Origin: an uncultured Clostridia bacterium
Lineage (GTDB): Bacteria; Bacillota_A; Clostridia; Oscillospirales; Oscillospiraceae
Length of the DNA stretch: 6,307 nt
Direction of reading: 5' to 3'
Assembly: GCA_947307505.1 (NCBI GenBank)
Contig: CAMZJG010000064.1
Location: forward strand, 1 to 6,307
A model generated the notes under the pieces. That model was not told the DNA's origin, did no database searches, and worked only from the letters and a program-made list of their open reading frames with translations. This document shows, in pieces, positions 1 through 6,307 of this stretch (within the stretch, counting starts at the first letter, position 1; every line of letters starts with the position of its first letter). Position numbers and translations under genes: made by a program.

Positions 1-55
1 CCCGGGTGATGCTCGCCGCTTCCCGCATGGCCGCCGCAGTCGCTTTATTGGGCCG
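1..55 (-). pseudogene. Duplicated fragment of the DinJ/RelB antitoxin gene
   Basis: These 55 bases are identical to 4177-4231, inside the intact antitoxin gene, in the same orientation. Read in the antitoxin frame they encode RPNKATAAAMREAASITR, residues 55-72 of the 91-residue protein, which is the linker between the ribbon-helix-helix half and the toxin-binding tail. Identity stops sharply at base 56, where ABC-ATPase coding sequence begins. The copy has no start of its own and runs off the window edge, so it is unknown whether the rest of the antitoxin and a second toxin-permease follow to the left. Either a real rearrangement or an assembly end effect could explain it. Confidence 0.85.
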
Positions 56-104
56 CGCCGCCAGGATAGGTGTAGCTGACATTTTCCAAAGTTAGCGCGT
101 TCAT
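45..104 (-). pseudogene. ABC transporter ATP-binding subunit, N-terminal stub only
   Basis: From the ATG at 102-104 the minus strand reads MNALTLENVSYTYPGGAAQ and then a TAA at 45-47. The segment up to PGG is a typical first beta-strand of an ABC ATPase (hydrophobic-E-N-V-S-Y-x-Y, just ahead of the Walker A region). The last three codons and the stop arise from the antitoxin fragment, which is joined out of frame at about base 55/56. Walker A, Walker B and signature motifs are all missing. It lies downstream of the FtsX-type permease on the same strand, where the partner ATPase (MacB/LolD type) of such a permease would be expected. A very good ribosome binding site suggests the start is authentic. 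Identification rests on only about 16 residues, so the family call is good but not certain. The window gives no intact ATPase. Confidence 0.7.
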
Positions 105-110
105 GGAAAA

Positions 111-118
111 ACCTCCTT
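111..118 (-). promoter_or_regulatory. Ribosome binding site of the truncated ABC ATPase
   Basis: The minus strand reads AAGGAGGT, ending seven bases before the ATG at 104. It is a near-perfect anti-16S match at an ideal distance. It supports the ATG as a true start and shows that the sequence right of base 56 once led into a functional gene. Confidence 0.8.
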
Positions 119-141
119 GCTTTTCGTTTTTGGACGGGGGC

Positions 142-282
142 GCCTCGCCGGCGGGGCCCCTGCCGGGGGCGTGACTTTCCCAATGCGGGGAAAGTCACCA
201 AAGGCGCACCAAAGGGGACCTATTTCGAGGCGGTCCCCTTTGGAAACCCTCCCCGACGACGAAAGGGGCTCCGCCCCCTTCG
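142..282 (+). repeat. Multi-hairpin intergenic element, copy 1
   Basis: Read on the plus strand, four hairpins follow one another. A: 142-149 with 150-157, with one G-T (G-U) wobble. B: 171-181 with 188-198, 11 perfect pairs, 6-base loop. C: 209-220 with 232-243, 12 perfect pairs, 11-base loop. D: 260-269 with 273-282, one mismatch. A smaller extra hairpin, 156-160 with 166-170, lies between A and B. The same order of hairpins, and the ACCAAAGG joint after hairpin B, recurs on the minus strand at 361-486. It could be a structured RNA, a REP-like mobile element or both. I recognise it as a repeat by the two copies here; I cannot assign a named family. Confidence 0.75.
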
Positions 283-360
283 AACCCCAACGGGAGACGT
301 AGGACGGGGGACGGGAGTTCTGCACGAAATAACGGGATCAGGTAACATATGCGGGGGGAT

Positions 361-486
361 CCAATGGGGGGCATTCGGCCCCCCTTGGCCGGGAGGAGGG
401 GCCCCGGGGAACCATTCGGAAGGTTCCCCGGGCGATCCTTTGGTTCCTTTCCCATCGGGGGGAAAGGAACGCCTCGCCGGCGAGGC
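361..486 (-). repeat. Multi-hairpin intergenic element, copy 2 (opposite orientation)
   Basis: Read on the minus strand: hairpin A is a perfect 16-bp palindrome at 471-486. B pairs 460-470 with 443-453, 11 perfect pairs, 6-base loop. C pairs 422-432 with 403-413, 11 perfect pairs, 8-base loop. D pairs 385-388 and 379-384 with 361-364 and 366-371, with one bulged base. B, C and D have different stem sequences from copy 1 but stay paired. It begins 33 bp after the permease stop, on the same strand, so it would be in the 3' part of that transcript and might stabilise or attenuate the message before the ATPase gene. That role is inference. Confidence 0.75.
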
Positions 487-518
487 GGCTTCCGCGGGTA
501 TGGAAACCCCTTCGTGTT

Positions 519-3500
519 TTATTCCTTCGCCTGCAATTGCTCCAGCACCCGTTTTCTTGCGCAGAGCCAAGCGAAGATGCCGGAACCCACAGCGCAGGCT
601 GCCAGATGAGCAGAGACGTAGATAGCGAAGGGAACAATTATTGCCCCCCATTCTGGATGCAGGACCACCAGCACCATGGCGATGCCCAGTACCAGACCCG
701 CCAGGGCGCATAATACCTGGGAAAGGGTATACAGGATCACGCAGTCCCTTGCCCGCACCCCCAGGGCTCGGAGGATGCTGATTTCCCTGGACCCGTGCAG
801 CACGATCAGCCCCGGCAACACTCCTCCCAGCAGCAGAGCCGCCGCTACTGCCAGGGGATACAGGCTCTCAATAAGCCTGTGGATCTTGTACATCCGATCG
901 GCATAAGAGGTATCTATTCTCAGTTGAACGCTGTTCCCAGAACGGGAGATGACCTGCTTTGCATAGTCAGAGAATTCCGTAGCTTTATGGTAGTCCAACA
1001 GGGTATATTCCGCTATGTCCAGGCCGAAGCCAAACTCAGAATACAGGAAGGTGTACCGATTCCAGGTCTTGGCAGAAACATAGGTGGTCATATCCAGCGC
1101 ATCCGTTTGGATGAGGCCCGCGATTTCCATGAAAGGCCGCCGAGCGTCTCGGCGTTCCATGACCGTTTCCCCCTCCTTGAGGGGGTCATTACCGTTGTTC
1201 GTCACATGAAGCCACCAATTTGTCTCGTTTACTCGGACTTTATCTCCAAGGCCAAGACCCAGGGAATCCGCAAAACCCTGTGTGATGATGCAGTACCGGT
1301 CGTTGGAAGCCATGACGGTTTCCTCATCCAGACCTTTTTGCCAAACAATAGGCAGTTGTACTCGGCGGTCCATGCGGTTCACAAAGATGATCTCTGTGTT
1401 GTTCATCTCGACTACGGCATCCTTGGAGCAAAATTCGTAGTAGGGATCCCGCACATATCCACTATCGGCAATCTTGACTGCCCGATCATAGTCCAGGCCG
1501 CCAGAAATCACCGGTTTTACCTCCACGTTCTGATACAGCTCCCGGTAGATACCACGGAGTCCCGTAAGGGCGCCAAAGGCAAATACCAACAGAGCTGCCA
1601 GCACCATGCTCAGGCAACTGCGACCCATATTACGGCTAAGTAGTCTGCGGAGATACCTCCCGCCCCAGTTGTTACTGCGGCTGCCTCCCAGATTCCTTTG
1701 CAAATGCAGCGCTTCAGGATTTGACTGCTCGACAGTCACCAGTTCCTGCTTTAGTCGTTTCTGTTGTCCTCCCTCTGCCTGTAATAACTGCAATATGCTT
1801 TTTCGACGAATGAGTAGTATTACACCCCAGGCAAAGGCTGCTAAAACCAAGAGGAAGCAACAGCCTCCCAGGACATAAAGTGATGGTCCAGCAGGGGCAT
1901 GAGGAGTGGCAACCTCTACCGAGGATGCCGCCAGTTGCCGTATACTGAACATCTTTGCAGCCACCCCGCCAATGATGACGGAGATGCTGCCCAGAGCGAG
2001 GAAGGGGATAAACAGACAGGACGATGCCGCTCCTTTGGGCATGCCAAGGGCCCGGAAAATGGCGAATTCTTTTTTCCTCCGCCCGATGAAAAGCCAGATG
2101 GTGACGACCAGGGCCATGATTGCCGCTCCGGTGAAGACCAGGAGCTTTATGCGCGCCAGGTCACGGGTTGCCACAAGCTGCTCTCCGACGAGGGACCAGC
2201 CCAAATCACTCCACAAATAAGGTTTTCCCAGATCAGCCAGAGCGGACAGGTTCTCCTGCTCAAATGGAATGATCTCCTCCGGGTTTTCCACAACGAAGCT
2301 TATTTCAGCTGGTTTCGGGGAATAGCTCTCGGTGTTCACGCAATCCGGCAGAAAGGCCGAGGGGACGAAAATCGCATTGTTAGACCAGCACCAGTACAAC
2401 TCCCGGTCCACATGGTTACCTTCATTCAGGTCTCGCCATGTTCCCACAATGGTAAAGGTCTGCTCCTTGAAAACAGCAGAGTACCTTCCTCTTGTGGATG
2501 CAACTGCGCCCAGAGGAGCATACTGCTCGCAAAGGTAATTACCCAGATTCAGAGTGATGTTGTCCCCAATATGTAAGCCGTTATGTTCCAGAAAATCCTT
2601 GCTCACCACGCACACGGGTTTGCCCGCATCCGCCGGTGTGATAAACCGACCAGCCTCGCAGACCATTCGCCCATCCGCTACTCGACGAATGGAAGCCATA
2701 TCATCCCCATAGACCACATCAAAGGTGTGCAGATCATCGTTCGTTACTTGGATGAGCTCCCGCAGGTTGGCAAATTCTTCTGTTTCCAGCCAGTTTTCCG
2801 GCAGATCTGTAATGTCTACGAAGTAGGGCCACCAGCCGATAAGAGTATCGTCTGCCATGACAAAGGTGTTGTAGTTTCCCTGCCGCTCCGGGGAGAAGGA
2901 AGTCTCATTGTCTCTCTCGTTTCGCATAACGAAAACATAGCGCCGACCAACCTCCAAGTCGGACAAATCAGACCAGCACAGGTGATTGTCGATGCTATAG
3001 GCGTTTCGCCTGTCCGGGTAATCTACCCATCCCGTCATCACGTATTCATCCCGCAGCTCATCCCGGATGAACCATTGGGAGATTACAGGGGTACTTTCTC
3101 CCTCTTGGAGCCAGGTCGAATCTCCAGCCAACAACTCCACATCCTCCAGTTGGATACACTGGAAGCCGCCTATTGCCACCTCTTCATAGTGAGAGTACGC
3201 CCCATTTTTAATGGGAAGACCCTGTTTCTCCTGGCTTTCATTGAGAAATATGTCTTCTATAGTAGCTGCCACAATACAACGCCCTGCGTAAAAGAAGAGT
3301 TTCTGATCTGTGTCTAGCCGCATATAGTCCGGAGATACCCCGGCGGTCATGTACCGTCGCTCTACCCGAGAGATATGGGGTAGGTTGCTCAGTGCTTGAA
3401 TCGTGTCTTCCTTGAGGCTTTCGTGGTGATAGCCAGAATAAGATACCACGTCGAAGGTTTGACCTGGGTTTGTTGGATCTGTGATGAGGAAAAAATCATT

Positions 3501-4001
3501 GTAAGCACTGGGCCTGCTAACGGGTACTTCCTCTACCGTCAGCACACCCTCATATTTATCCCGGGCCTCCTTGTACTCCCCATCCGATACGGCGTATTCT
3601 CCCAGGTTGTACAAAAACAGGAACGCCGTAGCCGCCAGGAGCAGCAGGGTTACGGCGGTTTTCAGCGGGCTGCGGTACAGGGTTTTCAGCGATTTAGACG
3701 GTTTCACGGCGCTTGCTCCTTCCCGATGGTACACTTCCTCCCGGCTGCCGGTACGGAGCAGAGTCAGCACCAGCATCTCCCCTTCGATGTAATAGACCAG
3801 CAGCCGGTTCGGCTGCACCTGGCATTCCCGATAGCCCTGCATATCCCCGCTCAAGGGCCGGTCACGGTATTCGGCGGGAAGAGTCTCCCCCGCAGCCAGA
3901 GCGGTGATGACGGCATTCAGGGGTCCCATATCCAGCCCCTTCTGCTGTGCCCGCCTGTAATCCCTCTTGAATTCGGCAGTCGGTTTGATGGTGTACATCA
4001 T
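519..4001 (-). CDS. YafQ-like toxin domain fused in frame to a tandem-FtsX ABC transporter permease
   Basis: A single open frame of 1160 codons. Residues 1-91 match the RelE/ParE-superfamily toxin YafQ (FKRDY, Y-R-D-x-P-L-x-G, G-Y-R-E-C, L-L-R-T-G). Residues 99-1160 are an ABC permease: a cytoplasmic start, membrane segment ~115-132, a large extracytoplasmic domain ~133-617, segments ~618-640, ~658-684 and ~706-731, a cytoplasmic linker, segment ~794-815, a second extracytoplasmic domain ~816-1045, and segments ~1046-1068, ~1085-1112 and ~1118-1146. The FtsX signature occurs twice, as KEFAIFRALG (644-653) and REISILRALG (1072-1081), each after the first segment of a three-segment bundle. Such permeases act with an ATPase in MacB/Lol-type mechanotransmission, lipoprotein or peptide export; the substrate cannot be told. 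A GTG at 3707 (residue 99) with its own ribosome binding site may start a separate 1062-residue permease. GC is lower than in the spoIIP region, suggesting transfer. Confidence 0.85.
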   Translation of the reverse strand: MMYTIKPTAEFKRDYRRAQQKGLDMGPLNAVITALAAGETLPAEYRDRPLSGDMQGYRECQVQPNRLLVYYIEGEMLVLTLLRTGSREEVYHREGASAVKPSKSLKTLYRSPLKTAVTLLLLAATAFLFLYNLGEYAVSDGEYKEARDKYEGVLTVEEVPVSRPSAYNDFFLITDPTNPGQTFDVVSYSGYHHESLKEDTIQALSNLPHISRVERRYMTAGVSPDYMRLDTDQKLFFYAGRCIVAATIEDIFLNESQEKQGLPIKNGAYSHYEEVAIGGFQCIQLEDVELLAGDSTWLQEGESTPVISQWFIRDELRDEYVMTGWVDYPDRRNAYSIDNHLCWSDLSDLEVGRRYVFVMRNERDNETSFSPERQGNYNTFVMADDTLIGWWPYFVDITDLPENWLETEEFANLRELIQVTNDDLHTFDVVYGDDMASIRRVADGRMVCEAGRFITPADAGKPVCVVSKDFLEHNGLHIGDNITLNLGNYLCEQYAPLGAVASTRGRYSAVFKEQTFTIVGTWRDLNEGNHVDRELYWCWSNNAIFVPSAFLPDCVNTESYSPKPAEISFVVENPEEIIPFEQENLSALADLGKPYLWSDLGWSLVGEQLVATRDLARIKLLVFTGAAIMALVVTIWLFIGRRKKEFAIFRALGMPKGAASSCLFIPFLALGSISVIIGGVAAKMFSIRQLAASSVEVATPHAPAGPSLYVLGGCCFLLVLAAFAWGVILLIRRKSILQLLQAEGGQQKRLKQELVTVEQSNPEALHLQRNLGGSRSNNWGGRYLRRLLSRNMGRSCLSMVLAALLVFAFGALTGLRGIYRELYQNVEVKPVISGGLDYDRAVKIADSGYVRDPYYEFCSKDAVVEMNNTEIIFVNRMDRRVQLPIVWQKGLDEETVMASNDRYCIITQGFADSLGLGLGDKVRVNETNWWLHVTNNGNDPLKEGETVMERRDARRPFMEIAGLIQTDALDMTTYVSAKTWNRYTFLYSEFGFGLDIAEYTLLDYHKATEFSDYAKQVISRSGNSVQLRIDTSYADRMYKIHRLIESLYPLAVAAALLLGGVLPGLIVLHGSREISILRALGVRARDCVILYTLSQVLCALAGLVLGIAMVLVVLHPEWGAIIVPFAIYVSAHLAACAVGSGIFAWLCARKRVLEQLQAKE
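3705..3723 (-). promoter_or_regulatory. Internal ribosome binding site and GTG start for the permease
   Basis: Inside the fused frame the minus strand carries GGAAGGAGC (3715-3723), then GTG at 3705-3707, with eight bases between AAGGAG and GTG. From this GTG the protein reads VKPSKSLKTLYRSPLKTAV, which is how permeases of this type normally begin, just before the first membrane segment. The site looks like the original start of a separate permease gene. It could still give a 1062-residue permease without the toxin part, so both a fused and a free product are possible. Confidence 0.7.
3708..4001 (-). other. YafQ-like toxin domain of the fusion, probably catalytically dead
   Basis: Codons 1-98 of the fused frame. 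By alignment from memory with E. coli YafQ, catalytic positions H50, H63, D67 and H87 correspond here to R48, Q61, N65 and R87, and W68 to R66. The arginine of RTG (R83) and the core hydrophobics are kept. So the fold and probably the antitoxin-binding surface are retained, while the mRNA-cleaving residues are not. The stop codon expected right after residue 91 is absent and the frame runs on through HREGASA into the permease. The start could be either of two adjacent ATGs (4001 or 3998); a GAGGGGG at 4008-4014 suits both. The antitoxin gene lies upstream on the same strand, as in dinJ-yafQ operons. Confidence 0.75.
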
Positions 4002-4101
4002 CCTTCGCCCCCTCGGTCAGCTTTGCTTTCGGATGGAAACATAGTTTGCCGCAGCCCGGCGCGTGCGCTGCGCTTTGCAACGACATCCGCATGTCCCCCG
4101 C

Positions 4102-4115
4102 ATCCGGTTCCGGAT
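4102..4115. repeat. Palindrome just after the antitoxin stop
   Basis: ATCCGG-TT-CCGGAT, six perfect pairs, beginning two bases past the antitoxin stop codon. It lies in the 116-bp gap between antitoxin and toxin, which is usually a few bases or an overlap in dinJ-yafQ operons. No T-run follows, so it is not a standard terminator. It may lower toxin-permease translation or transcription relative to the antitoxin, or be a DNA-binding site. The rest of the gap (4002-4101) shows no gene. Confidence 0.45.
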
Positions 4116-4117
4116 CC

Positions 4118-4393
4118 TCAGTCCGCCAGGTCCCGGAACAGCTCCTCCGGGTCCTCATAGCCCTTGACGGATTTGTCCCGGGTGATGCTCGCCGCTTCCC
4201 GCATGGCCGCCGCAGTCGCTTTATTGGGCCGGTCCCGCTTGATCTCAAAGGGGATCCGGTTCTCCCGTACCGCCTGGCGGAAAAACACGGTGATAGCGGT
4301 GGTCAGGCTCATCCCCAGATCGGCGAACAGGTTTTCGGCCTGGGCCTTCAGCTCCGGGTCGATACGAACGTTGAGGTTGGCTGTATTCGGCAT
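4118..4393 (-). CDS. DinJ/RelB-family antitoxin
   Basis: 91 residues, usual length for the family. Residues ~4-50 form a ribbon-helix-helix DNA-binding domain (strand NLNVRID, then two helices including LGMSLTTAITVFFRQAV), followed by the IPFE-type joint. The C-terminal tail YEDPEELFRDLAD matches the toxin-wrapping tail of DinJ. The protein should neutralise a YafQ-type toxin in the cytoplasm and repress its own promoter as a dimer or toxin complex. The start ATG at 4393 has AAGGAGGAG at 4401-4409. The gene is first in a likely operon with the toxin-permease fusion, but a 116-bp gap separates them. Codons 55-72 are repeated exactly at 1-55. As the neighbouring toxin looks inactive, the antitoxin may now serve mainly as a regulator, or may bind the cytoplasmic N-terminus of the permease; both are inference. 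Confidence 0.9.
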   Translation of the reverse strand: MPNTANLNVRIDPELKAQAENLFADLGMSLTTAITVFFRQAVRENRIPFEIKRDRPNKATAAAMREAASITRDKSVKGYEDPEELFRDLAD

Positions 4394-4416
4394 GTCAGAT
4401 CTCCTCCTTTTTTGTG

Positions 4417-4445
4417 ATTATATCAGCGTTACATTGTAAATACAA
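4417..4445 (-). promoter_or_regulatory. Extended -10 promoter of the antitoxin operon
   Basis: On the minus strand TATAAT (4417-4422) is a perfect -10, preceded by TGA, giving the TGnTATAAT extended -10 form. TTGTAT (4440-4445) sits 17 bases upstream as a weak -35. The predicted start of transcription is near 4410, giving a very short leader in which the AAGGAGGAG site is almost at the 5' end. Confidence 0.75.
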
Positions 4446-4446
4446 T
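4429..4446. promoter_or_regulatory. Overlapping palindromes, probable antitoxin operator
   Basis: Two palindromes interlock: ATTGTA-AA-TACAAT at 4433-4446 and TTACA-T-TGTAA at 4429-4439 (plus-strand reading). They cover the -35 and much of the spacer of the antitoxin promoter, where ribbon-helix-helix antitoxins of the RelB/DinJ family typically bind to repress their own operon. The role is inferred from position and symmetry. Confidence 0.6.
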
Positions 4447-4564
4447 ACCCAATTTATGCCTCCGCATTTGCAGCATGTTCCCTTCCCCAGTGGGAAACAG
4501 GAGAAACCGCCGCTCATCCCCCGTCCATCCCGTCCCGCCGCAGGGCTTCCCGGTCAATATTCCC

Positions 4565-4602
4565 AAAAAAGATCTCCCGCCTCCGTAGGGAAGCGGGAGA
4601 TC
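4565..4602 (-). terminator. Rho-independent terminator after the Pro-rich membrane protein gene
   Basis: On the minus strand GATCTCCCGC (4593-4602) pairs perfectly with GCGGGAGATC (4571-4580), and the stem extends about four more pairs around a CTAC loop. A run of six T (4565-4570) follows directly. It sits 17 bp past the stop at 4620 and separates the sporulation-side genes from the antitoxin operon. The plus strand lacks a T-run, so it works in one direction. The stretch from 4447 to 4564 holds no other feature I can support. Confidence 0.93.
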
Positions 4603-4619
4603 CATCGTGTTTCAGGGGC

Positions 4620-5228
4620 TCAGCCCCACTTGATGGTGTAGCCGGGGAAGATCTGCTCGAACAGGTGTGTGATCTCGTCCGTGAAGCAGAAGCGCAGGAC
4701 GATGGCCGCAGCCACCAGGAGCAGGATCCCGATGATCAGCAGGATCAGCCAGGCCCGGGCCAGGCTCCGCCGGGCGATCTTCCGGCAGACGCCGCAGGCC
4801 CAGAGGATGCTGAGGATCAGGCCGATGACGGGGATGCTCATCAGGAAGAGCTGGATCGCCATGCCGATGCCGCTCATGGGGGCATAGGGGCTCTTCTTGC
4901 CGGGACGGGCCTCCCCATCATAGGAGGCGGACCGGGCCGGCTGCTGGGGCGGATAGACCGGCTGCGCGGGCTGGGCCTGATACACCGGCTGCGCAGGCTG
5001 GGCCTGGTAAGCCGGAGCGGCAGGAGGCGCATAGGCCGGAGCGGGAGCCTGGGGAACAGGATCCGGACTCACCTGGGAAACGGGGGTCTCCACCGGGGCG
5101 GTTCCCGCCGCCGCGGTGAACTGGGGGGCGGGTTCCGCAGGGATCTCGCCCGCATTGATGGGATCCACGGGGACGGCCGGATTCTCTTCGGGACCGGGGC
5201 CGACGGTGGGATCAAACGTATCGTTCAT
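4620..5228 (-). CDS. Pro/Ala/Gln-rich protein with two membrane segments, function unknown
   Basis: 202 residues from the chosen ATG at 5228, which has AAGGAGGAGG (5235-5244) six bases upstream. Another ATG at 5234 would be too close to that site, and the longer frame to 5288 has no support. Residues 1-~110 are low in order-promoting residues, acidic at the start (NDTFDP) and then rich in P, A, Q and Y, with two exact YQAQPAQPV units at ~74-91 and a YPPQQP variant after them. A basic stretch (~110-114, RPGKK) precedes membrane segments at ~121-145 and ~158-179. The first ends in CGVC, and a basic loop (RKIARR) lies between. The tail of ~23 residues is FTDEITHLFEQIFPGYTIKWG. The layout resembles the many small Firmicutes membrane proteins with disordered Pro-rich N-termini. 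I do not recognise a named family. It follows spoIIP by 66 bp on the same strand and has its own terminator downstream. Confidence 0.85.
   Translation of the reverse strand: MNDTFDPTVGPGPEENPAVPVDPINAGEIPAEPAPQFTAAAGTAPVETPVSQVSPDPVPQAPAPAYAPPAAPAYQAQPAQPVYQAQPAQPVYPPQQPARSASYDGEARPGKKSPYAPMSGIGMAIQLFLMSIPVIGLILSILWACGVCRKIARRSLARAWLILLIIGILLLVAAAIVLRFCFTDEITHLFEQIFPGYTIKWG
4956..5009 (-). repeat. 27-bp tandem repeat coding for YQAQPAQPV
   Basis: Two consecutive nine-codon units encode identical peptides, with a few silent base differences on the DNA level. They lie in the disordered region of the Pro-rich membrane protein, and a degenerate third unit (YPPQQPA) follows. Copy number of such units often varies between strains. 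Confidence 0.8.
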
Positions 5229-5260
5229 GCTCATCCTCCTCCTTTTCGGGAAGAATCCGT

Positions 5261-5295
5261 CCCCCGAAGCGGGGGCGGGAAGCCGCAAACGGCTT
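5261..5295 (-). terminator. Two small hairpins after spoIIP, weak terminator candidate
   Basis: AAGCCG at 5290-5295 pairs with CGGCTT at 5280-5285 (minus reading) around a TTTG loop and overlaps the spoIIP stop. CCCCCG at 5270-5275 pairs with CGGGGG at 5261-5266 around a three-base loop. No true T-run follows, only ATTCTT, so termination would be partial at best. They may limit read-through from spoIIP into the next gene or protect the end of the spoIIP message. Confidence 0.35.
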
Positions 5296-6287
5296 TACGA
5301 GCCCATACTAGCGGATTCCTGCGGATTTGTCAAATGCCGGTGCAAAACGGCTGCGGCGCAGCGTCCGAAACGCCGGACGGCTTCCAGCGCCTCCTCCAGG
5401 GTATTGGCGTCCGATCCCACCTCCAGCAGCAGATAGCCGGGACTGAGCTGCTCGTTGTATCGGGCGGGAGACAGGAGCATGGGGCGGCTGAGTCCCGGCT
5501 CCTCAGCCTCCATTTCCGCCTGGAGCTCCAGGCCCAGCTTCACGTTTTCCCGCCAGTTGGGGTGATACAGGCCGCTGTCCCCCGTGGTGAGCACCAGCAT
5601 CACCTGGGCGCTGGTCCCCTCCGGGAGCTTGTACACGGTCTTCTTCCCGTTCAGGGCGTCCCGGTGCAGATCGATCACCACCCGGATCCCCGGCTGCTCC
5701 TCCAGCCATTTCTCCGCAGCCGCCCGGGAACGGGCATAGGAGCCGTTATAGTTGGGCCAGTCGTACAGCTCCCGGTCGTGGACCACGGTGAAGCCCGCCT
5801 CCTCCAGCACCGCCGACAGCTCGTCCCCCACCCGGATCACGTTCTGCTCCTTATCCAGGGTGCGGCCCGGATCGCTGGCCTCATACTGATCCTCTCCCTG
5901 GGGGGTATAGGCCTCCGTGCTGTGGCTGTGGAGGATGAGCACCTGCGGGCCCGAATCCGGCAGGGTCAGGCTCCAGCCCTCCGCAAACAGGGCAGCCAGA
6001 TCGTGGCCGGAGGTCCGGTCATCCACCCGGGGAAGCTCCGACCGGGCAAAAACCGGCGCCGCCGTCTCAGGCTCAGGCTCCGGCGGGGCCGTCGCCGCGC
6101 GGGTGGGCTCCAGCTCCGGCGTCGGCAGGGCGGTCGGCTCCGTTTCCTGTACCGGAAGGGGCTCCGCCGCGGGAACGGGCTCCAGCCGGGCCGCCAGGGC
6201 GCTGAGTACCCCCAGGCTCCACAGGCCGTAAAGCGACAGGCCCAGGGCCAAGGCGCAGGCCGCCAGCCGCCAGAATCGGCCCCCCAT
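5295..6287 (-). CDS. spoIIP: Stage II sporulation protein P, septal peptidoglycan hydrolase
   Basis: 330 residues. SpoIIP works with SpoIID and SpoIIM at the sporulation septum; it has amidase and endopeptidase activity and drives engulfment of the forespore. Visible here: one N-terminal membrane anchor (~7-31), a Pro/Glu/Thr-rich linker (~37-80), then the catalytic domain (~110-320) facing the space between the two membranes. Family motifs are in order: ILHSHSTEAY (118-127), DPGRT then NVIRVGDEL (149-157), YNGSYARSR (180-188), VVIDLHRDA (203-211), NWRENVKL (244-251), RYNEQLSPG (276-284) and LLLEVGSDANTLEEA (286-300). H120, H208 and E289 are likely zinc or catalytic residues. It is shorter than the ~400-residue B. 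subtilis protein, mainly in the N-terminal part. The ATG at 6287 has AAGGGGGG (6294-6301) six bases upstream. In many Clostridia gpr lies upstream; only 20 bases are visible here. High GC, like the chromosomal background. Confidence 0.95.
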   Translation of the reverse strand: MGGRFWRLAACALALGLSLYGLWSLGVLSALAARLEPVPAAEPLPVQETEPTALPTPELEPTRAATAPPEPEPETAAPVFARSELPRVDDRTSGHDLAALFAEGWSLTLPDSGPQVLILHSHSTEAYTPQGEDQYEASDPGRTLDKEQNVIRVGDELSAVLEEAGFTVVHDRELYDWPNYNGSYARSRAAAEKWLEEQPGIRVVIDLHRDALNGKKTVYKLPEGTSAQVMLVLTTGDSGLYHPNWRENVKLGLELQAEMEAEEPGLSRPMLLSPARYNEQLSPGYLLLEVGSDANTLEEALEAVRRFGRCAAAVLHRHLTNPQESASMGS

Positions 6288-6293
6288 GTCAGT

Positions 6294-6301
6294 CCCCCCT
6301 T
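6294..6301 (-). promoter_or_regulatory. Ribosome binding site of spoIIP
   Basis: AAGGGGGG on the minus strand, six bases before the ATG at 6287. It is a G-rich variant of the usual AAGGAGG and supports this start rather than an internal one. Confidence 0.6.
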
Positions 6302-6307
6302 TGTCAA

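Follow-up and report, generated by a model that had tools for sequence, protein, structure and literature searches.

A dispersed intergenic repeat of Clostridia with facing ends and a co-varying pseudoknot

The nearest known system to the repeat considered here is that of the BoxC/PIT (TM_ECO) repeats of Escherichia coli, triplex repeats known since the 1990s (PMC4666352). There the E. coli triplex motifs are described as intergenic, free of strand bias and arranged in inverted pairs of two types. All four BoxC/PIT pairs of E. coli MG1655 that were fetched face each other, and by eye the MG1655 pairs have neither a pseudoknot nor a paired lower stem; a fifth pair (17+18) is not facing by the coordinates printed in PMC4666352. 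The palindromes of REP/RAYT systems carry a GTAG/CGTC tag at the foot, as stated in PMC3733652, and the STAXI motif (RF01728) comprises a pseudoknot that its authors consider a possible single-stranded DNA structure (PMC2864571). Among the matches listed in a literature search no description of the present repeats was found, PMC4666352 being the close one. Comparison with Rfam, suggested by the initial annotation of this DNA, returned no known family at gathering threshold over the element, either in the window or at 28 loci; the matches in the flanks were tRNAs and a glycine riboswitch only. Relaxed thresholds gave nothing convincing either: the best weak match, P4, was rejected, with 20.8 bits against a threshold of 37 and many mispairs.

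The window is a stretch of 6,307 nucleotides from an uncultured Clostridia bacterium. It contains an element of about 345 bp made up of copy 1 (141–282, plus strand) and copy 2 (361–487, minus strand), situated between the stop codon of a permease gene (519–4001, minus strand), which lies upstream of copy 2, and the start of an ATPase gene (Table 1). The initial annotation described two facing multi-hairpin copies with the common order A-B-C-D. This order is confirmed for A, B and C. It is not confirmed for D, nor is the compensated change reported there, since the D sequences of the two copies (about 260–282 and 361–388) are not recognisably alike. The other details given there were recovered. 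The joint ACCAAAGG is present in both copies; two pairs of stem B differ and are both still paired (G-C to T-A and A-T to C-G), the stem being a perfect 11-bp helix in both copies; four pairs of stem C differ and all are still paired when aligned from the loop side; and stem A of copy 1 has one G.T pair. The two A hairpins (141–157 and 471–487) are 94% complementary. The predicted folds are far better than those of dinucleotide shuffles, copy 1 reaching z = -5.1 and copy 2 z = -4.9 (none of 200 shuffles as good in either case); the opposite strands give z = -4.5 (0 of 200 as good) and -3.1 (2 of 200), respectively. A matching site in genome G010 (locus L038) is arranged like the window: copy 2 and the interior are present, and the contig starts within the 'D' hairpin of copy 1; stem C of copy 2 shows compensated changes there.

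Table 1. Coordinates of the features of the element and of its neighbouring genes in the window.
Feature	Position	Strand	Basis or remark
ABC ATPase gene start (MNALTLENVSYTYPGG...), gene after the element	55..104	-	sequence by eye; L174 starts alike
Possible target-site duplication, left (ATGGAAAAACCTCCTTGCTTT)	103..123	.	overlaps ribosome-binding site/start of ATPase gene
Copy 1 hairpin A (GCCTCGCC/GGCGGGGC at 142-157), outer end of element	141..157	+	sequence; inverted repeat with copy 2
Additional G+C hairpin separating A from B in copy 1 alone	156..170	+	sequence, fold
Copy 1 stem-loop B, 11-bp stem 171-181/188-198, loop 182-187 (AATGCG)	171..198	+	sequence, fold, family alignments
Copy 1 linker CAAAGG, which could form five R.R:Y triads with stem B (TTTCC/GGAAA)	199..204	+	stem/linker comparison, triplex scan
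Copy 1 pseudoknot 3' strand CGCA, pairing with loop bases 184-187 (TGCG)	205..208	+	sequence; covariation
Copy 1 hairpin C, 12-bp stem 209-220/232-243, 11-nt loop	209..243	+	inverted-repeat search, fold
Copy 1 'D' hairpin	about 259..282	+	sequence, fold; homology to copy 2 'D' not clear
Copy 2 'D' hairpin	361..388	-	sequence, fold
Copy 2 hairpin C, 11-bp stem 432-422/413-403	403..432	-	sequence, comparison with L038
Copy 2 pseudoknot 3' strand ATCG, pairing with loop bases 457-454 (CGAT)	433..436	-	sequence; covariation
Copy 2 linker CAAAGG; five triads possible	437..442	-	stem/linker comparison, triplex scan
Copy 2 stem-loop B, 11-bp stem 470-460/453-443, loop 459-454 (CCCGAT)	443..470	-	sequence, fold
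Copy 2 hairpin A, outer end of element	471..487	-	inverted repeat with copy 1
Possible target-site duplication, right (ATGGAAACCCCTTCGTGTTTT)	500..520	.	flank comparison
YafQ toxin domain joined to MacB/FtsX-type ABC permease	519..4001	-	1160 aa; domain search

The permease gene joins a YafQ domain to a MacB/FtsX-type permease in a single frame, as is also the case at loci L080 and L064, and a RelB-family antitoxin gene (4118–4393) lies upstream of it. The fusion looks real because related genes of two further genomes likewise have a YafQ domain close to their start (330 codons of each scanned). After about 50 bases the ATPase gene (start 104, minus strand) runs into a copy of a piece of the RelB antitoxin gene, positions 1–55 being identical over 55 bases to 4177–4231. 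The junction at 1–55 is probably an assembly artefact at the contig end.

The strongest feature of the element, absent from the initial annotation, is a pseudoknot at stem-loop B. Four loop bases of stem-loop B are paired, in either copy, with the four that directly follow CAAAGG (184–187/205–208 and 457–454/433–436). The B loop and the bases directly past CCAAAGG form an H-type pseudoknot which co-varies across relatives, where the two strands change together (AGCGAT/ATCGC, GGTGCG/CGCAC, CTTGAT/ATCAAG, GTCCGA/TCGG). The co-variation was counted in two alignments. Alignment A2 (36 sequences) was obtained from A1 by removal of L070, L119, L066 and L033, which have loops of other lengths; its search pattern fixed the top of stem B and left the lower stem and the pseudoknot free. 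The 11-bp stem and 5-bp pseudoknot are 97.6% paired in A2. Alignment A5 comprises 67 distinct cores, other end types and Bacteroidota among them, selected for a paired stem and an AAA linker, the pseudoknot being no criterion. It was derived from 73 cores by removal of six out-of-register or off-type rows (L023, L059, L124, L135, one of L190 and one of L191); L064 and L080, identical to the window copies, were dropped and the window copies put in. The double-change cells numbered 62 in A2 against 15.4 (sd 2.8) in shuffled alignments, 220 against 48.8 (sd 5.4) for stem plus pseudoknot in A5, where slid versions gave no more than 59, and 84 against 20.7 (sd 3.5) when only the pseudoknot helix of A5 was counted (no more than 20 on sliding), all these counts being inflated by kinship of the sequences, which the shuffles ignore. 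The outermost pseudoknot pair is weak in A5 (unpaired in 33 of 67 cores) and the innermost one fails in 11 of 67. The many additional copies and their co-variation lend strong support to the view of the initial annotation that the paired changes point to a conserved structure. Another common type of hairpin (ACTTTTCTTGAAAGAAAAGT..CAAAAGAACTTT), seen in L036, L076, L096 and others, apparently follows the same linker rule and has a different, weaker pseudoknot. The scan for hairpin plus pseudoknot stands without a control, as a reversed sequence keeps the pattern and reversal is useless for this purpose.

The CAAAGG linker appears to track the stem in the mirror pattern expected of a purine third strand. 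Among the 73 cores, the first stem base past TTT and the linker base past AAA are matched as C/G in 48 of 48, G/A in 11 of 11 and T/A in 10 of 14 rows, the remaining four T rows being T/G and all one base out of register. The next position is C/G in 32, T/A in 20, C/C in 12 and other in 9, and the C/C rows are largely of the CTTTGCC/CAAAAC type. This evidence is good, not overwhelming, because the independent origins are few (about six to eight stem/linker types by eye). Correction of palindromes by templated repair, which the initial annotation held to be a possible source of paired changes, could explain those in the stems; it would not produce the mirror-image match of the linker, since stem and linker do not form an inverted repeat.

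With the published intrastrand-triplex rule (at least 6 contiguous R.R:Y triads, loops of 1–6 nt) the window gave no match, and with a relaxed one (5 triads, loops up to 8) exactly 5 triads were obtained at each window copy. When a first loop of up to 8 is allowed, L004, L104, L131 and L191 match, as does L178 (10 triads, 1 mismatch). Together these five loci have 7–10 triads; one mismatch is present in most of them, and in several the first loop exceeds the limit of the rule; L004, L104, L131 and L178 have 8–10 class II triads, most with one mismatch. Five triads were found in L013 and L091 and none in L198, and the E. coli BoxC controls gave 10–11 in the same scan. A genuine third strand formed by the linker on this strand would favour DNA as the folding molecule, because purine-motif triplexes are stated in PMC4666352 not to form in RNA; a complementary RNA could use the pyrimidine motif. 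The wobble counts in 67 unique cores (A-C/C-A 4, G-T/T-G 2, T-C/C-T 4) give no indication of the folding strand or molecule.

Copies 1 and 2 appear to be the two ends of a single element, to judge from the arrangement of neighbouring cores: 40 pairs within 1 kb, free of duplicates, comprise 31 facing, 9 tandem and no back-to-back ones (4 of the 40 closer than 150 bp). When the pseudoknot was required, 27 facing, 7 tandem and 1 back-to-back pairs were found at 150–1100 bp (24, 7 and 1 after removal of three duplicates); below 150 bp there were 0, 3 and 1, respectively. At 1.1–4.5 kb, the spacing that an autonomous version would produce, there is no surplus of facing pairs (5, against 9 tandem and 3 back to back). 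Six loci (L006, L014, L016, L057, L067 and L105) were judged to be chance matches, mainly with loop and downstream bases unpaired; they were excluded from the 40-pair, gene-strand and neighbour-protein sets (L066 also from the gene-strand count) and kept in the pseudoknot-required pair count and the 73-core linker set. The outer A-hairpin motif is found outside 44 of 56 ends, followed by the B hairpin, and the left and right B/pseudoknot types often differ. Genome G048 has three loci with facing ends 456–481 bp apart, measured from outer edge to outer edge.

The core is multi-copy in several Oscillospiraceae genomes, thinner in Bacteroidota and patchy. A search for further copies in Oscillospiraceae, as the initial annotation had proposed, revealed many in several genomes. 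The exact pattern occurs in at least 120 stretches of genome contigs, and Oscillospiraceae make up the majority of those records that are named to family or genus. Strict copies are present in all 13 genomes handled, which were chosen for carrying one, at 1 to 26 each; the copy-richest genome, G002, has 59 matches of a looser core pattern. Matches were obtained in 11 of 196 sampled genomes of the class of G003 (G040, G127 and G206 look like chance by eye) and in 6 of 117 of the order of G002 (G264 looks like chance). For the phylum of G013 the count, 16 of 198, is alone not clearly above chance, since a control pattern also matched 11 genomes; among the 19 matches listed there, 8, from 7 genomes, show the five pseudoknot pairs complete although the pattern made no such demand. 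The copies are mostly intergenic (7 of 118 were called inside an ORF by simple gene calling) and show no strand preference, the upstream gene being on the same strand in 52 and on the opposite strand in 48 cases among 118 copies. A search of plasmid and phage DNA with window positions 130–500 gave no match at 1e-5; viral contigs contained 1 and 2 stretches for two patterns. By eye, Pseudoflavonifractor loci such as L035, L022 and L013 have other repeats inside the element or its hairpin C (CCGTAGGGGCGG..., GCCTTCCCC...GGGGAAGG... and GGGGGAGATGTCGC...), making up mosaic intergenic regions.

Sites without the element exist. At locus L091 of G008 the element lies between two genes; the joined flanks align contiguously to an operon of G354 (query 7–240 of 240, 76%), and the match of G008 itself is split by the element at 120/121. 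The insert is flanked by GAGGAAAGTAATC and GAGGAAAATCATC, whose likeness could come from selection because they take in the ribosome-binding site. Split matches were also seen in G323 (by eye with another gene in the gap) and G048 (pieces overlapping in the query). At a second site (L115) the joined-flank query had no match across the junction in 80 relatives. Genome G010 holds six related permease genes (L174, L176–L180). At L174, an equivalent permease-ATPase pair, only 98 bp lie between the permease gene and the start of the ATPase gene, and they contain no core; by eye, element ends follow the stop codons of the other five genes, two of which are convergent and share one site.

The possible target-site duplication in the window (103–123 and 500–520) is 16/21 identical and weak, 3.2% of mismatched flanks scoring as high. 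Flank repeats reaching the score met by 3.2% of mismatched flanks were found at 4 of 28 loci and are not general, L013 and L103 among these four being other repeats or palindromes. Recent movement appears to be rare, because the left ends of G002 are mostly 80–88% identical to their nearest relative (20 of 26, with one pair at 93.6% and one at 71%); three of the 26 have no match of 250 bases.

The element is probably, on balance, a short non-autonomous two-ended mobile repeat, BIME- or MITE-like and akin to BoxC/PIT, with pseudoknot ends and an enzyme supplied in trans. One such repeat would have inserted between the permease gene and its ATPase gene. Each end would consist of the outer hairpin A, then the 11-bp hairpin B with its H-type pseudoknot, the purine linker and hairpin C, and the linker may be able to lie along stem B as a third strand. 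What the enzyme recognises would be the single strand in its folded form at either end, and this would account for a shape that is kept while the letters change. The data show the co-varying fold, the dispersal of the repeat, ends that face inwards and sites lacking the element; active transposition, single-stranded DNA as the recognised form and the trans enzyme are what we infer. Against this reading, no transposase was seen among the best 25 of 157 families of neighbouring proteins (119 of 248 proteins), facing pairs at 1.1–4.5 kb are not in excess, flank repeats are not general, the second flank query had no match across its junction, and recent movement is rare. Structured RNA ends (a UTR or a processed RNA) spread within intergenic regions, the pseudoknot being a functional RNA, are an unlikely alternative reading of the same fold. 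Classical H-type RNA pseudoknots do resemble the sense-strand geometry of the element (11-bp stem 1, 1-nt loop 1, about 5-bp stem 2 and 6-nt loop 3), and some copies between same-direction genes, such as L091 and L029, might be transcribed. The equality of gene strands (52 and 48), the lack of a common neighbour function (no family matches more than 3 of 119 proteins among the best 25 of 157 families) and the lack of an Rfam match all speak against it; constant position and strand beside genes of one function, the trait of cis-regulatory RNA, was not found. The matched purine linker moreover fits the purine-motif triplex, which by the statement in PMC4666352 is impossible in RNA. If the ends are instead DNA triplexes of BoxC/PIT type, they might be ancient and immobile, with polymerase stalling and local instability as their main effect. 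The class II triads at the ends (five in both window copies, L013 and L091), the intergenic, strand-neutral, inverted pairs of two types described for E. coli in PMC4666352 and the facing of the four fetched pairs agree with such a role. Immobility is nevertheless hard to reconcile with the sites without the element (G354 and L174 of G010) and with the high dispersed copy number, the patchy spread and the 93.6% pair at different loci, which need a copying process, and we hold this explanation to be quite improbable.

Spread by an RNA intermediate in the manner of a SINE, with the pseudoknot bound by a reverse transcriptase and target duplications of variable length, is very unlikely: the possible duplications are long and unequal (13 positions with 2 mismatches at L091, 21 with 5 in the window, 9 at L115), yet they are statistically insecure, and a retro-copy would not be expected to carry a pair of inverted ends. 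Least credible is a REP/REPIN moved by a RAYT (TnpA-REP). The REP-like mobile hairpin of the initial annotation agrees with the observed behaviour, i.e. dispersed, intergenic copies in facing pairs and empty sites; a link to the RAYT-like transposase suggested along with it is not supported. Y1_Tnp matched in 12 of 17 genomes, draft or complete, and not in G002, G087, G073, G036 and G026, where a draft genome could hide a gene. Ten Y1_Tnp loci contained no significant core (best E 0.085), and GTAG was found within 45 bases outside the stem at 0 of 56 ends. The two-ended repeat served in trans is the reading retained here. Its extension to a class of two-ended mobile DNA that has had no name so far, shared by Clostridia and Bacteroidota, with ends recognised as a folded single strand (pseudoknot plus purine third strand), movement in trans by some enzyme and BoxC/PIT as a simplified branch, is tentative and rather doubtful.

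The repeats provide a large, naturally co-varying set of sequences with a common pseudoknot and possibly a third strand, and the elements that contain them look mobile. Ends acting as single-stranded DNA would be transposon ends read by their tertiary shape. The BoxC/PIT repeats of E. coli may likewise be the facing ends of small elements.

Similarly to BoxC/PIT/TM_ECO, the element has a hairpin with a putative purine third strand after it that mirrors the stem, an intergenic position, no strand bias and inverted pairs of two types. BoxC ends have 9–11 triads, a 3-nt turn and G/C sequence; unlike them, ends of the window type have a Watson-Crick lower stem in place of the turn and a pseudoknot, and the number of triads is often just 5. 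The window thus falls short of the published 6-triad rule. With REP, BIME and REPIN the element shares dispersed palindromic intergenic repeats with units paired in inverted orientation; it differs from REP/RAYT in its longer multi-hairpin ends and pseudoknot, and Y1/RAYT was not found in several copy-rich genomes. It resembles MITEs in being short, in having two inverted ends which mostly begin with the same A hairpin (44 of 56) and in the existence of sites without it; unlike in MITEs, the end types often differ, the fold is conserved rather than the sequence and there is no secure target-site duplication. STAXI likewise has a pseudoknot that is a possible single-stranded DNA structure, and differs, as far as its description in PMC2864571 goes, in being made of tandem pseudoknots near DNA-handling genes in Enterobacteriales; no Rfam match was obtained here. 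We therefore describe the window elements as working like the BoxC/PIT, REP or MITE families, without filing them as members of any of these.
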